From Tautonia plasticadhaerens (GTDB lineage: Bacteria > Planctomycetota > Planctomycetia > Isosphaerales > Isosphaeraceae), in assembly GCF_007752535.1 (NCBI RefSeq), contig NZ_CP036426.1:1488001-1552000 (forward strand): DNA of 64,000 nt. The letters are read 5' to 3'. Shown one piece after another: positions 1 through 64,000 of the stretch; position 1 is the stretch's first letter; every line of letters begins with the position of its first letter. A program made the position numbers and the translations under genes. Below the pieces are notes generated by a model, which was not told where the DNA came from, made no database searches, and worked only from the letters and a program-made list of their open reading frames with translations.

Positions 1-3
1 CGG

Positions 4-76
4 TGGTGTGAGCGGGAGTCGAACCCGCAACCCCCAGATCCTCAGTCTGGTGCCCTACCCATTGGGCGATCACACG
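4..76 (-). tRNA. tRNA-Leu-like (anticodon GAG), short variable loop
   Basis: Cloverleaf read on the minus strand, with the anticodon complement at 41-43. The T arm (12-28) and 5-bp anticodon stem are perfect. The variable loop is only 5 nt although the anticodon is a Leu one, and Leu tRNAs are normally class II. Base pair 1-72 is a C-C mismatch; A73; the 3' tail is CCG, so CCA is not encoded. It is the last array member before the window edge. Confidence 0.75.
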
Positions 77-214
77 CCCGATGCCGCCCCGGTTCAGATC
101 CCATGCACGGGACACACCTCCCCGATCTCCCCGGGGGAGAGGAGGGTGCGCCGCTGGCCTGACGGCATCGGCCGCTTGCTTGAAAGCGATTGGGGATGAT
201 CATGGATCCCCGAG

Positions 215-285
215 AGACGCCGGTGGGAGTCGAACCCACTTCGACCGGGTTGCAGCCGGTTGCCTGGCCGTCTGGCTCCAGCGTC
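215..285 (-). tRNA. tRNA-Cys(GCA)
   Basis: Anticodon complement at 251-253, loop CTGCAAC, 7-bp acceptor stem with one G-U pair. U73, the cysteine identity base, is present. Position 8 is G instead of U. No encoded CCA. Confidence 0.9.
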
Positions 286-301
286 GATGGTCCGCGAGGG
301 A

Positions 302-372
302 TGTCCCCGCCAGGAGTCGAACCTGGCCCTCGACCTTCGCACGGTCGCGTGCCTCCCTCACACTCCGGGGAC
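302..372 (-). tRNA. tRNA-Arg(GCG)
   Basis: Anticodon complement at 338-340. The acceptor stem is perfect (303-309 with 366-372) and the T arm is 310-326. The D loop is short and lacks A14, and position 8 is G. A73. A G34 anticodon for CGC is unusual, because bacteria normally use ICG (gene ACG) for this codon. Confidence 0.8.
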
Positions 373-390
373 GGGATGGGTCGACCGCAG

Positions 391-462
391 TGCCCTCGCC
401 AGGAGTCGAACCTGGCCCTCGACCTTCGGAGGGTCGCGTGCCGTCCGACACACCCCGAGGGC
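391..462 (-). tRNA. tRNA-Arg(CCG)
   Basis: Anticodon complement at 427-429, acceptor 392-398 with 456-462, T arm 399-415 identical to the neighbouring Arg(GCG). This suggests the two Arg genes share an origin. G8, A73, no encoded CCA. Confidence 0.85.
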
Positions 463-483
463 AACGATCGATCGTCGGATCAG

Positions 484-553
484 CAGGGGCGCAAGGATTC
501 GAACCCTGTGGACGGGCTTTGGAGGCCCGCTGCTCTCCCAGGAGCACGCCCCT
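484..553 (-). tRNA. tRNA-Trp(CCA)
   Basis: Anticodon complement at 520-522, loop CTCCAAA, perfect acceptor stem. G73 matches bacterial Trp identity. U8 present. The tail reads CTG rather than CCA. Confidence 0.92.
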
Positions 554-575
554 GTCTGCTGCTTCGATCAGCAAG

Positions 576-647
576 GGTGTCCGACGGGATTCGAACCCGC
601 CCTTCGAGGCCCACAACCTCGGGTGCTGCCGCTACACCACGGACACC
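576..647 (-). tRNA. tRNA-His(GTG)
   Basis: Anticodon complement at 612-614, loop TTGTGGG with normal U33. The extra 5' G(-1) at 647 faces C73 at 576, the histidine hallmark. The acceptor stem is perfect. Confidence 0.93.
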
Positions 648-672
648 CTCAACCGTTCGGCCAATCCGACAG

Positions 673-755
673 CGGAAGGGGAGGGATTCGAACCCCCAAG
701 GCTTGCGCTCGCCCGCCTTCCACGCGGGTCCCGTCGCCGATCGGGTGGCCCTTCC
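673..755 (-). tRNA. tRNA-Ser(GGA)
   Basis: Class II tRNA with a long variable arm between the T arm and the anticodon stem. Anticodon complement at 719-721; acceptor 674-680 with 749-755; G73 as in Ser. Position 8 reads C. Acceptor and T-stem sequences are shared with the Ser(GCT) gene at 874-961. Confidence 0.9.
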
Positions 756-770
756 ATCGAACTCGGCCAG

Positions 771-843
771 TGGGCGGTGCAGGGATCGAACCTGCGACCT
801 CCCGCACGTCACGCGGGCGCTCTCCCGGCTGAGCCAACCGCCC
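771..843 (-). tRNA. tRNA-Val(GAC)
   Basis: Anticodon complement at 808-810, perfect 7-bp acceptor stem, canonical T arm (779-795), U8, A73. One of the most regular members of the array. Confidence 0.92.
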
Positions 844-873
844 TCGGGAACGTCCCCGACCCCTGGGACGCAG

Positions 874-961
874 CGGAAGGGGAGGGATTCGAACCCCCAC
901 GCCCCTCTCGGGGCTCACTCGTTAGCACCGAGGCCCGGCCAGCCGTATCCGGCTCCCTTCC
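874..961 (-). tRNA. tRNA-Ser(GCT)
   Basis: Class II tRNA with a GCCCC/GGGGC variable arm. Anticodon complement at 924-926; pair 27-43 is mismatched. G73; position 8 is A. Confidence 0.87.
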
Positions 962-978
962 TTCGCACTCACCCGCAG

Positions 979-1049
979 TGGACCGCCGGGGAGTCGAACC
1001 CCGATCTCCGGTGTGCAAGGCCGGTGTCTTCCCATTGGACGAGCAGCCC
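979..1049 (-). tRNA. tRNA-Ala(TGC)
   Basis: Anticodon complement at 1015-1017. The acceptor stem contains G3-U70, the alanine identity pair, plus A73. Pair 31-39 is C-A. It is the only array member whose anticodon does not begin with G or C. Confidence 0.88.
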
Positions 1050-1066
1050 ATCACGATTATCGGACA

Positions 1067-1137
1067 AGGTCCGCCCGGGGCTCGAACCCGGACCACCTCC
1101 CTACCGAGGAGGCATGCCGCCATAACACCTGCGGACC
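1067..1137 (-). tRNA. tRNA-Thr(GGT), C33
   Basis: Anticodon complement at 1103-1105, 7-nt loop TCGGTAG. Position 33 is therefore C rather than U. The acceptor and T stems are perfect. Position 8 is A; discriminator U73. Confidence 0.83.
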
Positions 1138-1144
1138 AGCAGAG

Positions 1145-1217
1145 TCGTCCCGGCAGGAGTCGAACCTGCGATCACCCGCATGTGAGGCGGGGGCCCTGGC
1201 CGCTGGACGACGGGACG
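1145..1217 (-). tRNA. tRNA-Val(CAC)
   Basis: Anticodon complement at 1182-1184, loop CTCACAT, perfect acceptor stem, U8, A73. It complements Val(GAC) so that both G- and C-ending valine codons are read. Confidence 0.92.
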
Positions 1218-1303
1218 AAGCGGAGTCGAGCAGTCGGTCGACGAGGGAGGACTCGACGCTGCAATGCACCCGAGCCCCGGCCGGGTCTCGGTCCACCCGA
1301 GAA

Positions 1304-1373
1304 TCCCAGGCCCCGGTAACGATCCGGGCACGCCGGGCTTATGAGACCCGGCCGGGCACCTGCCACGCCTGGT
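1304..1373 (-). tRNA. degenerate tRNA-Met-like (CAT)
   Basis: The anticodon arm carries the standard Met loop CTCATAA (anticodon complement at 1341-1343). Acceptor strands 1305-1311 and 1367-1373 pair except at 1-72 (A-G), reminiscent of the unpaired 1-72 of initiator tRNA. The D arm is reduced to about 10 nt and the T loop reads ATCGTTA instead of TTCRANN. It could be a decaying initiator-like tRNA or a genuinely truncated tRNA. Confidence 0.5.
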
Positions 1374-1393
1374 AAGGATCTCCGATCGAGGAG

Positions 1394-1465
1394 TCGCCCG
1401 TGCGGGACTCGAACCCGCCTCTCCCGGTCGAGGGCCGGGTGTCCTGGCCGATGGACGAACGAGCG
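1394..1465 (-). tRNA. tRNA-Glu(CTC), C33
   Basis: Anticodon complement at 1430-1432, loop CCCTCGA, so C33 and G37. Stems are intact with one G-U pair in the acceptor. U8; A73, where bacterial Glu usually has G73. Confidence 0.83.
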
Positions 1466-1475
1466 ATCTGCGAGG

Positions 1476-1558
1476 TGCGCCGGGACGGAATCGAACCGCC
1501 AACGCCCGGGGGCGGGGCGGGTTACGGCCACCGGGGCTCTCCGGTGCCCGGCCGACGC
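1476..1558 (-). tRNA. tRNA-Tyr(GTA), C33
   Basis: Class II tRNA with a G/C-rich variable arm. Anticodon complement at 1523-1525, loop CCGTAAC with C33. Acceptor 1477-1483 pairs with 1552-1558. Position 8 is C. A73 as expected for Tyr. Confidence 0.82.
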
Positions 1559-1579
1559 ATCAGACGAATCCGGAACAAG

Positions 1580-1654
1580 CGCCCCCGATGGGATTCGAAC
1601 CCATGACCTCCACCGTGACGGGGTGGCGAGCACTCCAGGCTGCTCCACGAAGGC
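1580..1654 (-). tRNA. tRNA-Asp(GTC), C33
   Basis: Anticodon complement at 1617-1619, loop CCGTCAC with C33 where Asp tRNAs have U33. D arm, T arm and U8 are otherwise canonical, and G73 matches Asp identity. Confidence 0.88.
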
Positions 1655-1669
1655 GTGTCGGAAACCGAG

Positions 1670-1743
1670 TGGCCCGAGAGGGATTCGAACCCCCACTCTC
1701 CCGCGTCTGAGGCGGGTGTCGTTGCCAGTTCGCCTACCGGGCC
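1670..1743 (-). tRNA. tRNA-Leu(CAG), short variable loop
   Basis: Anticodon complement at 1707-1709, loop CTCAGAC with normal U33. The D arm has the wide GGC...AACTGGC form typical of Leu tRNAs, and A73 is present. The variable region is only 5 nt instead of the long class II arm. Confidence 0.82.
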
Positions 1744-1780
1744 TGCGGTTGATTGCAGCGTCCCCGTTCATTCCTCGAAG

Positions 1781-1852
1781 ATCGGGGAGGAGGGCTCGAA
1801 CCTCCACGACCGGCCTCAGAAGCCGGAGGCCTACCGATTCGCCGATCCCCGA
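1781..1852 (-). tRNA. tRNA-Gln(CTG)
   Basis: Anticodon complement at 1817-1819, loop TTCTGAG. U1-A72 is the Gln identity pair. U8 present; discriminator U73. Confidence 0.9.
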
Positions 1853-1853
1853 G

Positions 1854-1925
1854 CGTGCCCCGCGGGAGTCAAACCCGCCTGTCCGGCGTGGGGGGCCGGT
1901 GCCTGTGCCGATCGGCCAGGGACAC
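1854..1925 (-). tRNA. tRNA-Gly(CCC), C33
   Basis: Anticodon complement at 1890-1892, loop CCCCCAC with C33. The T loop has an A variant (TTTGACT in tRNA sense). G73 is unlike the usual U73 of Gly. It begins one base after the Gln gene. Confidence 0.8.
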
Positions 1926-1938
1926 GTCTCGCAAGAGG

Positions 1939-2022
1939 CGGAAGGAGAGGGATTCGAACCCCCAAGGCTCATCGCTCGGCCGCGTTCGAGGCGGCTGCCG
2001 TCGCCGATCGGCGTGTCCTTCC
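1939..2022 (-). tRNA. tRNA-Ser(CGA)
   Basis: Class II tRNA with a long variable arm. Anticodon complement at 1986-1988; perfect acceptor stem 1940-1946 with 2016-2022; G73; position 8 is C. It is the third Ser isoacceptor in the array. Confidence 0.9.
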
Positions 2023-2028
2023 GTCGAG

Positions 2029-2103
2029 CACTGGCGGCAGGAATCGAACCTGCGACCCTCCGGTTAACGGCCGGACGCCCGTACCAGCACAGGCCCCACC
2101 AGT
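2029..2103 (-). tRNA. tRNA-Asn(GTT), C33
   Basis: Anticodon complement at 2066-2068, loop CCGTTAA with C33. Acceptor 2030-2036 pairs with 2097-2103. G73 fits Asn; position 8 is G. Confidence 0.85.
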
Positions 2104-2128
2104 GTGAATGTCCCGATCATTCGGGAAG

Positions 2129-2202
2129 TCGGGGCGGCCGGATTCGAACCGGCGCTCTCCTGGACCCGAACCAGGCGGATTCCCAGCCTTTCCCACGCCC
2201 CG
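2129..2202 (-). tRNA. tRNA-Pro(CGG)
   Basis: Anticodon complement at 2166-2168, loop TTCGGGT, perfect acceptor stem, U8, A73. Regular structure. Confidence 0.93.
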
Positions 2203-2210
2203 ATCGTCGA

Positions 2211-2281
2211 AGTGCCCAGCGGGAGTCGAACCCGCACATCCGCCATGGCAAGGCGGTAGGCTTCCCCTACATCATGGGCAC
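2211..2281 (-). tRNA. tRNA-Gly(GCC)
   Basis: Anticodon complement at 2247-2249, loop TTGCCAT, perfect acceptor stem, U8, and U73 as expected for Gly. Confidence 0.93.
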
Positions 2282-2314
2282 GATGATCGATCGCCGGATT
2301 GTCAAAGAGCCGAG

Positions 2315-2386
2315 GGCACCGGGTGGGACTCGAACCCACGCCACCGCCGTACGGGGGCGGTGTCCTTGCCGCTGGACCACCAGTGC
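2315..2386 (-). tRNA. tRNA-Thr(CGT), C33
   Basis: Anticodon complement at 2351-2353, loop CCCGTAC with C33. Acceptor 2316-2322 pairs with 2380-2386. U8; C73. Confidence 0.85.
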
Positions 2387-2395
2387 AGGTGTCGA

Positions 2396-2468
2396 TGGGA
2401 CCAGAGGGGCTCGAACCCTCACGTCGCCGGTTAAGAGCCGGGCATGCTGCCGCTCGCATCCTGGTCCC
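2396..2468 (-). tRNA. tRNA-Lys(CTT)
   Basis: Anticodon complement at 2433-2435, loop CTCTTAA, perfect acceptor stem. Pair 27-43 is C-C. Position 8 is G; A73. Confidence 0.88.
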
Positions 2469-2491
2469 GAGTGATCGAGGTTTCATGTAAG

Positions 2492-2562
2492 TCGGACCTG
2501 AAGGACTCGAACCTCCGCCTTGCGGTGATCGGCCGCGTGTTCTGCCGCTGAACCAAGGGCCG
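2492..2562 (-). tRNA. tRNA-Ile(GAT), C33
   Basis: Anticodon complement at 2528-2530, loop CCGATCA, so C33 and a pyrimidine at 37. Mismatches occur at 4-69 and 27-43. The D arm, T arm, U8 and A73 are regular. Confidence 0.8.
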
Positions 2563-2591
2563 GACGGACGGCGACCGGTCGGCCGTCCGAG

Positions 2592-2663
2592 TGGGTCGGG
2601 TGGCGCTCGAATCCACGTCTGCGGTGTTTCAGGCCGCCGCTAAACCATCTCAGCTACCGACCC
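2592..2663 (-). tRNA. tRNA-Phe(GAA)
   Basis: Anticodon complement at 2628-2630, loop CTGAAAC, perfect acceptor stem (2593-2599 with 2657-2663), U8, A73. It is the first gene of the array in the direction of transcription. Confidence 0.9.
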
Positions 2664-2999
2664 GTCGCGGGGAAACGAGAGCGGCCTGGTCGTCCTGGGG
2701 ACGACCGGGCCGCTGCGATGGCTCGCAAGATCGGCGATCGATCGTCAGAGCAGCAGGGGGCGGACGGGCATCGAGGACGGGGCGGGACAACTCCCGGTCC
2801 GACCCTCGGCCCTCGTTCCATCTCGGTTGGCCTGCAAAAACCACGACATCGCTGCCCCGCTCCCTCGGCCGTGACCCGGGAGGCGCCGGGCCACCCGGCC
2901 CGATCGCCCGCCCTCATCCCCGTCGTACAAACCCTAGACGGCGACCCCTCGCGAGATGTTCGCGCCACTCGCGATTTTCCCCGGTCCTGGCTCGTCCCA
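2664..2999. other. intergenic region ahead of the tRNA array
   Basis: No supported gene. It separates the HtrA gene from the array, both transcribed leftward. It holds the hairpin at 2680-2714 and must contain any array-specific promoter, but no clear -35/-10 pair was recognised. Confidence 0.5.
2680..2714 (-). terminator. 16-bp hairpin between HtrA gene and tRNA array
   Basis: Arms 2680-2695 and 2699-2714 pair over 16 bp with one wobble and a 3-nt loop. On the minus strand it is followed by CTCGTTTCC, a weak T tract. It may end the htrA transcript or act as a processing signal 17 nt before the first tRNA. Confidence 0.55.
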
Positions 3000-4208
3000 T
3001 CAGCGAATGATCGTGCGACCCAGCGGGACCTCGATCTCCTCGGAGCCGCCATTGCGGAGGACGGTCACGGTGATCGTCTCCCCCGGCGCGTGCGATTCGA
3101 CCTCGGTGAGCATCTCGCTGACGCTCTCCACCCGGATGCCGTCGATGGCCCGGATGACGTCGGCGGAGTCGGGGTCGATCCGGGCCCGGACGAACGGCCC
3201 TTCCCGGACGTATCGCACGCGGAGCGGGCGGATCCCGGCGCGATCGGCCGGGCCTCCAGGCTCGACGCCCAGCACGAGCAGCCCCTGGTCGAGCGAGTAG
3301 ACCCGGCTGATGCCCAGCGTCGCCCGCTCGACGAAGCCCTGCTCGACGAGCGGCCGGAGGACGCGCTTGATCATGGTGATCGGCACGGCGAAGCCGATAC
3401 CGGCCGACTGGCCGACCTTGCTGTAGATCGCCGTGGTCATGCCGATGACCTCGCCCCGGGCGTTGAGCAGCGGGCCCCCGGAATTCCCCGGGTTGATCGA
3501 GGCGTCGGTCTGGATCACGCCCCGGATCATCCGGCCGTTCTGTGCCTCCAGCGAGCGGTCCAGGCTGCTGACGATGCCGGTCGTCAGGGTCCTCTCCAGG
3601 CCGAACGGGTTGCCCAGGGCCAACACCTTCTGGCCGACCCTCAGATCCGAGCTTTCCCCCAGGACCACCGGGAACAGCGTCTCCGCCGGCGCGGAGACCC
3701 GGATGACCGCGACGTCGTTGCTGGGGTCGGTCCCCACGACACGGGCGTCGAGCACCGAGCCGTCGAAGAGGCCCACCTGCACCACGTCGGCCCCCTCGAC
3801 GACGTGGTGATTGGTGAGGATGTATCCGTCGTCGTTGATGACGAACCCGGAGCCCGACCCGGAGACCTCGGCGTCCTGGAACAGCCCCCGGACGGTGGCC
3901 GAGGTCGAGATGTTCACCACCGCGCGATTCACGGACTCATAGACGCCGATGTTGTTCAGCTCGTCCGCATTCCCGCCCACATCGACGATCCCGGGCCGAT
4001 CGACGGGAGCTGGGGCCTCGGGGGAGCGGCCCTCAGGGGGGCTCGACGGGAGGGGAGGCCGGGCCGCCTCCCGGAAGATCGGCCCGTCCGAGGCGCTCCG
4101 GCCGTCCCTCCCGTTGAAGACGAAGGCCGCGACGATCAGCGTGAGGACCATCGTGACCACATGGGGACCGATCACCCCCAGGAAGTTCCGAGTTCGGGTG
4201 CCTTGCAT
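3000..4208 (-). CDS. membrane-anchored HtrA/DegP-family serine protease with PDZ domain
   Basis: The 402-residue product has an N-terminal membrane anchor (about 13-31) and a Pro-rich linker (45-75). A trypsin-like domain follows with the full HtrA triad: His135 in TNHHV, Asp165 in NDVAV and Ser243 in NPGNSGG. A C-terminal PDZ domain (about 285-390) comes last. The family degrades or refolds damaged envelope proteins. The ATG at 4208 is chosen because AAGGA lies just upstream and the anchor follows directly; the frame is open further upstream, but that part is not protein-like. The gene is divergent from the MFS transporter and upstream of the tRNA array on the same strand. Confidence 0.93.
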   Translation of the reverse strand: MQGTRTRNFLGVIGPHVVTMVLTLIVAAFVFNGRDGRSASDGPIFREAARPPLPSSPPEGRSPEAPAPVDRPGIVDVGGNADELNNIGVYESVNRAVVNISTSATVRGLFQDAEVSGSGSGFVINDDGYILTNHHVVEGADVVQVGLFDGSVLDARVVGTDPSNDVAVIRVSAPAETLFPVVLGESSDLRVGQKVLALGNPFGLERTLTTGIVSSLDRSLEAQNGRMIRGVIQTDASINPGNSGGPLLNARGEVIGMTTAIYSKVGQSAGIGFAVPITMIKRVLRPLVEQGFVERATLGISRVYSLDQGLLVLGVEPGGPADRAGIRPLRVRYVREGPFVRARIDPDSADVIRAIDGIRVESVSEMLTEVESHAPGETITVTVLRNGGSEEIEVPLGRTIIR

Positions 4209-4583
4209 GATCCTTGTCCAGGTTCGGGCGATCGACCGGTCCGGCCGGGGGCCAGGCCTCGTCCGCCGGGTCGAGGTCAGGTTCGAGCCGAGCGACTCTC
4301 TCCGGTCGGGATCGAGGCAAATCGACCCCATTTCGCGAGTGTATGTCAGACTCCCAGGGGCGCCCATCCCGGCCGGGGCCCGGACACGTCCGGAACGGAT
4401 CCGGTCCCGGTGGCCGGCCTTTGGCACTCGAGGTTGCGATCCCGACAGGTTCCCTGTCGAGGAGGCGGCTCTGGAGCGGCCTGCAGTCCCACTGGAAGCG
4501 TCCTCAACGATCCCGTAGCATCTTCGTTTCTCGGGGGCCGTCCCGGTCGCGGCCGGCCCCCCCGTCCGAGGAGGGGCCGACTC
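4209..4583. promoter_or_regulatory. divergent intergenic region, HtrA / MFS
   Basis: This 375-bp region must hold promoters for both flanking genes. A small perfect dyad, GACAGG-ttc-CCTGTC, lies at 4444-4458. No convincing sigma-70 or sigma-54 promoter was found (see rejected items). GAGGAGGGG at 4568-4576 is the ribosome binding site of the MFS gene. Confidence 0.4.
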
Positions 4584-6071
4584 GTGGCAGATCTCGAAGT
4601 TCCGTCCGGACCGGCGCCCGAGCGGCGACCCGAGGGCCCCCCGCCGGGTGGCCCGATCGCGACGACCCTGACCCGGGTGGCGGTCACCACCTTCGCCGTC
4701 CTATTCACCATCCACCTGCTCGATTATCTCGATCGTTGGGCCCTGGCCGGCGTCCTGAAGCGGGTCCAGGTCGACCTGGGGATGAGCGACGGCCAGGCGG
4801 GGTCCCTGAACTTCTACTTCCTGCTGACCTTCAGCCTGATCAGCCCGATCATGGGTTTCGCCGGCGACCGGCTCCGCCGCACCTGGCTGCTGGCCGGCGG
4901 GGTCGGGCTCTGGAGCCTGGCGACCGTCGGCACCGGCCTGGTGCGGAGTTACGGTGAGCTGACCGTCGCCCGGAGCCTCCTCGGCATCGGCGAGGCGACT
5001 TACGGCGTGCTCGCGCCGACGATCCTGGCCGACCTGTTCCGCCGCGAATCGCGTGCCCGGGCCATGGCGGCGTTCTACCTGGCGATGCCGCTCGGCTACG
5101 CGATGGGAGTCTTCGGCGCGGCCTGGATCGCCACCAACAGCCCCGACTGGCTCGCCGGCACCGGGCTGGAACGCTGGGCCGGCTGGCGGATGGCGTTTTT
5201 CATCGTCGGCGGGCCCGGCCTGCTCGCCGCCTTCTTCTGCCTGTTCCTGCCCGAGCCGACCCGGGGCGCCAGCGAGGACATCGACCCCGAGCGGGCCCGC
5301 GCCGCCGAGGGCGTCCGGCCGACGAAGGAAGACTACGCCGACCTCGCTGTCAATTCCTCTTACACCTACTGCGTCTTCGGCCAGGCGACGTTCACCTTCG
5401 CCTTCGGCGGCCTGGCGTACTGGCTCCCCTCATACCTTGATCGGGTGAAGGGGTTCGGTAGCGAGCGGGCCGCGCTGGTCGTGGGCCTCAGCGGCGGGCT
5501 CTCGGCGATCATCGGGATGACCCTGGGCGGTTGGCTCGCCGACAAGCTCTCGAAGACCAACCCCCGGGCCCTGTTCCTGGTGCCCGGCCTGTCGATGATC
5601 CTGGCGGTCCCGTTCGTCATCGCCACCGTCTTCGCCCGGTCCGACGCGTTCATCATCGGCTCGATGTTCCTGGCGATGACCTTGATGCTGATGAACACGG
5701 GGCCCTGCAGCGCGGTGATCGCCAACGTGGTGACCCCGAACATGAGGGGCGTGGCCTTCGCGGTGTCGATCTTCTTCATCCACGTGCTCGGCGACCTCTG
5801 GTCCCCCTGGCTGATGGGGCTGGCCTCCGACTACCTCGGCCACCCCGAGGTCATGGCCTCCTGGATCGGCGAGCGGCTCCAGGCGATCGGCGCCGAGCCG
5901 GTCGAGCAGGAGGACGGCTCCTACCGCAACCTCACCGCGGGGATGCTCGTGGTCGTCCCGGCGATCCTGCTCGGCGGCTGTGTCCTGCTGGCCGGGGCCC
6001 GGCACCTGCCCCGGGAGATGGCCCTGATGCTGGCCAAGCTCCGGTCGTCCGCGACGGCCCGGGGGAAGTGA
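4584..6071 (+). CDS. MFS transporter, Spinster-like subfamily
   Basis: A 495-residue protein with about 12 hydrophobic segments. The first helix carries the [21 protein letters not shown] signature seen in Spinster-type major facilitators, and [13 protein letters not shown] gives the loop 2-3 MFS motif. Such proteins move lipids or small organic molecules across the inner membrane; the substrate here is unknown. The GTG start at 4584 is preceded by GAGGAGGGG with 7-nt spacing and gives the expected short cytoplasmic N-terminus. The same frame stays open far upstream, antisense to the protease, but that part is not transporter-like. Confidence 0.88.
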
Positions 6072-6222
6072 GCGTCACGGGCCGCTCAAGGCGGGAAGCC
6101 CGTCCCGTCGTCGTGGTATATTCGGGATCGTGGCTCGCGGCCCGGGGCCCTTCGGTGCGAGGAGTCATCGCCCCGGGGCCGACCGCGAGCGATCGCCCGA
6201 CCCGCAACGGAGCCCGAAGTTC

Positions 6223-7218
6223 ATGAGCCAGCCCATCAAGGTCGCCCTCACCGGAGCCGCCGGACAGATCGGCTACGCGATGCTCTTCCGGATCGCCAGC
6301 GGCGGCCTCTTCGGCCCTGATCAGCCGGTGAAGCTCGGCCTGCTGGAGATCACCCCCGCCCTGGGAGCCCTCAACGGCACGCTGATGGAGTTGGAGGACT
6401 GCGCCTTTCCGCTGCTCCAGGGCGTCACGGCCACCGACAATGCCGAGGAGGCCTTCGCCGACGCCGACTGGGTGGTCCTCGTCGGCGGCCTCCCCCGCAA
6501 GGAGGGGATGAGCCGGGCCGACCTGATCCGCGCCAACGGCCCGATCTTCACCGGCCAGGGTAAGGCGATCAATGCGGCCGCCCCGAAGGCCCGGGTGCTC
6601 GTGGTCGCCAACCCCTGCAATACGAATTGCCTGATCGCCCGGTCCCACGCCCCGAACGTCCCGGCCGAGCGCTGGTTCGCCATGACCCGCCTGGACGAGA
6701 ATCGGGCCAAGGCCCAGCTCGCCCAGAAGGCCGGCGTCGGCGTCGGAGACGTGTCCCGGATGACCATCTGGGGCAACCACTCCGACACCCAGTACCCCGA
6801 CTACAAGAACGCCCTGATCTCCGGCCGACCGGCCACCGACGTGATCACCGACCGGTCCTGGCTCTCTGAGACGTTCATCCCGACCGTTGCCAAGCGGGGA
6901 GGCGCCGTCATCAAGGCCCGGGGGGCCAGCTCGGCGGCCTCGGCGGCCAACGCGGCTCTCGATTGCGTCCGGTCCTGCCACGTCCCCACCCGGGGAGACG
7001 ACTGGCACAGCGTCGCCGTCGCCTCCGACGGGAATCCCTATGGGATCCCGGGCGGCCTGATGTACTCCTTCCCCGTCCGGTCGATCGAGGGGGAGGTGTG
7101 TGCGATCGTCCCCGACCTGCACCTCGACGACGACGCCCGGTCACGGGTCGACGCCTCGGCCGGGGAGCTGGAGCAGGAGCGTGAGGCGGTGAAGGACCTC
7201 CTCGGCCCGGCACTCTGA
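6223..7218 (+). CDS. mdh: malate dehydrogenase
   Basis: A 331-residue NAD-dependent malate dehydrogenase of the cytosolic/chloroplast-like type, interconverting malate and oxaloacetate in the TCA cycle. The Rossmann motif GAAGQIG is at 11-17, substrate arginines are R92, R98 and R161, and the catalytic pair is D158 and H186 (GNHSDTQ). Length is typical. The ATG at 6223 was selected because the GAAGQIG strand starts seven residues later. It stands alone, downstream of the MFS gene and convergent with the cobalt operon. Confidence 0.95.
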
Positions 7219-7322
7219 CCGTCACCCCCGTCATCCCCGCCGAATCTCTCGGGCCCCGGTCGCCCCGCGGCGGCCGGGACGCCGGTCGAGGTCCCGGGCC
7301 GTGGAGGGTCGCAGCCCTTCCC

Positions 7323-8171
7323 TCAGCCGATCGCCCGTCCCATCCGCAGCGAGAGGGGCAGCTCCAGGCCGTGGGCCTCCATCAGCGGCTCATCCCCCAT
7401 GACCTGCTCCGGGGGGCCTTCGGCCACGATCCGGCCCTCGTCGAGCAGTGCGACGCGGTCGCAAAGCTCCAGCACGAACTCCAGGTCGTGGGTGGCGATC
7501 AGCTTGGTGGCCGGCAGCGACCGGATCAGGGCGATGAAGTTCCGCCGGGATCTCGGGTCCAGGTTCGCCGTCGGCTCGTCGAGGACCAGGACGGTCGGCT
7601 CGCAAGCGAGGACCCCGGCCAGGCAGGCCCGCTTCCGCTCCCCGAAACTCAGGTGATGCGGCGGCCGATCGGCGGCGTCGGCCAGGTCGACGCGGCCGAG
7701 GCATTCCAGGGCGATCCGCCGGGCCTCGGCCTTCCGCTTCCCCAGGTTCAGGGGGCCGAAGGCGACGTCCTCGATCACCGAGGGGCTGAAGAGCTGGTCG
7801 TCGGGATCCTGGAACAGCAGGCCGACCCGGCGACGGATCTCCGGGGCGTGCCGATCGTCGACCGGCAGGCCGTCGATCCAGATCGAGGCCTGGCCCGCGT
7901 CCCGGGATCGGCCGAAGGTCGGGAGGTCGTGTCCGTGGCCGAACTCCCGACCCTCCTCCGAGCCCCGACGCCCCGGCAGCAGGCCGTTCAGGTGCAGCAG
8001 CAGCGTGCTCTTGCCGGCCCCATTCGGGCCCAGCAACGCGACCGTCGCCCCCGGCCGGATCTCCAGGTCGACCCCCCGGAGGGCCTGGCGGCCGTCGGGG
8101 TAGCGGTAGGTCAGGCCCCGGACCAGCACCGAGGCGGGGGGGCGGTCGGCTCGGGCGTCGGTCGGGGTCAT
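7323..8171 (-). CDS. cbiO: cobalt/nickel ECF transporter ATPase CbiO
   Basis: A 282-residue ABC ATPase that powers an energy-coupling-factor importer for Co2+ or Ni2+. It has Walker A (GPNGAGKST), a Q-loop in LLFQDPDDQLFS typical of ECF ATPases, signature LSFGERKR, Walker B VLVLDEPT and the switch His in ATHD. About 30 residues rich in Gly and charged residues are inserted between Walker A and the Q-loop. The ATG overlaps the cbiQ stop (ATGA), so translation is probably coupled. It is the last gene of cbiM-cbiQ-cbiO. Confidence 0.93.
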   Translation of the reverse strand: MTPTDARADRPPASVLVRGLTYRYPDGRQALRGVDLEIRPGATVALLGPNGAGKSTLLLHLNGLLPGRRGSEEGREFGHGHDLPTFGRSRDAGQASIWIDGLPVDDRHAPEIRRRVGLLFQDPDDQLFSPSVIEDVAFGPLNLGKRKAEARRIALECLGRVDLADAADRPPHHLSFGERKRACLAGVLACEPTVLVLDEPTANLDPRSRRNFIALIRSLPATKLIATHDLEFVLELCDRVALLDEGRIVAEGPPEQVMGDEPLMEAHGLELPLSLRMGRAIG

Positions 8172-8851
8172 GTCGGCGAGGGGGGCTCGGGCGAATCGGG
8201 GCCGTCGAGGCTGCGGATGGTACCGTCCCAGCCTCGGGCGAGCATGGCTGAGTGCACGCGCTCGCCCCGCTCGAACGACCGGAGCATCAGCGCGGCGATC
8301 AGCCCGGCGTTCAGGGGCCAGGCGTCCCGCCTCGCGCCCCGGAACGACCGGGACCGACGCGCCCGGGCCATCCGGCCGAGCTGGTCGGCCAGGACGAAGA
8401 GGTAACGATACATCAGGTGCAGCGTCGCCACCAGGGCCGTCGGCACGCGGAACCAGGCGAGGGCCGCCAGGATCCTCCGGAACGCGGTGACGTGCGCCAG
8501 CAGCAGTACCGCCAGGATCGTCAGGCCGTTCTTCGCCACGATCGTCAGGCCGACCCGCCACGGGCCCAGCTCGGCCGCCTCTGGGTGACTCGGGGCGACG
8601 ATCGCCGCCAGCATCAACACCACCGGCAGCAACGCGAGCCCCCGTCGGAGCAGCGCCCCGGCCGGGATCCCGGAGATCCCCACCAGGAACGCCAGCAGCA
8701 TCCCCGACACCCCCAGCGGGCGCCAGGCCCCGAAGGGGGTCGCCACCACCGCCACGACGAAGAAGAGGGCCGCGGTCAGCGTGACCCGGGCGTCGAGCCG
8801 ATGGAGCGGGCCCGCCCCCGAGCCGTCGGGCTCCAGCCGGTCAAGCCGCAT
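8168..8851 (-). CDS. cbiQ: cobalt/nickel ECF transporter transmembrane protein CbiQ
   Basis: The 227-residue transmembrane coupling component (EcfT family) has four to six hydrophobic segments. A basic cytoplasmic helix, MARARRSRSFRG, matches the ARG-type coupling motif that contacts the ATPase, and a second one, ERVHSAMLARGW, is also typical. It overlaps cbiM by 11 bp upstream and cbiO by 4 bp downstream, as expected for a tightly coupled operon. Confidence 0.92.
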   Translation of the reverse strand: MRLDRLEPDGSGAGPLHRLDARVTLTAALFFVVAVVATPFGAWRPLGVSGMLLAFLVGISGIPAGALLRRGLALLPVVLMLAAIVAPSHPEAAELGPWRVGLTIVAKNGLTILAVLLLAHVTAFRRILAALAWFRVPTALVATLHLMYRYLFVLADQLGRMARARRSRSFRGARRDAWPLNAGLIAALMLRSFERGERVHSAMLARGWDGTIRSLDGPDSPEPPSPT

Positions 8852-9854
8852 GGGCTCCCGGCCCTCCCCCGGCCCCGGCCCCGGGCGAATCCGGGTCGAT
8901 CGGCCCCCGGGACGCCCGCCCGGGGGAGATCGTCCTGCCGAGCACCAGGCCCGCGGCGAAGACCGTGATCGTGCCGATCAGCCCGGCCGCCGCCGTCGCC
9001 TGGGCGACGTCGGGCATCCCCCGGATGGTGTAATCGGCCATCGGGCCGTCGATCATCGCCGAACCCTCACCGGTCAGGAACCCGAGGCGGCCGCCGACGA
9101 ACTCCAGGCCGTCGTCCAGCGGGGAGGCCAAGGGCGCCAGGAACGCCGCCACCGCCAGCGAGGCCCCCAGCCCTCCCAGGACCAGCCGGGCCCATCCCCG
9201 GGCCCGGTCGACGTCCTCCTGCTCCTCGAACACGAGGTCCGGCCGCACCGCCAGCACCGATCGGAGCACCAGGCCCGTGATCATCGCCTCGCCGAGGCCG
9301 ATCACTGCGTGCACCAGCGCCATCCAGCCCAGGACCTTCGGCAGCTCCGACCACCACCCCGAGGCCGCCAGCTGCACCGCGAAGGACAACGACGACAGCA
9401 GGACCGAGAACCAGGCCGCCACCATCGCCCCGATCAACACGCCCGGCTTCCCGCCGATCGCCCTCCGGATCGGCTCGTAGATCGCATAGCCGCCGACGCT
9501 GGCGATCAGTCCCAGGTTGAGGAAGTTCGCCCCCAGGGCGAGGATCCCCCCGTCGGCGAACATCAACGCCTGCACGATCAGCACCGTGCCCATCACCACC
9601 GCCCCCGCCCAGGGGCCCAGCATCACCGCGGCCAGAACCCCACCGATCAGGTGGCCCGAGGCGGGCAGGACCAGCAGCGGGAAGTTCACCATCTGGGCCG
9701 CGAAGACGAACGCCGCCATGATGCCCATCAGCACCATGCTCCGCTCCTTCAGGCGACGCTCCATCCTCCTCAGGCCGTAGCCGAACCCCCCGAGGGCGAT
9801 CGCCCCGGTCGCCACCAGGACCGGCTGGGAGAGCACGTGGTCGGGGATATGCAT
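8841..9854 (-). CDS. cbiM: cobalt/nickel substrate-specificity protein CbiM with C-terminal PDGLE domain
   Basis: The 337-residue product starts MHIPDH. The N-terminal Met-His is the metal ligand in this family, which fixes the start at 9854 although the frame is open further upstream. About seven membrane helices form the S component. From about residue 225 a second region has two helices and SPLDDGLEFVGG, a variant of the PDGLE motif that normally sits in the separate CbiN/NikN-type subunit, so the two subunits are fused. It heads the operon, and a dyad lies 67-93 bp upstream. Confidence 0.92.
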   Translation of the reverse strand: MHIPDHVLSQPVLVATGAIALGGFGYGLRRMERRLKERSMVLMGIMAAFVFAAQMVNFPLLVLPASGHLIGGVLAAVMLGPWAGAVVMGTVLIVQALMFADGGILALGANFLNLGLIASVGGYAIYEPIRRAIGGKPGVLIGAMVAAWFSVLLSSLSFAVQLAASGWWSELPKVLGWMALVHAVIGLGEAMITGLVLRSVLAVRPDLVFEEQEDVDRARGWARLVLGGLGASLAVAAFLAPLASPLDDGLEFVGGRLGFLTGEGSAMIDGPMADYTIRGMPDVAQATAAAGLIGTITVFAAGLVLGRTISPGRASRGPIDPDSPGAGAGGGPGAHAA

Positions 9855-10208
9855 CGCGTCGGCTCCGCCAGGCCGGCCCGATTCGACCCAGGGCCCGCCT
9901 CCCTCGCTGAGGAGAAATCGTATGCGCTTCTTCTCCATTCGCGCATAACACGCCCGTCCCGTCAACGGGGAAGGGGGACGGACTCGGGCTCCCGGGCGCG
10001 AACGTCCCGGTTGGGTCGCCCGACGATGTTCGACCTCGGTGCTCTAGGTCGACTGGGAGACTTGTGCTGCGGCGCGATCCGAATTGACGGGTTCGGGAGA
10101 CTGCCGTAAGGTTCCGGATGGCCAGGCCGATCCTCTCCGCCCCGCACCTCGCCCCCCGATCGTCCCGCTCCCCGCCCCAGCCGGTTCAGGTCACCCGGAG
10201 GACCGCCG
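9855..10208. promoter_or_regulatory. divergent intergenic region upstream of cbiM
   Basis: About 350 bp between cbiM (minus) and the gene at 10209 (plus). The only standout element is the inverted repeat at 9921-9947. GGAGGACCGCCG directly precedes the plus-strand ATG at 10209. No cobalamin-riboswitch core was recognised. Confidence 0.45.
9921..9947 (-). promoter_or_regulatory. inverted repeat TATGCGC-N13-GCGCATA, putative metalloregulator operator
   Basis: A perfect 7-bp dyad (9921-9927 and 9941-9947) lies 67-93 bp upstream of the cbiM start, in an AT-richer patch of a GC-rich region. Its overall size resembles NikR-type sites (GTATGA-N16-TCATAC), but half-sites and spacing differ. Assignment to a Ni/Co/Zn-responsive repressor is inference from context. 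Confidence 0.45.
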
Positions 10209-11003
10209 ATGCGAGCGTCACGGAAGCGCAAGTGGATCGCGACGGCCGCGGTCCTGGGGACCCTGGTCGTGCTCATCCCGATGGCGGCCTGGCGTTCCCT
10301 GAAGTACGAGCCCCCCTTCTACCGGAAGCTCGCCGGGATGGACCGCAAGATCCGCCGGGTCGAGGCCGATCGGTTCGTCACCCAGACCTTCCAGCTTCGC
10401 AACGACATCGCCAATGAGGACCACTGGGAGGCCAGCTTCACCGACGAGGAGTTCAACGCCTGGCTCGCCGAGGATCTGGTCACCCACTTCGCCGACTTCC
10501 TCCCCGACGGGGTCCGAGACCCGCTGGTCGTCTTCGAGCTCGATCGGGTCACCCTGGCCTTCCGGCTGGAGCGGGGTCCCTTCACCTCGCTGGTCTGGGC
10601 GGTGGCCCGGGTCCAGGTCGCCGACGACAACACCGTCGCCCTGACCCTGGAGAAGATCCGGGCCGGGGCGGTCCCCGTATCCCCCGAGGAGGTCGTCGCG
10701 CCGATCATCCGGCAGGCCAGGGCCTACGGGCTTGACGTGGACTGGAAATACGTCGACGACGAGCCGGTCGCCCTGATCCGATACTCACCGACCCCGGCCC
10801 GGGGGGACGTGGTCCTGGAGCGGGTGGTCCTCTTCGACGGCCGGCTCTACCTCAGCGGCCGATCCGACCGCGAGGCCGGGCAGGTCACCGGCGTGACCCT
10901 CCCGAGCCGCCGAGTCCTTCAGATGAACTTCCCGATCCGGAGTCGCCAGCCCCACCGCCTGTCCCCCCCGACCCGGACCAGCTCCACCTCGCCGATGACC
11001 TGA
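10209..11003 (+). CDS. membrane-anchored hypothetical protein
   Basis: 264 residues with one N-terminal membrane segment (about 9-28) and an extracytoplasmic mixed alpha/beta domain. No family was recognised. Strong GGAG precedes the ATG. The last ~28 residues (Arg/Ser/Pro/Thr-rich) are read across the 3' end of the convergent gene and do not look like native protein. The original stop may have been lost, extending the frame by 85 bp into its neighbour. Confidence 0.75.
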   Translation: MRASRKRKWIATAAVLGTLVVLIPMAAWRSLKYEPPFYRKLAGMDRKIRRVEADRFVTQTFQLRNDIANEDHWEASFTDEEFNAWLAEDLVTHFADFLPDGVRDPLVVFELDRVTLAFRLERGPFTSLVWAVARVQVADDNTVALTLEKIRAGAVPVSPEEVVAPIIRQARAYGLDVDWKYVDDEPVALIRYSPTPARGDVVLERVVLFDGRLYLSGRSDREAGQVTGVTLPSRRVLQMNFPIRSRQPHRLSPPTRTSSTSPMT

Positions 11004-11299
11004 GCCCCGCGCAAGCGGACCACCACCCGATCCGGCTCCCAGGCGACCCGCTCGTACGTCCCGGAGTCGACCCTCCGGACCACCCCTCGGCCCCCCGAGA
11101 TCGGACCCTCGTATTCCAGGTAGAGGGGCCGGTGGTCGGGCAGGGCCCTCGCGTCGATGTCCACCCCGGCGCCCGGGAACGAGCCCAGCGCCCAGGTCCG
11201 CAGCGAAGCCCCGGCTTCGAGCATGAGATCCCAGTGGATCCCGTCCCATCGGTGTTCCAGCAGCACGAAGCGGCCGGAGGGTCCGGGAGTTGCGGTCAT
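10919..11299 (-). CDS. LigD_N-like (DNA ligase D 3'-phosphoesterase-type) small protein
   Basis: 126 residues matching the fold of the LigD phosphoesterase domain as a stand-alone protein. FVLLEHRWDGIHWDLMLE contains the HxDxxHWD-like ligand set, followed by RTWAL and YEGPISGGRG. In the family this domain trims 3'-phosphate ends for non-homologous end joining; here it is uncoupled from polymerase or ligase. The ATG at 11299 leaves a short N-terminus before FVLLEH. It is convergent with, and overlaps, the gene at 10209. Confidence 0.8.
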   Translation of the reverse strand: MTATPGPSGRFVLLEHRWDGIHWDLMLEAGASLRTWALGSFPGAGVDIDARALPDHRPLYLEYEGPISGGRGVVRRVDSGTYERVAWEPDRVVVRLRGAQVIGEVELVRVGGDRRWGWRLRIGKFI

Positions 11300-11434
11300 G
11301 TCGCCCGTCCGCCCTCTCATCTTGCCTGGAGTGGACGGCAACGATCCCCTAGAATGGGGGCGTCGCGTGTCTCGAAGTCGGGCGCAGCCGGTCCCTCGCC
11401 CGTCGGCCTTCCGCATTCAGAAAAGGAGCGGTGG

Positions 11435-11899
11435 ATGGATCGCGCAGCCATGATCGACAAGTTGAATGAGATCCTCAAGTGGGAGTACGCCGGGCTGATC
11501 CAGTACACCCAGTACAGCTTCCTCGTCCGGGGCACCTGGCGGCAGGTCTTCGCCGAGATGTTCCGCGAGAGCGGTGAGGAGGCCCTGGAGCATGCCCACA
11601 AGGTCGGCGACAAGATCGCCGCCCTGGGCGGGGTCACGACCGTCGAACGGGGTGAGGTCAAGGTGACCACCGACCTGGACGAGATGCTCCGCTATTCGCT
11701 GGAGATGGAGCGTCGCCACGTCGAGCTGTACACCGAGGCCGTCCAGATGTGCGAGGACCGGGACGTGGGCCTCCGCAACCTGCTCGAGGACATCTGCCAG
11801 ATGGAGCAGGACGGGGCCGATCACCTCGCCAAGATCCTGGAGCAGCCCGAGCTGAGCCTGGGCATGAACGCCCCGCGTTCCCAGCAGAAGACCGGCTGA
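11435..11899 (+). CDS. bfr: bacterioferritin / ferritin-like protein
   Basis: 154 residues forming a ferritin four-helix bundle. Likely di-iron ligands are the Glu of ILKWEYAG (helix A), E..H of EEALEHAHK (helix B), the Glu of LEMERRH (helix C) and E/H of QMEQDGADH (helix D). The protein stores or detoxifies iron; heme binding, typical of Bfr, cannot be judged. AAGGAG precedes the ATG at 11435. A Fur-like box lies about 500 bp downstream, in front of the next convergent gene. Confidence 0.85.
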   Translation: MDRAAMIDKLNEILKWEYAGLIQYTQYSFLVRGTWRQVFAEMFRESGEEALEHAHKVGDKIAALGGVTTVERGEVKVTTDLDEMLRYSLEMERRHVELYTEAVQMCEDRDVGLRNLLEDICQMEQDGADHLAKILEQPELSLGMNAPRSQQKTG

Positions 11900-12017
11900 T
11901 CGCCGCCGGCCGAACGCACGCCGACCCGCTTCGGGCCGCCCGGGCGCATCCGCCACGCCTCGGCGGCCCGATGCGAGGCGATCGGCCTCGACCCGGATCA
12001 GGCCGGGTCGTGGTTCG

Positions 12018-12332
12018 TCACTCCGAGCCGTCCCCCGCGGCGAGCCGATATCGCTCCGGGCCCCTCGGCCCCGGGAACGGGATCGTCGCCGGGGGCTCGC
12101 TCGACTCCTCGGCCAGCAGCGATCGGGCCCCTGCCGAGCCGAGCACGCCCTGGAGCTGGGCCCACTGCGTCGGGTCGAGCTGCATCGACCGCTGGGTGAA
12201 CCAGCCGATCCCCTCGGCGTGGTGCTGGTCGGCCAGGCAGATCGTCAGCCGGCCGTCCTCGCCCTGCTCCAGTGCGACCTGGAGTCGCTGGCAGGGGGCC
12301 GAGCCGGGGAGGGTGGCCAGGACCGTTTGCAT
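12018..12332 (-). CDS. hypothetical protein, 104 aa
   Basis: A soluble-looking small protein of no recognised family, starting at ATG 12332 with GGAGAG upstream. It contains LTICLADQHHAEGIGWFTQRSM and ends in a Pro/Gly-rich tail. A perfect Fur-like 7-1-7 dyad lies 63 bp upstream on the same strand, so iron regulation is plausible. It is convergent with bacterioferritin. Confidence 0.6.
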   Translation of the reverse strand: MQTVLATLPGSAPCQRLQVALEQGEDGRLTICLADQHHAEGIGWFTQRSMQLDPTQWAQLQGVLGSAGARSLLAEESSEPPATIPFPGPRGPERYRLAAGDGSE

Positions 12333-12645
12333 CACGGTCGACTCTCCGTGAGACCGTCGGGTGGGAGGGATCGAGGAGGGCGGTCGCTGGCGATTGAGAT
12401 TCAATCTCAGTCTCCAGGTCACAGATTATCCGGGAGGCCCGCCTGACGCAAGCGGGAATCCCCGGTCGTGGTCGGAATTCATCGTTCCCGGGCCGCTGAC
12501 CCCCGCCGGTCGGGCCCGCTGCCCTGGCCAGGTGTCCGGCGGTCAGGTAAGCTCAACCGTCGGCGACCGCCGACGGCGGTGGGCCGGGGAGGGGTCGCCG
12601 CCCGGGGGCGGCGAGCGGCGACCCAGGGGTCGCGGGGGGCGGAGC
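12333..12645. promoter_or_regulatory. divergent region upstream of glnA and the 104-aa gene
   Basis: 313 bp with the Fur-like dyad at 12395-12409. The rest is GC-rich sequence leading to the glnA ribosome site GGGGGCGGAG at 12635-12644. No GlnR or NtrC site was recognised. Confidence 0.4.
12395..12409. promoter_or_regulatory. Fur-like 7-1-7 operator
   Basis: Perfect palindrome TGAGATT-C-AATCTCA. It differs from the well-known Fur-type core TGAGAAT-C-ATTCTCA only by swapped inner bases. The location upstream of a small gene next to bacterioferritin fits an iron-responsive site; function is inferred. Confidence 0.5.
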
Positions 12646-14061
12646 GTGAGTCCGAAAGAGGTCCTGGCCTACATCCGGCAGCGCGAGGTCTTGACGGTCG
12701 ACCTGCGATTCATGGATTTTCCCGGCGTCTGGCAGCACTTCGCCATCCCGAGCGACGCGCTGACCGAGGCGACCTTCGACGACGGCATCCCGTTCGACGG
12801 CTCCAGCGTCCTGGGATGGCGGGCGATCAACGAGGCCGACCTGCTCGTCGTCCCCCAGCCGGAGACGGCGCTGATCGACCCGTTCGCCGCCCGGCCGACC
12901 CTGACGATGATCTGCAACATCCAGGATCCGATCACCCAGCAGGACTACACGAGGGATCCCCGCAACATCGCCCTGAAAGCCGACCAGTACCTCCGGGAGA
13001 CGGGCCTCGCCGACGAGTGCCGGATCGCCCCGGAGCTGGAATTCTTCGTCTTCGACCGCGTCCGGTTCGACCAGACCGCTAACCAGGCCTTCTACCACGT
13101 CGACTCCGAAGAGGGGTCCTGGAACCAGGGCCGGGACGCCGTCGGGAACCTCGGCCACAAGCCCCGCTCCCAACTCGGCTACTTCCCCTGCCCGCCGATG
13201 GACAGCCAGTCGGACCTGCGGACCGAGATGGCGCAGATCATGAGCGACTGCGGCATCGGCACCTCCGCTCACTTCCACGAGGCCGCAACCGGCGGCCAGG
13301 GGGAGATCGACCTGCTGCCACGGCCCATCGTCGAGGCGGCCGATCACGTCATGCTCGCCCGCTACATTATCCGGAACGTGGCCCGCCAGCACGGCAAGTC
13401 GGCCACCTTCATGCCCAAGCCGCTCTACGGCGAGAACGGCTCGGGCCTGCATTCGCACCTCACCTTCCGGGTCGACGGCCGGAGTGTGATGGCCGGGCAG
13501 GGCTACGCCGGCCTGAGCGAGCTGGCGATGCACGCCATCGGCGGCCTGATCCGGCACGCCCCGGCGCTCTGCGCCTTCGGCAACCCGACGACCAACAGCT
13601 ACAAGAGGCTGGTCGAGGGGTTCGAGGCGCCGACCAAGCTGGCTTACAGCCGCCGCAACCGCAACGCGATCATCCGGGTCCCGGTCCACGACCCCGGACC
13701 CCTCGGCCGCCGGATCGAGTACCGTTGCCCCGACTCCTCGGCCAACCCCTACCTCCTCTTCGCCGCGATGCTCTTGGCGGCGATCGACGGCATCCAGACG
13801 CACGCCGACCCGGGGGAGCCGCTCGACCGGGACATCTATGAGATCGGCCCCGAGGAACTGGACGACGTCCGGGGCACTCCCCGGTCGCTCGACGCCGCCC
13901 TCGACGCCCTGGCCGCCGACCACGAGTTCCTGCTCAAGGGGGACGTCTTCACCCCGGACGTCATCGACACCTGGATCTGGTACAAGCGCCAGCACGAGGT
14001 CGAGGCCGTCCGCCTCAGGCCCCACCCCTTCGAGTTCGCCCTCTACTACGACGTCGGCTGA
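12646..14061 (+). CDS. glnA: glutamine synthetase type I
   Basis: A 471-residue GSI subunit making glutamine from glutamate, ammonia and ATP as a cytosolic dodecamer. The GTG at 12646 starts VSPKEVLAYIR, aligning with the usual N-terminus. Metal/substrate motifs are visible: FDGSS, ELEFFVFD, HFHEAATGGQGEID, NGSGLHSH and NPTTNSYKRL. RDIYEIGPEEL keeps the tyrosine adenylylated in GSI-beta enzymes. It is monocistronic by spacing. Confidence 0.96.
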   Translation: MSPKEVLAYIRQREVLTVDLRFMDFPGVWQHFAIPSDALTEATFDDGIPFDGSSVLGWRAINEADLLVVPQPETALIDPFAARPTLTMICNIQDPITQQDYTRDPRNIALKADQYLRETGLADECRIAPELEFFVFDRVRFDQTANQAFYHVDSEEGSWNQGRDAVGNLGHKPRSQLGYFPCPPMDSQSDLRTEMAQIMSDCGIGTSAHFHEAATGGQGEIDLLPRPIVEAADHVMLARYIIRNVARQHGKSATFMPKPLYGENGSGLHSHLTFRVDGRSVMAGQGYAGLSELAMHAIGGLIRHAPALCAFGNPTTNSYKRLVEGFEAPTKLAYSRRNRNAIIRVPVHDPGPLGRRIEYRCPDSSANPYLLFAAMLLAAIDGIQTHADPGEPLDRDIYEIGPEELDDVRGTPRSLDAALDALAADHEFLLKGDVFTPDVIDTWIWYKRQHEVEAVRLRPHPFEFALYYDVG

Positions 14062-14128
14062 GCCGGCACCCGGGGGCGTCGGTCGGCCGGATGGCCGGAC
14101 GCCTACCCCGGGCCCGGGCCGAGTGCCG

Positions 14129-14509
14129 TCAAATGCTGGCCCTGCCCCGGCCGGCCGGGGTCCGTGTCGGGACCGTCTGGGTCATGGCCGCGGCCCCCAG
14201 CGCCAGCAGGCCGACGACTACATGCGGGATCCAGACATATTCGGCGAAGCCGAACAGCCAGGGAGAGACGGCCAGGAAGACGCCGGCGACCGCGTCGATC
14301 GCCAGGTGGGCCGGCATCGAGATCAGGCCGACGACCCCCAGCTCGAAGTTCGTCAGCATCGCATAGACGATCGCCCCGGCGCCGATGATGACCGGCACCC
14401 AGGTCTCCGCCCCGCCGGCCGCGAAGCCGAGCACCCAGGGGGCCGCGATGAGCACGACGCCCATCAGGTAGTCGATCACGCCGTGGATCCGGGTCGGGAT
14501 GATTCGCAT
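14129..14509 (-). CDS. SPW-repeat membrane protein
   Basis: 126 residues with four membrane helices in two repeats, each carrying the family motif: APWVLGF near residue 24 and SPWLFGF near residue 82. The function of SPW-repeat proteins is unknown; they are small inner-membrane proteins. The start at ATG 14509 gives the typical short basic N-terminus. Confidence 0.85.
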   Translation of the reverse strand: MRIIPTRIHGVIDYLMGVVLIAAPWVLGFAAGGAETWVPVIIGAGAIVYAMLTNFELGVVGLISMPAHLAIDAVAGVFLAVSPWLFGFAEYVWIPHVVVGLLALGAAAMTQTVPTRTPAGRGRASI

Positions 14510-14747
14510 CGTTGGTCCCTCCGTCGAGATTCATCAAGGGGTCGAAAGGCACTCGTGTTGCCCCATCAGCATCTCATGGCAAATGTGGCGCCACGGGCGG
14601 CCGGCGGACGGACGGGGGGAGGGAGCACTCCCGGGCCCTGGCGGCGAGGGCCCGGAAACGACGCCGCCCGCCGGGCCCCGGGGGGGCGTCGGCGGGCGGC
14701 GATGCGATCGGCGTCGGGGGAGGACCGTCCGGGTGGTCAGCCGCGGG

Positions 14748-15194
14748 TCACTCCTTCTCCTTGACCTTGAACGCCTTCTCGAACGGCTTGGCGGCGAAGA
14801 TCAGGGTGAGCTTCTCGGCGTCCTCGGCACCCTCGACCTTGGCCAGGCAGTTGCCGCAGCAGAAGGCGACCTCGGCCCCGGCAACCTTGGCCGCCTTGGT
14901 CTCGTCGACCGGCCGGCCCGACAGCGGGCAGCAAACCTGCTCCGCCTGCTTGGTGGCGGTGAGCTGGGCGTTGGCCTTCTCCAGGAACTTCTCGGTGTCC
15001 TCGGTGAAGGCGGTCGGGCACTTGGCGCAGCAGAAGTAGACCTCGCCGCCCTTGTAGTCGACCTTCTGGGCCGCCTTGACCGGGGCGCCGGAGACCGGGC
15101 ACTTGACGCCCTCGAGGTCCTTCTCGTCGGCCTGGATGAAGCCGAGGGCCGGCGCCACGACGGCGAGGGCGACCAGCAGCGAAAGGGTACGCAT
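14748..15194 (-). CDS. exported protein with two CPVSG...FCCxxC metal-binding-like repeats
   Basis: 148 residues with a signal peptide (about 1-21). Two repeats follow: CPVSGAPV then VYFCCAKC near 32-60, and CCPLSGRPV then VAFCCGNC near 88-114. The paired Cys motifs resemble YHS/TRASH-like metal-binding modules of envelope proteins, so copper or other soft-metal binding is a reasonable guess. The ATG at 15194 has GAGGA upstream. A Lys/Glu-rich C-terminus ends the protein. Confidence 0.7.
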   Translation of the reverse strand: MRTLSLLVALAVVAPALGFIQADEKDLEGVKCPVSGAPVKAAQKVDYKGGEVYFCCAKCPTAFTEDTEKFLEKANAQLTATKQAEQVCCPLSGRPVDETKAAKVAGAEVAFCCGNCLAKVEGAEDAEKLTLIFAAKPFEKAFKVKEKE

Positions 15195-15393
15195 GGGGAG
15201 ATCCTCGTGAAATCGAAGGTGGTTCGGGATGCGGAGCGCCCCGGGCCTCCCGGCCTCGCCGCGTCGTGCACCGCGGCGGGGTCGGCCGGAGGGACCGCGG
15301 ACGCAGCCCATAATGTAGCGCGTGTGATACCGGCCGTACAGGGAGAACCCCCGATCCCGGGGCGGGCGCCTCGGCTCCCACCGGGCCGGTGCC

Positions 15394-15969
15394 TCACGCC
15401 CCCTCGACGGTCGCCGACGGGGACGGCTCGCCCCGGAGGGCCAGCAGCATCAGGCCGACGGCGCCGAGGACGAGCATGTTGTCGGCGAAGTTGAAGATCG
15501 GGAAGTCGAAACCGATCGAGTCCACGTGGACGTGGACGAAGTCCCGGACGTGGCCGAACCGCAGGCGGTCGTAGCAATTGCCGATCGCCCCGGCCATGAT
15601 CAGCCCGAGCGTGGCGGCCTGCCAGCGATCGGCGGCGTGCCCGGCGACGAACAGCCAGTAGAGGATGAATAGCGCCGCGACGATCGACAGGCCGGCGAAC
15701 ATCATGCTGCCGAAGGCCAGGTCGCCGCCGATCCCCCAGAGGGCTCCGGTGTTGTAGCTGGTCCGCAGCTCCACCACCTCGCCGATCACCGAGACGGCCG
15801 GGGAGCCCGGCGGCCCGACCCGGTCGAAGACCAACGCCTTGGTCGTCAGGTCGAAGGCGGCCCCGCCGAGGGCCAGCACCCAGAACAACACCCATCGGCT
15901 CCCCGGGATGGGCGGCCGTCCCGGCCGATCCCCACCGACTTCCGCGTCGACCATCGCCTCTGCGTCCAT
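15394..15969 (-). CDS. lspA: lipoprotein signal peptidase (signal peptidase II)
   Basis: 191-residue inner-membrane aspartyl protease that cleaves prolipoproteins. Four membrane helices and the catalytic motifs GAIGNCYDR and FNFADNMLVLG (both catalytic Asp) are present. The ATG at 15969 follows GAGAGG; a longer in-frame start at 16035 would overlap the upstream gene and was not preferred. The DksA-like gene lies directly upstream on the same strand, 63 bp away, suggesting co-transcription. Confidence 0.93.
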   Translation of the reverse strand: MDAEAMVDAEVGGDRPGRPPIPGSRWVLFWVLALGGAAFDLTTKALVFDRVGPPGSPAVSVIGEVVELRTSYNTGALWGIGGDLAFGSMMFAGLSIVAALFILYWLFVAGHAADRWQAATLGLIMAGAIGNCYDRLRFGHVRDFVHVHVDSIGFDFPIFNFADNMLVLGAVGLMLLALRGEPSPSATVEGA

Positions 15970-16031
15970 CGCCGAGCCTCTCGAACTCCCCCGGCCCGGG
16001 TCGCTCCCGGCCGGGTCTGGTACCGATCCGG

Positions 16032-16433
16032 TCAACCGAGGGCCCCCCGCCCCTCATGCAGGCGGGCGCACTCGATGCAATACTTGGTATACGGCAGGGC
16101 CTGGAGCCGGACCTTGGCGATGGCCTTGTCGCAGCCGTCGCAACGCCCGAAGGTGCCGACCTCCAGCCGCTCCAGCGCGGCCCGGATCTCGTCCAGCGTG
16201 AGCTGGTCGTTCTCGATCAGGCCGAGGGTGAATTCCTGGTCGTAGTTGTCCGATCCCAGGTCCGCCAGGTGGATCGGCGTGCTGGAGAGGTTCCCGGCCC
16301 CGGCCTCCCCCCCTCGGTTGAGGGCCTCGTCGGTCATTTGCACCACGTCCCCCCGGAGCCGGGCGTGGAGCAGCAGGAGGGTCTTGCGGAAGTGTTGTAG
16401 TTCCGCGTCCTTCAATCGCGAGTCGCTGGACAT
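16032..16433 (-). CDS. DksA/TraR-type C4 zinc-finger protein
   Basis: 133 residues with an N-terminal coiled-coil helix and a C-terminal finger, CDGCDKAIAKVRLQALPYTKYCIEC, holding four Cys. Family members bind the RNA polymerase secondary channel and alter promoter response. The acidic coiled-coil tip residues of E. coli DksA are not clearly conserved, so a DksA-like or YteA-like role is open. The ATG at 16433 is used. It probably forms an operon with lspA. Confidence 0.88.
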   Translation of the reverse strand: MSSDSRLKDAELQHFRKTLLLLHARLRGDVVQMTDEALNRGGEAGAGNLSSTPIHLADLGSDNYDQEFTLGLIENDQLTLDEIRAALERLEVGTFGRCDGCDKAIAKVRLQALPYTKYCIECARLHEGRGALG

Positions 16434-16755
16434 CAATCCGATCCTCCGCGGGCGGGATCGCCCGGTCGGGGGGATCGCGACGAGGCATGCTAAAGGCCCC
16501 CGCCCCCCCTGTCAACGCGAGCCGGGCGTCTCCGCTCGTCGGGGGACTCGGCCGCGGGTCATCAACCATCCCAAGGTACACCGCCCCGAGCACGCGACGC
16601 CAGTCCCGCGGCCCCCGCCGAACCCCGCCCCGCTTGACCCCGGCCCGCCCCGGGTTAGCCTTGCTGGTGTGAACCCCCAGGGCCGAGGTCGAGGCCGTCC
16701 CGAGGCCCGGCCGGCCAGCGAAGGGCGTCGAGACACCCCGGGCGGGAGCGGACCG
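16434..16755. promoter_or_regulatory. divergent intergenic region, dksA-like / SDR gene
   Basis: 322 bp with no supported gene. GGCGGGAGCGG precedes the ATG at 16756. No promoter or operator pattern stood out in this very GC-rich stretch. Confidence 0.35.
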
Positions 16756-17811
16756 ATGAACGGCGAACCCAAGACGATCTTCATCACCGGCGGCAGCGGA
16801 CTGGTCGGCAGCCACGCCGTCGAGGAGGCCCGCAGGAGGGGGCACCGCGTCCGGGCCCTGGTCCGATCCAGCAGCGACACCTCCTGGCTCGACCGCCAGG
16901 GCGTCGAGAAGGTGGTCGGCGACCTGGAAGACGCCGAGTCCCTCCGGAGGGGCTGCGAGGGGGCCGACTGGGTCTTCAACTGCGCCGCCAAGGTGGGGGA
17001 CTGGGGTACCCTGGAGGAGTTCCGCCGGCTCAACGTCGAAGCCCTCCGCCTCCTGCTCGACGCCGCCGTCGACCGGGGGACTTCCCGGTTCGTCCACGTC
17101 AGTTCGCTCGGGGTCTATGAAGGTCGAGACCACCACGGCACCGACGAATCGACTCCTCCGGCCGCCAACTCGCTGGACGCCTACACGCGGTCCAAGACCG
17201 AGGCCGAGCAGCTCGTCCTCCGATTCCACGCCGAGAAGGGGCTGCCCGCCTCGGTCGTCCGCCCCGGCTTCATCTACGGGGAACGGGACCGGACCGTCCT
17301 GCCGAAGCTCCTGAATGCCCTCCGCAAGGGCACCTTCGCCTATTTCGGCTCGGGGGACCAGGCCCTCAACTGCATCTACGCGAAGAACCTCGTCCACGGC
17401 ATCTTCCTCGCCGCCGAGGTCCCCGAGGCCGTCGGCGAGGTCTTCAACCTGACCGACGGCCAGCGGATCTCCAAGCGCCAGTTCGTCTCCCGGGTCGCCC
17501 AGCTCGCCGGCCTGGAGCCGCCGACCCGGAAGATCCCCCTGAAGGTCGCCCGGATCCTCGCCTCGGCGGTCGAGGGGATCGCCCGGGCCCGAGGGGCGAA
17601 ACGCCCCCCGCTCATCAACAAGGCCCGCTACAAGTTCCTCGGCCTGAACCTCGATTACTCGATCGAGAAGGCGCGCCGGGTGCTCGGCTACGATCCGCCC
17701 TACACCTTCGAGCAGGGGATCGAGGCCGCGATGGCCGACCTCACCGGCACCCCCGACGGCCCCCGGCCCGCACCGGCAAGCGAATTGCGGGCGGATCCCC
17801 GTCTCCCCTGA
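16756..17811 (+). CDS. NAD(P)-dependent extended SDR (epimerase/3-beta-HSD-like)
   Basis: 351 residues. TGGSGLVG near residue 11 is the nucleotide-binding glycine motif. CAAKVGDW marks the cofactor pocket, SSLGVY gives the catalytic Ser, and YTRSK is the YxxxK pair. C-terminal ISKRQF...YDPPYTFEQGI resembles sterol/steroid dehydrogenase and nucleoside-diphosphate-sugar epimerase families. Substrate unknown. It is followed 39 bp later by a DJ-1 family gene. Confidence 0.88.
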   Translation: MNGEPKTIFITGGSGLVGSHAVEEARRRGHRVRALVRSSSDTSWLDRQGVEKVVGDLEDAESLRRGCEGADWVFNCAAKVGDWGTLEEFRRLNVEALRLLLDAAVDRGTSRFVHVSSLGVYEGRDHHGTDESTPPAANSLDAYTRSKTEAEQLVLRFHAEKGLPASVVRPGFIYGERDRTVLPKLLNALRKGTFAYFGSGDQALNCIYAKNLVHGIFLAAEVPEAVGEVFNLTDGQRISKRQFVSRVAQLAGLEPPTRKIPLKVARILASAVEGIARARGAKRPPLINKARYKFLGLNLDYSIEKARRVLGYDPPYTFEQGIEAAMADLTGTPDGPRPAPASELRADPRLP

Positions 17812-17850
17812 TCGTCTCGGTCCCGAATCGCTCGAAGCAGGACACCCCCG

Positions 17851-18387
17851 ATGGACACCGCCAAGGGTAAGCGCGCCGCAGTCCTTGTCGAGAAGCTCTA
17901 CGAGGACCTGGAACTCTGGTATCCGGTCCTCAGGCTCCGGGAGGCCGGCTGCCGGGTCTCGATCGTCGGCCCGAAGGCCGGCGAGTCCTACGCCTCGAAG
18001 CACGGCTATCCCGCGAAGGCCGACGCGACCGCGTCGGAGGTCTCCGCCGACGACTTCGACGTCGTCGTCGTCCCCGGCGGCTACTCCCCCGACCACATGA
18101 GGCGATGCCCGGCGATGGTCGACCTGGTCACCTCGGCCGTCCGATCCGGGAAGGTCGTGGCCGCCATCTGCCACGGGCCCTGGATGCTCTGCTCCACCAA
18201 GTCGATCCGGGGGAGGCGAATCACCGGCTTCCACGCCATCCGCCACGACGTCGAGAACGCCGGCGCCACCTGGGAAGACGCCGCCTGCGTTCGTGACGGC
18301 AACCTCGTCACCAGCCGGACCCCCGACGACCTCCCCCAGTTCATGCTCGGCATCTTCGCCGCAATGGCCGACGCGACGCAACGATGA
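17851..18387 (+). CDS. DJ-1/PfpI-family protein
   Basis: 178 residues with the DJ-1/PfpI flavodoxin-like fold. The nucleophile elbow is AICHGPWML with Cys near 107, and VVVPGGYSPDHMRR is the oxyanion region. The family includes stress chaperones, deglycase-type enzymes and intracellular proteases; the YhbO/PfpI type fits best. The ATG follows a weak GGACA ribosome site. Confidence 0.9.
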   Translation: MDTAKGKRAAVLVEKLYEDLELWYPVLRLREAGCRVSIVGPKAGESYASKHGYPAKADATASEVSADDFDVVVVPGGYSPDHMRRCPAMVDLVTSAVRSGKVVAAICHGPWMLCSTKSIRGRRITGFHAIRHDVENAGATWEDAACVRDGNLVTSRTPDDLPQFMLGIFAAMADATQR

Positions 18388-18399
18388 CCGCCGACCGGC

Positions 18400-19944
18400 T
18401 CACCGGACCGAGGCCATCGGCGAGGTGGAGGGCCTCGGCCCCGGCTCGGCTCCGGGAAGGGGCTCGGGATCGGCCGCCACGGGCGTGAGCGAGAGGTCCC
18501 GGACCCGGAGCGGTCGCCCCGGCGCCGGCGTGATCGTCAGGAATCCCCCCGGGATGGGGTCCCAGGTCACCCCGGCCCGGGGATGGCCATCGACCCAGAG
18601 CCGGGCCAATCCTCCCAGGACGACCAGCCGGACCCGATGCCAGGCCTCGGGACCCGGCGCGTCCTCCGGCCGGACACGGGCCATCCGGCCCAGCGGGACT
18701 CCCGCGACCGCGATCTCGCCGAGCGTGGAGGACTCGGCAAGCAAGTCCATCGAGAGATCGAAGCGGTCGGGTAGGCGGGCGGGGAGCCTGAGCGACCGGT
18801 GCGATGTCGCAACGTCGATCTCCAGGTCGCTCAGGCCGAAGGCGACCGGCCGCCCGGCCGGGCCGGGGGAGGACTCCCCGGGCGGCCCGAGGGCGAGATT
18901 CAGCCGGCTGGCGGCCAGCAGCACGAGGGTCGCGACCAGGGGCACCCCCCACCTCCAGGAGGCCGGCGAACTGCCTTCCACCGGGAACGGGCAATGCACC
19001 AGCATCGCCACCCGCTGGAGCAGCGGGGAGCCGTCCAGGTCAACCCGGTCCGAGCCCCCCGGCGTCGTCACTCCCCACGATCCGGGACGGGCCCCCTTGG
19101 CCGCCGTCTCGACCAGGGAGGCCGCATAGCCGGAGGCCGCGTCCCCGAATGATCGGGCGGCCCGGTTGTCGGCCAGGAATTCCTGGTCGATCCGGAGCTG
19201 GCGGCGTAGCCACCACGAGAACGGGATGGCGAACCAGACCGCGTGGGAGACCCCGGCGACCCAGTGGAAGGCCGGGTCCCCCCGCTCGGCGTGCGCCAGC
19301 TCGTGGAGCATCCCCAGGCGGAGTCGGACGGCCGCGGCGGGATCGTCACGGTCCCAATCCTCCGGGATCACGATGGTCCGCCTCCGTCCCCCCACCAGCA
19401 CCGGCCTCCGGACCCGATCCGAGACGCCCAACGCAGGACGGCGGCTTCCGCCCTCGAAGGGGAGGGCCTGGTAGAGCTTCCGGGCGCCCATCGAGGCCGG
19501 CCGGGTGGTTCGGACCAGGCCGCGCATCGCCCAGGTGCCAAGCAGCGACCAGCCGACCCCCGCCGCCGCCGCGGCGAGGTATCCGATCGTCAAGACCCGG
19601 GCGAGGTCGACCGGGATCGCCGAGAAGGCCCGCCCCATCGCCTCGGCCGCGACCGGGCCGACGGCCCCGGGCAAATCCAGGGTGTACCCCACCCTCCCGA
19701 TCGGGACCGCCGAGAGCGGGATCAACGCGAGGGATCCGATGGCCCCCGCCCGGGCCAGGTCCCGCCTCCGGATCGGCTGGCGGGTGCCCACCATCAGCAG
19801 CATTACCAGCCCGAACCAGCCCGAGGCCAGCACCCCGACGTCCAGCAGCCAGGGCCCCAGGCGATCGACGGCCGCGACCATCCGCTCGTCCCCCCGCCGC
19901 CCGCTCGTCCCGTCGGCGACCGATCCTCGGCGACCGATCCCCAT
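18400..19944 (-). CDS. M56 (BlaR1/MecR1-type) membrane metalloprotease
   Basis: 514 residues with several N-terminal membrane helices and a zinc protease motif HELAHAERGDP (HExxH). A second membrane segment (ATLVLLAASRL) follows, then a C-terminal extracytoplasmic domain of about 170 residues that resembles no penicillin-binding sensor. Family members sense envelope signals and inactivate a BlaI repressor. The BlaI-type gene lies 21 bp upstream on the same strand, so this is a repressor-protease pair. The signal is unknown. Confidence 0.85.
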   Translation of the reverse strand: MGIGRRGSVADGTSGRRGDERMVAAVDRLGPWLLDVGVLASGWFGLVMLLMVGTRQPIRRRDLARAGAIGSLALIPLSAVPIGRVGYTLDLPGAVGPVAAEAMGRAFSAIPVDLARVLTIGYLAAAAAGVGWSLLGTWAMRGLVRTTRPASMGARKLYQALPFEGGSRRPALGVSDRVRRPVLVGGRRRTIVIPEDWDRDDPAAAVRLRLGMLHELAHAERGDPAFHWVAGVSHAVWFAIPFSWWLRRQLRIDQEFLADNRAARSFGDAASGYAASLVETAAKGARPGSWGVTTPGGSDRVDLDGSPLLQRVAMLVHCPFPVEGSSPASWRWGVPLVATLVLLAASRLNLALGPPGESSPGPAGRPVAFGLSDLEIDVATSHRSLRLPARLPDRFDLSMDLLAESSTLGEIAVAGVPLGRMARVRPEDAPGPEAWHRVRLVVLGGLARLWVDGHPRAGVTWDPIPGGFLTITPAPGRPLRVRDLSLTPVAADPEPLPGAEPGPRPSTSPMASVR

Positions 19945-19965
19945 CGACGATCCCGTCCGATCGGA

Positions 19966-20388
19966 TCAGTCCGATGACCCCTCGGGCACCGACGCCGACC
20001 CGGCCGGCTGCGACTCGGCCGCGTCGAGCATCGCCCGAAGCCGGTCCAGCTCCTCGGCCGTCGGCGGCTTCGAGTCGAGCAGGGCGACCAGCACCCGGTC
20101 CAGCGCCCCGTCGAACACCCGGTCCACGAACCGGCGTGTCAGCTCACGGATCGTCCGCTCGGGGGATTTTTTCGGGATGTAGATGAACGTCCGCCCCTCC
20201 ACGACGTGACGGACCATCCCCTTCTTGTCCTCCATGATGTTCAGCAGCGTCTGGACGGTGCTATAGGCTACCGGCCCGGTGTCCCGGACCAGGTCCTCCT
20301 GGACCTCCCTCACGCTGGCCCTACCCCGCGCCCAGAGGACTTTCAGGATCTCCAGTTCTCGGTCGGTGACCATCTGGACCTTGCGCAT
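19966..20388 (-). CDS. BlaI/MecI-family transcriptional repressor
   Basis: 140 residues. A winged helix begins with TDRELEILKVLWARGRASVREV, and YSTVQTLLNIMEDKKG forms the recognition helix. The C-terminal dimerisation region is followed by an acidic, Ser-rich tail. ATG 20388 has a strong GGAGGGT site. A dyad at 20428-20440 upstream is a candidate autoregulatory operator. It is paired with the M56 protease downstream. Confidence 0.9.
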   Translation of the reverse strand: MRKVQMVTDRELEILKVLWARGRASVREVQEDLVRDTGPVAYSTVQTLLNIMEDKKGMVRHVVEGRTFIYIPKKSPERTIRELTRRFVDRVFDGALDRVLVALLDSKPPTAEELDRLRAMLDAAESQPAGSASVPEGSSD

Positions 20389-20427
20389 CGAAGACCCTCC
20401 CCGGCTGGCTGGAAGAACGGCATCGTT

Positions 20428-20440
20428 CGTCACCGTAACG
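20428..20440. promoter_or_regulatory. candidate BlaI-type operator (GTNACNGTNAC dyad)
   Basis: The 13-bp imperfect palindrome reads CGTCACCGTAACG, symmetric at all positions but one pair and the centre. It lies 40-52 bp upstream of the repressor start. BlaI/MecI repressors bind TACA/TGTA-type dyads, so the match is structural, not exact. Confidence 0.35.
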
Positions 20441-20503
20441 TATCGGACCGCATCGGCTCGCACAACGCCGAACCCTTACGGACATCCCCGATTCGGGAGC
20501 CAA

Positions 20504-21181
20504 TCACCCAGCCCCCGACGCATCCAGCCTCGCCCTCAGTAACCCCGGGAAGAGCGGATACCACCGCCGATTCAGCGGCGACGGGTGCGGCAGCGGGCAG
20601 ACGATCAGCGCCTTCCGGATCTCACCCCCGGGCGTCCCGGCGACCAGCTCGCAGGGCAACTCGGCCTCGTATCGGTCCTCCCGATTCCAGAAGTCGTCTG
20701 CCGCCCCCGGCCCCGCGTAGGGGGCGAACCATCGGAACGCCTCGGTCCCCAGGCAGAGCACGCGGTCCCCCTCCCAGTGCCCCGCCAGGAACTCGGCGAC
20801 GTACGGGCGGAAACGAGCCTTCACCGCCTCCGAGTATGCCTTGTTCCCCGGGGGCTTGTAGGGAACCGTATTCGAGAGCAAGACGTGTTCCAGCGCCCGA
20901 TCCAGCCGGGGGTCGTCCGCCGTCGGCTCGCCGACGTATTTGCGGTAGACCTCCCTCCTCACCAGCTTCCCCCCCGCTCCGACCTGGGGCTGTCCCCACG
21001 CCACCTCGTCCTTCCCCAGGTCCCGGCCGAAGGAGCAGATCGGCGCCGACAGGGAGCCGGCGAAGAGGATTGGCCGCCTCGGGTCCTTCTTCGCCTGGAG
21101 GTAGACCGGCTCGTCGATCGGGAAGTCGGCCCGAAGGGCCTCCTGATGGATCGCCTCGATCAGCTCATCGACGGTGCTCAT
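20504..21181 (-). CDS. uracil-DNA glycosylase family protein
   Basis: 225 residues with the UDG-superfamily closing motif CPLPHPSPLNRRWYP near the C-terminus and LFAGSLSAPICSFGRDLG near residue 40. GTEAFRWF is the central strand. The family excises uracil or damaged bases. The usual Fe-S Cys set of family 4 is not obvious, so the subfamily is unclear. The ATG at 21181 was chosen as the only well-placed start. Confidence 0.82.
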   Translation of the reverse strand: MSTVDELIEAIHQEALRADFPIDEPVYLQAKKDPRRPILFAGSLSAPICSFGRDLGKDEVAWGQPQVGAGGKLVRREVYRKYVGEPTADDPRLDRALEHVLLSNTVPYKPPGNKAYSEAVKARFRPYVAEFLAGHWEGDRVLCLGTEAFRWFAPYAGPGAADDFWNREDRYEAELPCELVAGTPGGEIRKALIVCPLPHPSPLNRRWYPLFPGLLRARLDASGAG

Positions 21182-21255
21182 GGATCGCGAGGCTCCCTCG
21201 AATGGTGGGGATCTGACCTGGGAATGAGGAGCGGTGGGCCGCGAGGCAGCACCGG

Positions 21256-21558
21256 TCAGCCCTCATCGGTGTCGCCCGATCGACGGGAGATGATTGCCCT
21301 CCTGGCGAGGGGCCACGCCAGGCCTTCCCCGAGGCCGAGGGCCGCTCCGAGCATGAGGCCGCCCACGATCACGAAAATCGCGTCGAAGAGCCGTGCAATC
21401 CCTTGAGCTGCCGCACCCTCGGGATCATCCACCCGGCCGTTGGCTGCGGTGGTGAACCTCAAGTACGCCAAGGCGCAGAGCGCGCCGAGGATCGTACCGA
21501 CGGCAGCGGCCCCCGGGACCGCGCTGAAGTCGATTTGCTTGTCCCTTGTGTCCTTCAT
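21256..21558 (-). CDS. small two-helix membrane protein
   Basis: 100 residues with two hydrophobic segments (about 13-33 and 58-78) and a basic end RRAIISRRSG. No family recognised. Codon use matches neighbouring genes. ATG 21558 is preferred over an upstream frame extension. It is divergent from cimA. Confidence 0.5.
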   Translation of the reverse strand: MKDTRDKQIDFSAVPGAAAVGTILGALCALAYLRFTTAANGRVDDPEGAAAQGIARLFDAIFVIVGGLMLGAALGLGEGLAWPLARRAIISRRSGDTDEG

Positions 21559-21791
21559 GCGTGTCGACTCCGATGAAGCGACAATGTCCCGAGGTCTCAT
21601 TCGGGGGGGCTCGTCGGGCCGGGCCTCGATGCGACTCAGCCCGCAACTCCGCTGCCAGGGGCCCGACCGGGGTGAACCCCCGCCCCCGAGCCGTGTCCGG
21701 GAGTCGTCGGGAGGGCCTTCGATTGATAGAATGGCCTGTCTTTCGAGCGCCAGAGCGTCGACCGACCCGATCCGAGCCAGGTGAATCGCCC

Positions 21792-23411
21792 ATGACGCGC
21801 ATCCGCATCTACGACACCACCCTGCGCGACGGGAGCCAGGGCGAGGGGGTCAACTTCTCGCTCCAGGACAAGCTGCTCATCACCGCCCGCCTGGACGAGC
21901 TCGGCATCGACACCATCGAGGGCGGCTACCCCCTCTCCAATCCCAAGGACGAGGCGTACTTCCGGGAGGTCCGCGACCTGGACCTTTCCCACGCCCGGGT
22001 CGCCGCCTTCGGCATGACCCGGCGGCGGGACGTCGCCGCCGAGGACGACCCCGGCATGAACGCCCTGGCCGGGGCGAGGTCCCCGGTCATCACCGTCGTC
22101 GGCAAGAGTTGGGATCTGCATGCCCGGGAGATCCTCGGCGTCAGCCTGGAGGAGAACCTCCGGATGATCGCCGACTCCGTCGCCTTCCTCGCCGCCGCCC
22201 CCCACGGCCCCGAGGTCGTCTACGACGCCGAGCACTTCTTCGACGGCTACAAGAGGAACCCCGAGTACGCCTTGAAGACGATCCAGGCCGCCGCCTCCTC
22301 AGGCGCCTCCTGGATCGTCCTCTGCGACACCAACGGCGGCACCCTCCCCGAGCAGATCGCCGAGGCGGTCGACGCGGCCCGGGCCGCCGTTTCCGTCCCG
22401 CTCGGGATCCATCCCCACAATGACGGCGAGCTGGCAGTCGCCAACACCCTGGCCGCCGTCCGTCGGGGCGCGACCCAGGTGCAGGGCACGATCAACGGGA
22501 TCGGCGAGCGCTGCGGCAACGTCGACCTCTGCTCCGTGATCGCCAACCTCGCGCTGAAGTACGAGGGGTATGACCTCCTGAGGGATGGCAGCCTCGTCCA
22601 CCTCACGGAAGTCTCCCGGTACGTCTACGAGCTGGCCAACCTGAACTTCCGCAACGGCCAGCCGTTCGTCGGCCCGAGCGCCTTCGCCCACAAGGGGGGG
22701 ATGCACGTGCACGGCATCCGGAAGGTCGCCAGCAGCTACGAGCACATCGACCCCGGCCTCGTCGGCAACGAGCGCCGGGTGCTCGTCTCCGAGCTGTCCG
22801 GCCGCTCCAACATCGCCGAGAAGCTGGCCGAGCACGGCCTGGAGCACGACTCCGCCCTGATGTCCCGGGTCCTCTCCCGGGTCCAGGACCTCGAGAACGA
22901 GGGCTACCAGTTCGAGGCCGCCGAGGCCAGCTTCGTCCTCCTGGTGGAGAAGGAGGCGAACCGCTACCGGAACTGGTTCGAGCGCCTGCACTACCACGTC
23001 AGCGTCGAGGCCCGGGACGGCGGCCCGCCGATCACCGAGGCCACCGTCAAGCTCCGGATCGGCGAGGCGGTCGAGCACACCGTCAGCGAGGGGGACGGCC
23101 CGGTCAACGCCCTCGACGGCGCCCTCCGCAAGGCCCTCGACCCCCATTTCCCCCGACTCCGGGAGATGAACCTGGTCGACTACAAGGTCCGGGTCATCAA
23201 CGCCCGGGCCGGCACCGCCGCCCGCGTCCGGGTCGTCATCGAGAGCCGGGACCGGGACTCCGTCTGGGGCACCGTCGGCGTCTCCGAGAACGTCATCGAG
23301 GCCAGCTGGCTCGCCCTGGTCGACGCCTTCGACCACAAGCTCTCGAAAGACGCGCGTACGGAGGGATACTCCGCCGCCAAGGTCGTTGCGTCCGCAACGT
23401 CGTCCTCTTGA
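21792..23411 (+). CDS. cimA: (R)-citramalate synthase
   Basis: A 539-residue member of the isopropylmalate/homocitrate synthase family. RIYDTTLRDGSQGEGVNFS gives the catalytic Arg-Asp, HPHNDGELAVAN the metal-binding His pair, and GTINGIGERCGN the second glycine motif. The C-terminal regulatory domain (about 400-520) is present. The CimA type, condensing pyruvate and acetyl-CoA in the isoleucine pathway, is inferred from GSQGEGVNFS and overall length. The ATG at 21792 starts MTRIRIYDTTLR. Confidence 0.92.
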   Translation: MTRIRIYDTTLRDGSQGEGVNFSLQDKLLITARLDELGIDTIEGGYPLSNPKDEAYFREVRDLDLSHARVAAFGMTRRRDVAAEDDPGMNALAGARSPVITVVGKSWDLHAREILGVSLEENLRMIADSVAFLAAAPHGPEVVYDAEHFFDGYKRNPEYALKTIQAAASSGASWIVLCDTNGGTLPEQIAEAVDAARAAVSVPLGIHPHNDGELAVANTLAAVRRGATQVQGTINGIGERCGNVDLCSVIANLALKYEGYDLLRDGSLVHLTEVSRYVYELANLNFRNGQPFVGPSAFAHKGGMHVHGIRKVASSYEHIDPGLVGNERRVLVSELSGRSNIAEKLAEHGLEHDSALMSRVLSRVQDLENEGYQFEAAEASFVLLVEKEANRYRNWFERLHYHVSVEARDGGPPITEATVKLRIGEAVEHTVSEGDGPVNALDGALRKALDPHFPRLREMNLVDYKVRVINARAGTAARVRVVIESRDRDSVWGTVGVSENVIEASWLALVDAFDHKLSKDARTEGYSAAKVVASATSSS

Positions 23412-23431
23412 CCTGGCCGAGGGGGTACGTC

Positions 23432-23854
23432 ATGACCTCCTCCGGTCAATCCAATCCTTATGAGGCTCCCTCCGGAGACTCGAACGCCCACACCCGCTTT
23501 CCGGGGCGAGTTTGGAAGATCAGCCCTCGGCTACTGCCGGCTTTCCTTTGCGGGTTGATGAGCATTGGGAGCTTCGGCGGGTCGCTCGTCCTTGGGAGGC
23601 AGGTCCCCTCAGCGATCGTGGAGATGGGATGGAAGCCCGTCCTGACCCATCCTCTAATCCCGGCGCTGATCCTCATCGGCCTCTCCGCCATCTTCTGGGC
23701 GGTTGCGGGTTCCTCCTGGTCGAGGTCTCGATTGTGGGTCGCAATGCTCTGGACGACGTTCGCGATGGGGCTCCTGATCGTAGCCCGGACTCGCCTGGAG
23801 ATCGCCGTGGACTACCATCGAGCGATCGACCCCCGCTCGGCCTCGCGCCCCTGA
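23432..23854 (+). CDS. hypothetical three-helix membrane protein
   Basis: 140 residues. A polar N-terminus with SNPYEAPSG resembles leaders common on small planctomycete membrane proteins; about three hydrophobic segments follow. No known family. ATG 23432 is preceded by GAGGGGG and lies 20 bp after cimA, so co-transcription is possible. Confidence 0.6.
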   Translation: MTSSGQSNPYEAPSGDSNAHTRFPGRVWKISPRLLPAFLCGLMSIGSFGGSLVLGRQVPSAIVEMGWKPVLTHPLIPALILIGLSAIFWAVAGSSWSRSRLWVAMLWTTFAMGLLIVARTRLEIAVDYHRAIDPRSASRP

Positions 23855-23878
23855 TTTCCGCTCCCCCATTCGAAACTT

Positions 23879-24304
23879 ATGAGACGAATTCGAGCCTGCG
23901 GCGTCCTCCTGATGACCCGCTCCGAGCGCCGGTCCTTCCTCCTGATGCGGCACGCTGACCGCTGGGACCTGCCCAAGGGCCGGGTCGACCCCGGCGAGTC
24001 CGACCTGGAGTGCGCCCTCCGCGAGTTGGAGGAGGAGACGGGGATCGGCCGTGACTCCATCGACCTCGACACCTCGTTCCGGTTCGAGCAGGTCTACTAC
24101 CCGATCCGCAAGAAGACCGGCGAGCGCGACCACAAGACCCTGGTGATCTACCTCGCCACCGTCCCCGACCGCGTGGCGATCGAGGTCACCGAGCACCTCG
24201 GCCACGAATGGATCGAGTGGCGACCGCCCCACGACATCCAGCCGAACACGATCAACCCGCTGCTGGCCGCCGTCGCCGATCACCTCGGCCGCCCCGACGC
24301 CTGA
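23879..24304 (+). CDS. Nudix hydrolase (Ap4A-hydrolase-like)
   Basis: 141 residues with a complete Nudix box from about residue 33, running GRVDPGESDLECALRELEEE then TGI. The N-terminus RRIRACGVLLM and the RHADRWDLPKG strand resemble bis(5'-nucleosyl)-tetraphosphatases. It hydrolyses nucleoside-diphosphate-linked compounds in the cytosol; exact substrate uncertain. It follows the previous gene by 24 bp. Confidence 0.9.
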   Translation: MRRIRACGVLLMTRSERRSFLLMRHADRWDLPKGRVDPGESDLECALRELEEETGIGRDSIDLDTSFRFEQVYYPIRKKTGERDHKTLVIYLATVPDRVAIEVTEHLGHEWIEWRPPHDIQPNTINPLLAAVADHLGRPDA

Positions 24305-24805
24305 GACGGCCCGTCCCCCTCGCCCGAAACCTCGGCTTCGGTGATTGCCGGGCCGCGTCCTGATGTCTCGGCAACGTTGCACGGTGTCGGCCCGATCATG
24401 CATCCCTCGGGCGAGACGCATTCCCACGTCCGCCACGAGGATTACCCCGTCGGGCCGGCACCGATCACCACATGGGGAGGTTCGGGGGCCAGCCGGTCGA
24501 TCAAAACGCGGCCCTCGTGCGGCGGCAGGACGGGGCGGATCGCCGCCGCGACGCACGGAAGGCCCGCGAGACGTACCGGTTCAGCGAGGACTGGCGGGAT
24601 CACGAGGCGGTGATCTATTTGAGCTTGTACCGCGACGACTGCTGCCGGCCGGTACGGACGCTGGCCCCGAGGGATGGTCGGGGCCGCCGGGTCGAACGGA
24701 ACCCGGCGAGGGCGGCGGACTTGACGGATCTTGCCGGGCCCAGACCCTTAGGACTGGCACGCCCAAAAGTGCGAGGCTGCTGAGCCACCAAGGAACGAGA
24801 CGCCC
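24305..24805. other. intergenic stretch, no confident gene
   Basis: About 500 bp with several overlapping short frames. A plus-strand frame at 24472-24783 contains ETYRFSEDWRDHEAVIYLSLYRDD, which looks locally protein-like, but no family and no good start are visible. It may be gene debris. Confidence 0.4.
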
Positions 24806-25777
24806 CTACCGAAACGCTCGCCTGAACGCCGTCTGAAGGGTCGGGCTCTCCCGCTCCGCGACAATCCCCGCGATCCGATCGCGCAGGCGGGGGTCGTCCT
24901 TGTAGATGCCCAGCGCCGACAGGGCGGCGGCAGAGTCCGGTTCCTCCGCGGTCGCGACGATCTCCGCCAGGAGATCGAGCGCGGCGGGGCGACGGAGGAT
25001 CGCGAGCGCCAGGAGGAGATGCCGTTTCAGTTCGAACGAGTGGGCCCGACGCCAGCAATCCGCCAGCGGCTCGAACGCCTCCGGCAGTCGGGACTTGCCC
25101 AGCGCCATGGCCGCAGCCTCGCAGGCGAAGGGATTGGCCGGATCGAGGTAATCGGCCACCAACGGCAGGTTCTCCCCGGCTTCCACCGCCAGCAGGCCGC
25201 CGAGGCATTCGGATAAGACGTCGGGGTCGCGGTCGCCGAGGCGGGCCTTCAGCCGCAGCACCAGGCCGGCGGCCTCGCTCCCGACGGCCCCGAGCGCCAC
25301 GGCCGCCGCGATCCGCGCGTCCCTGTCGGGATCGGCCATGGCATCGACCAGCATCGGCAGGGATCGAACGCCCTCGGCCCGCGCCAGTGCCACGAGGGCC
25401 GCCGCCCGCAACGGCGGCGCGGAGTCCTCCGTCCCTCCCCAGACGGGCTCGAGCTGGACGTGCGTCGCCGCCTTCCGGTACACGCCGGTCTCCTGGTGCT
25501 CCAACCGGTCCAGCGCCTCGACGATGGCGATCTTCGCCCGGCAGAGCGTGTCGACCTTGAGCGGATTGACCATGAAGCGGTCGAACGCCGCCTCCAGCTC
25601 CCCGGCCAGGTCGTGGAGCGCGTTCTCGGCGACAAGGGTCGCCGCAGCGGCGACGACGAGGTTCGACCGGTCGCCGATCCGCTTCCGCAGCTCGGCCACC
25701 TGCGCGGCGGTGAGCTCCTGCCCCCGGAGGGCGCGGAGCGCGGCCAGCGTGTCGTCGAGCGATCGGCGGGCTGCCAT
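24806..25777 (-). CDS. HEAT-repeat protein
   Basis: 323 residues of Ala/Leu-rich helical repeats such as ARIAAAVALGAVGSEAAGLVL and ACEAAAMALGKSRLPEAF, typical of HEAT/PBS-lyase-like scaffolds. There is no signal peptide and no catalytic motif, so a protein-binding role is inferred. ATG 25777 is chosen because the repeats start soon after it. Confidence 0.8.
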   Translation of the reverse strand: MAARRSLDDTLAALRALRGQELTAAQVAELRKRIGDRSNLVVAAAATLVAENALHDLAGELEAAFDRFMVNPLKVDTLCRAKIAIVEALDRLEHQETGVYRKAATHVQLEPVWGGTEDSAPPLRAAALVALARAEGVRSLPMLVDAMADPDRDARIAAAVALGAVGSEAAGLVLRLKARLGDRDPDVLSECLGGLLAVEAGENLPLVADYLDPANPFACEAAAMALGKSRLPEAFEPLADCWRRAHSFELKRHLLLALAILRRPAALDLLAEIVATAEEPDSAAALSALGIYKDDPRLRDRIAGIVAERESPTLQTAFRRAFR

Positions 25778-26459
25778 GGACGGCTCCGGGGCCGGGTGAG
25801 ACGGCGGTCGTCGGGCCAGCATCATACCGGAGCCGGGCCCGTTCGGCCGCAAGCCGACAGCTCGCCCGGCGGGCGAGGGATCACGTCCGAGCATCTCGCC
25901 CCCGCTTCCCGCCGGCGGCAGACCGAGGACCGCGAATCGCCGAAACGTCCCTCACGGCCACCCGGGATGGCGCCCTGGACGGGCTTCGTTCGCTGCTGGT
26001 CGACGACGTGGCTCCACTCCGGCGGGGGCGGGAGGGTGTCCGCGGCGAGGCGACCGATGCTCGGCGTCGGGAAGATCCTACGACTGCACGCGGGCCTTGC
26101 ATGCATCCTCGCGACGAATCCGTGCCGCCTCGTCCGCCATGGATGGATCAACGGCCTTCTCCGTTTCGTTGCGGTCGACGCCGGCGGATCGAACGAGACG
26201 ACTCTCCAGGAGATCGAGGGTGGCAAGATCGTCGGCATCGACATCAGGCGGAACCCGGACGAGGTGCGTCATCTCGCCGTCGAGTGGTCCGGGCCCCGGC
26301 GCGCCCGCTCGGGAATGGGGCCGCGAGTCGCCGGTGCCGCCGGGCTTGCCGGCCCTGCTGCACCCGGTGGACGTATGGACCGCCGAGCCCATCGCATCGC
26401 GGCGAGCCGGGTGGCCGGTGTTATTGACAGGCTCCTGCGAATTCGTCAGAATCCTGTCA
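25778..26459. other. intergenic stretch with sigma-factor remnant
   Basis: About 680 bp. The part near 26125-26290 holds an ECF41 sigma-factor C-terminal remnant (separate entry). The right end holds the marR promoter and operator. The remainder shows no supported gene. Confidence 0.5.
26125..26290 (+). pseudogene. remnant of ECF41-type sigma factor C-terminal domain
   Basis: One plus frame reads RHGWINGLLRFVAVDAGG then GGKIVGIDIRRNPDEVRHL. This matches the end of SnoaL-like C-terminal domains of ECF41 (SigJ-type) sigma factors, which close with a GRI-x-x-I-x-x-VRNPDKL-RHL motif. No sigma-2 or sigma-4 region precedes it and there is no start, so it is a decayed gene end. Confidence 0.5.
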
Positions 26460-26461
26460 AT
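26423..26461 (+). promoter_or_regulatory. marR promoter with overlapping 9-bp inverted repeat
   Basis: ATTGACAGG (26423-26431) and CCTGTCAAT (26453-26461) form a perfect dyad with a 21-bp spacer. TTGACA at 26425-26430 is a consensus -35, and CAGAAT at 26448-26453 is a fair -10 at 17-bp spacing. The right arm runs into the ATG at 26460, so a repressor bound here would cover both promoter and translation start. Confidence 0.6.
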
Positions 26462-26939
26462 GCCGAAGAAGTCCGCCGAGGGCGACGCGTTCACCGAGTT
26501 GGTGCTCGAGGTCTTCCGCCTCAACGGCCTCCTGCTCGCCGCCGGAGACCGGATGGCAGGACCGTCGGGGCTCACTTCCGCCCGATGGCAGGTGCTCGGC
26601 GTCGTCGACCACGCCCCGGTGTCGGTTGCCCATGTTTCCCGGATCATGGGCTTGACCCGCCAGAGCGTGCAGACGACGGCCGACGCCCTGGAGCGGGACG
26701 GCTTCGTCGAGTATCGGGACAATCCGCACCACCGCCGCGCCAAGCTGATCGCGCTGACCGAAAAGGGCCGGATTGCGTTGCGGCAGGTCGAGGCCCGGCA
26801 AGCGATCTGGGCGGACAGGACCGGGAAGGCGGTCGGCGAAGAGGCCCTTCGTACGGCGGTGGAGGGGCTCAGGCGGGCACGGCAGCGGCTCGAGGAGGGC
26901 TCGGCCGGATCGACTCGCATGCCCGGGAGGGAACCATGA
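26460..26939 (+). CDS. MarR-family transcriptional regulator
   Basis: 159 residues. A winged helix is centred on SVAHVSRIMGLTRQSVQTTADALERDGFVEY with the wing NPHHRRAKLIALTEKG. Family members are small-molecule-released repressors. The start at ATG 26460 is supported by promoter position; there is little room for a Shine-Dalgarno sequence, so the message may be leaderless or nearly so. Its stop overlaps the next start (ATGA), indicating coupling to the VOC gene. Confidence 0.9.
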   Translation: MPKKSAEGDAFTELVLEVFRLNGLLLAAGDRMAGPSGLTSARWQVLGVVDHAPVSVAHVSRIMGLTRQSVQTTADALERDGFVEYRDNPHHRRAKLIALTEKGRIALRQVEARQAIWADRTGKAVGEEALRTAVEGLRRARQRLEEGSAGSTRMPGREP

Positions 26940-27649
26940 GCGCAGAGCATGCGATCCCCGTGTTCGCGTGCGCCTCGCCCGACGAGACGCCGACGTTCTA
27001 CCAGGCGATCGGCTTCGAAATGACCCACCGGCAGCTCAAGCCCTATGTCTATCTCGCGGTGAAGCGGGGCGGCTTCGAGCTGCACTTCGTGGGCGGCGGC
27101 AAACCCAACCCGAGGGGCGAGTCGGCCACCTGCCTGGTCATGGTCGATGCCGTCGAGCCTCATCACCGGGCCATCGCCGATGCCCTGAAGGCCTCGCTCG
27201 GCCGGGTCCCGACCGCAGGGCTGCCCCGCATCTCTCGGCTGAGGAAAGGCCAGAGCCGGTTCACGCTGGTCGATCCGACCGGCAACTCGATCCTCTTCAT
27301 CGCCCGCGACGAGCCGGAGTACGAGTACCCCGACGCGGAGGCCTGGTCGAAGCTCTCGCCCATGGAGCGGGCGTTGGAGACGGCGGCCAACTTCCGCGAC
27401 GTGCGGGGGATGGATGCGGCGGCGGCCAAGGTCCTCGACCTGGCCCTGACGCGGGATGCGGGCGCGCCGCCGGAGGAGCGTGCCCGCGTCCTGAACACTC
27501 GCGTCGAACTGGCCCTGGCGATGAACGACGAGGGGCGTGCCCGGTCGGCACGCGAGGAACTGGCTTCGATCGACCTTACAGACGAGGAGCGAGGGCAGCT
27601 CAGGGTCGAAGTCCGGGCGGTCGAGGAGATCGAGCGGATGCGGAGTTGA
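26936..27649 (+). CDS. VOC/bleomycin-resistance-like protein with helical C-terminal extension
   Basis: 237 residues. The first ~125 form a glyoxalase/bleomycin-resistance fold (IPVFACASPDETPTFYQAIGF, ending SRFTLVDPTGNSILFI). The remaining ~110 residues are helical, with YPDAEAWSKLSPMERALETAANF, and look like a TPR-type extension. Bleomycin-binding or glyoxalase function is possible. Translational coupling to marR suggests it is the regulator's target. Confidence 0.85.
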   Translation: MSAEHAIPVFACASPDETPTFYQAIGFEMTHRQLKPYVYLAVKRGGFELHFVGGGKPNPRGESATCLVMVDAVEPHHRAIADALKASLGRVPTAGLPRISRLRKGQSRFTLVDPTGNSILFIARDEPEYEYPDAEAWSKLSPMERALETAANFRDVRGMDAAAAKVLDLALTRDAGAPPEERARVLNTRVELALAMNDEGRARSAREELASIDLTDEERGQLRVEVRAVEEIERMRS

Positions 27650-27673
27650 ACGCGAGAACAAGGGGCGCCGACG

Positions 27674-28027
27674 ATGGTCCTGAATCACATCAACCTCGCC
27701 GTCACGGACGTCCGGGCGGCACGCGGCTTCCTCATGGCGTATTTCAAGCTCGACCCCCAGGGCTTGCCGGGCAACGACCGGATTGCCTTCCTGCGCGACG
27801 AGCAGGGCATGATCCTGACCCTGACCAACATCGACGGGGCCGCCGAGGTCAGGTATCCCGGGGCGTTCCACATCGGCTTCGGGCAGGAGAGCCCGGCGAA
27901 GGTGGACGAGATCAACCGCCGACTGAAGGCCGACGGGTATGACGTGCCCGAGCCGTCAAAGCAGCACGGTTCCTGGACATTCTACTTCGAGGCTCCGGGC
28001 GGGATCGTGATCGAAGTGTTGAGCTGA
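27674..28027 (+). CDS. VOC-family protein (glyoxalase fold)
   Basis: A 117-residue single VOC domain. HINLAVTDV supplies the first metal-ligand His, HIGF the second and YFEAPGGIVIEVLS the terminal Glu. This is the typical arrangement of small glyoxalase I/dioxygenase-fold enzymes. It lies 24 bp after the preceding VOC gene and probably belongs to the marR operon. Confidence 0.88.
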   Translation: MVLNHINLAVTDVRAARGFLMAYFKLDPQGLPGNDRIAFLRDEQGMILTLTNIDGAAEVRYPGAFHIGFGQESPAKVDEINRRLKADGYDVPEPSKQHGSWTFYFEAPGGIVIEVLS

Positions 28028-28747
28028 CCCGCGATCATCGTCGTCGTGGACCTGCAGTCGTGCCTGGCCGCCTTCGAGGAATCGGCCGCGGGTCGCCACG
28101 AAGCGCGTCGAGGTGAGCTTCGGGCCGTTGAGCCGGGAGAGCCGCCATCTCTCAACCCCATCCTGGTCCTCGGCCTCCACCTTCCCGAAGGTTCTCTCGC
28201 AGTCCAGCGCGACCGGCCGCAGAGGCACGCCCTTCCGCTACACAAGGGCGTGTCGAGCCCGCCGGTGTGCTTCCCGCACGCGTCGAACCCGGGGCGAAAC
28301 GGGTCGAGGATCAGCCCCCGCAGCCGGGTCACGCCCGTCCATCTCGTCGAGGGGCCAGGGGTTCAGGATCCGTACTTCTGTATGAGCCCCCAACGGCGGA
28401 CGTGCCCTGTTGGGATCCGCGAGCGGATGACGCAGGGTCGGCAACTCGGAGGGCCGTTTACGGCCCGAGGGGTGAATCCCCTTTCGGAACGCCTCGGGGA
28501 TCGGCTGGGGCCGAAGGCGTCGCGTGGGCGATGGGAGCGAGTCGCACCTCGAACGAGCCCGGCGCGGGGGAGACGCCCACCCACCCCGTCCCGCGGGCCC
28601 TCATGCGCGAACTCCTTGCATTTCTCCAGGATGACTGTACAAACGTCGGCAAGCCGCCGATATCTGGTTCCAATCCTCGTGCCCGTCGTGGAACGTGGCC
28701 ATGTGGCCAGGTTCTGAGCCGGGCGCACGTCTCGACGGGAGGAAACC
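28028..28747. other. 720-bp gap without a supported gene
   Basis: Both strands show open frames of 60-220 codons, but none has family resemblance or good codon structure. A minus frame near 27990-28228 (LDCERTFGKVEAEDQDGV...) looks locally protein-like. GGAGGAAACC at 28738-28747 is the ribosome site of the next VOC gene. Probable decayed DNA. Confidence 0.4.
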
Positions 28748-29176
28748 ATGGGTCATCCGATCCCGGCCGGCTACCACGCGATCACCCCGCACCTGGTCAT
28801 CAAGGGCGCCGCCGAGGCCATCGAGTTCTACAAGCGGGCCTTCGGGGCCGAGGAGGTCTGCCGCATGCCCTTCCCGGCCGAGGACGGTGGGGTCAAGATC
28901 GGGCACGCCGAGCTGCAAATCGGCGACTCCCGGCTCTTCCTCGCCGACGAGTTCCCCAGCTACGGGTCGGTCGGCCCCGAGGGCAGCTCACCGGTGACGA
29001 TCCACCTCTACGTCACCGACGCCGACGCAACGTTCGACCGGGCCGTCGAGGCGGGCGCGACGGTGAAGATGCCGCTGGAGGACGCTTTCTGGGGCGACCG
29101 CTACGGCAAATTGGTCGACCCCTTCGGCCACCACTGGTCGATCGCCGAGCACCTCGAAGACCTGACGCCCGAGTAG
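28748..29176 (+). CDS. VOC-family protein (PhnB/YdcJ-like glyoxalase)
   Basis: 142 residues. PHLVIKGAAEAIEFYKRAFGAEE and the ending WGDRYGKLVDPFGHHWSIAEH are hallmarks of PhnB-like glyoxalase-fold proteins. GGAGGAAACC before ATG 28748 is the strongest ribosome site in the cluster. Function unknown beyond fold. Confidence 0.9.
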   Translation: MGHPIPAGYHAITPHLVIKGAAEAIEFYKRAFGAEEVCRMPFPAEDGGVKIGHAELQIGDSRLFLADEFPSYGSVGPEGSSPVTIHLYVTDADATFDRAVEAGATVKMPLEDAFWGDRYGKLVDPFGHHWSIAEHLEDLTPE

Positions 29177-29296
29177 ATGCAGGAGCGGATGGCCGCCGCC
29201 CTGGCCGGGGCCCCGTGCGAGTGAGGCGACCGGTCCGACGAGCCGGGGAGGCGGACGGATCGCCCCGGCTCAACACCTTAACGGAGGGCAATCCGG

Positions 29297-29692
29297 ATGG
29301 CACGCGAGGTCTTGACGCACCTCATGTTCGAGGGGGTCGCCGAGGAGGCGATGACGTTCTACACGTCGCTCTTCGGCGATTCGGGGATCACCCATGTCGA
29401 GCGATATGGGACGGGTGAGCAGGGCAAGGAGGGCACCGTCAAGCTGGCGACCTTCTCCCTTGCAGGCCGCGCCTTCCTTTGCATCGACAGCCCGGTCAAG
29501 CATGGGTTCGGGTTCACACCGGCGATGTCCCTGTTCGTCGAATGCGAGAGCGAGGCCGAGCTGGATTCCGCCTTCGGCCGGTTGGTGGAGGGTGGGAGCG
29601 TCCTGATGCCGGTCGGCAACTACGGCTTCAGCGCGCGGTTCGGCTGGCTCACCGACCGCTTCGGCGTCTCCTGGCAATTGAATTTCGCGTGA
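29297..29692 (+). CDS. VOC-family protein (PhnB-like, 3-demethylubiquinone methyltransferase-type fold)
   Basis: 131 residues. LTHLMFEGVAEEAMTFYTSLF at the start and FGWLTDRFGVSWQL at the end match the PhnB-like family. GGAGGGCAATCCGG precedes ATG 29297. It is the fourth VOC protein in 2.8 kb, each with different sequence, so this is a family cluster rather than a recent tandem copy. Confidence 0.9.
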   Translation: MAREVLTHLMFEGVAEEAMTFYTSLFGDSGITHVERYGTGEQGKEGTVKLATFSLAGRAFLCIDSPVKHGFGFTPAMSLFVECESEAELDSAFGRLVEGGSVLMPVGNYGFSARFGWLTDRFGVSWQLNFA

Positions 29693-30263
29693 AGCCTGGG
29701 GCCGGGGGCGAATCGGCTTCGGTCGCCCGGTCGGGGTCTCGTAGAGACGCCTCGATCGTGCGGATGAACCGCTCGGCGATGCCGTCGCCTTCCGGTTCCC
29801 GTACGGAACTCGGCGAGCAGACCCTCCCCGGGAAACCCGGCTCCCGCCGGAAGCCGTCGCTCAGCGAGGCGCCGCCATGATCGAGGAGCCCGGCGATGCT
29901 CGCCCCCGCCTTCGCACCGGCGTTTGGCTGGAGAGGGGGAATGATCCGGCGGACGGCATTTACGTCTCGATCCGCGTCGCCGATGAATCCTTGCGGTCAT
30001 CCCGACCGATCCCCAGGGACCGGCGACGGGATCGGCATTTCGATCGGGATCCGTCGCGGCGGCGGGATGGGCTGGAGCGGCGCGTCGTCAGACTGAGGGA
30101 TGCCGTCGGCGGCTCACCCGATCCGAGGGGCTGGAGTTGTCCACCTCGGCGGTGGTCGAGGTGGCCATGAATCGTCGCTGCTTCAAGGTTTACGATCCAC
30201 CGGACAGGACCTAGAATGCCGCCGGACGCCCCGGCGAAGCGGGCGGGAGCGCGGAGGATCGGG
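29693..30263. other. intergenic stretch with transposase remnant
   Basis: 570 bp, no intact gene. It contains an integrase-core fragment near 29735-29830 (separate entry). GCGGAGGATC at 30251-30260 is the ribosome site for the next gene. Confidence 0.45.
29735..29830 (-). pseudogene. remnant of a DDE/rve transposase C-terminus
   Basis: One minus frame reads VREPEGDGIAERFIRTIEASLRD, matching the YSPxGNGxAERFIRTLKxxL motif around the catalytic Glu of IS3/IS481-type transposases. No other transposase domain and no terminal repeats were found, so the element is badly decayed. Confidence 0.5.
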
Positions 30264-31421
30264 ATGCGGATCGCCATCGTCGGCTGCGGCTACGTGGCCG
30301 ACTACTACGTCACCACGCTGACCAACCACCCCGAGCTGGAGCTGGTCGGCGTCTCCGACCAGGACGAGGGACGCGCCGACCGCTTCGCGAAGCACCACGG
30401 CCTGCACCGCTATCGGGACTACGCCGAGCTGCTGGCCGATGATCGCGTGGGGCTGGTCGTCAACCTGACGAACCCCCGGGCCCACTTCGACGTGTCGACC
30501 GCCGCGCTCGACGCCGGCAAGCACGTCTACACCGAGAAACCGCTGGCGACCGAATGGCCCCGGGCCGTCGCCCTCGTGGGGCAGGCCGAAGCCGCCGGCC
30601 TGGTAATCGCCTCGGCCCCGAGCACGATGCTGGGGGAGGCGGCGCAGACCCTCTGGAAGCTCGTCCGGGAGGGGGCCGTCGGCAAGGTCTGCCTTGCCTA
30701 CGCCGAGCTGGACGAGGGGTTGCTGCACCGGGAGAACTATCGGGGCTGGCTCAGCGCCTCGGGCAACGCCTGGCCGTTCCGGGACGAGTTCGAGGTCGGC
30801 TGCACCCTGGAGCACGCCGGGTATTACCTCACCTGGCTCGCCGCCATGTTCGGGCCGGCCGAGTCGGTCACCTCCTTTGCCTCCTGCCAGATCCCGGACA
30901 AGAGCCCCGTCCCGCTTGACCCCCCGGACACCCCGGACTTCACCTCCGGCTGCATCCGGTTTGCCTCCGGGATGGTGGTCCGCCTGACGAACAGCATCGT
31001 GGCCTCGCACGACCACTCCATGCGGATCTTCGGCGACGAGGGGGTGCTCCGGGTCGCCAACTGCTGGGACATGGCCTCCCCGGTCTACCTGAGCCGGTGG
31101 TCGAAATATTCATTCCGGGCCCAACGCTATCCGACCCTGGCCCGGCTCGTCGGCCTCGGCGAGCGTCGCCAGCCGCTCGTCCGCAAGGCCGACTTCCACT
31201 ACAAGACCGTCGGCTCCAACCGCTGCGACTACGCCCGGGGGGTGGCCGAGCTGGCCGCATCGATCCGGGAGGGCCGCCCCTGCCGCCTCTCCCCCCGATT
31301 CTCCCTGCACGTGAACGAGATCACGTTGACCCTGCAGGATCCCGAGGGGATGGGTTCCCCTCGAAGACTGACCACCACCTTCGATCCCGTCTCCCCGATG
31401 CCCTGGGCCGTGGGGGCCTGA
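30264..31421 (+). CDS. Gfo/Idh/MocA-family oxidoreductase
   Basis: 385 residues. The N-terminal Rossmann motif is AIVGCGYVADYY, and TEKPLATEW is the EKP signature. The C-terminal alpha/beta domain (about 130-340) binds substrate, with the region around LEHAGYYLTWLAAMFGP carrying a likely catalytic His. Family members oxidise or reduce sugars and cyclitols. GCGGAGGATC precedes ATG 30264. It forms a three-gene run with the next oxidoreductase and a glycosyltransferase, pointing to surface-glycan sugar synthesis. Confidence 0.88.
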   Translation: MRIAIVGCGYVADYYVTTLTNHPELELVGVSDQDEGRADRFAKHHGLHRYRDYAELLADDRVGLVVNLTNPRAHFDVSTAALDAGKHVYTEKPLATEWPRAVALVGQAEAAGLVIASAPSTMLGEAAQTLWKLVREGAVGKVCLAYAELDEGLLHRENYRGWLSASGNAWPFRDEFEVGCTLEHAGYYLTWLAAMFGPAESVTSFASCQIPDKSPVPLDPPDTPDFTSGCIRFASGMVVRLTNSIVASHDHSMRIFGDEGVLRVANCWDMASPVYLSRWSKYSFRAQRYPTLARLVGLGERRQPLVRKADFHYKTVGSNRCDYARGVAELAASIREGRPCRLSPRFSLHVNEITLTLQDPEGMGSPRRLTTTFDPVSPMPWAVGA

Positions 31422-31462
31422 GCGGGGACGCGACGACGGGGCGGACGAAGAGGCAACCGACG

Positions 31463-32560
31463 ATGGCCGACACCGTCCGATGGGGCATCCTGGGCGCCGG
31501 ATCGATGGCCGAGGCCTTCGCCCGGGGCCTGGCCGAGCTGCCCGACGCCGTCGTCTCCGCCGTCGGATCCCGGTCCCTTGACCGGGCGAAGGGCCTCGCC
31601 GAGCGGCTCCGGATCCCGAAGGCGGTGGGCAGCGTCGAGGAGCTGGTCGCCTCTCCCGAGGTCGACCTCGTCTACGTCTCCACCCCGAATCACGTGCACC
31701 GCGAACACATGGTGCTCGCCCTCGGTTCGGGCAAGCCGGTCCTCTGCGAGAAGCCATTCGCCTTGAATGCGGGCGAGGCGAGGGAGGTCGCCGAGCTGGC
31801 CCGATCGGCGGGCCTCTTCTGCATGGAGGCCATGTGGAGCCGGTTCATCCCCTGCATGGCCCGGCTCCGGGAGCTGGTCCGGGGGGGGACGATCGGCGAG
31901 GTCCAGATGCTCTCGGCCCAGATGGGCTACCCGTTCGAGTACCGGCCGGGGGGGCGGCTCTGGGATCCGGGGCAGGGGGGGGGCGTCTTGCTCGACCTCG
32001 GGGTCTACCTCGTCTCGATGGCCCTCGACCTGCTCGGCCCGGTCGAGGGGGTGGTCGGGTTCGCTTCGATGGCCGAATCTGGGGTCGATGACCGGGTCGG
32101 CCTGGTCCTTCGGCACTCCGGCGGTCGACTCTCGAACCTCTCGGCCAGCCTCACCGGGGCGACCGGCAACGACGCCGTGCTCTCCGGCTCCGGCGGCCTG
32201 ATCCGGGTGGCCGAGCCGTTCTACCGCCCCGAGCGGCTGACCGTCCGATCCGTTTCCCCGATCTCGCCGGGTGCCGATGGAAGCGGCGGCGGCCGGCTGG
32301 CCTTGCTCAAGGGGATGCCCGTGGTCAGGTCGGTCGCCCGACGGATCGACCCGCTGATCGACCTCGCCCGGGGAGGCCGACGCGACCTGGTCGTGCCCCT
32401 CTCCGGCAACGGCTACCAGTACCAGGCGGCCGAGGCGATGCGATGCCTCCGGGCCGGGGAGACCGAGAGCCCGGTCATGCCGCTGGACGAGTCGATCGCC
32501 ATCCTCGACGTGCTGGACGAGGTCCGCAGGCGCTGGGGAGACCTCGGGTCGAATCCCTGA
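31463..32560 (+). CDS. Gfo/Idh/MocA-family oxidoreductase
   Basis: 365 residues with GILGAGSMAEAFARGL as the dinucleotide motif, CEKPFALNA as the EKP signature and GGVLLDLGVYLVSMALDL in the catalytic-domain position. It is only distantly similar to the preceding paralogue. It resembles the dimeric dihydrodiol / glucose-fructose oxidoreductase subfamily. It starts 41 bp after the upstream gene and ends 31 bp before the glycosyltransferase. Confidence 0.9.
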   Translation: MADTVRWGILGAGSMAEAFARGLAELPDAVVSAVGSRSLDRAKGLAERLRIPKAVGSVEELVASPEVDLVYVSTPNHVHREHMVLALGSGKPVLCEKPFALNAGEAREVAELARSAGLFCMEAMWSRFIPCMARLRELVRGGTIGEVQMLSAQMGYPFEYRPGGRLWDPGQGGGVLLDLGVYLVSMALDLLGPVEGVVGFASMAESGVDDRVGLVLRHSGGRLSNLSASLTGATGNDAVLSGSGGLIRVAEPFYRPERLTVRSVSPISPGADGSGGGRLALLKGMPVVRSVARRIDPLIDLARGGRRDLVVPLSGNGYQYQAAEAMRCLRAGETESPVMPLDESIAILDVLDEVRRRWGDLGSNP

Positions 32561-32591
32561 CTCCACCGCGTGCCCGCAACGGGAGCCTTCC

Positions 32592-33836
32592 GTGCCGAGC
32601 CTGGCCTACCTCGTGAACTCGTACCCGATGCCGAGCCTGACCTTCATCCGCCGGGAGATCGCGGCGCTGGAGGATCTCGGCTGGACGGTCGCCCGGTACG
32701 CCGTCCGGGACTCGGGCCTCCCCCGGGTCGATCCCGACGACCAGCTCGAGTACGAGCGGACCCGTCGCCTGCTCGACGCCGGCCCGATCGGCCTGCTCGG
32801 GGCGACGCTCGCCGAGGCGGTGCGTCATCCCGGTCGGTTCCTCCGGTCCCTGCAGGCGGCCTGGCGGATCGGCAAGGCATCCGGCCGGGGGATCGGCGTC
32901 CACCTGGCCTACCTCGCCGAGGCCAGCCTGCTCAAGCGCTGGGCCGATCGGGACGGGGTCGCGCACGTCCACGTGCACTTCGGCACCAACCCGGCCACCG
33001 TCGCGCTGCTCTCCCGGTTGCTGGGCGGGCCGAGCTACAGCCTGACGGTCCACGGGCCCGAGGAGTTCGACTCGCCGAGGGCCCTGGCCCTGGGCGAGAA
33101 GGTCCGCCACGCCTCCTTCGTCGCGGCGATCAGCTCCTTCGGCCGGAGCCAGCTCTGGCGCTGGTCCGATCCCGACGACTGGGACAAGGTCCGGGTCGTC
33201 CGCTGCGGGCTGGACGCGAAGTTCCTCCGCCAGGAGGCGACCGACCCGCCCGACCTTCCCCGGCTGCTGAACATCGGCCGGCTCGACCCCCAGAAGGGCC
33301 AGCTCGTCCTGGTCGAGGCCGCCGCCGAGCTGGCCCGACGCGGCCGGGAGTTCGAGCTGGCCGTCATCGGCGACGGGGCCATGCGTGCCGCCCTGGAGGA
33401 GCTGATCGAGCGCCGGGGGCTCCGGGGCAAGGTCACCCTGCTCGGATGGCGGAGCGGCCCGGAGGTCCGGGAGGCCTTGGGGTCGAGCCGGGCCCTGGTG
33501 CTCTCCAGCTTCGCCGAGGGGCTGCCGGTCGTGATCATGGAGGCGTTGGCCCTGCACCGGCCGGTGATCTCGACCGCCATCGCGGGCATCCCGGAACTGG
33601 TCCGGCCCGGGGAGTCCGGCTGGCTCGTCCCGGCCGGGGCGGTCGGCGAACTGGCCGACGCGATGGAGGAGGCCCTCGACGCCTCCACCGACCGTCTCCG
33701 ACGCATGGGGGCGGCCGGCGCGGCCCGGGTCGCCGCCGACCACGACGTCAGTACCGAGGCGGCACGGCTCGCCTCGTACTTCCCGACGGCAGGGCCGGGG
33801 GCGACCCGGGCCTCGTCGACGCCCGTCTCGGCGTGA
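32592..33836 (+). CDS. GT4-family glycosyltransferase
   Basis: 414 residues with a GT-B fold. The N-terminal domain begins SLAYLVNSYPMPSLTFIRREI; the C-terminal domain holds LLNIGRLDPQKGQ and SSFAEGLPVVIMEALALHRPVI, the EX7E motif of retaining GT4 enzymes. It transfers a sugar from a nucleotide donor, probably in exopolysaccharide or surface-glycan assembly. GTG start at 32592. It is last in the oxidoreductase run. Confidence 0.9.
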   Translation: MPSLAYLVNSYPMPSLTFIRREIAALEDLGWTVARYAVRDSGLPRVDPDDQLEYERTRRLLDAGPIGLLGATLAEAVRHPGRFLRSLQAAWRIGKASGRGIGVHLAYLAEASLLKRWADRDGVAHVHVHFGTNPATVALLSRLLGGPSYSLTVHGPEEFDSPRALALGEKVRHASFVAAISSFGRSQLWRWSDPDDWDKVRVVRCGLDAKFLRQEATDPPDLPRLLNIGRLDPQKGQLVLVEAAAELARRGREFELAVIGDGAMRAALEELIERRGLRGKVTLLGWRSGPEVREALGSSRALVLSSFAEGLPVVIMEALALHRPVISTAIAGIPELVRPGESGWLVPAGAVGELADAMEEALDASTDRLRRMGAAGAARVAADHDVSTEAARLASYFPTAGPGATRASSTPVSA

Positions 33837-33884
33837 ATTCCCGGGCGGGTCCTCGCCGAGGCGCGATCGAGTCGGGGCGGGGGA

Positions 33885-34913
33885 TCAGTCCTTCGAGAGC
33901 ACCGGGAGGACGGCCTGCTTCGCCCCTTCGGGACCCTCGCCGGCCTCGACGCCGCCGACTAGCTCCCAGCGCTCGAGGTGCTCCACCGCCTCCCCCACGC
34001 CAAGCCGGACCAGTGGGCCGAGGGACTCCAGCTCGATCATGTCCGCGTTGGTGAACGTCTCGTAGTTCACCCCGAGGTCGGGGTAGGGCCGCTGGGGGAC
34101 GAACGGGAACCGCTTCACGAACAGGGTCCCGCCGTTCAGGTAGCCGACGACGCCCAGCGGGGTGGAGATGCCGAGCTTGGTCGGCCCCCGGTCGGTCTCG
34201 GGGTCTTGTCGGAGGGTGATCGCGTCGGAGCCGAAGCCCCATCGGGGGTCCTCGAAGTCCATGTAGGGCCAGAGGGCCAGGGAGAACTGCGGGGCGAAGT
34301 CCTCGGCGGTCGGCTCGCCACCCGATCCGCCGTGGGGCGCCTTCGGGGGCAGAGGGATGACCTCGATGCCGCCGGGCTTCATGACCGAGAGGGACCAGAT
34401 CGCCAGCTCGGTCGGCTGTCGGCCCGAGTTCCGGATGCGGTGGACGATCGAGACGCCGCTGCCCGAGGGCCCCAGGGCGATCTCCATCTCCTTCTGGAGG
34501 TGGAAGGTCGGGTCGGGAGGCAGGACGACCAGGATCCGGCCCGGGCCGAGTTCCTGGTACTGGACCGGGCCGTTGTCGGGCACGTAGGTCCGGGCCGGAT
34601 CCTCCGGGCTGGCCCAGAGGCGGTGCCCCCCCCGAATCTGCCAGCCCGACTCACCCGAACCGCCGAGCTGTTCGTCGTAGACCTTGAAGACATTCTCCCC
34701 GTCCGTCAGCCGATAGCTGAGGATGCGAGGGCCGACCTCCAGGGTGACGATCAGCTCCGCGTCCCCGTTGCTGAGCTTGACGTTGCGCCCCCAGCCCCCG
34801 AACTCGACCATCTCCACGGTGGGGTCCCCCTGAAAGGCGGCCGGGGCGGGCCCGGCGGCGATCAGCCCGGCCAGCGCCGCCAGGGCGCCGGCCGCGAGTC
34901 GTTGCGGTCGCAT
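33885..34913 (-). CDS. exported DUF4380-like protein
   Basis: 342 residues with a signal peptide (about 1-26, ending PAPAAF). A beta-rich domain resembling aldose-1-epimerase/DUF4380 folds follows: GDAELIVTLEVGPRILSYRL, then GGHRLWASPEDP and VSIVHRIRNSGRQPTELAIWSLSVM. Such proteins bind sugars, but catalysis is unproven. ATG 34913 is required by the signal peptide. It is convergent with the glycosyltransferase. Confidence 0.8.
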   Translation of the reverse strand: MRPQRLAAGALAALAGLIAAGPAPAAFQGDPTVEMVEFGGWGRNVKLSNGDAELIVTLEVGPRILSYRLTDGENVFKVYDEQLGGSGESGWQIRGGHRLWASPEDPARTYVPDNGPVQYQELGPGRILVVLPPDPTFHLQKEMEIALGPSGSGVSIVHRIRNSGRQPTELAIWSLSVMKPGGIEVIPLPPKAPHGGSGGEPTAEDFAPQFSLALWPYMDFEDPRWGFGSDAITLRQDPETDRGPTKLGISTPLGVVGYLNGGTLFVKRFPFVPQRPYPDLGVNYETFTNADMIELESLGPLVRLGVGEAVEHLERWELVGGVEAGEGPEGAKQAVLPVLSKD

Positions 34914-35096
34914 GGTCGCGATCCTCGGTGGTTTCGTGTTCAATCGAGTCGGGGATGGGTGGGTCCGGCCGGGCCGGAGTCGACCCGCCCCCGGACGCCC
35001 GCCAACGGTCGCACGGCGACGGGCGATTGTCAAAGGTCCGCCCCTCGAATTCCCGCCCTCCGGGCGGGCAGTGCCCGGGGCAGGGAGCGCGTCGCG

Positions 35097-36587
35097 ATGA
35101 GGGGAATCCCGGGCGGACTCTCTCGAAGGATCGCCGTCATCGCCCTGGTGGTCGGGTGGACGCCAACCGATGCTCGCCCGGAAGTGGTCGTCTTCGCCGA
35201 GGGCGGATCGGCCCAGCTCCCGGCGGAGGTCGACGGGCGGACCGTCCGGCTCGACGGCCCCGAGGGGCCCGTCGAGTTCCTCCGCGAGGATTTCCTCGCC
35301 ATCGAGCCCGGCCACTGGCCCGAGGACGATTGGCCCGGCCTCCGGGACCGGGCCCTCACCGGAGACGCGGAGGGTCGATACCGGGCCGCCTGGTGGGCGC
35401 TCGAACGCGGCCTGACCCCCGAGGCGGTCGCGATGCTCCGATCGGCCCACGAGCGGCATCCGTCCTTCCGGCCGGTCGCCCACCTCGTCTCGGTCCTCGA
35501 CCTCCTGGATCGCCCCGCCGCGGGGCCCGACCTCTCCTCCCTCCGGGACGTCCTCCCCGGCCGGCCGTTCTCCGTCTCCGAATCGGGCCGGATCGTGCTC
35601 CTGCACCAGCATGACGATGCCCGGGCCGCCGACCGCCTCGAGTTGCTCGACCGGGTCATGACGACCTTCTACCTGACCTTCTCCGCCCAGGGTTTCCGGC
35701 TCCAGGTCCCCCCCGAGAAGCTGGTGGTCGTCTGGTTCGCCGAGGAGGCCGATTACCTCGACTACATCCGATCGGAGGCCGGCGAGTCGTTCCTGACGAC
35801 CCGGGGCTACTACCATCCGACGCGACGGGTCGTGTTCGTGACCACCCCCCGCAGCCGGGCGGACGAATCTCGTCGACAGGCCGCCCGGTTCGCCCGGCTC
35901 AGGGAGCTGGATCGGGCCGAGGCCGCCCTCGACTCCGTGCCCCCGGGCGCCCGGTTCCGACTCGAGCTCTCGGGAGAGCGGCCCAGGGTCCTGGATCGGG
36001 ACGCCGCATCCCGGGTCATCTCCCGCCTCCGCCGAGAGGCCCGGCGAGAGGACCTGCTCCAGGACCTCGACCGCCGCCATTCCGAGGGGGCAGCGGCGGT
36101 CCATGAACTGGTCCACCAGCTCGTGGTCGCCAGCGGCCTGGCGCCGGCGTATCATCGATTCCCGGTCTGGCTTCACGAGGGCATCGCCATGCAATTCGAG
36201 GCCTTCCGGGGAGGACGCTGGGCCGGCCTCGCCGCGATCCCGCCGCACCGGCTCGACCAATGGCGGTCCCTCCGGTCGGCCCCCCCCATCGAGCCGATCC
36301 TGCGGGACGAGGGCTTCGGGGCCGGATACGTCGCCGACCGATACGCCGCCGCCTGGGCCCTCGTCTGGTTCCTCCGCTCGGAGGAACCGGCGCGGTTCGC
36401 CTCGTACCTCGATCGGCTCCGGAACCCCTCCGGCCTCGCCGCCTCGGGGGCCGGGGGCGGGGCCGTCTCCTCGTTCCGGGCGGCGATGGGCACCGACCTG
36501 GACGGGCTCCGATCGCGCTGGGCCGGCCGGATGTCGGGGTTGGAGACGCCGCTCGACTCCGCGACGACCGAGCCGAAGCCAGATTGA
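35097..36587 (+). CDS. exported DUF1570-type metalloprotease-like protein
   Basis: 496 residues. The N-terminal signal segment (about 10-27) is followed by a helical region, then VHELVHQLVVASG and FPVWLHEGIAMQFE in the second half. HELVH plus the downstream WLHEG is the gluzincin-like arrangement of DUF1570 proteins, which are common in planctomycetes. Zinc peptidase activity is likely but untested. It is divergent from the DUF4380-like gene. Confidence 0.82.
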   Translation: MRGIPGGLSRRIAVIALVVGWTPTDARPEVVVFAEGGSAQLPAEVDGRTVRLDGPEGPVEFLREDFLAIEPGHWPEDDWPGLRDRALTGDAEGRYRAAWWALERGLTPEAVAMLRSAHERHPSFRPVAHLVSVLDLLDRPAAGPDLSSLRDVLPGRPFSVSESGRIVLLHQHDDARAADRLELLDRVMTTFYLTFSAQGFRLQVPPEKLVVVWFAEEADYLDYIRSEAGESFLTTRGYYHPTRRVVFVTTPRSRADESRRQAARFARLRELDRAEAALDSVPPGARFRLELSGERPRVLDRDAASRVISRLRREARREDLLQDLDRRHSEGAAAVHELVHQLVVASGLAPAYHRFPVWLHEGIAMQFEAFRGGRWAGLAAIPPHRLDQWRSLRSAPPIEPILRDEGFGAGYVADRYAAAWALVWFLRSEEPARFASYLDRLRNPSGLAASGAGGGAVSSFRAAMGTDLDGLRSRWAGRMSGLETPLDSATTEPKPD

Positions 36588-36745
36588 GTGCATGGCGGCT
36601 GTGTGGCCGGGGCCGCTGGCGCATGTTGCTCCTGGGGTTGGATTTGGTAGATTAGGATCTTTTCTCGCCCCTCCTCCCCGTCGGCGTCGCGCTCCGCGGC
36701 GCCGGGCCCGATCGGGGGACCGAGGCGAGGAGCAGAGGTGACGCG

Positions 36746-38125
36746 ATGGCCGAGCAGATGACCTCCGACGTCCGGGCCTTGATGGACCGAGACCCCTTCG
36801 ACCTCTCCACGGTGGCCGACCTGCGCGAGCTGCTCGGGCGCGATCCGTCGCGCTACGGGACCCTCCGCGAGGCGGTGCAGAACATCAAGGACCGTTCCCG
36901 GGACGGGACGATGGGCCCCGACGTCCATCTCCGGCTCGGGGTCGCCGAGGTCCTGCACGGCCACTACAACCAGGCGCTGGAGCACCTGGGGAAGGCCGGG
37001 GACGACGGCATGGCCCATTTCCATCGGGGCCTGGCCCTGGAGAACCTCCAGCGTTGGGACGAGGCCGCCGACGCCTTCTCCACCGCCGGGGAGTCGGGCT
37101 ACGACCCGAAGCTCGCCACCCTGCACCGCATCGGCGCCCTCCGCCGGGCCGGCAAGGCCGAGCAGGCCCGCACGATGCTGGAGAAGCTGGAGGGGCAGGC
37201 CGACGGCACCGCCGAGTACCACTACCAGCGCGGCTGCATGCTCGCCGACGAGGGGGAGCAGATCCTCGCCGCCCAGGCATTCGAGCGCGCCCTGTCGCTC
37301 AACCGGGACCACACCGGCGCCCTCTTCCAGCTCGCTTATATCAACGACCTCTACGGCAACGACGACGTCGCCATCGACTACTACCAGCAGTGCCTCCGAC
37401 ACCCCCCCGTCCCCCTGGCCGCGCTCATCAACCTGGGCATCCTCCGGGAGGACGACCAGCGTTACCGGGAAGCCGAGGGCTTCTACAATCAGGTCCTCGC
37501 CCACCTGGGCAACGAGCCCCGGGCCCGGCTCTACGCCAAGGACTGCCGCGCCAGCCGCGACATGTACTATGACGAGAGCCTGGAGAAGCAGTACGACCGG
37601 CTCCGGACCCTGCTGGAAATCCCCGTCACCGACTTCGAGCTGTCGGTCCGCAGCCGCAACTGCCTGAGGAAGATGAACATCAGGACGCTCGGCGACCTGA
37701 CCCGGACCACCGAGGCCGCCCTGCTCGCCTCCAAGAACTTCGGCGAGACGTCGCTCTCCGAGATCAAGCAGATTATGGACGCCAAGGGCCTCCGGCTCGG
37801 CATGGCCCTGGAATCCGCCGAACGCGGGAGCCCCGCCGTCGCCACCGGGCTCGGCCGCCCCGCCCATCATGCCGCCGCCCCGATGGGCCCGGCGGCCGTG
37901 GAGATCTCCCCCGAGGAGCGGGCGACGATGGCCAAGCCGATCAGCGAGCTGAACCTCTCGGTCCGATCCCGCAAGTGCATGTCCAAGCTCAACATCCAGA
38001 CCATCGGCGACCTCCTCAGCCGCACCGGGGACGAGCTGCTGGAGTGCAAGAACTTCGGCGTCACCTCGCTCAACGAGGTCCGGGAGAAGCTCACCGAGAT
38101 GGGGCTGAAGCTGCGAAACGACTGA
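36746..38125 (+). CDS. TPR protein with two RNA polymerase alpha C-terminal domains
   Basis: 459 residues. TPR-like helical repeats span about 60-270. Two alpha-CTD modules follow: residues 292-353 (ELSVRSRNCLRKMNIRTLGDL, NFGETSLSEIK) and 397-459 (NLSVRSRKCMSKLNIQTIGDL, NFGVTSLNEVR), joined by a 45-residue Pro/Ala-rich linker. By alignment to E. coli alpha, R265 is kept in both (R302, R407), N268 only in the first, and K298 is Thr in both. It may bind promoters or sigma/activators in place of RpoA; true function is unknown. It lies 119 bp before tgt. Confidence 0.88.
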   Translation: MAEQMTSDVRALMDRDPFDLSTVADLRELLGRDPSRYGTLREAVQNIKDRSRDGTMGPDVHLRLGVAEVLHGHYNQALEHLGKAGDDGMAHFHRGLALENLQRWDEAADAFSTAGESGYDPKLATLHRIGALRRAGKAEQARTMLEKLEGQADGTAEYHYQRGCMLADEGEQILAAQAFERALSLNRDHTGALFQLAYINDLYGNDDVAIDYYQQCLRHPPVPLAALINLGILREDDQRYREAEGFYNQVLAHLGNEPRARLYAKDCRASRDMYYDESLEKQYDRLRTLLEIPVTDFELSVRSRNCLRKMNIRTLGDLTRTTEAALLASKNFGETSLSEIKQIMDAKGLRLGMALESAERGSPAVATGLGRPAHHAAAPMGPAAVEISPEERATMAKPISELNLSVRSRKCMSKLNIQTIGDLLSRTGDELLECKNFGVTSLNEVREKLTEMGLKLRND

Positions 38126-38244
38126 GCCCAGCCCGACGGGCGCTCCCGGGACGGAGGACCGATGACGGATGGTCGGACCCCGATCAGCCGTCCTCGGTCG
38201 TCGGCCGGCCGTCCCACCCTCCCCGATCGCCCCAAGACCTCCCC

Positions 38245-39360
38245 ATGCCCGCCCCCGTCCGCTTCGAATTGCAGGCGACCGACCCCGGCTCGGCCGCCCG
38301 CACGGGCGTCCTGCACACGCCCCATGGCGCGGTCGAGACGCCCGCCTTCATGCCCGTCGGCACCCAGGCGACGGTCAAGGGTGTCCTGCCCGAGCTGCTC
38401 CGGGCCTCCGGCAGTCGGATGCTGCTGGCGAACACGTATCATCTCGCCCTCCGGCCGGGAGAGGGGGTGGTGGCTCGCCTGGGCGGGCTGCACCGGTTCA
38501 TGGCCTGGGACGGGCCGATCCTCACGGATTCCGGCGGCTTCCAGGCCTTCAGCATGAGCGACCGGGCCTCGCTGACCGAGCGAGGGGTGGCCTTCCGCTC
38601 CCACCTCGACGGCAGCCTGCTGGACCTGACCCCCGAGCGGGCCATCGCCATCCAGGAGTCGCTCGGGGCCGACGTGGCCATGGTCCTCGACCACTGCCCC
38701 GCGCTCCCCGCAGAGAAATCGGCCATCGCCGAGGCCACCGACCGCACGATCCGCTGGGCCCGACGCTGCAAGGAGGCCCGGAGCCGGGCCGACCAGGCCG
38801 TCTTCGGGATCGTCCAGGGGGGGGCCCATGCCGATCTCCGCCGCGAGTGCGCCGAGCGGCTCGTCGAGCTCGGCTTCGACGGCTACGCGATCGGCGGGGT
38901 GAGCGTGGGCGAGTCCCCGGATGAGGTCCGCAAGGCGATGGAGGTGACCTCTCCCCATTTGCCGACCGACCAGTCAAGGTATTTGATGGGCGTCGGCCGC
39001 CCCCAGGACGTGCTCGACGCCATCGCCGCAGGGGTCGACCTGTTCGACTGCGTCCTGCCGACCCGCAACGGCCGGAACGCCACCTGCCTCTCGATGCGGG
39101 GGCCGGTCCGCCTCCGGAACGCGGCGCACAAGGCCGACCCCCGGCCGATCGAGGAGGGGTGCGACTGCCCGGCCTGCTCCCGGTTCAGCCGGTCCTACCT
39201 CCGCCACCTGTTCCTGGCCGGCGAGATGCTCGGGCCGATCCTCGCCTCGATCCACAACCTCGCCTTCCTGCATCGGCTCGTCCGGACGGCCCGGGAGGCG
39301 ATCGGCGAGGGCCGGTACGTCCAATTCCGGGCGGAGGCGCTTGAAGCCCTCGGCCCGTGA
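38245..39360 (+). CDS. tgt: queuine/preQ1 tRNA-ribosyltransferase
   Basis: 371 residues. It exchanges G34 for preQ1 in tRNAs with GUN anticodons (Asp, Asn, His, Tyr). Visible motifs: TPAFMPVGTQATVKG, LTDSGGFQAFS with catalytic Asp, GGVSVGE, FDCVLPTRNGRN with the second Asp, and the zinc site CDCPACSRFS...H. The start at ATG 38245 aligns with family length. It sits in the classic tgt-yajC-secD-secF order. Confidence 0.95.
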   Translation: MPAPVRFELQATDPGSAARTGVLHTPHGAVETPAFMPVGTQATVKGVLPELLRASGSRMLLANTYHLALRPGEGVVARLGGLHRFMAWDGPILTDSGGFQAFSMSDRASLTERGVAFRSHLDGSLLDLTPERAIAIQESLGADVAMVLDHCPALPAEKSAIAEATDRTIRWARRCKEARSRADQAVFGIVQGGAHADLRRECAERLVELGFDGYAIGGVSVGESPDEVRKAMEVTSPHLPTDQSRYLMGVGRPQDVLDAIAAGVDLFDCVLPTRNGRNATCLSMRGPVRLRNAAHKADPRPIEEGCDCPACSRFSRSYLRHLFLAGEMLGPILASIHNLAFLHRLVRTAREAIGEGRYVQFRAEALEALGP

Positions 39361-39471
39361 GCGTTAAAGTGACTCGATCGTCTCGTCGAGCTCGATCGAA
39401 CCGATCGTCGCCGAGAGACTCGCCCCTTGACCTCGCCCCCCCGTCGATCTACGAGGCACCGACCCCCGACC

Positions 39472-39867
39472 ATGTCCGGATCCTCCCGCTCGCCGCTCGT
39501 GCCGATCCTCGCCCAGGCCGCCCCGGCGGCCGGCGGGGGAGAGGGCGCCATGCCCCCCTGGATGGTGCTCGTCGTCCAGTTCGGGCCGGTGCTGCTGCTG
39601 GCGTTCTTCCTGTTCTTCTGGATGCCGATGCAGAACCAGAAGCGTCGGACGAACATGATCAAGGCCCTGAAGAAGAACGACCGGGTGCTGACCGAGTCGG
39701 GCATCTTCGGCACGGTGGTCTCGGTCGACGAGAAGGCCGACCGGATCGTGATCCGGATCGACGACGAGAAGGGAGTCAAGCTGACCTGCCGCAAGTCGAG
39801 CATCGCCGGCCTCGTCGAGGCCGGCGCGACCGACAAGGTCGGGGCGGCGGAGAAGAAGGCCTCTTGA
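39472..39867 (+). CDS. yajC: preprotein translocase subunit YajC
   Basis: 131 residues with one membrane helix (about 30-52, VVQFGPVLLLAFFLFFWMPMQ) and the conserved QNQKRRTNMIKALKKNDRVLTESGIFGTV segment. It associates with SecDF at the Sec translocon. ATG 39472 is preferred; an upstream start at 39427 would add 15 poorly conserved residues. It lies between tgt and secDF. Confidence 0.93.
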   Translation: MSGSSRSPLVPILAQAAPAAGGGEGAMPPWMVLVVQFGPVLLLAFFLFFWMPMQNQKRRTNMIKALKKNDRVLTESGIFGTVVSVDEKADRIVIRIDDEKGVKLTCRKSSIAGLVEAGATDKVGAAEKKAS

Positions 39868-40030
39868 ATCGGCGATCGGAAGTCCGGGCCCGGGCGGCGG
39901 GCCGGGCCCGGCCATCGAGGGAGTGATCTCGCTTCGCGATCGAACGGGATCGGGATGGGGCCGGGCCGCCCCTGCCCGACCCGGCTAGGGACGCTTCCCC
40001 GGCTCGTCGCGCGGCCTCGAAGGACCTGAC

Positions 40031-43000
40031 ATGAAGAACCTGACCCCGAGACTGATCCTCATCGGGCTGGCGGCCGTCCTCGGCCTGCTCGTCCTCTTCT
40101 CCCAGCAGGTCGGCCTGAGCGACGAACGGCCGCTGAAGCTGGGCATCGACCTCTCCGGCGGCACGATCCTGGTCTATCAGGTCGAGCAGCAGGCCGGCGA
40201 GCGCGTCGACCTCGACGAACTGGTCTCGGCGCTCAAGCGCCGGATCAACCCCGAGGGCGTCTTCGACATCACGATCCGCAGCGTCGGCCAGGATCGCGTC
40301 GAGATCATCATGCCCGAGGAGATGGCCAACCAGGCCGAGGAGGTGAAGCGCAAGCTCACCGAGGAGGGCTCGCTCGCCTTCCGGATCCTCGCCTCGACCA
40401 ACCGGGCCTCCGACTTCCCGGCCTACCTCAACCGCCTGGCCCCCACCAGCCGGGACTTCCAGCCGATTGTCGAAAGCCTCCCCGAGGTCGGCCCCACCGC
40501 CGGCGGCCAGGAGGCGTTCCGCTGGGCCAAGCTCGGCGAGGTCGTCGAGGCGACCCGGGCCGAGGCCGGGGCGCCGACCTCGATCGGCGCCCGCTCGATC
40601 ACCGTCGCCGAGGCCGGATGGCCCCCCAACCGATTCCGGGGCCTGACGGCCGTGCTGGAAAGCGCCGAAGGGGCCGCGATCGAGGCCACGATCGACCGGA
40701 ATACCGAGGACACCCTCTACCTCGATCGCCCCCTCGGGGTCGACGCAGGCGCGGTCACCGGGGTCCGGGTCGACTACGCCTCCGGTCCCGCCGAGATCAC
40801 CGACCCGATCCGGGAGTGGTCCACCAATCGCTACGAGGGCCTCCCGGTCCTCCTCGAAGGGGTCAGGGACGGCGAGGCGGCCCGAGTGACGGGCGAGGTC
40901 GCCTCCAACACCGCCGACACCCTGACGCTGACCCGGGACCACGGGCTCGACGTGGTGTCCTCGTACCGGATCGCCTACAACCCGAGCAGCATCGCGATGG
41001 GAGGCGACGGCGCCTCCATCAGCCCCGAGGCCGCCGGGGACGCCGTCGTCCGGGGAGTCCGGGTGCCGAGCCAGCCGGGCACGACCGAGTACTTCGTGCT
41101 CTACGAGGTCCCCCGGGACACTCAGGACGTCACCGGCGACATGCTGGAGCGGGTCTACCCGCAGTCCGACGAGCAGATGCGCCCGGCCGTCGGCTTCGAC
41201 CTCGACAGCATCGGCGCCCGACGCTTCGGCAGCCTGACCGGCCGCTACCGCCCCCGGCAGGAAGGGGCCTTCTTCTACAACCTCGCCATCATCCTCGACG
41301 GCGAGATCATGTCGGCCCCCCGGATCAACGATCGCATCTCCGACCGGGGCATCATCACGGTCGGGGGCCAGGGCGGTCAGGCCGCCGAGGAGGTCAACTA
41401 CCTGATCGACATCCTCCGGGCCGGCAGCCTGCCGGTCGCGTTGCAGACCCCGCCCTTGCAGGAGGAGACGATCGGCCCCACGCTGGGCGAGGACACGATC
41501 CGCAAGGGGGTCTTCGCCATCACGGTGGCCCTGGCGCTGGTGCCGATCTTCATGATCGTCTACTACCAGTTCGCCGGCGTGGTGTCGGTGATCGCCCTCT
41601 TGCTGAACATGGTGCTGCTGCTGGCCTCGATGGCCCTGACCGGCAGCTCGATCACCCTCCCCGGGCTGGCGGGCCTGGCCCTGACGATCGGCATGGCCGT
41701 CGACGCAAATGTGCTCATTTACGAGCGCATGAGGGAGGAGCGGGACCGGGGCGCGCCGCTCGGGCAGCAGATCCGCAACGGATTCGGCAAGGCGTGGTCG
41801 ACGATCCTCGACTCGAACCTCACCACCGTGCTCACGGGGATCGTCCTCTGGTCGGTCGGCACGGAGGAGGTCAAGGGCTTCGCCCTGGTGACGATCATCG
41901 GCCTGCTCTGGAACCTGTTCACGGCCGTCTTCGTCTCCCGGACGATCTTCGAGCTGGCCTATCAGAAGGGGTGGATCAAGCGGCTGACGATGCTCCGGCT
42001 GCTGAACCGGACGAACATCGACTTCGTCGGGCCGAGGCGGTACTGCATGGTCGGCTCCGCCCTGGTGATCGCGCTGGGCCTGTCGATCTTCTTCAGCCGG
42101 GGAGGCACCGAACAGCAGGGGTCGATGTACAACATCGACTTCACCGGCGGTTCGCTCGTGACCGTCCGGCTCGACGACGAGGAGCTGGGGGGCCAGACCC
42201 CCGCGGCCCGGATCTCGACGGTCCGGGACACGGCCGGTGCCGTCCTGCCCAACGTCACCGTCGAGAGCCTGACGGTCTCCGGGGAGGAGGAGCGGGGAGA
42301 GGCCCCGAGGTACAACATCCGGACCACGGAGCAGTCGCCGGACGTCGTGCAGGAGAAGGTCCTCGAGGCGTTCTCCGAGAGCCTCGTGCGGGTCGAGCTG
42401 ATTTCCGCCGAGCCGATCCCCGCCGAGCCCGACGCCGACCCGGACGCCGACCCAACGGGCCTGGAGGGCAACCGTTACCGGCTGACCTTCAACCTGCCCC
42501 AGCCCCCATCCCGGATCGCCGACGCCTTCGCCCAGATCCTCGCCTCGGCCGACCCGCCGGTGGCGAGCCCCCGCTCCCAGTTCCGGGTGGCCAACCCCGA
42601 CGCCCCGCCGAACGACGTCGACCAGGCCGGCGAGACGCTGGTGCTCTCGACCTCGCTGGCCGGGGACCGGGTCCAGCCTTACCTCGCCTTGCTCGGGACG
42701 GAGCTGAGGGAGGACAGGGACTTCCTGTTCGAGCGGCTGGAGAACTTCGGCAGCGTCGTCGCGGGGGAGACCCGGCAGAAGGCGATCGTGGCGATCGTGG
42801 CCAGTTGGCTCATCATCATCGGCTACCTCTGGTTCCGCTTCCAGTCGATCGCCTACGGCGTGGCGGCGGTCATCGCCCTGATCCACGACGTGCTCATCGC
42901 CCTGGGTGCGGTGGCCCTGGCCGGGTACAAGATCGACCTGCCGATGATCGCCGCCTTCCTGACGCTCATCGGCTTCTCGGTCAACGACACGATCGTCATC

Positions 43001-43294
43001 TTCGACCGCATCCGGGAGCTCCGGGGCAAGTCCCCGAACCTGACGCCCCGGCTGGTGAACGAGGCGATCAACGTGACGCTCAGCCGGACGATCCTCACCT
43101 CGCTGACCACCTGGATGGTGGTGATGATCTTCTGGCTCTTCGGCGGCGAGGGGCTCTCCGGCTTCTCGTTCTGCCTGGTGATCGGCTTCATCAGCGGCAC
43201 CTACAGCACCATCTTCATCGCGGCACCGATCCTCATCGAGTGGATCGGCAAGCCCTCGAAGAAGGACGCCGGGGCACTGGCGACCAGCCGGTGA
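40031..43294 (+). CDS. secDF: protein-export membrane protein SecD-SecF fusion
   Basis: 1087 residues joining SecD (about 1-650) and SecF (about 660-1080). SecD shows [17 protein letters not shown] and the [23 protein letters not shown] helix; SecF shows [13 protein letters not shown] and ...[17 protein letters not shown]. About 12 membrane helices. The proton-driven pair pulls proteins through SecYEG. The first extracytoplasmic loop is longer than in E. coli. Start ATG 40031 with a basic N-terminus. It follows yajC by 163 bp. Confidence 0.95.
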   Translation: [1087 protein letters not shown]

Positions 43295-43395
43295 TCCCCG
43301 GGCCGCGGCGATGAACGAAGGAAGATCGACGGCCGATGCGCCCCCCGGGGCCGCATCGGCCGTCGTCGTTGTTGGGCGGCTCCCCCGCCCGGACG

Positions 43396-44169
43396 TCAGC
43401 CATCCCGGAGGACGCGCCCCCCGTAAAGGATCCGGACGCCGCTCGGTTTTTCGACCCGGAGCCCGCCGTCCGGGCCGATCCCCGCGCCGATCCCCGAGAC
43501 GACCTCCGAGCCCAGGTCGACCCGGACGGGACGGCCGAGGAGCTGGTCCAGCCCGGCCCATCGCCCGGCGAGCCCCGGGTCGTCCCGGGAGAGAAGGTCG
43601 AGCGACCGGGAGAGGGCGTCAAGGAGGTCGGTGAAGATGGCCTCCTGCTCGTCGGGCGAGGGCTCGTGGTCGGCGAACTCGGCGAACTCGGCGAGCGAGG
43701 CGGCCATGCGGCGGACGTCCCCGGGGGCGTCGTTGAGCCGGGTCCGGACGTTCAGGCCGATGCCGATGATAAGCATCGGGCCGGCCGGGCCGTTGACCCG
43801 CTCGGGGAGGATCCCGGCCACCTTGCGGCCGTCGACTTCCACGTCGTTCGGCCAGCGGATCTGCGCCGATCCCCGGGAGATCCGGGGGCGGACGGCCTCG
43901 ACCACGGCGACGGCCGTCGCCAGCGAGGAGAGCGGGGTGTGGCGGTCCTCCAGGCCGAGGGCGATCGGGTCGAGCAGGACGCTGAAGGTCAGGCTGCCGG
44001 GATCCGACCACCAGGCGTTCGACCCCCGCCCCCGCCCCCGGGTCTGCCGGTCGGCCCGGAGGACCAGCGGGGGGGACGGCGGGTCGTCGGTCGAGAGGGC
44101 GAGCGACCGGGCGAGGTCGTTGGTGGATTCGACCTCGTCAAGCCTCAGCACGGGCCAGGGGTTCGGCAT
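43396..44169 (-). CDS. birA: biotin--[acetyl-CoA-carboxylase] ligase
   Basis: 257 residues, catalytic class without an N-terminal DNA-binding domain. The biotinyl-AMP motif GRGRGSNAWWSDPGSL is at about 46-61, IRWPNDVEVDGRKVAGIL is the biotin/ATP site, and a C-terminal SH3-like region follows. It attaches biotin to carrier lysines. It lies 41 bp downstream of pyruvate carboxylase on the same strand, so enzyme and modifier are likely co-expressed. Confidence 0.94.
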   Translation of the reverse strand: MPNPWPVLRLDEVESTNDLARSLALSTDDPPSPPLVLRADRQTRGRGRGSNAWWSDPGSLTFSVLLDPIALGLEDRHTPLSSLATAVAVVEAVRPRISRGSAQIRWPNDVEVDGRKVAGILPERVNGPAGPMLIIGIGLNVRTRLNDAPGDVRRMAASLAEFAEFADHEPSPDEQEAIFTDLLDALSRSLDLLSRDDPGLAGRWAGLDQLLGRPVRVDLGSEVVSGIGAGIGPDGGLRVEKPSGVRILYGGRVLRDG

Positions 44170-44210
44170 GGGGGACGATGGGCCTCGACGGTGCGGGTCG
44201 GTCGTCCGGG

Positions 44211-47200
44211 TCAGGCGTCGGTCATCCGGACCAGCAGGTCGCCGGTCTGGACCTGGAGGCCGACGGCGGCGAGCACCTCGGCGACCCGCCCGGGGCGCTC
44301 GGCGTAGAGGGTCGTCTCCATCTTCATCGCCTCGATCGAGAGCAGCTTCTGGCCCTTGCGGACGGGGTCGCCGGGAGAGACGGCCACGCCCACGACCAGG
44401 CCGGGCAGGGGGGAGGCGACCTGATTCGGGTCGCCGGGGTCGGCCTTCGGGGCCTGCTTGACCGCGGAGGCGAGCGAGCGGTCGGCGACGATCACCTCCC
44501 GGGGCTGGCCGTTGAGCTCGAAGAAGGCGGTGCGGGTGCCGTCGACGTGCGGCTCGCCGATCGCCAGCAGCTTGACGATCAGCGTCTTGCCCGGCTCGAT
44601 CTCGATGGGGTGCTCGCTGCCGACCTCGGGGCCGAAGAAGAAGACCGTGGTCGGGAGCACCGACGTGTCGGAGAACGACCGGAGGTGCGAGGCCAGGTCG
44701 GGGAAGACCCGGGGGTAGAGCAGCAGGCTGAGCGCGTCCCTCGGCGTCGCCTCGTGGCCGAGCAACTCGGCGGCCTTGGCCCGGGCGGCGTCGAGGTCGG
44801 CCGGGGGGAGATCCTTGCCGGGGCGGTCGGTCAAGGCCGGGCGGCCCTTGAGGATCCGGGCCTGCAAGGCGGGGGGGAAGCCGCCGGGGGGCTGGCCGAG
44901 CCTCCCCTCGACGAATTCGACCACGCTCTCGGGGAAGGCCAGCTCCCGGGACTCGTCCAGCACGTCGTCCGGGGCCAGGTTGTTGGCGACCATGAACAGG
45001 GCCATGTCGCCGACGACCTTCGACGACGGGGTCACCTTCACGATGTCGCCGAACATCAGGTTGACTTGGGCGTACATCGCGCAGACCTCGGGCCAGCGGT
45101 CGTCCAGGCCCAGCGCCTTGGCCTGCTGGTAGAGGTTCGTGTACTGCCCCCCGGGCATCTCGTAAGCATAGACCTCCGCCGAGGGCGCCTTCTGGCCCGT
45201 CTCGAAGGGCGAGTAGAGCGACCGGGCCGCCTCCCAGTACCGGCTCATCTCGATCAGCCGGGCGGGATCGAGGCCGGTCTCCCTGGGAGTGAACCGCAGG
45301 GACTCCACGAGGGCGTTGAGGCTCGGCTGCGAGGTGAGGGCCGACATCGAGGCGACCGCGCCGTCGGCGACGTCCAGCCCCACCTCGGCCCCCTTCAGCA
45401 CGCTGGCGGCCTGGGCGCCGCCGATGTCGTGGGTGTGGAAGTGGATCGGCAGGCCGACCTCCTCGCGCAGCGCCTTGACCAGCCGCTCGGCCGCGTAGGG
45501 CTTGCAGAGCCCGGCCATGTCCTTGATGGCGATGAGGTTGGCGCCCCGCTTCTCCAGCTCCCTGGCCATCGAGACGTAATACTTCAGGTCGTACTTCGTC
45601 CGACCCGGGTCGAGGATGTCGCCGGTGTAGCAGATGGCGGCCTCGCAGAGGGCGCCCGACTCCCGGATGGCCTCGATGGAGACCTCCATGTTGGGCACCC
45701 AGTTCAGCGAGTCGAAGACCCGGAACAGGTCGATGCCGGCGTCGGCGGCCTCCTTCACGAACGCCCGGACGACGTTGTCGGGGTAGCTGGTGTAGCCGAC
45801 GGCGTTGGAGCCGCGCAGGAGCATCTGGAAGAGGATGTTCGGGATCGCCTCCCGGAGCCGAGAGAGGCGTTCCCAGGGATCCTCCTTGAGGAACCGCATC
45901 GAGGTGTCGAAGGTGGCGCCGCCCCACATCTCGATGGAGAACAGCTCGGGGCAGAGCCGGGCGTACGACTCGGCCACCCGGAGCATCTCCCGGGTCCGCA
46001 TCCGGGTGGCGAGCAGCGACTGGTGCGCGTCCCGGAAGGTCGTGTCGGTCAGCAGCAGCTGCGTCTGCTCGCGGACCCAGGAGGCGAACTTCTCGGGCCC
46101 GAGCTGCTTGAGGCGATCCCGCGATCCCTCGGGGATCGGCGACCCGTGCGGGGAGGCCGGGGGCTCGGGCTCGGGGGGGGGGACGTAGCCGGGCGGCCGG
46201 GTGACGCCGGGGAACCCGTTCACGGCGACGTCGGCCGCGAAGCCGAGCAGCCGGGAGGCGCGGTCGAGCCGCTTGGGGAAGCGGAACAGGTCGGGGGTCT
46301 GGTCGATGAACCGGGTCGTGCAGCGGCCCGCGGCGAAGTCGGGGTGGTCGATGACGTTGAGCAGGAAGGGTATGTTCGTCTTCACCCCCCGTACCCGGAA
46401 CTCGTCGAGCGCCCGCTTCATCCGGTTCACCGCGTCGATGAACCGACGGCCCTGGGCGCTGACCTTCACGAGCATCGAGTCGTAAAAGGGGGTGACGATC
46501 GCCCCGGTAATCGCCGTGCCGCTGTCGAGCCGCAGGCCCATGCCGCCTGGCGAGCGGTAGTGGGTGATCCGGCCGTAGTCGGGGGTGAAGTTGTTCTCGG
46601 GGTCCTCGGTGGTGATCCGGCACTGGAAGGCGTGGCCGTTGACCTGGACGCTCGACTGGTCCGGAAGGCCGATCTCGGGGTCGGAGAGCGGGGTGCCCGA
46701 GGCGATCAGGATCTGGCTCTTGATCAGGTCGATCCCCGTGATCATCTCGGTCACGGTGTGCTCGACCTGGATCCGGGGGTTCACCTCGATGAAGTAGAAG
46801 CGGCCCGACTCGGCGTCGACCAGGAACTCGACGGTCCCGGCGTTGTCGTACCGGCAATGGGACCCGAGTTTGATCGCGGCGTCGCAGATCGCCCGGCGGA
46901 GTCCCGGGTCGAGGCTGGCGGCGGGGGCGATCTCGATGATCTTCTGGTGCCGGCGCTGGACGGAGCAGTCCCGCTCGTAGAGGTGGACGAGGTTGCCGTG
47001 CTGGTCGCCCAGGAGCTGGACCTCGATGTGCTTGGCCTGGGTGATGAACTTCTCCAGGAAGACGTCGGGGCAGCCGAAGGCGGTCTGGGCCTCCCGGCGG
47101 GCCTGGTCGAGGGCGTCGTCGAGCTTCTCTGGTGACTCGACGACCCGCATCCCCCGGCCGCCGCCTCCCATCGAGGCCTTGACGATGACCGGGTAGCCCA

Positions 47201-47660
47201 TCTCCTCGGCCTTCGCCCTCGCCCCCTCGCCGGGCTCGACCGGCTCGGCGGTGCCGCCCAGGACGGGGACCCCGGCCTCGACGGCGAGCTTCCGGGCCGC
47301 CACCTTGTCGCCGAGCATGTCGAGCAGCTCGGGGCGGGGGCCGACCCAGGTGATCCCGGCCTCCCGGCAGGCCCGGGCGAAGGCCGCGTTCTCGCTCAGG
47401 AAGCCGTACCCGGGGTGGATGGCGTCCACCTGCTTGTCGACGGCCAGCTCGATGATGTTCTCGATGCCGAGGTAGCTGCGGATCGGCTCCCCCTGCTTGC
47501 CGACGCGGTACGCCTCGTCGGCCTTGAGCCGGTGCATGGCGAACCGGTCTTCGTGGGAGTAGATCGCCACGGTCCGCAGCCCCAGCTCGTGGGCCGATCG
47601 GAAGACCCGGATGGCGATCTCGCCTCGGTTGGCGACCAGCAGCTTTCGGAACTCGGGCAT
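44211..47660 (-). CDS. pyc: pyruvate carboxylase
   Basis: The full-length 1149-residue single-chain enzyme makes oxaloacetate from pyruvate and bicarbonate. The biotin carboxylase domain (1-450) has KASMGGGGRGMR and YERDCSVQRRHQKIIE. The carboxyltransferase domain (about 530-830) starts with DTTFRDAHQSLLATR and holds LIAIKDMAGLCKP. The biotin lysine lies in EAMKMET, about 36 residues from the C-terminus. The ATG at 47660 starts MPEFRKLLVANRGEIA. It is followed by birA. Confidence 0.97.
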   Translation of the reverse strand: MPEFRKLLVANRGEIAIRVFRSAHELGLRTVAIYSHEDRFAMHRLKADEAYRVGKQGEPIRSYLGIENIIELAVDKQVDAIHPGYGFLSENAAFARACREAGITWVGPRPELLDMLGDKVAARKLAVEAGVPVLGGTAEPVEPGEGARAKAEEMGYPVIVKASMGGGGRGMRVVESPEKLDDALDQARREAQTAFGCPDVFLEKFITQAKHIEVQLLGDQHGNLVHLYERDCSVQRRHQKIIEIAPAASLDPGLRRAICDAAIKLGSHCRYDNAGTVEFLVDAESGRFYFIEVNPRIQVEHTVTEMITGIDLIKSQILIASGTPLSDPEIGLPDQSSVQVNGHAFQCRITTEDPENNFTPDYGRITHYRSPGGMGLRLDSGTAITGAIVTPFYDSMLVKVSAQGRRFIDAVNRMKRALDEFRVRGVKTNIPFLLNVIDHPDFAAGRCTTRFIDQTPDLFRFPKRLDRASRLLGFAADVAVNGFPGVTRPPGYVPPPEPEPPASPHGSPIPEGSRDRLKQLGPEKFASWVREQTQLLLTDTTFRDAHQSLLATRMRTREMLRVAESYARLCPELFSIEMWGGATFDTSMRFLKEDPWERLSRLREAIPNILFQMLLRGSNAVGYTSYPDNVVRAFVKEAADAGIDLFRVFDSLNWVPNMEVSIEAIRESGALCEAAICYTGDILDPGRTKYDLKYYVSMARELEKRGANLIAIKDMAGLCKPYAAERLVKALREEVGLPIHFHTHDIGGAQAASVLKGAEVGLDVADGAVASMSALTSQPSLNALVESLRFTPRETGLDPARLIEMSRYWEAARSLYSPFETGQKAPSAEVYAYEMPGGQYTNLYQQAKALGLDDRWPEVCAMYAQVNLMFGDIVKVTPSSKVVGDMALFMVANNLAPDDVLDESRELAFPESVVEFVEGRLGQPPGGFPPALQARILKGRPALTDRPGKDLPPADLDAARAKAAELLGHEATPRDALSLLLYPRVFPDLASHLRSFSDTSVLPTTVFFFGPEVGSEHPIEIEPGKTLIVKLLAIGEPHVDGTRTAFFELNGQPREVIVADRSLASAVKQAPKADPGDPNQVASPLPGLVVGVAVSPGDPVRKGQKLLSIEAMKMETTLYAERPGRVAEVLAAVGLQVQTGDLLVRMTDA

Positions 47661-47862
47661 CGGGCGGTCTCGGGCGAGGGGGCCGGTCTGCGGATCCGTC
47701 TTCGAAAAACGGCCCTATCCTACCCCAAGCCGGTGCCCGGGGCGAGAAGACGCCGCGACGGCTGGGGATCGGGGGGCGTCAGCCTCCCCCCGACCCGGGC
47801 CATCATCCCGAAACGGACCTTTCCCCGACGCCCCCCGGGCGGTCCCGGGGCCGGGATGCGGT

Positions 47863-47958
47863 CGGTGCGCCGATGTGAGGGGGCTCGTCGACCGCATAAT
47901 CTTTTCTGTCGAAACGGGTTGCGTCGAATGATATGGGTTCGCTCCGCGCGGCGCACCG
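47863..47958. repeat. spaced intergenic repeat, unit A
   Basis: 96 bp bounded by CGGTGCGCC (47863-47871) and its inverse GGCGCACCG (47950-47958). The inner left part is AT-richer (CATAATCTTTTCTGTCG), unlike the surrounding sequence. The conserved right block ATGGGTTCGCTCCGCGCGG is shared with units B and C. Confidence 0.75.
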
Positions 47959-48062
47959 GGGCTGAGGCGAATCGACCGGGCCGCCAATCCCGCCGGGCGT
48001 CCGGGGGATCCGGGCCGAAATGCCGATGGCGACTCGCCGCCGGTCGGCGACCAGTACGCGTC

Positions 48063-48158
48063 CGGTGCGCCGGATCTGGGGTCGACCGAATCGGCGCAAG
48101 TGATTTTCCGGTTGAGAATTGCGGAAATCGAAATGGGTTCGCTCCGCGCGGCGCACCG
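48063..48158. repeat. spaced intergenic repeat, unit B
   Basis: 96 bp with the same inverted 9-mers at both ends (48063-48071, 48150-48158). It starts exactly 200 bp after unit A. The right-hand 27 bp are nearly identical to unit A, while the middle differs, so ends and right block are the conserved parts. Confidence 0.75.
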
Positions 48159-48266
48159 GGGCCCGCTCGGGATGCCCCGGGTCGGCACGGGTCGCCCGAT
48201 CGACAACCGGGGCGGGGAGGTCGATCCGGGGAGCCGGCGGCGGTCGGTGCGGGACCCGGACGCGAG

Positions 48267-48363
48267 CGGTGCGCCAAATCCGGATCCGATGAATTCGACG
48301 TAACCGATCTCTATTGTGCGAGATCCGGCAATCCAAATGGGTTCGCTCCGCCGCGGCGCACCG
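48267..48363. repeat. spaced intergenic repeat, unit C
   Basis: 97 bp with identical inverted ends (48267-48275, 48355-48363), starting 204 bp after unit B. One extra base occurs within the right conserved block. The variable core contains TAACCGATCTCTATTGTGCG. Confidence 0.75.
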
Positions 48364-48686
48364 GTCCGCCGGGGGACACCGGCCTGCGACCCCGGGCCCG
48401 ATTCCTCGTGGGAGCTGCGGGGGACGGCGGGGTACGCATCGGCCGGCCATGGGGACCGGGCCGGTCGGCACGCGTGCGGCTCGGGGGCGAATCGGGGGGG
48501 ACGGCACATCTGAGGCTCCGCGCAGCGAACGGCGGCGGGGCCGGGGACGACGGCCCGTCCCCTATAGGATCGTGAGACGTGCCGATTTTAATCACCCAAT
48601 CCGAACGAGCCGCCCGGAGCCCGATCGGCCCAGCCCGGGCCGGGAGGGAGGGGGGGGCGGGCGCCCGGGGCCGATCCTCGCCCGGA

Positions 48687-49508
48687 TCAGCGATCGATCC
48701 GGAGCGTCCCCCGGACGATCCGGGTGAGGGCGGGGTGCCGGTTCGCGAGCGTCTTGAGGCGGCGGGCGACCTTGATCGCGGTCGGGCCGATCGTGGCGGC
48801 CTCGCCGAGCAGGTCCCGGTAGTGGTCGATCTGGCGCTGAAAGCGGTAGGGGATGTAGTCGTCGGTGAAGTTGGGCAGGGGGGAGAAGCGGGGGATGAGG
48901 TCGGGTTCCTCGGCCCGGACGTAGAAGCGGTTCACGCCGTCGAAGGTGGCGAGGTGGTAGTCGGCGGCCAGGAGCAGGGGCTCCCAGAGGTGGGTGCCGT
49001 GGTCCTCCACCAGCACCACCCGGGGGCGGAAGCGGGACCAGTCGCCTCCCGAGATGACGGGCAGCTCGTGGCCGTCGACGTCGATCTTGAGGAAGTCGAT
49101 CGGCCGATCGGCGGCGTGCCGCTCGCAGATCTCCCGGAGGGTGACGACCGGGACGTCGTGGGCGGTGATCGCGTCGGGGTCGGCTTGGAAGTAGCCGGTG
49201 AGGATCTCGGGGATCGAGGTGTACGACTCCAGCCCCGGCATGGCGTAGAGCCGGAGCGTCCCGGCCTCGTCGGAGACGCCCACGTTGAGGTTCACGTCGC
49301 CCGGCCGGTCGGCCCTCAGCCGCTCGAACATGGCGGGGACGGGCTCGACGTTCACGCCCCTCCAGCCGTCGAGGGAGAAGAGCTTGGTGATGGAGTTCTC
49401 GAACGGGTCGCTGGCGCCGACGTCGATGTAGAAGCCCTCGGCTTGCCCCCGGAAGACGCGGCGGAGGAGGATGTCCTCGCCGTTCTGGGCGTAGGAGATC
49501 ACCGGCAT
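48687..49508 (-). CDS. FkbM-family methyltransferase
   Basis: 273 residues. ISYAQNGEDILLRRVF and GFYIDVGASDPFENSITKLF (SAM-binding motif I) are typical of FkbM enzymes; PIDFLKIDVDGHELPVISGG marks the end of the core. Such enzymes O-methylate sugars or lipids. ATG 49508 is chosen because the family begins at this ISYAQNGED motif; the upstream Pro/Arg-rich frame is not protein-like. Confidence 0.9.
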   Translation of the reverse strand: MPVISYAQNGEDILLRRVFRGQAEGFYIDVGASDPFENSITKLFSLDGWRGVNVEPVPAMFERLRADRPGDVNLNVGVSDEAGTLRLYAMPGLESYTSIPEILTGYFQADPDAITAHDVPVVTLREICERHAADRPIDFLKIDVDGHELPVISGGDWSRFRPRVVLVEDHGTHLWEPLLLAADYHLATFDGVNRFYVRAEEPDLIPRFSPLPNFTDDYIPYRFQRQIDHYRDLLGEAATIGPTAIKVARRLKTLANRHPALTRIVRGTLRIDR

Positions 49509-49942
49509 CGTGGGGGGGCTCCGGATCGGTCGGGGGCGGGGGGGATCGGCCTCGGGGCGTCGGCCCCGTCCCGCCGGGGGGGGAGGTCGAGGCACCCCCG
49601 GGGGGCCCCGGGGCGGCCCGGCCGCGATCGGGGGCGGCGTCGCGTCCGGTCCGGCATCGCGGTCGCCCTCCCTGGGATCGCGGTCGATCGGGTCCGTCCG
49701 AGGGGGATCGGGCCGACCGGGGGCGGGCCGCGCCCGGGTCGGCCGACGGGGTGCGTCGATCCGGGCCAATCATGCCCCGGGCCGGGAATCGGGTCAATGC
49801 CGGCTGGCGTCGGGATGGGGCCTCGCCGGGTCGGCCGGCCCGTTGCCCGTCGGGACAGCGTCCGTTAGGGTCGAATGCGGTCGAGGGCGGGCCGGCAGGG
49901 GCCGTCGGGCGGGGCCTCGGGCGGATCGGGAGCCGATCGCTG
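49509..49942. promoter_or_regulatory. divergent intergenic region with G-rich tracts
   Basis: 434 bp between the FkbM and DUF1549/1553 genes. It contains several runs of 5-7 G or C and no gene. No promoter pattern was recognised; ATCGGGAGCC precedes the ATG at 49943 as a weak ribosome site. Confidence 0.35.
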
Positions 49943-52471
49943 ATGAGCTGTCGACTGGCATTGCTGATGGCCCTGGTCGCGTCCCCGACTCCCGGGGCCG
50001 ACGGGCCGATTGACTTCGACCGCGACATCCGGCCGATCTTCGAGGCCCGTTGCGTGTCCTGCCACGGCCCCGAGCAACGCAAGGGCGGCCTGCTGCTGAC
50101 CTCCCGACGGGACGCCCTGCTGCCGACCGACTCGGGGGCCTCGGCGATCGTCCCCGGCGATCCGGGGGGGAGTGAACTGATCGCCCGGGTGGACTCCGCC
50201 GACGAACTGGACCGCATGCCGCCGGGCGGGGCCCGGCTGGAACCCGGCGAGGTCGACCGGCTCCGCGACTGGATCGCCCGGGGGGCGCCCTGGCCCGAGT
50301 CCGGGGGGGCGGGCCGGGCCCACTGGTCGTACGAGCCTCCCGTCCGGCCCGATCTCCCGGGGGTCGACGACCCGTCCTGGTGTCGCAACGCGATCGACCG
50401 GTTCGTCCTCGACCGGCTGGAGGGGGAGGGGTTGCGGCCGTCCCCCGAGGCCGACCGCGCGACCCTGATCCGGCGGCTCACGCTCGACCTGACCGGGCTG
50501 CCGCCGACGCCGGGGGAAGTCGATGCCTACCTCGCCGACGACCGTCACGGGGCCTACGGGCGGCTGGTCGACCGCCTGCTCGCCTCCCCCCGGTACGGCG
50601 AGCGCTGGGCGACGCCCTGGCTCGACCTCGCCCGATTCGCCGACTCGAATGGCTTCCAGCGCGACGGGTTCCGGGACGCCTGGCCGTACCGGGACTGGGT
50701 GATCCGGGCGCTCAACCGGGACCAGCCCTTCGACGAATTCACCGTCGACCAGGTCGCCGGGGACCTGAGGCCCGGCGCGACGATCGACCAGCGGGTCGCC
50801 ACCGGCTTCAACCGGGGCAACACGGTGAACGTCGAGGCGGGGGTCGACCAGGAGGAGAACCGGGTCGACGGCGTGGCGGACCGGGTGAACACGGTCGCCA
50901 CCGCCTGGCTGGGGTCGACGATCGCCTGCGCCCAGTGCCACAACCACAAATATGATCCGATCACCCAGCGCGAGTATTATCAATTCTTCGCTTATTTCAA
51001 CAACTCCCCCATGGAGACGATGTTCCGGGGAGAGGGGGAGACCGCCGCGATCGACTTCATCGGGCCGAGCCTGGAACTCCCCCTTCCGGCCGACCTGGAG
51101 GCCCGCCGCGCGGAACTCGCCGAGGCCCGGGGGCGCCGGACCGTGGGGATGGAGTCGCTGGCCGATCGGATCCGGGCCGATCGCCGATCCTGGGAGGACG
51201 AGGTTCGCGCCGACCCCGATCGCCTGGCCGGACTGTCCGAGTCGATCCGGACCATCCTCGACGTCCCCGAATCGAGCCGAACCGGGGCGCAGCGGGAGGA
51301 GATCGAGGGGCACCTGCTCTCCGTCCATCCCGAGATGGAGGCGGCCCGGGAGGCGCTCCGGGAACTCGAGGATCGGCTGGAGAAACTCAGGCCGCCCCGG
51401 TCGCTGGTGATGGTGGAGCTGGAGGAGCCGCGATCGACCTTCGTCATGAAGCGGGGGGATTTCCTCGACCCCGGCCCTGAGGTCCGTCCCGGGGTCCCCG
51501 CGGTGCTGCACCCGATGCCCGACGGGGCGCCGGGCAATCGGCTCGGCCTGGCCCGTTGGCTCGTCGACCGGGGCAACCCGCTGATCGGCCGGGTGACGGT
51601 GAATCGCTGGTGGATGGCGTTCTTCGGCCGGGGCCTGGTGACGACCCCCGAGGACTTCGGCACGCAAGGGGCCCCGCCGACGCATCCGGAGTTGCTGGAC
51701 TGGCTGGCCGTCGAGTTCGTCGAGCGGGGGTGGTCGACCAAGCACATGCACCGGCTGATCGTGACGTCGAGCACGTACCGGCAATCGTCCCGGGTCACGC
51801 CCGAGCTGCTCGAACGTGACCCGGAAAACGCCCTGTATGCGCGCGGGGCCCGGTTCCGGCTCGACGCGGAGGCGATCCGCGACAATGCGTTGGCCGCCTC
51901 GGGCCTGCTCTCCGGGGTCATGGGGGCGCCGCCCTCGTATCCGCCGCAGCCGGAGGGCATCTGGCGGGTGACCGGCGTGGTCGACAACACCTACGAGGCG
52001 AGCACGGGGCCCGATCGCCATCGCCGGGGGATTTACACCGTCTGGAGGAGGAGCGCCCCCTATCCCTCCTTCGTCGCCTTCGACGCGACCGACCGCTCGC
52101 AATGCCTGGTGCAGCGGTCGAGGACCAATACGCCGCTCCAGGCGTTGACGCTCCTGAACGACCCGGCCTACGTCGAGATCGGCCGGGCCCTGGCCGCCCG
52201 GGTGCTCGCGGAACGGCCGGGGGACGACCTCCGGGGGAGGCTGATCCACGCCTTCCGCCTCTGCCTGGCCCGGGAACCGACCCCGGGCGAACTGGAGGCG
52301 ATCGGGCGCGTCTACCTCCGCCTGTTCGACCGCTATGCCGATGACCGGGAGTCGGCCTGCCGGCTGATCGGGCCGGGCGCCGACGGGGGGATCGACGTGG
52401 TCGAATGGGCTGCCTGGTTCGGGGTGGCGAACGTGCTGCTGAATCTGGACGAGATGATCACCAGGGGATGA
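49943..52471 (+). CDS. PSCyt1/DUF1549/DUF1553 planctomycete exported protein
   Basis: 842 residues with a signal peptide (about 1-18). A c-type heme motif CVSCH in IRPIFEARCVSCHGPEQRKGG is followed by DUF1549 (LTLDLTGLPPTPGEV, YGERWATPWLDLARFADSNG) and DUF1553 (NRLGLARWLVDRGNPLIGRVTVNRWWMAFFG, PEGIWRVTG). A second CAQCH occurs near residue 332. This multidomain family is highly expanded in planctomycetes; its role is unproven, with redox or glycopolymer catabolism proposed. It is followed 6 bp later by its usual DUF1501 partner. Confidence 0.93.
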   Translation: MSCRLALLMALVASPTPGADGPIDFDRDIRPIFEARCVSCHGPEQRKGGLLLTSRRDALLPTDSGASAIVPGDPGGSELIARVDSADELDRMPPGGARLEPGEVDRLRDWIARGAPWPESGGAGRAHWSYEPPVRPDLPGVDDPSWCRNAIDRFVLDRLEGEGLRPSPEADRATLIRRLTLDLTGLPPTPGEVDAYLADDRHGAYGRLVDRLLASPRYGERWATPWLDLARFADSNGFQRDGFRDAWPYRDWVIRALNRDQPFDEFTVDQVAGDLRPGATIDQRVATGFNRGNTVNVEAGVDQEENRVDGVADRVNTVATAWLGSTIACAQCHNHKYDPITQREYYQFFAYFNNSPMETMFRGEGETAAIDFIGPSLELPLPADLEARRAELAEARGRRTVGMESLADRIRADRRSWEDEVRADPDRLAGLSESIRTILDVPESSRTGAQREEIEGHLLSVHPEMEAAREALRELEDRLEKLRPPRSLVMVELEEPRSTFVMKRGDFLDPGPEVRPGVPAVLHPMPDGAPGNRLGLARWLVDRGNPLIGRVTVNRWWMAFFGRGLVTTPEDFGTQGAPPTHPELLDWLAVEFVERGWSTKHMHRLIVTSSTYRQSSRVTPELLERDPENALYARGARFRLDAEAIRDNALAASGLLSGVMGAPPSYPPQPEGIWRVTGVVDNTYEASTGPDRHRRGIYTVWRRSAPYPSFVAFDATDRSQCLVQRSRTNTPLQALTLLNDPAYVEIGRALAARVLAERPGDDLRGRLIHAFRLCLAREPTPGELEAIGRVYLRLFDRYADDRESACRLIGPGADGGIDVVEWAAWFGVANVLLNLDEMITRG

Positions 52472-52477
52472 CCGCGC

Positions 52478-53896
52478 ATGGAGCCGATCTCGGCCGATCG
52501 CCTCGGGATGACCCGCCGGGAGGTGTTCCGACGCTCGGGCGTCGGCCTGGGGGCGATCGCGCTGGGCGAGCTGCTCGGCCGGGACAGTTCGGCCCTGGCG
52601 GGGGGGGCCCTGTCACCGAGGCCGACCCACTTGCCGCCTCGTGCGAAGCACGTCATCTTCCTGCACATGGTCGGCGCGCCGAGCCACCTCGACCTGTTCG
52701 AGCCGAAACCGACCCTGGTCGCGTACGACGGCGAGCCGTGCCCGGCGTCGCTGCTGGAGGGGCAGCGATTCGCGTTCCTGAGGGGGCATCCGAAGCTGCT
52801 CGGCACCCGGTTCCGGTTCGACCGGCACGGCGAGTCGGGGATCGAGCTGTCGGAGTTGCTGCCGAACCTGGGGACGGTGGCCGACGACCTGGCGATCATC
52901 AAGACGCTGAGGACCGAGGAATTCAACCATGGCCCCGCGCAACTGTTCCTCCAGACCGGCTTCGGCCGGTTCGGCCGGCCGAGCCTGGGGTCCTGGGTCA
53001 GCTACGGCCTCGGCACCGAGGGGGACGATCTGCCGAGCTTCGTGGTGATGCTCACCGGCAAGCTCGCCGGTGCCGGCAGCAGCCTCTGGGGCAGCGGGTT
53101 CCTGCCCACGGTGCACCAGGGGGTCGAATTCCGGGACGGGGGGGATCCGGTGCTGTTCCTCTCGAATCCGCCGGGCATGGACCGGGAAGATCGCCGGGCG
53201 ATCCTCGACGGCATCCGGGAGCTGAACGAGCAGCAGTACGACACGGTCGGCGACCCGGAGATCGCCACCCGAATCTCGCAGTACGAGATGGCGTTCCGGA
53301 TGCAGGCCTCGGTGCCGGAACTGGTCGACCTGTCCTCGGAGCCGGAACACGTCCACCGGTTCTACGGCTCGACGCCGGGGGGGGCGAGCTTCGCCGACCA
53401 CTGCCTGATGGCCCGGAGGCTGGTCGAGCGCGGGGTCCGGTTCGTGCAGATCTACGATGCCGACTGGGACCACCACGGCAACCTGTTCCACGCCCTGCCG
53501 AGGAAGGCCCGCCAGGTCGACCGGGCGAGCGCCGCGCTGGTGCTCGACCTGAAGCGGCGGGGGCTGCTCGACGAGACGCTCGTGGTCTGGTCCGGCGAGT
53601 TCGGCCGCACGCCGATGCTCCAGGGGGACGGCGGCGAGAAGGCGGGTCGGGACCACCACAAGGACGCCTTCTGCGCCTGGATGGCCGGGGGGGGGATCCG
53701 GGGGGGGACGACCTACGGCCGGACCGACGACCTCGGCTATCACGCCGTCGAGGACCCGATGCACGTGAACGACTTCCACGCCACGATCCTCCACCTGCTC
53801 GGCCTCGATCACGCCCGGCTGACCTACCCCTACCAGGGACGCGACTTCCGCCTGACCGACGTGGGGGGCGTGGTGGCCTCGAAGCTCCTGGCCTGA
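52478..53896 (+). CDS. DUF1501 family exported protein
   Basis: 472 residues. [23 protein letters not shown] is a Tat-type signal. The alkaline-phosphatase-like domain shows [40 protein letters not shown] and GRDHHKDAF, the metal-site regions of sulfatase-like folds. It is nearly always paired with DUF1549/1553 proteins, as here (6-bp gap). The enzymatic activity of the family is not established. Confidence 0.93.
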
Positions 53897-53933
53897 CGCT
53901 CCCCTCAATCTCAACCCGAGAGAACGGACGAAC

Positions 53934-55583
53934 GTGAATCGAGCCATCGCCGCCCGATCGATCCTGCTGTGCGCCCTGCCGTTGCTGGCGGCCTCGCCGT
54001 CGTCGGCCCTCCAGTCGCCCCCCGCCCGGATCGACCCGGGGGGGATCCGGGGGGCGCTGGTCGTCGTCGGGGGGGGCCGCATCCCGGAGGAGGTCTCGAG
54101 TGCCTTCCGCCGCCTCGCCGGGGAGGAGGCGAGGCTGGTCGTCATCCCCACGGCCAGCGCCTCCGCCGACGAGCCGGGGGATGAACAGGAATGGATCGAC
54201 CTGTGGCAGGGTCGCGGGTTCGACCGCGTCGTGGTCCTGCACACGAGGGACCGCGCGGTTGCGGACGACCCGGCGTTCTCGGCGCCGCTCGAGGACGCGA
54301 CCGCCGTCTGGTTCGGCGGGGGGGACCAGTCCCGGATTTCGGAGGCGTACCTCGGGACCGGGGTCGAGCGGGCGGTGACCGACGTGCTCGGGCGGGGGGG
54401 CGTCGTCGGCGGCACGTCGGCCGGCGCGGCCATCCAGTCCCGATTGATGATCACGGGGGGGAACCCGGAGGCGACCACGGGGGAGGGGTTCGACCTGCTC
54501 CCGGACGCGGTCATCGACCAGCACTTCGTCGCCCGGGATCGGATGCCCCGGCTCCAGGGTGTGTTGCGGGCGAACCCGGGCAAGTTCGGGGTGGGGGTGG
54601 ACGAGAGTACGGCGTTGGTGGTCCGGGGGCGCGACCTCACGGTGGTCGGCGAATCGACCGTGACGCTGCTGCTGCCCGCCTCCGGATCCCGCCCAGAGGA
54701 GGAGACGGTCCTCCGGGCCGGGGACGCCGCCGACCTGACCGCCCTCCGCAGGGCTGCCCGGGACCGCGCCGGCGAGGAATTCCCGCCCCAGACCATGGGC
54801 CCCCCTCGGGTGGAGGGTGGATCGCTGGTGATCGTCGGGGGCGGCGGGCTCCCCGACGAGGTGGTCCGCCGGTTCGTCGCGCTGGCGGGGGGCGCCGAGG
54901 CCCGAATCGTGATCGTCCCGACGGCCGCCGAGGGGCGGATCCCCGAGGATTCGGGCCGGGTGCCCGGCGTCGGGATGTTCGAGGAGCAGGGGGTGCGGTC
55001 GGTCGGCGTGCTGTACGGCCGAGATCCAGGGGAGGTCGAGACGCCCGAGCAGGTGGCGATGCTCCGTCGGGCCACCGGCGTCTGGTTCGGCGGCGGACGG
55101 CAGTGGCGGTTCGTCGACGCCTACGAGGGGACCGGGGTCGTCGAGCTGTTCCGGGACGTGCTCCGGCGCGGCGGGGTGATCGGCGGCAGCTCGGCCGGGG
55201 CGACGATCCAGGGGGAGTACCTCGTCCGGGGCAATCCGCTGGGGAATGCCGACATGATGGCCGACGGGTATGAACGCGGCTTCGCCTTCCTGCCCGGCGT
55301 GGCGATCGACCAGCACTTCGCGCAGCGGGACCGGTTCGGGGACCTCTCGGCGGTGGTCGACCGGTTCCCCCAGGTGCTCGGGATCGGCATCGACGAGGGG
55401 ACGGCGCTGGTCGTCCGGGGGAGCGTGGGGGAGGTCGTCGGTGGGGGGAACGTCCACGTCTTCGACGGGTCCCGGGCGCATGCGCCGGGGGGTCGAGACT
55501 TCGAGACGATCGGGCCCGGGGGGCGCTTCGACCTGGCTCGTCGCGTCCGGGTCGATCCGGGCGAGGCCGCGGGGGGGCCGTGA
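53934..55583 (+). CDS. exported tandem cyanophycinase-like (S51) protein
   Basis: 549 residues: signal peptide (1-26), then two homologous S51 peptidase domains. Domain 1 has the nucleophile Ser162 in GGTSAGAAI and IDQHF at about 194; domain 2 has Ser420 in GGSSAGATI and a second IDQHF. Both keep WFGGG and VDEST/IDEGT motifs. Typical cyanophycinases are single-domain dimers of about 270 residues, so this is an internal duplication. It may cleave beta-aspartyl or other isopeptides outside the cytoplasm. GTG start at 53934. Confidence 0.85.
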   Translation: MNRAIAARSILLCALPLLAASPSSALQSPPARIDPGGIRGALVVVGGGRIPEEVSSAFRRLAGEEARLVVIPTASASADEPGDEQEWIDLWQGRGFDRVVVLHTRDRAVADDPAFSAPLEDATAVWFGGGDQSRISEAYLGTGVERAVTDVLGRGGVVGGTSAGAAIQSRLMITGGNPEATTGEGFDLLPDAVIDQHFVARDRMPRLQGVLRANPGKFGVGVDESTALVVRGRDLTVVGESTVTLLLPASGSRPEEETVLRAGDAADLTALRRAARDRAGEEFPPQTMGPPRVEGGSLVIVGGGGLPDEVVRRFVALAGGAEARIVIVPTAAEGRIPEDSGRVPGVGMFEEQGVRSVGVLYGRDPGEVETPEQVAMLRRATGVWFGGGRQWRFVDAYEGTGVVELFRDVLRRGGVIGGSSAGATIQGEYLVRGNPLGNADMMADGYERGFAFLPGVAIDQHFAQRDRFGDLSAVVDRFPQVLGIGIDEGTALVVRGSVGEVVGGGNVHVFDGSRAHAPGGRDFETIGPGGRFDLARRVRVDPGEAAGGP

Positions 55584-55751
55584 TCGGGCGAGGGGCCCGG
55601 TGCCCCCCGGACCTTACGGGATCGCCCGACTCGATCGGACCCGGCACGTCCGCGGCCCCGGAGGTGAGTCGGTCCGCTCGGGGATTGATTCGGGGCGGCC
55701 GGGGGCGATGATGGGCGATCGGGCCCGGACGAATCCCCGAGGAGGAGACGA

Positions 55752-56483
55752 ATGATGGACCTGTGCTCGATCGCCCTGCTCGCGACGCTGGCCGCCGGGG
55801 CCGGGGTCGCACACCCCGGGACGGCCGAGGAGCCGCTGAAGGTGTGCCTGGTCTCCGGGTCCTGGGAGTACGACTCGGAGGCGTCACTCACCACCTTCTC
55901 CCGGTTCGTCGAGGCGAACTATCCCGCGCAATGCACCCTGATCCAGGCCGAGGCGGTCGACGACCTGCCCGGGCTCGAGACGCTCGACGAGTGCGACGTG
56001 GCCCTGTTCTTCACCCGACGGCTGACGATCGACGGCGATCAGCTCCGTCGGGTCAAGGCCTATGCCACCTCCGGTCGGCCGATCGTCGGCGTCCGGACGG
56101 CGAGCCACGGCTTCCAGAACTGGCTGGAGATGGATCCGGAGATCTTCGGGGGCAATTACCACGGCCACTACAAGAATGAGCTGACGACCGAGGTCGCCCT
56201 CGCCGAAGGGGCCGAGGGCCACCCCGCACTCGACGGGTTCCGGCCCTACACCTCCCGGGCGAGCCTGTACGAGGTGTCTCCGCTGGCGGGGGACTGCCGG
56301 GTCCTGCTCGTCGGCACCTCCCCCGAAGGCCGGGAGCCGCTCTGCTGGACGAGGGAACGCGACGGCGGCCGGGTCTTCTACACCTCCCTCGGCCACCAGG
56401 CCGACTTCGAGGAGGAGGCGTTCCTCGCGATGCTGGCGGACGCCCTCTTCTGGGCCGCCCGCGGGGAACCGGCCCCCCGGTGA
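55752..56483 (+). CDS. exported ThuA-like protein
   Basis: 243 residues with a signal peptide (about 1-26) and a class-I-amidotransferase-like ThuA fold: KVCLVSGSWEYDSE, ALFFTRRLTIDGDQLRRV, GVRTASHGF (where a Cys or Thr sits in related enzymes) and FGGNYHGHYKN. Planctomycetes use many such proteins, often near sugar-utilisation genes; substrate unknown. GGAGGAGACGA precedes ATG 55752. Confidence 0.85.
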   Translation: MMDLCSIALLATLAAGAGVAHPGTAEEPLKVCLVSGSWEYDSEASLTTFSRFVEANYPAQCTLIQAEAVDDLPGLETLDECDVALFFTRRLTIDGDQLRRVKAYATSGRPIVGVRTASHGFQNWLEMDPEIFGGNYHGHYKNELTTEVALAEGAEGHPALDGFRPYTSRASLYEVSPLAGDCRVLLVGTSPEGREPLCWTRERDGGRVFYTSLGHQADFEEEAFLAMLADALFWAARGEPAPR

Positions 56484-56640
56484 CCCGCCATCGGCCCCGG
56501 GATGCGGACGCTGGAGTCGCCCGGGGCGATCCGATAAACTTCGGAGTGGTCCGACCGCCAATCGCCCCGCCCGGGGTGGGCGGCCCGGATGGGCGCGGGT
56601 CCGCCCCGATCGGGCCCCGGCTTCGAAGGGGGACACGGCG

Positions 56641-57954
56641 ATGAGCTTGACCTGGATCCGTCGGTGGGCGATCGGCCTGGCGGCCCTCGGGGCGATGGGG
56701 GACGGGGCCCCCGCCCAGGAGATCAGCGCGGCGTTGAGGGATCGGGTGGCCCAGCTGGTCGACCGGCTGGAGTCCGAGGACGGGGACGAACGCGACCAGG
56801 CCGAGGAGGCGCTGGTCAAGTTGGGGGCCCGGATCCTCCCGCTCCTGCCCGAGGCCGACGAGGACTCCGGCGACGACCTGCGGGAACGACTCTCCCGGAT
56901 CCGGGCGTCGCTGGAGGGCGGGGCGAGCGAGAAGAACCTCGGCGCCTCGCTGGTGACGATCGTCGGCGAGGGGATCCGGCTCTCCGAGGTGCTCCAGGAG
57001 CTGCAACGGCAGTCGGGCAATCGCATCTCCGACCTCCGGGAACTGTACGGCCAGGACGCGACCAACCCGGCGCTGGACCTGCAACTCGAGGAGATGCCCT
57101 TCCTGGAGGCGCTCGACCGGGTGGCCGCCCAGGCGGGGCTGACCACCGCCTTCTTCACCGGGGACGAGACGATCGGCCTGCTCGCCGGCGGGGCGATGGG
57201 TGAGGAGATGGCCGAGGAGGGGGGCGAGGCCCCGACGGTCTATACCGGCCCGTTCCGGGTGACGCTCAACCAGGTCGCCTCGCAGCACGACCTGGCCACA
57301 GGGACGCGGTCGGCCAACGCCCAGATGGTCCTCGTCTGGGAGCCCCGGCTTCGGCCGATGCTGCTGACCCTGGACGTCTCCGACGTGGAGATCGTCGACG
57401 ACCGGGGGGAGGCGGTCGAGCCGACGGTCACGGAGGAGTCCGGCACCGTGGTCCTCCGCCCCGAGAACCCGGCGGCCGAGATGAACCTGAACATGACCGC
57501 TCCCGATCGGTCGGCCCAGAAGCTGGGTCGCCTGAAGGTCCGGGCGACCGTCACGGTCCCGGCGGCCAACCAGGTCTTCCGGCTGGACCTGGCCGGGGCG
57601 GACGCCAAGGAGGAGCGGGGGCCCGTCTCGATCGCGGTCGGCGACGTCGAGGTCGACGGGTTCGTCTGGAAGGTCGACGTGGGGATCGAGTACGAGGGGG
57701 GATCCGAGGCGTTCGAGTCCTATCGCCAGGGGCTCTTCAACAACCGGATCTGGCTCCAGCGGCCCGACGGCTCCCGATTCGAGCACAACGGCGGGTTCAA
57801 CCAGCTGGGCGCCTCGGACAATGCGATGGCCTTCGAATATCTGTTCGTCGACGCCCCGGGCGAGCCGTCCGACTACCAGCTCGTGTACGAGACCCCGGGG
57901 GCGGTGGCGACCATCCCCCTCGAATTCGAGTTCACCGACGTGCCGTTGCCCTGA
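56641..57954 (+). CDS. exported hypothetical protein, planctomycete type
   Basis: 437 residues with a signal peptide (1-25, ending APAQE). A HEAT-like helical segment (DRDQ...EEALVKLGARILPLLPE) follows. A region resembling secretin/TonB short N-terminal folds comes next (ASLVTIVGEGIRLSEVLQELQRQSGNRI...LQLEEMPFLEALDRVAAQAGL). A beta-rich C-terminal half comes last. It shares the 'LSEVLQEL...FLEALD' pattern with the protein encoded at 62694-64000. Role unknown. Confidence 0.7.
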   Translation: MSLTWIRRWAIGLAALGAMGDGAPAQEISAALRDRVAQLVDRLESEDGDERDQAEEALVKLGARILPLLPEADEDSGDDLRERLSRIRASLEGGASEKNLGASLVTIVGEGIRLSEVLQELQRQSGNRISDLRELYGQDATNPALDLQLEEMPFLEALDRVAAQAGLTTAFFTGDETIGLLAGGAMGEEMAEEGGEAPTVYTGPFRVTLNQVASQHDLATGTRSANAQMVLVWEPRLRPMLLTLDVSDVEIVDDRGEAVEPTVTEESGTVVLRPENPAAEMNLNMTAPDRSAQKLGRLKVRATVTVPAANQVFRLDLAGADAKEERGPVSIAVGDVEVDGFVWKVDVGIEYEGGSEAFESYRQGLFNNRIWLQRPDGSRFEHNGGFNQLGASDNAMAFEYLFVDAPGEPSDYQLVYETPGAVATIPLEFEFTDVPLP

Positions 57955-58004
57955 GCGGTTCGGGTCGGGTCGGGCGGGGATGGCGTCCCGCCCGGCCGCC
58001 CCGC

Positions 58005-59444
<1,440 letters not shown>

Positions 59445-59659
59445 CGGTGGGCACTCCTTGCCGGGCGGGCCGGGGCCGGGTGGTGGGAATCCGATTCCAT
59501 TCGGAGTCGGCCCCCGACGGGCAGCGGCGGCCGGAAACGGCGTGGCCTCGGCCCGAAGCTCCTGGTCGTCCCGGTCCTCATGGGGCTCTCAACGGGTGCA
59601 TCGTCGGTCGGCGATGCGGGGGAGTCGGGGTCGGGGCGGGGGCCTCGGCCCGGCCAGGG

Positions 59660-61174
59660 TTAGGGGTCGGGGTCCTGAATTCCCCGCATGGCCCCCGAGT
59701 CCCGGAGGATGACCCGGAACTCCGACCGGCCCCGGTTCACGATGCGGAGGATCAGGTCGGCCCCGGGGGGGGCGACGGCGACCGCCTCCCGGAACGTGGC
59801 GAGCGAGGAGACCCGGCGATCGAGCACGTCGGTGATGACCATGCCGGGGCTCAATCCCCCGAGGTCGGCCGGGCCGCCGGGGACGGTCCCCACGATCACG
59901 AGACCCGAGACGCCCGGGTCGAGCCCGAATCGCTCGACCAGTTCGGCCGAGGGGGCGTCCAGCCTCAGCCCGAGGGCCGGGAACCGGCTCGGATCCCGGG
60001 AGGTCGGGGGATCGGGGAGCCGGATCGGGGGCGGGGCCGGATCAGGGGCCGTCGGCGAGGGCTCGACCCGGCCGATCGGGGGCCCGGCCGAGGCGATCGG
60101 CGCGATCCCAGCCTCGGCCATCGGGTCGGTCGGCTCGGGCCTGAGTTCCAGGTTCAATTGACTCGATCCCCGGAGGACGACCATCGGCAGGGGCTCGCCG
60201 ATCGGGGCGAACTCGACGGCCGAGACGAGGCCGTCGGGCCCCGAAACCGGCCGATTGCCGACCGAGAGGATCAGGTCGTCGGGGAGCACTCCCCCCCGGT
60301 CGGCGGGGCCACTGGGCGCGACGGCGTCGACCCGGGCGGCGCCGGGGAGGCCGAGGGCGGCGACCAGCTCGGGGTCGGCGGCCGCGATGACGACGCCGAT
60401 CGACGACCGCCGGACCCGGCCGAGGTCGCCGAGGTCCTCGGCCACCCTCCGGGCCCGATCGGAAGGGATGGCGAATCCGACGGCGTCGGGCCCCCCGGGG
60501 GTCGAGAGGGTGATCCCCACGAGCGCACCGGAGAGGTCGATCAGGGCGCCCCCGGAGGCGCCGGGGGGGATCGGGCGGTCGGTCCGGATCAGGTCCCGGG
60601 CCGATCCGGGGGAGGGGGCCCTTCCCGTCCCGGAGGCGACCCCGGCCGAGATCCACGGGCCGATCCCCGGGGGCCGGCCGAGGGCGAGCACCCAGGTCCC
60701 GGGGATGGGCGGGTCCGGGTCTCCCCACTCGACGACCCGGAGCGAGAGCCCCTGGGGGTCGATCGACACCAGGGCGAGGTCGCTCCGGGGGTCGCGTCGC
60801 ACGTCGATCACGGGCCGGATCCGGCCGTCGGGCAATTCGACGAGGATCGAGCCGACGGCGTCCAGGGCCTCTGCGACGATCGAGTCGAGGGTGAGGATCA
60901 GGCCCCGATCGGCGTCGACGACGACCCCGGAACCGCCCTCAGGGGGACCCGGGGCGATCAGGCGACCGGGCATCGCGACGCCGGGCCCGATGGTGACGAC
61001 GCCCGGCCCGGCGAGCCGGGCCGCCTCCCGAGTGGCGGCCGAGAGGAGATCGGCCCGGGGGCGGTCGTCGGCGAGCGAGGGGCACTGGGGCCCGACCCCG
61101 CAGGCGATGCCTAGCAGCGCCGCGAGGACGACGGGCCGTCGGGTCGGGATCGCCGAGCGTGCGGGGAGTCGCAT
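59660..61174 (-). CDS. exported HtrA-like protein lacking the catalytic His, two PDZ domains
   Basis: 504 residues with an N-terminal signal segment (about 14-35). The trypsin-like domain aligns with HtrA: GSGVVVDADRGLILT, then LDSIV where active enzymes have NNHVV, so the catalytic His is replaced by Ser. The Asp (RSDLALV) and the nucleophile region (PPGASGGAL) remain. Two PDZ domains follow, around 255-350 and 400-490, separated by a Pro-rich linker. It is probably a pseudoprotease or scaffold. An intact HtrA paralogue is encoded at 3000-4208. Confidence 0.82.
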   Translation of the reverse strand: MRLPARSAIPTRRPVVLAALLGIACGVGPQCPSLADDRPRADLLSAATREAARLAGPGVVTIGPGVAMPGRLIAPGPPEGGSGVVVDADRGLILTLDSIVAEALDAVGSILVELPDGRIRPVIDVRRDPRSDLALVSIDPQGLSLRVVEWGDPDPPIPGTWVLALGRPPGIGPWISAGVASGTGRAPSPGSARDLIRTDRPIPPGASGGALIDLSGALVGITLSTPGGPDAVGFAIPSDRARRVAEDLGDLGRVRRSSIGVVIAAADPELVAALGLPGAARVDAVAPSGPADRGGVLPDDLILSVGNRPVSGPDGLVSAVEFAPIGEPLPMVVLRGSSQLNLELRPEPTDPMAEAGIAPIASAGPPIGRVEPSPTAPDPAPPPIRLPDPPTSRDPSRFPALGLRLDAPSAELVERFGLDPGVSGLVIVGTVPGGPADLGGLSPGMVITDVLDRRVSSLATFREAVAVAPPGADLILRIVNRGRSEFRVILRDSGAMRGIQDPDP

Positions 61175-61353
61175 CGATGGAATCCTTCCGACTCGGGAGC
61201 GACCCGGGGAGCACGTGGCTCCCCGGTCCTCGAGCGTCGCCCTGGCACCGGGAGGAGGGTCCGGGGTCGATGCGGCGACGGGGTCGTTCCGGGCCCCGAC
61301 GGCGGCCTCCCACTATAGCGGAGGGCCCGGATCGATCCAAGAGACCAGGCCCA

Positions 61354-62373
61354 TCAGCGGGGATCGGGCGCGGGGGCGGCGGGCCCCGGGGCCGGCTCCC
61401 CCCCGGGCAACGCGGGATCTTCGGGATCGACGACGACCATCACCTTCGGCATGACGAACGGCATCGCCTCGGTGCGCCTCCCGCCTTCGAGCGTGACCGC
61501 GACCGGCTCGGGGGAGGCGGGGTCGATGGCGATCGTCCGGACCTGCTCCCGGTCGCCCCCCTCGTGGGTGATCACCTCCAGCGTGGCGGACGTGATCGGC
61601 CGCTCCGGGTCGCTGACGACCGGGAGGACCCGGAAGGTGTACTCCCCGTCGAACCCCCGGGGGCAGACGTAGATCTCCTCGGCCTCGGACCCTCGGCCGT
61701 TCTTGACGAGGGCCCCCCCGAAGACGGTGCGGGGGGTGCGGAACTCGGCGGTGGCCCCGAGCGGCTCGTCGACGGCGAGGTCGAGGTCGCCGTAGCCGTC
61801 CCAGGTGAGGCGGGCGTAGAGGTCCCGGGGCTCGGCGGCCTCGACGCGGTCGACCAGGGCCTCGGCCTCCGGGGCCCGGCCCGCCTCCCGGAGCCGGTCG
61901 GCCAGGGCCAGGGCCCGGAGCCGGGCCTCGGACCGCCAGGCCTCGTCGACCCCGGGCCATCCCAGCGAGAACAGGCCCTCGACGGCCCGGGCCATCCGCT
62001 CGGGATCCAGGGTCCGCTCGGCCAGGTCGAGGGACTTGACGTGCGGCTCGGGCCGGTGGGGGAGGCGTTCGGCGGCGAGGTCGAGCAGCTCGGCGACCCG
62101 GACGACCTGGGTCTTTCCGCCCCCGAGGTCCACCTCGATCACGAAGATGTCCCGGGCGGCCATCAGGTCGACCACGGTCAACAGGTTCTCGGGAAAGCCC
62201 TGGTCTCCCGGCCGGCTCGCCAGGATGGCGGAGACACCCAGCGCCTGGCGGACGAACTGCGGCTCGGCCAGGTTGTACTCGAACGCGACGGCGAGCAACT
62301 CGTACATCCAGGGCTCCTTGACGGAGCCTGGCGCCTGGAGGTAGCCGCGCAGGGCGGCCTCGACGTCGAACAT
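61354..62373 (-). CDS. hypothetical protein; frame open upstream to a slippery site
   Basis: 339 residues from the first ATG (62373), but the frame is open and protein-like for 109 more codons up to the A9 run at 62702-62710, with no ATG, GTG or TTG. The upstream part encodes a Pro/Gly-rich linker then TKEEESRWLAFFSGGGKTPRDLLTEV. The body holds helical, TPR-like segments and a beta-rich end resembling collagen-binding-type folds. The true start is uncertain: a -1 frameshift from the upstream gene, a non-standard start (CTG at 62448-62450 after AAGGAGGAGG), or ATG 62373. Confidence 0.65.
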   Translation of the reverse strand: MFDVEAALRGYLQAPGSVKEPWMYELLAVAFEYNLAEPQFVRQALGVSAILASRPGDQGFPENLLTVVDLMAARDIFVIEVDLGGGKTQVVRVAELLDLAAERLPHRPEPHVKSLDLAERTLDPERMARAVEGLFSLGWPGVDEAWRSEARLRALALADRLREAGRAPEAEALVDRVEAAEPRDLYARLTWDGYGDLDLAVDEPLGATAEFRTPRTVFGGALVKNGRGSEAEEIYVCPRGFDGEYTFRVLPVVSDPERPITSATLEVITHEGGDREQVRTIAIDPASPEPVAVTLEGGRRTEAMPFVMPKVMVVVDPEDPALPGGEPAPGPAAPAPDPR

Positions 62374-62654
62374 CAGGCCGTTCGCCTTCAGCTTGGCGAC
62401 CTCGGTGAGGAGGTCCCGGGGGGTCTTCCCGCCCCCGGAGAAGAAGGCCAGCCAGCGGGACTCCTCCTCCTTCGTCGGCCGCCTCCGAGTCGGCCCGTCC
62501 AGGCCCCCATCGGCGGGGGCGATCGTCGGCGCATCGGCCCTGGGACGGAGGCCGGGGGAGTCGGCCCCGGGACGGACGACGGGGCCAGGGCCGCCCGGGA
62601 CCTGTGGTCCCGATGCGGCCCGGCCCCGATCGGAGGGCAGAATCTGGGGGCCCT

Positions 62655-62684
62655 GGCTGGGATCAGGTCGACCCGATCCCAGCC
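62655..62684 (-). promoter_or_regulatory. hairpin downstream of the A9 run
   Basis: GGCTGGGATC and GATCCCAGCC form a perfect 10-bp stem; the 10-nt loop can pair further to leave a TCGA tip. Outer arms 62641-62646 and 62685-62690 add 6 bp. In transcript order it starts 12-18 nt after the slippery heptamer. Confidence 0.6.
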
Positions 62685-62693
62685 CAGATTGCC

Positions 62694-64000
62694 TCAGTTG
62701 CTTTTTTTTTCCTCGAAGCTGGAGGCAGGGTCGTCCTGAGCGGTTACCGGGATGGACATCATCCCGCCGCCGCCCATGCCGCCCATGCCGCCGCCCATGC
62801 CGCCGCCCATGCCGCCCATGCCGCCGCCCATGCCGCCGCCGCCCATGCCGCCCATGCCGCCGCCGCCCATGCCGCCGCCCATGCCGCCCATGCCGCCGCC
62901 ACCGCCGCCCGAGATGAGGGAGATGGGGATGATGGACAGGTCGGCGACGGGATAGACCCGGATCTCGGTGCCCCGGCGCTCGGAGCCCTTGGCGTTGATC
63001 TCCAGCAGGTCGTCATAGACGGTGTAGGTCAGGTCGAGCTGGTCGAGCATCAGCCGCAGGGTCGTCTTGAGCGGGATCCCTTCCAGGCTCATCTTGATGG
63101 GGGACTGGAGGCTCTGCTCGGCCTCCTGCAGGCCGATCTCGTCGACGTAGATGGGGATGCCATTGAGCAACTCCTCGTCGGCGGTGGCCTGGCGGATGTA
63201 CTCCAGGGCATCGCCGAGCGGGGTGTCGGTGTCGAACGGCATCGAGATCGGCTGCTGCAGCTTGTCCTGGATCCGGAGGGTCAACGGCGAGCGGTCGACC
63301 AGGTCGACTTGCTCATAGCGGGCCATCCGGCGCTCGGAGAGCTCCCGGAAGACGTCGGCCGGGGGGTACTCGATGGTGATCGTGTCGGGGAAGGGGACTG
63401 CGGCCCGGTCGACGTCGAGCATCGTCGCCATGTAGCGGAACTCCTTCAGCTCCTCGTACGACCGGGTCTGCGAGAGGAACCCGAGGGCCGTGGAGACGAT
63501 GAGGCCGGCCCGGGGGGCGGTCTCGTTCGGGAGCAGGGCGTTGGCCGACTGGGCCAGCAGCCGGGCGTCGAAGAACGGCTGGCTGTTCTCGACGATGTCG
63601 CCGGTGCCGCGCTTGTCGAGGAGGTTGAAGACGCCCTCGTTCATCAGGGTGTCGAACTGGGTCATCAGCTCCCGGACGTTCTGCTGGGTCCGGAGCAGGG
63701 CGCCGACGGCCGCCGTCTCGCGCTGGGCGGCCGTTTCGAGCCGGATCAGCTCGGCCTGGCGGTTGGCCAGCTCCTCCGCCCGTCGGATGGTCGAGAGCAG
63801 CTCGACCTGCAACTCGCGTCGGAGCTGCTCGACGGTGCCGGGTGTGACCTGGTCGGCCGAGTCGAGGGCGGTCAGGGCCAGGCGGAGGACCTGCTCGGCG
63901 GCCTCGGGCTGGTTCTGGCGGAGCAGGCCGCGGGCCTGGTCGATCCGGCCCCGGATGTCGGAGCTGAGCTGCTGCTGGAGGACCTGCTGGAGTTCTCGGG
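62694..64000 (-). CDS. partial exported-type protein with Gly/Met-rich tail (5' end outside window)
   Basis: At least 434 residues; the frame is open to the window edge, so the N-terminus is missing. The visible part has coiled-coil/TPR-like helices (QAEAAEQVLRLALTALDSA-like), then STN/secretin-like segments (PFDTDTPLGDALEYIRQATADEELLNGIPIYVDE, SLEGIPLKTTLRLMLDQLDLTYTVYDDLLEI). The end is a ~50-residue Gly/Met repeat tail and the terminus EEKKSN. Such tails are frequent in planctomycete proteins of this type. The gene stops just after a run of nine A residues. Confidence 0.8.
   Translation of the reverse strand, partial: RELQQVLQQQLSSDIRGRIDQARGLLRQNQPEAAEQVLRLALTALDSADQVTPGTVEQLRRELQVELLSTIRRAEELANRQAELIRLETAAQRETAAVGALLRTQQNVRELMTQFDTLMNEGVFNLLDKRGTGDIVENSQPFFDARLLAQSANALLPNETAPRAGLIVSTALGFLSQTRSYEELKEFRYMATMLDVDRAAVPFPDTITIEYPPADVFRELSERRMARYEQVDLVDRSPLTLRIQDKLQQPISMPFDTDTPLGDALEYIRQATADEELLNGIPIYVDEIGLQEAEQSLQSPIKMSLEGIPLKTTLRLMLDQLDLTYTVYDDLLEINAKGSERRGTEIRVYPVADLSIIPISLISGGGGGGMGGMGGGMGGGGMGGMGGGGMGGGMGGMGGGMGGGMGGMGGGGMMSIPVTAQDDPASSFEEKKSN
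62702..62710 (-). other. A9 run with A-AAA-AAA slippery heptamer
   Basis: In the zero frame the codons are GAA AAA AAA AGC AAC TGA. Slipping one base back on AAA AAA (heptamer 62703-62709) avoids the TGA and enters the open frame leading to 61354. It could also cause transcriptional slippage. Confidence 0.5.
62763..62912 (-). repeat. Gly/Met-coding low-complexity tract
   Basis: About 150 bp built from repeats of GGCATGGGCGGC-like triplets, encoding GGMGG units inside the preceding gene. It is a coding microsatellite, likely variable in length between strains. Confidence 0.85.

Follow-up and report, generated by a model that had tools for sequence, protein, structure and literature searches.

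An array of 27 tRNA-like genes at one end of a 64,000-nucleotide stretch of the Tautonia plasticadhaerens chromosome (the window) is probably a stand-by operon for the recovery of translation, which would supply replacement tRNAs when translation fails. The architecture is well supported by sequence comparison, and from it we infer induction and function. A broader proposal may equally well prove right or wrong: that a complete second set of tRNAs, with conserved non-standard cores and under the control of an RNA switch, is passed down through the whole class, and that an unfinished leader message releases this spare set together with RNA quality-control partners.

To our knowledge, Anabaena is the only bacterium in which the function of large tRNA arrays is agreed. 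In a set with a class-wide order and a conserved leader, array function can be tested directly, because the leader predicts the conditions in which the array is on. If our reading is correct, the leader is an RNA regulator sensing overall translation and matching no Rfam family, and spare tRNAs are linked to Ro60/Band-7 RNA quality control, a link that we have not found described in the phylum.

The array and its gene order across the class

All 27 genes found by ARAGORN lie on the minus strand between positions 2 and 2663 (Table 1), a density of 27 genes in about 2.66 kb, where about 20 or more closely packed tRNA genes are taken to make an array unit. The 27 anticodons are all different and 26 of them begin with G or C, the exception being Ala (tgc), as an earlier sequence-only reading of the window had described. 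That reading counted 27 tRNAs for all 20 amino acids; by our analysis the element at 2-76 is no decoder, leaving 26 decoding genes, and all 20 amino acids are covered only if the degenerate Met gene is counted. Pairing in the 27 members is 98.4% in the acceptor stem, 96.3% in the anticodon stem and 99.3% in the T stem. In a search of the organism's own genome 19 of the 27 exceeded the cut-off of the Rfam tRNA model; the class II Ser and Tyr members were matched by the tRNA-Sec model, under its cut-off, and the Met member (T-loop ATCGTTA) had no Rfam match.

Table 1. Features of the tRNA array and its leader in the window.
Feature	Position	Strand	Basis
Promoter-like motif GAAC-N17-CGTC (putative ECF-sigma type)	2937..2961	-	motif search across loci
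Leader reading frame, 34 codons + TGA, MSWFLQANRDGTRAEGRTGSCPAPSSMPVRPLLL*	2745..2849	-	stop conservation, frame test
Segment 1 (TGACGATCG): stop codon and antiterminator 5' arm	2739..2747	-	class-wide pairing, predicted fold of window copy
Segments 2+3: terminator-type hairpin AGCGGCCCGGTCGT-ccccagg-ACGACCAGGCCGCT; U-tract weak in window copy	2680..2714	-	helix conservation, leader-model match, predicted fold
tRNA-Phe(gaa)	2591..2663	-	ARAGORN, stem analysis
tRNA-Ile(gat)	2491..2562	-	ARAGORN, stem analysis
tRNA-Lys(ctt)	2396..2468	-	ARAGORN, stem analysis
tRNA-Thr(cgt)	2314..2386	-	ARAGORN, stem analysis
tRNA-Gly(gcc)	2211..2281	-	ARAGORN, stem analysis
tRNA-Pro(cgg), C1-G72	2128..2202	-	ARAGORN, stem and identity-base analysis
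tRNA-Asn(gtt)	2028..2103	-	ARAGORN, stem analysis
tRNA-Ser(cga)	1937..2022	-	ARAGORN, stem analysis
tRNA-Gly(ccc); ancestral anticodon probably tcc	1853..1925	-	ARAGORN, gene-order and loss comparison
tRNA-Gln(ctg)	1780..1852	-	ARAGORN, stem analysis
tRNA-Leu(cag), short variable loop	1669..1743	-	ARAGORN, stem analysis
tRNA-Asp(gtc)	1579..1654	-	ARAGORN, stem analysis
tRNA-Tyr(gta)	1474..1558	-	ARAGORN, stem analysis
tRNA-Glu(ctc)	1393..1465	-	ARAGORN, stem analysis
tRNA-Met(cat), T-loop degenerate in window copy	1303..1374	-	ARAGORN, stem analysis
tRNA-Val(cac); ancestral anticodon probably tac	1144..1217	-	ARAGORN, gene-order and loss comparison
tRNA-Thr(ggt)	1067..1137	-	ARAGORN, stem analysis
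tRNA-Ala(tgc), G3:U70 present; sole U34 member kept	978..1049	-	ARAGORN, stem and loss analysis
tRNA-Ser(gct)	873..961	-	ARAGORN, stem analysis
tRNA-Val(gac)	770..843	-	ARAGORN, stem analysis
tRNA-Ser(gga)	672..755	-	ARAGORN, stem analysis
tRNA-His(gtg)	575..646	-	ARAGORN, stem analysis
tRNA-Trp(cca)	483..553	-	ARAGORN, stem analysis
tRNA-Arg(ccg)	390..462	-	ARAGORN, stem analysis
tRNA-Arg(gcg)	302..372	-	ARAGORN, stem analysis
tRNA-Cys(gca)	214..285	-	ARAGORN, stem analysis
tRNA-like module (called Leu gag), part of a conserved RNA that lies between array and Band-7 gene; anticodon varies among genomes	2..76	-	cross-genome comparison

Because the genome carries 45 other, scattered tRNAs, the array is a second set and not the organism's only one; most of its anticodons are already present in the housekeeping set. 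The 18 kb to the left of the window, into which the array might have extended, hold no more array tRNAs and only one scattered housekeeping tRNA-His. The order of a 41-42-gene array is common to about ten families of the class, and by this comparison the window array is a trimmed copy of it; the description 'self-contained' suits the 41-42-gene ancestor and not the window copy. Array tRNAs have a mean identity of 0.66-0.79 to their counterparts in other families, versus 0.61 to their own housekeeping isoacceptors. In many genomes of the class the array is small and decaying or is absent altogether, and two genomes of the same genus retain only 7-12 members.

The suggestion that the array is of mobile origin is not supported by these comparisons. 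Besides the class-wide order, the family's arrays form one clade (support 1.000), the flanks are syntenic within the genus, and the array lies on an 8.7 Mb contig, with nothing to suggest that a plasmid, phage or integrative element carries it; no integrase was noticed adjoining it in an unsystematic look at the immediate neighbourhood. Plasmid and phage collections returned single-tRNA matches only, and the known arrays on plasmids and in phages differ in gene order and lack the leader, so we rejected a mobile element as a candidate.

Structure, identity bases and losses of the array tRNAs

Planctomycete tRNA clusters were read by Kim et al. 2016 (PMC4807772) as degenerate and probably acquired. 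These are very probably the same loci, and their singular Ile-UAU gene belongs to the ancestral order found here; the main text of that paper presents the clusters as dispensable imports, without the leader, gene order, identity bases, codon tuning or neighbours. On this reading the array is a degenerating remnant of a horizontally gained, dispensable cluster, which would suit the Rfam scores of its tRNAs (below those of housekeeping tRNAs), the broken Met gene and the short arrays of the two congeners. We consider it unlikely. In stem comparisons with 12 other arrays, 828 pairs have changed on both sides and are still paired, against 45 that are broken, and 98.3% of pairs are paired, compared with 83.3% after shuffling; overall, 96% of changed stem pairs still pair. 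The universal U8 is absent in one third of array tRNAs, but the bases that replace it are characteristic of the isoacceptor across families, not random. The clade formed by the family's arrays, the conservation of leader frame and helices (see below) and a bias of losses towards U34 members also speak against a remnant.

In the window copy, 13 of the 14 U34 members have been lost, versus 3 of the 27 others (Fisher p = 4e-7), and the share of U34 declines with rising GC among 29 arrays (rho = -0.74). Together with the 45 other tRNAs of the genome, this trimming supports the earlier view that the array is a second set suited to codons ending in G or C. The discriminator base is that of the host isoacceptor in 23 of 27 members (permutation mean 10.2, p = 1e-4), G3:U70 is present in 32 of 40 Ala array tRNAs versus 9 of 772 other array tRNAs, and a 3' trailer N73-Y-U is common to array and housekeeping genes. 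Judging from the stems, the discriminator bases, the retained Ala G3:U70 and the selective loss of readers of A-ending codons, the array is not decaying junk.

Could the array instead be a decoy or sponge, switched on to soak up nucleases that cleave tRNAs or to imitate tRNA, and not to decode? Its altered D-arm/core and anticodon loops speak for one, as do the tRNA-like module with a free anticodon and the Ro60/YrlA neighbours, and the tRNA-like domain of Salmonella YrlA has been discussed as a competitor for an anticodon nuclease (PMC7790460). A decoy, however, needs neither the synthetase identity bases and G3:U70 that are present nor an anticodon set that follows codon usage, and we think this explanation quite improbable. 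The decoy role and the non-ribosomal use offered by the sequence-only reading thus fit poorly with codon-tuned losses and kept identity elements; its remaining idea, a reserve for use when toxins cleave tRNAs, is a candidate role with which the leader and the Ro60/Band-7 neighbours agree. Some array tRNAs may nevertheless be poorly charged or slow, since, in addition to the missing U8, U33 is absent in 30% of window array tRNAs, array Gln and Glu often have A73 in place of the host's G73, and the long variable arm is missing from most array Leu members.

The leader and its alternative helices

The array is preceded by a leader, upstream of which a promoter-like motif GAAC-N16/17-CGTC is present in 35 of 46 loci (shuffles: mean 0.75, maximum 3); no sigma-70 promoter was found at the leader in the window. 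Of 64 leaders, 63 keep the stop codon of the leader frame, typically after PLR(L/T); position -3 is L in 50 copies and position -2 is R in 55. An open ATG lies 31-42 codons upstream of the stop in 42 of 63 cases in this frame and in none in either of the other frames, a coding signature which suggests that the frame is translated.

Downstream, segment 2 can pair with either of its neighbours. The antiterminator helix (segments 1 and 2) is 86.0% paired class-wide, compared with 20-41% in slid controls, the terminator helix is 91.9% paired, and double changes are seen in both. The window copy is predicted to fold both ways, the two structures being mutually exclusive. Our leader model (R1) matches the window at 2673-2765 (53 bits) and 247 of 397 genomes, with array-type tRNAs following in 47 of 50 inspected copies; in other classes it found only weak matches, in 5 genomes, and the leader matches no Rfam family. 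We rejected the view that the hairpin upstream of Phe is the terminator of an HtrA-like gene, because conservation of the hairpin extends to segment 1 and the reading frame where the upstream gene is a different one. The leader looks like a ribosome-controlled attenuator. The terminator U-tract is clear in most copies and weak in the window, where a scanner finds no T-run, and the window peptide ends in PLLL versus PLRL; with these two features, the window copy may be less tightly switched.

In the stand-by operon that we propose, an alternative (ECF-type) sigma factor would start the transcript, whose first feature is the short leader frame. A ribosome reaching its stop codon would cover segment 1, so that segment 2 pairs with segment 3, the terminator-type hairpin forms and the array is kept silent. 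Were the leader not translated, or the ribosome stalled upstream by a failure of charged tRNAs, of initiation or of ribosomes, segment 1 would pair with segment 2, blocking the terminator and allowing transcription of the array. The transcript would then be cut into tRNAs and charged by the ordinary synthetases, and these tRNAs would restore decoding while the housekeeping tRNAs are damaged. The tRNA-like RNA and a Band-7/SPFH protein (elsewhere, in two genomes, a YrlA-like RNA and Ro60), perhaps co-transcribed from the same region, would probably serve RNA quality control. The switch logic resembles that of the Pseudomonas aeruginosa armZ leader PA5471.1, where finished translation of a leader peptide leads to termination and stalling opens the downstream gene (PMC13041342); PA5471.1 is unrelated in sequence and controls an efflux anti-repressor, not tRNAs.

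An everyday role, with extra G/C-reading tRNAs assisting expression of high-GC genes during growth behind an ordinary amino-acid attenuator, is very unlikely. The G34/C34 bias does match the GC content, and Ser, Leu and Arg are abundant in the leader peptides, but with every amino acid covered no single one is obvious as the signal, and the peptides are slightly more diverse than expected by chance (15.9 versus 15.0 different amino acids). The redundancy with housekeeping anticodons and the neighbouring RNA quality-control genes also count against it.

Related systems and downstream neighbours

By analogy, the closest known system in function is the trn operon (L-array) of the Anabaena PCC 7120 delta plasmid, with about 26 extra tRNA genes, like ours beside a full housekeeping set. 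Translation inhibitors induce it, and its repressor TrcR also controls rtcB, a gene of the slipin family and an HNH endonuclease; the operon, rtcB and the slipin gene respond to translational stress (PMC10272220, PMC9938897). Whereas that operon is plasmid-borne and under a DNA-binding repressor, the array here is chromosomal, with a class-wide order, a putative RNA attenuator leader and an ECF-type promoter motif. Arrays of Mycobacterium, Variovorax/Acidiphilium plasmids and phages are similarly dense, mostly non-redundant tRNA strings (PMC5966550, PMC12803027), but their gene order differs and the leader has no match there.

Downstream of the array, outside the window, is a Band-7/SPFH gene (contig C1:1486446-1487555, minus strand; Pfam), and in 26 genomes such a gene lies 3' of the leader, on the same strand and no more than about 9 kb away. 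The array is followed by a YrlA-like RNA and Ro60 in two genomes other than this one, partners like those in the RtcR-controlled Salmonella RNA-repair operon rsr-yrlBA-rtcBA, in which Ro60 and Y RNA are induced by RNA damage (PMC7790460). Unlike that operon, which has no tRNA array, ours have no rtcA or rtcB seen adjoining them, the genome's single RtcB being about 96 kb away; they thus differ from an Rtc/Ro60 operon, which includes rtcB/rtcA. At the window locus the Band-7 gene and the tRNA-like RNA stand in place of Ro60 and Y RNA. Counterparts of this RNA (the 2-76 element) occur in eight other genomes at the same place, past the 3' end of the array and before the Band-7 gene, with common flanking sequence and different anticodons. 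Because site and flanks are conserved while the anticodons vary, we rejected the view that it is a moved array member, Leu(gag), and take it not to be a decoding tRNA.

The array and the housekeeping tRNAs

The minus-strand array consists of 27 tRNA-like genes with 27 different anticodons, 26 of which have G or C as first base (ARAGORN). The sequence-only reading took it for a second tRNA set, and it is indeed not the organism's only one: the genome (9.4 Mb, six contigs) has 45 further tRNAs outside the array, scattered or in small groups, whose anticodon coverage is nearly complete. Failure of most members in covariance-model scoring had been named beforehand as a possible refutation; most pass, with 19 above the cut-off of the Rfam tRNA model in a search of the array's own genome. 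Following the array leftward, as that reading had proposed, we found that it ends, with no continuation left of the window. In the housekeeping set Lys-UUU and Ile-CAU were not recognised; their genes may be interrupted or below threshold.

Judged from their sequences, the array tRNAs are maintained tRNAs, not rubble. Between the window's array and 12 others, stem pairs had changed on both sides and were still paired 828 times; one-sided changes kept the pairing 231 times, and it was broken 45 times. Overall, 98.3% of stem-pair cells are paired, compared to 83.3% after shuffling. The discriminator base is that of the host isoacceptor in 23 of the 27 (permutation mean 10.2, p = 1e-4). Of 40 Ala array tRNAs, 32 carry G3:U70, the pair that marks alanine identity, compared to 9 of 772 other array tRNAs. 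Array and housekeeping tRNAs have the same 3' context, with CCA not encoded and the discriminator followed by Y-U.

They are nevertheless a type distinct from housekeeping tRNAs: their mean identity is 0.61 with the host isoacceptor but 0.66-0.79 with array counterparts in other families, a third of them lack U8 and have a replacement base typical of each isoacceptor across families (for example G8 in Arg, A8 in Ser-gct and C8 in Ser-cga), and the variable loop is short in the Leu members of most arrays.

Gene order, descent and neighbours

Most of the 45 Isosphaeraceae genomes give blastn matches to the array tRNAs, among which weak single matches can be ordinary tRNAs. Three closely spaced T-arms were found by pattern search in 197 of 397 Planctomycetia genomes, part of them being ordinary tRNA clusters. 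Twenty such loci read from other families have a common gene order: Phe Glu Pro Pro Ile Lys Ile(tat) Lys Thr Gly Pro Asn Ser Gly Gln Gln Ser Val Leu Leu Asp Leu Tyr Glu Leu Met Leu Val Thr Ala Ala Ser Arg Ser His Trp Thr Arg Arg Arg Cys. The window's array is a subset of this order, its members following one another in unchanged succession, and many other arrays of the class are also reduced. In a tree of concatenated array tRNAs all sampled Isosphaeraceae arrays form one clade (support 1.000), and the flanking genes are syntenic within Tautonia. The simplest reading is that the array was inherited within the class, its ultimate origin aside. In one family (f3) the same distinctive tRNAs are divided between two arrays in a different order; its genomes (for example loci L182/L183 and L185) each have two separate dense arrays.

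In many planctomycetes Kim et al. observed what they called "degenerate tRNA gene clusters", as well as a singular Ile-UAU gene, and they raised the possibility that the clusters are dispensable imports (PMC4807772). Our results support their observation of clusters and contradict the dispensable-import reading for well-kept arrays. Plasmids of Variovorax (L161) and Acidiphilium (L162) have 38 and 26 tRNA genes in about 10 kb (ARAGORN), in an order different from planctomycete arrays; the plasmid gene table, which has no RNA entries, does not include them.

A Band-7/SPFH protein (PF01145, E 6e-33) is encoded 445 nt past the array, outside the window, and homologs occupy the same place in five families. 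By comparing two lists by eye, we found a Band-7 gene on the same strand within about 9 kb downstream of the leader, the conserved RNA upstream of the first array tRNA (Phe), in 26 genomes. Another conserved RNA, located between array and Band-7 gene, includes a tRNA-like module with an anticodon that varies; the window's "tRNA-Leu(gag)" is this module. Two other genomes (G010 and G080) have instead, directly after the array, a YrlA-like Y RNA (L246:689-819, L251:672-815; 53.4 and 49.7 bits, below the Rfam gathering score of 69) and then a TROVE/vWA Ro60 gene. Several arrays contain an HNH endonuclease gene. One HNH type is inserted in arrays at L088:11248-11850, L174:7847-8488, L098, L100 and L169, often between tRNA-His and tRNA-Trp. 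In the left flank (locus L031), aminoacyl-tRNA synthetase genes (300-4026 and 7697-10549) lie 8-18 kb past the array end, one IleRS-type class I (Pfam) and the others PheS/PheT-like by eye. In Anabaena, rtcB, a slipin gene and an HNH gene belong to the TrcR regulon together with a tRNA operon (PMC10272220), an independent case in which these kinds of parts are grouped.

The conserved leader

Many families share a layout 5' of the first tRNA: a reading frame ending PLR(L/T)-stop, then two helices competing for one segment (segment 2), which pairs with segment 1 as antiterminator or segment 3 as terminator-type hairpin. Aligning 19 copies shows 91.9% pairing in the terminator helix (slid controls 28-52%) and 86.0% in the antiterminator helix (20-41%), with two-sided changes in five and four pairs, respectively. 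When folded without its last arm the window's leader forms the antiterminator (-25.1 kcal/mol), and with it the terminator (-41.1), whose U-tract is poor in this copy.

Coordinates of the array, its leader and the Band-7 gene (window positions unless prefixed with the contig, C1)
Feature	Position	Strand	Remark
promoter-like motif	2961-2937	-	window copy
leader reading frame	2849-2745	-	window copy
leader, covariance-model match	2673-2765	-	only match in this genome
segment 1	2747-2739	-	window copy
hairpin (terminator-type)	2714-2680	-	window copy
tRNA array	2-2663	-	27 genes
Band-7/SPFH gene	C1:1486446-1487555	-	outside window

With a covariance model and E values up to 0.01, the leader was matched in 247 of the 397 genomes, although chance will account for some of the weaker matches; 47 of 50 inspected copies have array-type tRNAs within about 1.5 kb downstream. 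Of 64 copies, 63 keep the stop codon (59 TGA, 4 TAA); the residue at -3 is Leu in 50 copies and that at -2 is Arg in 55. Of 63 copies, 42 have an ATG in the leader frame 31-42 codons before the stop with no interruption between, and the other two frames have no such ATG in any copy; at a distance of exactly 33 codons the counts are 17, 0 and 0. The peptide body shows little codon-position bias (56, 44 and 40 changes at codon positions 3, 1 and 2), so the conserved parts are the reading frame and the C-terminus. Upstream of the frame, 35 of 46 copies have GAAC-N16/17-CGTC (shuffled mean 0.75), which we take to be a form of putative ECF-sigma promoter. We found no earlier description of the leader in the literature searched or in Rfam and, as far as these show, it is apparently undescribed.

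A second leader copy in genome G028 (L227:147-1901; C1:2958946-2960914), far from its main array, precedes only tRNA-Cys and a Band-7 gene. Three copies with the frame (L217:1635-1720, L231:1677-1763, L235:187-281) are not followed by a detected tRNA gene in the next 1.6 kb or so, and may be remnants or have other targets.

Proposed switch and codon tuning

The leader stop codon lies in the antiterminator 5' arm, which is comparable with segment 2 in the trp leader. A ribosome terminating there would mask this arm and favor the terminator; if it never started, or stalled early, the arm would be free and the array opened. We infer that completed leader translation switches the array off and failed translation switches it on, a direction with a tested precedent in Pseudomonas aeruginosa PA5471.1 (PMC13041342). 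Leader peptides contain 15.9 different amino acids compared to 15.0 in shuffled ones, and this variety, although a small effect, suits a general sensor better than a single-amino-acid sensor.

Among 41 ancestral positions, the window retains 1 of 14 with U34 (anticodons beginning with U) compared to 24 of the 27 others (Fisher p = 4e-7), and in two cases, the Gly and Val members, the anticodon apparently shifted from U to C. In a comparison of 29 arrays, the U34 share is lower where local GC is higher (Spearman -0.74, p = 4e-6), with the reservation that related genomes do not count as independent. The U34-biased losses and the GC trend thus argue for use of the array tRNAs in decoding.
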